10,829 nucleotides of DNA from a bacterium (GTDB lineage Bacteria > JALSQH01), in NCBI GenBank assembly GCA_026985515.1, contig JALSQH010000155.1, positions 1-10,829 on the forward strand, read 5' to 3'. This document shows, in pieces, positions 1 through 10,829 of the stretch; position 1 is the first letter of the stretch, and each line of letters opens with the position of its first letter. Made by a program: the position numbers and the translations under genes. The notes under the pieces were generated by a model. It did not search any database. It was not told the origin of the DNA and worked only from the letters and a program-made list of their open reading frames with translations.

Positions 1-12
1 ATGAGAAAAATA

Positions 13-1947
13 CTAACTAATTTTACTGCCCGGTTCAATTTCTCCCTCAACTGTTAGAAGTTTTAACTTTCCATTTCTCGAGGCGGCTAACAGCATTCCC
101 TGCGATTCAATACCCATGAGTTTTGCTGGCTTGAGGTTTGCAACCACAATTATTAACTTCCCTGGCAACTCCTCGGGAGAGTAGTGTTTTGCAATTCCCG
201 CGACTATTGTTCTTCTGCCAAGTTCCCCCACATCAATTTCAAGTTTGATGAGTTTGTTTGATTTTGGTACTTTCTCTGCCTTTATTATTTTTGCCACCCT
301 GAGATCAACCTTTGCAAACTGGGTAATATCAATTATATTTTCCATGCTTTCTTCCTTTTTCTCTTCCTCTCTTTCTGGGGCTGGCATGATCTTCTCAAGA
401 TCTGCCAGCGCCTTTTTCTCATCTATCCTTTCAAAAAGATTGGCAGGTTTATTGAGTTTCCTGCCAGCTTCAATTCTGCCAAAGGAGACTTCCTCATAGG
501 TATGGTTTTCTATTTTATCAGTGTAGCCTATCTGCTCCCAGATTCTCTGGGATGTTTCTGGCATAAAGGGATAGATACCCAGAGCAACTATTCTTATCGT
601 TTCAATAAGGTCAAAAATCACTCTTGAAAGTTTTTCAATTTTATTTTCCTTCTTAAGATTCCATGGTGCAGATCTGTCGATGTAAACATTGGCGAGACTG
701 ATTATATCCCAGAGACTCACCAGTGCCTTGTGGTAGGCAACATTTTCAATATTTTTCTGAAATTCATTAAATTTTTCCAGTACATTTTCCCTGTATTCTT
801 TCTCTTCTGGATCTGGGCTGCCAGAATAATCAGGTACAATTCCACTGAAATACTTAAATGCCATACTTAGAGATCTTTTTATCAGGTTTCCAAGGTCATT
901 TACGAGATCAGAATTAAACCTGTGGATAAACGCCCTGTGTGAAAAATCTCCATCGAGACCAAAGGGAACCTCTCTGAGTATAAAGTATCTGAAGGGGTCC
1001 ACACCATATTTTTCAATGAGGAAGTTGGGATCTACGACATTTCTCAAAGACTTGCTCATTTTTTTGCCTTCCACAGTCCACCACCCATGAGCAAATACTT
1101 TTCTGGGAGGTTCAAAGCCAGCTGCCATAAGAAATGCAGGCCAGTAAATAGCATGAAATCTCAATATGTCCTTTCCTATGAGATGAAGATCAGCAGGCCA
1201 GAATGTCCTGAATTTTTCTTCATCTGAAAGATAGCCGGCTCCAGTTATATAGTTAAAGAGGGCATCAAACCATACATAAATAACGTGTTTTGGATTTGTT
1301 GGTACTGGTATTCCCCATGAGAAGGTTGTTCTCGAGATGCTTATATCTTTTAGCCCTTGTTTGACAAAACTTACAACTTCGTTCATCCTGTTTGGCGGTT
1401 GAACAAAGTCTGGGTGTTTCTCGTAGAATTCAAGCAACTTATCCTGATATGCAGAAAGCCTGAAAAAGTAGCTTTCTTCTTTTAGTTTCTGGACCTCTCT
1501 TCCACAGTCTGGGCATTTGCCATCAACTAATTGTGATTCAGGCCAGAATGTTTCACAGTGAATGCAATACCATCCTTCATATTCTCCAAGATAAATGTCA
1601 CCCTTTTCTTCCAGTTTTTTCCAGATTTCCTGAACAACTTTTTCATGCCTTTCCTGAGTTGTTCTGATAAAATCGTCGTTAGAAATATTCAATTTTTTCC
1701 AGAGATCTATAAATCTCACCACCACCTTGTCGGCCAGTTGCTGAGGAGTCAGTCCCTTTTCTTTTGCAGCTTTTTCAACTTTCTGACCATGCTCATCTGT
1801 TCCTGTTAAAAAGAAAACCCTGTAACCTTTTGTCCTGTAGTATCTTGCTATGACATCTGCGGCCACCGTTGTGTATGCATGGCCAAGATGTGGTACATCA
1901 TTTACATAGTAGATGGGAGTGGTAACATAAAATTTTTTATTCTCCAT
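13..1947 (-). CDS. metG: Methionyl-tRNA synthetase with C-terminal tRNA-binding domain
   Basis: Cytoplasmic enzyme that charges tRNA-Met with methionine using ATP. A class I signature HLGH (HIGH type) lies at residues 20-23 and the KMSKS loop at 296-300. A zinc knuckle has Cys pairs at 128/131 and 145/148. An anticodon-binding helical region follows, then an acidic/lysine linker, then an EMAPII/Trbp111-like tRNA-binding domain from about residue 541, so this is the long fused form (644 aa). The frame is open to 2010, but I place the start at the ATG at 1945-1947: the family begins right there (KKFYVTTPIYY), and a strong GGAGGAGG lies just upstream at 1951-1958. The start overlaps the end of the ricT-like gene by 11 nt. 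It is the last gene of the operon visible here, and its stop falls 12 nt from the window edge. Confidence 0.97.
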   Translation of the reverse strand: MENKKFYVTTPIYYVNDVPHLGHAYTTVAADVIARYYRTKGYRVFFLTGTDEHGQKVEKAAKEKGLTPQQLADKVVVRFIDLWKKLNISNDDFIRTTQERHEKVVQEIWKKLEEKGDIYLGEYEGWYCIHCETFWPESQLVDGKCPDCGREVQKLKEESYFFRLSAYQDKLLEFYEKHPDFVQPPNRMNEVVSFVKQGLKDISISRTTFSWGIPVPTNPKHVIYVWFDALFNYITGAGYLSDEEKFRTFWPADLHLIGKDILRFHAIYWPAFLMAAGFEPPRKVFAHGWWTVEGKKMSKSLRNVVDPNFLIEKYGVDPFRYFILREVPFGLDGDFSHRAFIHRFNSDLVNDLGNLIKRSLSMAFKYFSGIVPDYSGSPDPEEKEYRENVLEKFNEFQKNIENVAYHKALVSLWDIISLANVYIDRSAPWNLKKENKIEKLSRVIFDLIETIRIVALGIYPFMPETSQRIWEQIGYTDKIENHTYEEVSFGRIEAGRKLNKPANLFERIDEKKALADLEKIMPAPEREEEKKEESMENIIDITQFAKVDLRVAKIIKAEKVPKSNKLIKLEIDVGELGRRTIVAGIAKHYSPEELPGKLIIVVANLKPAKLMGIESQGMLLAASRNGKLKLLTVEGEIEPGSKIS

Positions 1948-2791
1948 TCTCCTCCTCCAGATTTTCACTGTTTTTTTCCTGATAATTTTCTTCCCTGAAA
2001 AGTCTTTCATATTCCAGTTCTGATGCGTTGACTTTTAAAATCTGATCACCGGATTTCACATATACAAGTCTTTTCAAAACGTTAACATCAGTGACTTCAA
2101 CATTTTCTCCCATATATTTTACAATCTGTCCCTCAACCGGCAGATCTTTTCTTGCTTCAATATACATCTCATATTCAAATGCGAGACAGCACATTAATCT
2201 TCCGCATACTCCTGACACTTTTGCTGGATTAAGTGGAAGATTCTGAACCTTTGCCATTTTAACTGAAATGGGCTTGAACTCCCTGAGAAATGTTGTGCAG
2301 CAGAGTTCCCTTCCACATGGGCCAATTCCACCAAGCAGTTTTGCTTCGTCTCTAACCCCAATTTGCCTAAGTTCAATTCTCGTCCTGTACTTGGGAGCCA
2401 GGTCTTTTTTCACCAGTTCTCTGAAATCAACTCTCCCATCCGCAGTAAAGTAAAAGATGATTTTGCTACCGTCGAAGAACCATTTAACCTTTCTTAATTT
2501 CATGTCAAGTTTTCTGGCGTCAGATCTCTCCTGACAGTATCTCAATGCTTCCGCTTCTTTTTTAGCAAGTCCTTTTAACCACTTCCTTTCTTCCTCATTT
2601 AATCTTCTCCCTTTTTTGATATTTTCTGGTAGTTTTTCCACTTTTACAGGAGTCCAGAGCACCTTCGCAACGGTTTTCTTGTCTTCATAGGGCACAAGAA
2701 TATACTCACCCTTTTTAATGTCTGGTTCTTCTACCTCAAATTCATCAATAATTTCGTAATCTCTGAGGAAAGCTCTGACTACATACGGCAT
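1937..2791 (-). CDS. ricT: PSP1-domain protein of the RicT/YaaT family
   Basis: A 284-aa cytoplasmic protein. Two paired cysteine motifs, GPCGRELCC (157-165) and GVCGRLMCCLAFE (194-206), are diagnostic of the PSP1 C-terminal/YaaT family. A further Cys is at residue 86. In Bacillus subtilis RicT is part of the RicA-RicF-RicT complex that binds Fe-S clusters and supports RNase Y-dependent RNA maturation and phosphorelay signalling; whether that role holds here is inference. The position between holB and metG is the conserved bacterial arrangement. The ATG at 2791 has GGAGAG about 5 nt upstream and overlaps the holB end by 13 nt. The C-terminal 40 or so residues are acidic and low in complexity, and that tail carries the metG ribosome-binding site. 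The family call is firm and the specific function is not. Confidence 0.92.
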   Translation of the reverse strand: MPYVVRAFLRDYEIIDEFEVEEPDIKKGEYILVPYEDKKTVAKVLWTPVKVEKLPENIKKGRRLNEEERKWLKGLAKKEAEALRYCQERSDARKLDMKLRKVKWFFDGSKIIFYFTADGRVDFRELVKKDLAPKYRTRIELRQIGVRDEAKLLGGIGPCGRELCCTTFLREFKPISVKMAKVQNLPLNPAKVSGVCGRLMCCLAFEYEMYIEARKDLPVEGQIVKYMGENVEVTDVNVLKRLVYVKSGDQILKVNASELEYERLFREENYQEKNSENLEEENGE

Positions 2792-3690
2792 TTTTCTCTC
2801 CAGATCTTCGCGTTTAATTCATCCAGAAGCATCCGTATATCTGGATTGAAGGAAATTTCTCTTTCATAGTTGCTAATAATTTCATAGAGATCGATTATCA
2901 TTTCTTCGGTCCATTGTTGAATTATTTTCCCATATTTTTTCAGTGATGTCCATTTTTGAGGTTCCACCCCCTTTTTCATTCTCAGAACTTCCGCGAGAAA
3001 GGTGTAAAAGAGTCTGAGAATTTTCTCAATTTCCTGAATATCTTTTTTACCTTGAATTAAGGTTGTTAATCTGTAGGGGTCTGTGAAGAAAAATTCTTCG
3101 ATGGTGGTGAGTAATTCTCTCAATTCTTCGTCGCTTACTGTATTGATTATACCGATCTGACCGGGAAAGAGGATTGAAGAGAGATTATCAATTTTTTCAT
3201 CCATCACAGGGAAAAATTTTATTTCAATACTCCTTGATCTGATGGTTTTTAAGATTTTTTCCGGAGCAGAAGTTATGAGAAAGAAGAGCATGTATTCAGG
3301 GGGCTCCTCAAATGTTTTTAAAAGTGCATTTGCACTGTGTGGATTGAACCTGTGTGCGTCATCTATTATCACCACTTTTTTTATCCCCTCGAGGGGTGGA
3401 TGTAGAGTGAACTCCTTTATCTCCCTTGCTTTTTCCACTGGAATACTTTTTTCCGTTGATGTTACTTCCATAAAATCTGGATGTATTTCAAGGGGCTTTT
3501 TGTCTCCCAGGAGGGCTTCTGCTATTTTGGTTGCAAATATTTTTTTGCCTATACCATCTGGTCCTGTAAAAAGATATGTGGTGTGGAATCTGTTTTCCTC
3601 AACTATCCTGAGGAATATTTCCTTTTGAAACTGATGACCCTTTATTTCCTCGAACTTTTTTCTCAGAATCTTTTCAAGATTTCTTTCCAT
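2779..3690 (-). CDS. holB: DNA polymerase III delta-prime subunit (clamp-loader ATPase-like)
   Basis: Clamp-loader subunit that helps load the sliding clamp during replication. Of 303 aa, the AAA+ part shows a Walker A-like loop GPDGIGKK (43-50), a Walker B region VVIIDDAHRF (106-115), NALLKTFEEPPE (121-132) and the sensor-type RSRS (151-154), where the family usually has SRC. The HPD typical of delta-prime is at 70-72. The Cys4 zinc module that bacterial DnaX and delta-prime proteins normally carry between Walker A and B is missing: the only Cys in the protein is near its C-terminus (301). It overlaps tmk by 28 nt at its start and ricT by 13 nt at its end. The ATG at 3690 has AGGAA about 6 nt upstream. 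A DnaX identity is unlikely because the protein is short and lacks the gamma/tau C-terminal extension; the tmk neighbour fits holB. Confidence 0.92.
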   Translation of the reverse strand: MERNLEKILRKKFEEIKGHQFQKEIFLRIVEENRFHTTYLFTGPDGIGKKIFATKIAEALLGDKKPLEIHPDFMEVTSTEKSIPVEKAREIKEFTLHPPLEGIKKVVIIDDAHRFNPHSANALLKTFEEPPEYMLFFLITSAPEKILKTIRSRSIEIKFFPVMDEKIDNLSSILFPGQIGIINTVSDEELRELLTTIEEFFFTDPYRLTTLIQGKKDIQEIEKILRLFYTFLAEVLRMKKGVEPQKWTSLKKYGKIIQQWTEEMIIDLYEIISNYEREISFNPDIRMLLDELNAKIWREKCRM

Positions 3691-4265
3691 ATTAATTCCT
3701 GAATTTCTTCAATCTCTTTTTCTCCATCTATGACAATAAAATTTTTTTCATGTTTCGCTATTTCAAGGTAAGCATTTCTGACATTGTTAAGAAACTTAAT
3801 TCCCTCCATCTCCATTCGGTCAGGTTTTCCTTTTCTTCTCATGGCCGTTGAAGGAGATATGTCAATGAGAAAAACAATATCAGGTTCGATTCCATCTGTT
3901 GCTATTGAGTTTAGAGTTTCAATAAGATTTTTGTCCACCCCCTTTCCTCCATGCTGGTAAGCCATTGTGGAATAGAAGAATCTGTCTGATATAACCCATG
4001 TCCCTGATTCAATTGCAGGTTTTATCATCCTTTTCACATGCTGGATTCTGTCTGCTTCAAAGAGAAAGGTCTCTGCAAGTGGATCTATTTCCATGGTAGT
4101 ATCAAGAATGATTTCTCTGATTTTTTCTCCCACATGGGTTGCTCCCGGTTCATGGGTAAGGATGACAGGTACTCCTTTTCTCTTCAGAGACTCGCAGAGT
4201 AATTTTGCCTGCGTGCTTTTCCCGGAACGATCAATACCTTCAAATGCAATAAATTTACCTTTCAA
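3663..4265 (-). CDS. tmk: Thymidylate kinase (dTMP kinase)
   Basis: Phosphorylates dTMP to dTDP in dTTP synthesis. The 200-aa length is normal for the family. Visible motifs are the P-loop GIDRSGKST (10-18), EPG (39-41), ADR (71-73), the dTMP-site DRF (94-96) with AYQ (102-104), and an arginine-rich LID (RRKGKPDRME, 143-152) as in bacterial enzymes. The P-loop has Arg where bacteria mostly have Gly (GIDGSGKS), and DRF replaces the common DRY. The start codon is TTG at 4263-4265: no ATG fits, and a near-perfect AAAGGAGG sits 6 nt upstream. The gene overlaps the upstream glycosyltransferase by 11 nt and holB by 28 nt, so translational coupling is likely. Confidence 0.96.
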   Translation of the reverse strand: MKGKFIAFEGIDRSGKSTQAKLLCESLKRKGVPVILTHEPGATHVGEKIREIILDTTMEIDPLAETFLFEADRIQHVKRMIKPAIESGTWVISDRFFYSTMAYQHGGKGVDKNLIETLNSIATDGIEPDIVFLIDISPSTAMRRKGKPDRMEMEGIKFLNNVRNAYLEIAKHEKNFIVIDGEKEIEEIQELIWKEILKRF

Positions 4266-5271
4266 TTATTTCCTCCTTTACTCTGGTGAAAACCTGTTCC
4301 GGTGTGATCATTTTCAGGCAGAGAAGATCTCCTCTTTTGCATCTTTTCTCGCCATGCATTGAACATGGTCTGCAGGGTAAATCTGTTTCCAAAATTATAT
4401 CTTTCTTACCGAGAGGATAAAAGCCAAAATCTGGAACGGTTGGACCAAAGATCGCTATGACCGGTATTCCTGCAAGCATGCCAAAGTGCAGATGAGCGGA
4501 ATCATTGGTTATTAATCCTTTTCCATATGAGAGGAGAAGAATGGTTTTCCTTGGAGGTATTCCGGTGAAGTCATATCCCCCCACCGTCTTGAGAATTTCC
4601 TTAGCAAGATGGGAGTCTTCGGTTCCTCCGACTATGCCGACTGTTATCCCTTCATTGCTGAGCAGTTCTGCAAGCTTCCTGTAATATTCAGGAGGCCATC
4701 TTTTTGTTTCCCATCTGGCCCCCGGTGCCAAAAAGATGATGTTCTTCCCCGGGTAAATATTTTTTAGCTTCAATTCCTCCCACAATTCTTCAACTTCTTC
4801 CTCAAAAAAGGGCATAACAAGATTTCTCTTTGCTTCCTCCCACAATTCTTCCACACTACCGGCAAATTTAATTGCAGTTAAGTATCTGTAGATTGTGTGA
4901 TGGAGAGGAAAAATCCTCCGTTTAAAAAAGAGCAGGGAGTAACGCTGAATAGATTCTTTATGATAGGTGATAACTTTTGAAGATGTCCTGAGAAAAGAAG
5001 TTAATAAAATAGTTCTTGGTTGTAAGTGTAAGTCGCAAATATAACTATACTTTTCACGCATAAGTTCATAAATTAATTTAGGAGGCGAATAATCTTCATA
5101 AATCCATATCCTTTCCACTCTGGGATCACCAAGGTAAATGTTTGCAGGAAGCCTCCTTGTCAGCAGATGAATTTTGTAATTCCTTGAATGGAGAATCGCT
5201 ATTACTGGTGAAAGAAGAGCAACATCACCAAGGGAGCTTAATCTGATCAGCAGGACTTTCTTTTCATCCAT
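4255..5271 (-). CDS. GT9 glycosyltransferase, ADP-heptose:LPS heptosyltransferase type (copy 1)
   Basis: GT-B fold enzyme of family GT9, which adds heptose from ADP-heptose to the LPS inner core on the cytoplasmic face of the inner membrane. Of 338 aa, the N-terminus has RLSSLGD (10-16), the central sugar-nucleotide region has PGARWETKRWP (183-193), and the C-terminal half has NDSAHLHFGMLAG (256-268) followed by FGPT (275-278). A four-Cys tail (C300, C303, C311, C318) is characteristic of many GT9 members. An EELWEE sequence occurs twice, 20 residues apart (141-146 and 161-166), from an 18-bp DNA repeat. The ATG at 5271 has GGGAG upstream. It overlaps the second GT9 gene by 25 nt and tmk by 11 nt. 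Acceptor and donor cannot be told from sequence; WaaC/WaaF or another GT9 activity is possible. Confidence 0.9.
   Translation of the reverse strand: MDEKKVLLIRLSSLGDVALLSPVIAILHSRNYKIHLLTRRLPANIYLGDPRVERIWIYEDYSPPKLIYELMREKYSYICDLHLQPRTILLTSFLRTSSKVITYHKESIQRYSLLFFKRRIFPLHHTIYRYLTAIKFAGSVEELWEEAKRNLVMPFFEEEVEELWEELKLKNIYPGKNIIFLAPGARWETKRWPPEYYRKLAELLSNEGITVGIVGGTEDSHLAKEILKTVGGYDFTGIPPRKTILLLSYGKGLITNDSAHLHFGMLAGIPVIAIFGPTVPDFGFYPLGKKDIILETDLPCRPCSMHGEKRCKRGDLLCLKMITPEQVFTRVKEEIIER
4272..4279 (-). promoter_or_regulatory. Ribosome-binding site for tmk (TTG start)
   Basis: The minus strand reads AAAGGAGG, close to the full anti-Shine-Dalgarno complement, 6 nt before the TTG at 4265. It lies inside the last codons of the upstream glycosyltransferase gene. 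It fixes the tmk start and shows that tmk can be initiated strongly despite the rare start codon. Confidence 0.8.
4774..4851. repeat. 18-bp direct repeat inside GT9 copy 1
   Basis: TTCCTCCCACAATTCTTC occurs at 4774-4791 and again, identically, at 4834-4851. The copies are exactly 60 nt apart, so both are in frame and each encodes EELWEE on the minus strand. It suggests a small tandem duplication in the linker between the two Rossmann domains, or a conserved helix with matching codons. Confidence 0.75.
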
Positions 5272-6254
5272 AAAAACTTCTCCCAGACCATTTCTGGAAT
5301 TACAGAAAACTGACAGGAAAGATCACCCCTGGGGCAGTGGCGGGGACCATGGGAGCTGCATGGTCTGCATTTTACACCATTTGCAAATACTGGTACCTGG
5401 TGATCTTTCCATCTGAATATATTATGTGGAGTTGGACCGAATATGGTGATAACTTTTTTGTTCATGATTCTCATAACATGGACAGGTCCCGTATCATTCC
5501 CGATAATTATTTCAGCGTGGTACATTATGAGGAGCATTTCTTTAAGTGTAACATTAAGAATTTTTATGCAACCTTTTGATTTTTCAGTAAGTTCTTCAAG
5601 TAAATTTCTCTCTGATGAGCTTCCTCCAGCATATACCCTGTATCCATTTTCACATATCCATTGTGCAAGAATCGCATAGTATCCTGCAGGCCATCTTTTT
5701 GTTGCCCATTCTGAGCCGGGCACGAGAAAAATAAAGGGTGACGTGAATAAGTCTCTGTATTTTTCCTTTACACTCACGATCATTTCTAAAGAGGGAAGGA
5801 TTTCACGAAAATCCTTTTCCTCCAGTTTTTCTCCAATTGCATTCAGCAATGCGCCTGATCTTTCTTCCACAGCGAGATCCTTCCTGTATGGAACGCACTT
5901 ATTGAAAAAACTTTTGCAAAAGGGGGTTTTATAAGAGATTTTTTCTTCTGCCTGAATGAATTTTGTAAGCAACTTTGTTGATGGGAAGCGATGGGGTGCA
6001 AAGAGAATATCAAAATTTTTTTTCTCCAAAGTCCGTTTTACTTCATAAAATGAAGAAATTTTCTTTTCCCTTTTGTTGAAAATAATTATTTCATCAATCA
6101 ATGAAGGAAAAATCCATGCCAGTTGTGCAGGAGCGGGGGTGGTAATAAGTGTTGTTTGAGAATCGGGAAAGATTCTTTTAATAGCTTTGAAAAATGGTAG
6201 AAGAAAAGCAAGGTCTCCAATATATGATGTTTCAATGACTGCTATCTTTTTCAC
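5247..6254 (-). CDS. GT9 glycosyltransferase, heptosyltransferase type (copy 2)
   Basis: Second family GT9 enzyme, divergent from its neighbour. Numbered from the GTG at 6252-6254 (335 aa): ETSYIGD (8-14) replaces the usual R-S-S-L-GD motif, PGSEWATKRWP (179-189) and NDTGPVHVM (253-261) follow, FGPT is at 272-275, and the Cys tail is at C296, C299, C307, C314. The frame is open further upstream, with an ATG at 6306-6308 preceded by a TTG. Starting there would overlap the zinc-ribbon gene by about 77 nt and add 18 residues (QKLPQNYHLKK...) that precede the normal family N-terminus, so I prefer the GTG. None of the starts has a strong Shine-Dalgarno site, so translation may depend on coupling to the upstream gene. 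It probably acts in LPS core assembly with copy 1; the specific sugar is unknown. Confidence 0.88.
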   Translation of the reverse strand: MKKIAVIETSYIGDLAFLLPFFKAIKRIFPDSQTTLITTPAPAQLAWIFPSLIDEIIIFNKREKKISSFYEVKRTLEKKNFDILFAPHRFPSTKLLTKFIQAEEKISYKTPFCKSFFNKCVPYRKDLAVEERSGALLNAIGEKLEEKDFREILPSLEMIVSVKEKYRDLFTSPFIFLVPGSEWATKRWPAGYYAILAQWICENGYRVYAGGSSSERNLLEELTEKSKGCIKILNVTLKEMLLIMYHAEIIIGNDTGPVHVMRIMNKKVITIFGPTPHNIFRWKDHQVPVFANGVKCRPCSSHGPRHCPRGDLSCQFSVIPEMVWEKFLWMKRKSC

Positions 6255-6429
6255 TTTCTTCAGATGGTAATTTTGTGGCAGCTTCTGGTCTGAGATCCGG
6301 TATTCCATCAATTACCGGGTAGTAGATTCTGCAATTTTTGCAGATAAAAATGTTTCTGTGGGGATTATAAATCAGATGGGTTTTACACACGGGGCAGACC
6401 AGAATCTTCATTATATCAGATGGAAGCAT
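6232..6429 (-). CDS. Small zinc-ribbon protein, Trm112/YcaR (UPF0434)-like
   Basis: A 65-aa protein with CPVC (12-15) and CKNC (30-33), a four-Cys zinc ribbon, followed by YYPVIDGIPDL, the hallmark end of Trm112p-like domains. Eukaryotic and archaeal Trm112 activates methyltransferases; the bacterial role of short homologues such as E. coli YcaR is not settled. YcaR sits between lpxK and kdsB, which are LPS genes, and here the gene directly precedes two heptosyltransferase genes, so a link to envelope glycolipid synthesis is plausible (inference). The ATG at 6429 has GAGGAA about 6 nt upstream, inside the end of the preceding gene, whose stop lies 2 nt away. A second ATG at 6411 would give MKILVCP, the more typical family N-terminus, but has no clear ribosome site. 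Confidence 0.85.
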   Translation of the reverse strand: MLPSDIMKILVCPVCKTHLIYNPHRNIFICKNCRIYYPVIDGIPDLRPEAATKLPSEESEKDSSH

Positions 6430-6431
6430 TT

Positions 6432-7379
6432 TTATTCCTCTGTGAGTTTTAGATCTTCTTCCAGGTTATCAATTCCATTTATACCAACTTTTACCGTTTT
6501 TCCAAATTTGTTAATTATGAACCATGTTGGTAACCGGTTGACTCTGAATTTTTTTAGTAGATTCAATCCACTATCTATACCAAGTTTGAGGTTTCCGCCA
6601 TATTTTTCCCAAATGGTAAAGCCTGTTTCTCTGTCTTTTTCATTTTTTACAGCAAGAACAGCTATAATGTTAATATCGGGATGTTTTCTGGCAAAATTGT
6701 TGAGAATTTTTAACCCATTGAGACAATTTTTATCATTTATTTTCCAGAAGTAGAGAATGAGATACTTCCCTAAGTTTTGGTTGAGGGTGAAACTTTCACC
6801 ATTGTAAAGAGGAATGGTAAAATCTTTCATCAGCACTCCTTCGAAAGCCATTGCGGGAAGATTGGAGAAACCGTGGAGTGTGCAAACTTTTTTCCCCATA
6901 TCTATTTTCAAAAGCATTTCAAACACATTTGACCCGTTGTTAAGTTTTGATAAGAATGTGTCAGTGTTGTATATTATAGGAGAGAGATCTCTGGCAACAA
7001 CAACCACTGATGGTACAGTTTTCACTCCGTAAGAGGAAGCGAGTCGGTATCTGTAGTCAAGAATAATGGGGAGGGTTATGTTCAATCTTCTCAATTTGTT
7101 GAGCATTACTTTTGTTAAATCTTTCTTCTGTGGTTTGGTCACTCCATAAATCTTTATGTTTTTCAAAACCTTCTGCACTTTCTGGGCATCTTCAAGTATT
7201 TTTAGAGAAGAATCAATTCCTGGAAGAAAAAAGACAAACACGGTTGCATATTTTCCTGTGAGGTCTTCTGTGACAATTTTCTTCTGGTGCCATTTTCCAT
7301 TAGAGAGTTGGATAACTGTAAAATTATAAGAGTAAAGTGGAAATGCAAGAAAAAATAGTGGCAGGATGAATTTCTTCAT
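6432..7379 (-). CDS. Exported tandem thioredoxin-fold protein lacking CxxC (TlpA/redoxin-like)
   Basis: A 315-aa protein with a signal peptide (MKK then a hydrophobic stretch to about residue 17), so probably periplasmic. Two thioredoxin-like domains are apparent. The first (about 19-160) has the strand FVFFLPGIDSSL where the active site should be, with no Cys, and a cis-Pro-type VKTVPSV (119-125). The second (about 183-310) has YFWKINDKNC (210-219), which aligns with the FWxxWCxxC of TlpA proteins but keeps only the second Cys (C219), and a cis-Pro-type RLPTW (282-286). One other Cys lies between the domains (C166). It is therefore unlikely to be an ordinary disulfide oxidoreductase. It could be a binding or scaffolding protein, or C166 and C219 could pair. 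It is the first gene of the operon; the ATG has AAAGGAG 6 nt upstream. Confidence 0.8.
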   Translation of the reverse strand: MKKFILPLFFLAFPLYSYNFTVIQLSNGKWHQKKIVTEDLTGKYATVFVFFLPGIDSSLKILEDAQKVQKVLKNIKIYGVTKPQKKDLTKVMLNKLRRLNITLPIILDYRYRLASSYGVKTVPSVVVVARDLSPIIYNTDTFLSKLNNGSNVFEMLLKIDMGKKVCTLHGFSNLPAMAFEGVLMKDFTIPLYNGESFTLNQNLGKYLILYFWKINDKNCLNGLKILNNFARKHPDINIIAVLAVKNEKDRETGFTIWEKYGGNLKLGIDSGLNLLKKFRVNRLPTWFIINKFGKTVKVGINGIDNLEEDLKLTEE

Positions 7380-7408
7380 AATTTTCTCCTTTCATTTCGC
7401 ATGTTAAA

Positions 7409-7436
7409 AGTATATCAATCAAATTTTAAATTGCAA
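7409..7436 (-). promoter_or_regulatory. Predicted sigma70-type promoter of the minus-strand operon
   Basis: On the minus strand, TTGCAA (7436-7431) is followed after 16 nt by TATACT (7414-7409), which carries a TGA extension directly upstream (extended -10, TGnTATACT). Transcription would start near 7402, giving a leader of about 20 nt with AAAGGAG before the ATG at 7379. This is the only good promoter seen for the eight genes down to metG. Confidence 0.6.
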
Positions 7437-7441
7437 TTGTG

Positions 7442-7470
7442 TTGATACTATGTCTCATTGCTGGTAAAAT
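7442..7470 (+). promoter_or_regulatory. Predicted sigma70-type promoter of prmA-rsmE
   Basis: TTGATA (7442-7447) and TAAAAT (7465-7470) are separated by exactly 17 nt, each matching the consensus at five of six positions. The start would be near 7477, almost on the ATG at 7479, implying a leaderless mRNA or use of a later start. An alternative extended -10, TGATACTAT (7443-7451 region), would start transcription about 20 nt earlier. The -35 boxes of this and the divergent promoter are only 5 nt apart. Confidence 0.5.
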
Positions 7471-7478
7471 TTTTATGT

Positions 7479-8453
7479 ATGAAGAAGGACAGAGACGGGA
7501 TCGAGAGAGTCTGGGTAAGAAGCGGTCTTCACTCCACCAGGGAGTGGGTGGAAATTGGTGTCATAACTCCACCTGAGATGGTTGAGGCAATCTGTGACTT
7601 CATGATGGAAAATGGCTCTGTGGGAGTTTTGGTTGAAAGTGAAGATGCAAGATACCCTGATCACAGGTATTTTAACTGGACACTCGTAAAAGCCTTTTTC
7701 AAGTATGATAAAGTTAAGGAAGTTGAAAGCAAATTTGATGAGTATTTAAAAAAACTCAAGGAATTGTTCCCATCCAGTGAGCCGCCTGTAGTAAGAAAGG
7801 GTCTTGTTGATAATGAATACTGGAATTTCAGATGGAAACGTTATTTTGAACCAGTCGAAATTTATGAAGATTTCGTAATTGCACCTGCCTGGTACGACAA
7901 GAAAAATTTTAAAAGAAAAAATAAAACTGTTGTTCTGATTGATCCGGGGATGACATTTGGTACAGGGGTTCACCCCACTACAAAACTTGCCATAAAAGGC
8001 ATAAGAAATGTATATGAACTGCTTGATAAAAGAAGGGTGATGAGAAAAAAGCTTCTTGATGTTGGTACAGGGTCAGGGGTTCTGGCAATATCTGCATCAA
8101 AATTTGGTTTTTATGAGGTGCTTGGCATTGATATTGATCCTGAAGCTGTAAAAGTATCGAGAAAGAATGTAGAGGTGAACAACTGTCAGCATAATACTTT
8201 CATTCTCCGTAGGGAAGTATCAGTAATAGATGAAGAGTTTGACTGTGTTGTGGCAAATATTGATACGAAGACTCTGATTTCAATGAAAAGGGAACTTTCC
8301 CGTGTCGTTAACAGGGGTGGGTATCTCGTTCTCTCCGGAATAAGATGGAACGAAGCTGCGGATATTAAGAGCGAATTTGTCACCCAGAGATTTGAGTTTT
8401 TGCAGGTTGAGTATGAACAGGGGTGGAGCGGGATGATCTTCCACAAAAGATAA
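7479..8453 (+). CDS. prmA: Ribosomal protein L11 methyltransferase
   Basis: SAM-dependent enzyme that methylates ribosomal protein L11. Numbered from the ATG at 7479 (324 aa): a small N-terminal alpha/beta domain, a linker with WNFRWKRYFEP (the W-x-x-x-WK-x-YF-x-P signature), then DPGMTFGTGVHPTT (155-168), SAM motif I LLDVGTGSG (192-200) and ANID (259-262), where the family usually has ANIL. The start is uncertain. The frame is open from a TTG at 7458, which lies inside the predicted promoter. The family normally begins at about WVEIGVITPPE, so a GTG at 7548 is also possible, though its AGGGAG is only 3 nt away. From 7479 the protein has roughly 20 extra charged residues. The stop overlaps the rsmE ATG (TAATG), a typical coupled pair. 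Confidence 0.92.
   Translation: MKKDRDGIERVWVRSGLHSTREWVEIGVITPPEMVEAICDFMMENGSVGVLVESEDARYPDHRYFNWTLVKAFFKYDKVKEVESKFDEYLKKLKELFPSSEPPVVRKGLVDNEYWNFRWKRYFEPVEIYEDFVIAPAWYDKKNFKRKNKTVVLIDPGMTFGTGVHPTTKLAIKGIRNVYELLDKRRVMRKKLLDVGTGSGVLAISASKFGFYEVLGIDIDPEAVKVSRKNVEVNNCQHNTFILRREVSVIDEEFDCVVANIDTKTLISMKRELSRVVNRGGYLVLSGIRWNEAADIKSEFVTQRFEFLQVEYEQGWSGMIFHKR
7530..7546 (+). promoter_or_regulatory. Small hairpin at the prmA start region
   Basis: CACTCC (7530-7535) and GGAGTG (7541-7546) form a perfect 6-bp stem with a 5-nt loop. It encloses the AGGGAG (7539-7544) that precedes the in-frame GTG at 7548. If the GTG is used, the hairpin would hide the ribosome site; if the ATG at 7479 is used, it is just coding sequence. 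Regulatory meaning is speculative. Confidence 0.25.
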
Positions 8454-9163
8454 TGGCAAACTTCTATTTTGCTTCCCGATTGGAAAATGGAACTGCAATA
8501 ATTCAGGATGATCTTCACCATATTGTAAGAGTAGCCCGCCACAGAGTGGGTGAAGAGATAGGTGTTCTTTTTCCCCCTGGAAGAGGAAGAGGGAAAATTA
8601 TTTCCGTGGACTCAGCGTCTGTTGTGGTGAAATTATCTTTTTGGGAAGAATTTTCTTTTTCTCCTGTTAAGATTACCGTTGCTGTTCCACTTATAAAGGA
8701 AGAACCTTTGAAAGAGGTTGTGAGACACTCTGTGGAATTAGGTGTCTTTAAAATTCTTCTCCTTGAAACAGAAAGGTCAAGAAGGATTAAACATGTAAAA
8801 GTGGAAAAACTCAAAAAAATTGTTAAAGAAGCTGCAAAACAATCTGGCAATCCTCTTTTACCAGACATAGAAACGGCGGATTTGACCGGAGTATGTTTAA
8901 GGGGAATTTTTATGGATCAGGGTGGAATGGATTTTTCAGAATACACTCCAGTGGAAGGTGAAAACTGCATTGTTGTTGGACCTGAGGGAGGATTGACGGA
9001 AATGGAAAAGGAATTGCTTGTTAAAAGAGGCTTTGTGGGAGTGAAATTTGGTGATATGATATTAAAGAGCGAAACTGCAGTGCTGGCAGGAGTAACTCTG
9101 GGAAAATATTTATGGAAGAGCCATCATGAAAAAGTGTCCATACTGTGGTTTCAACAATCCTGA
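8453..9163 (+). CDS. rsmE: 16S rRNA (uracil-1498-N3)-methyltransferase
   Basis: SPOUT-class enzyme that methylates U1498 in the decoding region of 16S rRNA, using SAM bound in a trefoil knot. The 236-aa protein has an N-terminal PUA-like RNA-binding part, then EAAKQSGNPLLPDI, GPEGGLTEMEKE (from residue 176) and MILKSETA (to 209), all family signatures. The ATG at 8453 is chosen over an upstream GTG (8423) because MANFYFA is the family N-terminus and the ATG overlaps the prmA stop by one base. The prmA-rsmE pairing is widely conserved. Its last 38 nt overlap the next gene, so the final residues (HHEKVSILWFQQS) are shaped by the downstream zinc-ribbon frame. Confidence 0.95.
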   Translation: MANFYFASRLENGTAIIQDDLHHIVRVARHRVGEEIGVLFPPGRGRGKIISVDSASVVVKLSFWEEFSFSPVKITVAVPLIKEEPLKEVVRHSVELGVFKILLLETERSRRIKHVKVEKLKKIVKEAAKQSGNPLLPDIETADLTGVCLRGIFMDQGGMDFSEYTPVEGENCIVVGPEGGLTEMEKELLVKRGFVGVKFGDMILKSETAVLAGVTLGKYLWKSHHEKVSILWFQQS

Positions 9164-9590
9164 TTCTGCCCTTGTGTGCCTGAATTGTGGAAGAAGTCTG
9201 GCAGGAGTAAAGGAGGATGATTTTGTTATATCCCCGGATGAAGATACAAGTTATATTCTTGGCAAGAGGGAGGAACTGATAAAAATTTCAAAGAGATCAA
9301 AATTGCCCTTTTTTGTGGATTTTTTTATGCTGCTTTTAATTTGGCTTTTTGTTTTTGGCATTTTGCTATTTCTCTCTTTTACCACATTACTTGCAATGGT
9401 TATTGCAGGTGTTTTTACGACACTCTTTTTTCTATTTGTGGAGTTTGTTCTTCTGTTCTCGGGGGAAGGAACATTTGGAGAAATTCTCGTTAAAAAAGAA
9501 GTAGGTGACAGGAAAAAAATAATTCTTTTTCTTATGCTTACTGGTTTTATACCTCTATTTGTTGCCGCCGTTATTCTCTTTTTAAAGTAA
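9126..9590 (+). CDS. Zinc-ribbon membrane protein, RDD-like
   Basis: A 154-aa protein of unknown function. The N-terminus is a zinc ribbon (CPYC at 4-7, CLNC at 18-21, each followed by Gly), then about 35 charged residues, then hydrophobic segments at roughly 61-85, 87-111 and 131-153. PFFVDFFML (61-69) and GTFGEILVKKEV (115-126) resemble the first helix and the TLGKRLLGLRV-type loop of RDD-family proteins, so a zinc ribbon fused to an RDD-like domain is my best description; this rests on pattern only. The ATG at 9126 has GGAAGAG about 5 nt upstream and overlaps rsmE by 38 nt. The stop overlaps that of the convergent membrane gene. The cytoplasmic ribbon may bind a partner protein or nucleic acid (inference). 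Confidence 0.75.
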   Translation: MKKCPYCGFNNPDSALVCLNCGRSLAGVKEDDFVISPDEDTSYILGKREELIKISKRSKLPFFVDFFMLLLIWLFVFGILLFLSFTTLLAMVIAGVFTTLFFLFVEFVLLFSGEGTFGEILVKKEVGDRKKIILFLMLTGFIPLFVAAVILFLK

Positions 9591-10514
9591 GTTTTTTAAA
9601 CTCTCCCTCAGAATTTTCCATGAAGGACCGTTAAACCCTTCTATCAGGGCCATGGTTAAAAAGACCCCTGCACCTGCCAGGAACTGTGCAAGAATGGCAT
9701 AAAGAATAAGGATCCAGTACCTGCGCAAACTTTTTTTTCTTTTCTGGTAGTGGAGAAAGAAGAGAGCGTAAAAGAAAACTGCATAGAACCACGATACAAA
9801 ATTTATAATGGGTACCCCCATGAATTGTAGTTCATTTTTCAAAAGATGATTCCACTGCCAGAACTGAATATGGGGGGAACTTGCAACAGGATCAATGCTC
9901 ATATCCCAGAAGAGAGCTATTAAAGAGATTGTAAAAGCACCACCAGTAAGAGTTTTAAAGGGGGCAAAATTGATTTTCCTTATTTTTTCAAACATGAAGT
10001 AGGATGTGTAAAAAACTGCGCTCCATCCAATCATAGTTACAAGGGGAGCTCTCAGTGGAGGAATATAAATGTGGAAATTTTTCTCGAAGAAGAAGTTTAA
10101 AATTATGCCACTGTTTTCAAGGGAAAAACCATACAGAAGTGTAATGATGAAGAATTCGATTACACCTTCTTTTCCGTAGAATTTAAAAGCATGTATGAAA
10201 AGAAGAATCCAGAAGATAAAGTTACTTATTTCGTAAATCCATTTTATTTCTGATATTGTGAGGGGAAGGGGAGGAACCAGTTTCTCTATTAATCCCCAGA
10301 TGATCAGAGCAATCAGGATGTTTATCAGGGGATAATACTTGTCGTTTCTATCTTTACCCTCTTTCATAATATAGAGGACAAAAAATGCAAGGGGGAAGAT
10401 GAAAAGGGCACTGGAATATTCGTTTTCCGGGATCCTTGTCTTTGCATAGAATTGGAAAAAATAGAATGAAATCACATAAAACCAAACGGGAAAATTTTTC
10501 CAGATGTTACCCAT
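9582..10514 (-). CDS. Multi-pass membrane protein, CruF/DUF422 carotenoid-biosynthesis type
   Basis: A 310-aa integral membrane protein with about eight hydrophobic segments. Characteristic blocks are YGFSLENSGI (about 128-137), WDMSIDPVASS (203-213) with FWQWN soon after, and MGVPIINFVSWF (232-243), matching the D-x-x-x-DP and GVP-x-x-NF-x-GW patterns of the CruF/DUF422 family. Known members hydrate carotenoid ends (1',2'-hydratase); other members have no assigned reaction, and no other carotenoid gene is present here, so the substrate is open. An ATG at 10547 is in frame, but the ATG at 10514 has AAGGAG at 6 nt and a promoter just upstream, so it is preferred. It converges on the zinc-ribbon gene, overlapping by 9 nt, and stands as a single-gene unit. 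Confidence 0.72.
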   Translation of the reverse strand: MGNIWKNFPVWFYVISFYFFQFYAKTRIPENEYSSALFIFPLAFFVLYIMKEGKDRNDKYYPLINILIALIIWGLIEKLVPPLPLTISEIKWIYEISNFIFWILLFIHAFKFYGKEGVIEFFIITLLYGFSLENSGIILNFFFEKNFHIYIPPLRAPLVTMIGWSAVFYTSYFMFEKIRKINFAPFKTLTGGAFTISLIALFWDMSIDPVASSPHIQFWQWNHLLKNELQFMGVPIINFVSWFYAVFFYALFFLHYQKRKKSLRRYWILILYAILAQFLAGAGVFLTMALIEGFNGPSWKILRESLKNLL

Positions 10515-10537
10515 TGTTTGCTCCTTTTTGAAGGTTA

Positions 10538-10546
10538 ATTTTAGCA
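10538..10546 (-). promoter_or_regulatory. Predicted extended -10 promoter of the CruF-like gene
   Basis: The minus strand reads TGCTAAAAT, an extended -10 (TGnTAtAAT type), about 24 nt before the ATG at 10514. The -35 is weak (CTGAAT at a 17-nt spacing). Transcription would start near 10531, giving a leader of about 17 nt that includes AAGGAG. If correct, the structured region beyond 10551 is not part of this gene's leader. Confidence 0.45.
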
Positions 10547-10550
10547 TAAA

Positions 10551-10829
10551 CCGGGACAGAATTCAGGGAAACCTGAATTAAAATTCATGAAGGGGAGGAA
10601 TACCCCCTTTCGGAAAGGTGACGAATTGACGTCCTGTGGGTTTGTTCATTTCCTATCCCCCCTTCCGACCTTCTGTCCCTCCGTTAAGTGTGACTCCGTG
10701 GGGTAGTTTCACTTGAATAAACCGCTTTCACAGCCGACCCGATGGGAGGCTCCGCAAGAAGGATGTCTTCCTCTGCGGGCATTCCACGATTGCTCCGCCT
10801 TTACCCCATCGTGTCTGTCTCCGTCACAA
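10551..10829. ncRNA. Unidentified structured RNA region, possibly truncated by the window edge
   Basis: No gene in 280 nt, and base composition breaks from its surroundings: 36 of 60 bases are G or C at 10741-10800, against 16 of 60 at 10201-10260. Pairings seen: GGGACAGAA (10553-10561) with TTCTGTCCC (10671-10679), a perfect 9 bp closing a domain; a GAAA tetraloop hairpin with 8-bp arms (10560-10579); GGGG/CCCC (10592-10606); CCTTT/AAAGG (10606-10618); a 10-position stem with one mismatch and one wobble (10686-10695/10705-10714); CGATGGG plus AGGC (10740-10750) with GCCT and CCCATCG (10797-10811); inside that a hairpin at 10752-10778; TGTGAC (10689-10694) with GTCACA (10823-10828). The GNRA loop and one wobble favour the plus strand, while the 10752-10778 hairpin pairs slightly better on the minus strand, so I leave the strand open. 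I could not assign it to a known RNA family. Confidence 0.55.
10560..10579 (+). repeat. Perfect hairpin with GAAA tetraloop
   Basis: AATTCAGG, GAAA, CCTGAATT: 8-bp arms and a GNRA-type loop when read on the plus strand. No T-tract follows on either strand, so it is not a standard terminator. The GNRA loop is the main hint that the surrounding RNA is read rightward. Its first two bases also belong to the 9-bp pairing with 10671-10679, so the two helices would meet there. Confidence 0.7.

Follow-up and report, generated by a model that had tools for sequence, protein, structure and literature searches.

Does the gene-free, GC-rich end of this bacterial contig encode an undescribed structured non-coding RNA? 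The window, meaning the whole stretch of DNA that was analysed, is 10,829 nucleotides long, and an earlier note, made from its sequence, had proposed such an RNA gene at positions 10551-10829. The observations on which the proposal was built were borne out. The GC content was 52.3% over 10551-10829 and 54.5% over 10639-10829. By comparison, 191-nt windows elsewhere in the window had a mean GC content of 38.4% (standard deviation 3.8, maximum 50.3%), and none equalled 10639-10829. No ORF of 60 amino acids lies within 10551-10829. The pairings described for the region were also present: specifically, GGGACAGAA at 10553-10561 matches TTCTGTCCC at 10671-10679 in a 9-bp pairing, CGATGGG and AGGC at 10740-10750 pair with GCCT...CCCATCG at 10797-10811 in a 7+4-bp helix, and the GAAA-capped hairpin, AATTCAGG-GAAA-CCTGAATT, occupies 10560-10579. 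The statement that no known RNA is found here agreed with a search of Rfam, in which nothing reached the gathering threshold anywhere in the window. Using a permissive cut-off (E<5), every score in the window was far under the gathering score of its family. The same search of a complete array from another contig gave chance scores only, and a search for tRNA and tmRNA found none.

The contig end is one cut-off copy of a repeat unit that starts at about 10633-10639, with a leader from about 10601. The features of this copy are as follows.

10551-10600, no strand assigned: single-copy flank upstream of the array, carrying the GGGACAGAA half-site and the GAAA-capped hairpin; no repeated match begins left of 10601, and by sequence the flank is also upstream of the divergent gene at 9582-10547.
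10601-10638, + strand: diverged left-end leader of the array, based on the BLAST match to C45, which begins at 10601, and on the leader alignment.
10639-10666, + strand: pyrimidine-rich spacer (TTTGTTCATTTCCTATCCCCCCTTCC), based on the sequence and the array alignment.
10667-10694, + strand: terminal inverted repeat, left arm (GACCTTCTGTCCCTCCGTTAAGTGTGAC); in complete copies, its outer 13 nt pair with the right arm without mismatch.
10698-10731, + strand: variable hairpin within the unit (alignment columns 32-66).
10733-10818, + strand: most conserved inner domain (alignment columns 68-154), with a closing helix, 10733-10746/10805-10818, and two branch hairpins.
10823-10829, + strand: start only of the right arm (GTCACAA), the remainder of which (ACCACTCCGGGACAGAAGGTC in complete copies) falls beyond the contig end.

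The 9-bp long-range pairing uses the copy of GGGACAGAA in the flank; in complete units, the pairing is instead with the 13-nt right arm, GGGACAGAAGGTC, which the window copy has lost to the contig end. As delimited, 10551-10829 folded with z-scores of -2.9 on the + strand and -2.0 on the - strand relative to shuffled sequences. These values are moderate because the region combines a flank that is mostly single-copy (10551-10638) with a repeat unit truncated by the contig end. Promoter- and terminator-like signals in the window copy did not exceed chance expectation. On the - strand at 10590-10609, just upstream of the divergent gene, there is a terminator-like hairpin, AAGGGGGTATTCCTCCCCTT, followed by CATGAATTTT; a similar number of such hairpins is expected by chance.

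A census of the same genome by sequence search yielded 16 BLAST pieces that are 80-95% identical, apart from the window itself, and that lie on 10 contigs, a count to be read as at least ten in an incomplete assembly of 268 contigs. The tandem period is 224-227 bp (~225), and each unit consists of a ~185-bp imperfect palindrome and a pyrimidine-rich spacer of 38-43 bp (~39 bp). The unit begins with GACCTTCTGTCCCTCCGTTAAGTGTGAC and closes ~185 bp on with the imperfect inverse complement, GTCACA(GA)AACCACTCCGGGACAGAAGGTC. The 28-bp arms of these terminal inverted repeats are 75% complementary, the outer 13 bp perfectly so. Arrays range in length from about 0.2 to 2.2 units, and all are intergenic. 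Those in C13, C71, C205, C45, and C222 are complete, with genes and unique, unrelated sequence on either side; the repeat family is therefore not an assembly artefact. Five contigs, including that of the window, stop inside an array, as expected because short-read assembly breaks at repeats. Within this genome, all matches to the inverted-repeat arm pattern with 0-1 mismatch fell within arrays. Twelve isolated half-sites found elsewhere at 2 mismatches were all in other coding regions and were dismissed as chance.

The two ends of the arrays differ in constancy. The left end is fairly constant, CC[T/C]GCAGGTTTGTTCA, and every array start includes the spacer outside the inverted repeat. Six other arrays have leaders that can be aligned with that of the window copy around a GTGAATTG..CC(T/C)GCAGG motif. 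On visual inspection of the alignment, 7 of 9 arrays have in common a leader around GTGAATTG that is diverged. The right ends vary: C243 and C45 end in the spacer, C13 and the third C205 piece after the left arm, C204 and C222 after GTGGTAG, and C71 and C205 inside the inner domain; the arrays have no common right-end module. Copies overrun the left arm, and their right side is truncated.

The repeat is probably a lineage-specific, non-autonomous, non-coding dispersed intergenic element of the BOX/ERIC/Correia kind. An element of this kind would be moved in trans by a separate enzyme, and recombination between units would change its copy number within an array. Should the element affect genes, it would do so through the hairpin, transcribed or extruded, by attenuation of read-through, RNase processing, or effects at DNA sites. 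Some observations count against the small mobile repeat: its composition is GC-rich, unlike that of many such repeats, and the spacer outside the inverted repeat in all array starts is not expected of a plain inverted-repeat transposon.

That the repeat is mobile is suggested only by its dispersal. The arrays have a block structure in common, with a first-unit type and a second-unit type. In a tree, the second units from C141, C71, and C205 form one group (local support about 0.8); they are about 90% identical to each other, whereas each is 75-87% identical to the first unit in its array. Thus, multi-unit blocks were copied to new sites, as opposed to local duplication in each array. C13 and C205 have a right junction in common, followed by a duplicated downstream region, but carry about 2.2 and 0.2 units, respectively; unit number therefore changes. 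Against a mobile element, no target-site duplication was seen by eye at array ends. Comparison with a same-family genome revealed no empty site: synteny was not kept or the gene was absent, and the one locus found there has a different upstream gene. The genome's own 268 contigs contained no autonomous transposon with matching inverted repeats and no copies of the arms outside the arrays.

As far as can be seen from the genomes searched, the repeat family is private to this lineage. Searches of 385 other genomes, among them the one further genome of the phylum that was covered, detected no relatives, and a covariance model run on the phylum's two genomes matched in the repeat's own genome only. 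Phage and plasmid collections, searched in distant mode, and viral contigs, scanned with three exact patterns, yielded none. A one-pattern scan of genome contigs had a sole match, in a Bacteroidales MAG (L057), which was rejected as apparently due to chance, there being no similarity around it. A literature search under general terms returned nothing specific on the repeat. Neither of the two phylum genomes examined (the repeat's own and G001) gave a 16S rRNA match.

The repeat might instead be a tandem multi-copy structured non-coding RNA made from the + strand, with the inner three-way domain as its functional part, a reading that we regard as possible but unlikely. Folding of the complete units speaks for it: relative to shuffled sequences, z was about -6 (+ strand, -5 to -7; - strand, -2.4 to -7). 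Without the 13-bp ends, z was about -1.5 to -4. However, units fold on either strand because a palindrome must fold on both, and palindromy alone predicts what was observed. Also in favour of an RNA, the inner domain is almost invariant, and variation falls in the spacer and in the hairpin of columns 32-66. In a count of the named structure over ten copies, 98% of the cells were paired. Variable positions made up 18 of 124 paired columns versus 18 of 63 unpaired columns, a difference noticed after the fact. All five variable pairs in helices 6-9 stay paired as G-U on the + strand and become A-C mismatches on the - strand, although this count is small and post hoc. The G-U pairs and the lower variation in paired columns hint at a + strand RNA. 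Against this, there were 0 compensatory double changes in 590 cells, a count of little power in copies that are ~90% identical. The covariation check proposed in the earlier note, run on ten copies, likewise found no covarying pairs: the score equalled that of shuffled 3' letters, in copies too similar to decide on the fold. Copies truncated within the fold occur commonly, and the lack of an Rfam match also weighs against an RNA.

Gene context bears on the RNA in both directions. The right neighbour runs in the + direction of the array in 6 of 7 readable loci, the exception being C45, as would suit an RNA read from that strand; the left neighbour points away from the array in five loci. However, several right neighbours appear by eye to carry their own promoter-like hexamers past the array. 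Since these hexamers are located after the array, it probably precedes the promoter instead of belonging to a message leader. The flanking genes have no common function: they encode hypothetical secreted proteins, a NUDIX-like hydrolase, a ParE toxin, a CsgG/laminin-G protein, a PEBP-like protein, and others, the NUDIX and PEBP names being read from sequence motifs rather than from a family search. In C205 (L024:3966-4404), a small ORF and then a ParE-family toxin gene (PF05016) lie between two array pieces. Separately, an upstream region of ~80 bp with a TTGACT-N17-TACACT-like promoter, together with the gene start, is common to about eight loci (L024:4660-4760 in C205, C13, C207, C168, C211, C11, C106, and C65); in C205 and C13, this region precedes paralogous predicted lipoprotein genes.

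With respect to the original proposal, the repeat is indeed structured, undescribed, and non-coding. What was not established is a dedicated RNA gene. Arranged in tandem and dispersed between genes, the repeat has inverted-repeat ends and, as a palindrome, folds on both strands; it showed no compensatory double changes and, in the window copy, no promoter- or terminator-like signals above chance.

Two further readings seem improbable to about the same degree. In the first, the repeat would be a mobile, tandem, structured RNA element. It would spread in blocks of several units, fixed at one end and truncated at the other, a pattern to be expected from RNA- or single-strand-templated copying, and its invariant inner domain would be a functional RNA under selection. 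If the inner domain is a conserved RNA, tandem blocks truncated at one end would represent an unusual mode of spread for bacterial small repeats. In the second, the arrays would be binding or recombination sites for a chromosomal protein, such as one involved in nucleoid organization or segregation or a tyrosine recombinase, with selection acting on the DNA. The strong inverted repeats, the tandem spacing, the intergenic placement, and the difference in unit number between duplicated loci suit such sites. However, the copies are few and irregular, many are truncated, and no candidate protein is linked to the arrays.

An integron-like attC array lacking cassettes is very unlikely. There is a hairpin at the unit junctions and the word GTTAAGT in the left arm fits GTTRRRY, but no partner RYYYAAC core is present and the units are all alike, with no cassette genes between them. 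Moreover, the best integron-integrase score in the genome (TIGR02249) was 129 bits against a cut-off of 265, which is the level of ordinary tyrosine recombinases and was matched in the same way by control genomes. A protein-coding repeat can practically be discounted: the unit length, 225, is a multiple of 3 and some frames run through single copies without a stop, but spacer lengths of 38-43 nt shift the frame, and stops occur in every frame across copies, so that none stays open, in line with the non-coding reading of the earlier note.

The repeat is real, undescribed, and structured, but most likely of an ordinary kind, a palindromic intergenic repeat specific to this lineage. The finding moves from a possible new RNA gene to an undescribed repeat family, and the repeat accounts for the high GC content, the folding, and the several contigs that break off within arrays.

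Among known systems, the repeat resembles REPs and REPINs, the former being 20-40 bp (PMC3733652), in forming dispersed palindromes in extragenic space. A REP/REPIN system with its RAYT was rejected: the Y1 transposase family PF01797 had 0 matches in the repeat's own genome, whereas control genomes matched. Set beside it by description only, the stem-loop-containing repeat families surveyed by Cozzuto et al. (2008), 92 families in 40 bacterial genomes, are genome-specific and mostly intergenic, with one predicted fold per family (PMC2267715). ERIC, Correia (NEMIS), and other prokaryotic MITEs are non-coding, palindromic, intergenic sequences of 100-200 bp with terminal inverted repeats (PMC10969869). 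The present repeat is similarly short, non-coding, multi-copy, and dispersed, with terminal inverted repeats, but it differs in being tandem, GC-rich, and truncated on one side, with a spacer outside the inverted repeats and no parent transposon found. Because of this spacer, and because neither a target-site duplication nor an empty site nor a parent transposon could be demonstrated, we did not file it as a MITE proper. The BOX elements of Streptococcus pneumoniae (boxA-boxB(n)-boxC) are modular and intergenic with variable tandem middle modules, and have inverted-repeat ends, a strong predicted RNA structure, and a proposed mobilisation in trans (PMC3049150). The likeness to BOX is one of description, with no sequence relation seen: like BOX, the repeat is modular and intergenic, with tandem middle units, inverted-repeat ends, and a strong predicted structure. 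Its unit number is variable and its left leader fairly constant, but it differs in that neither a shared right module nor a target-site duplication was seen. It also differs in its unit, which is GC-rich and 225 bp long, and in that its own inverted repeats bound every tandem unit.
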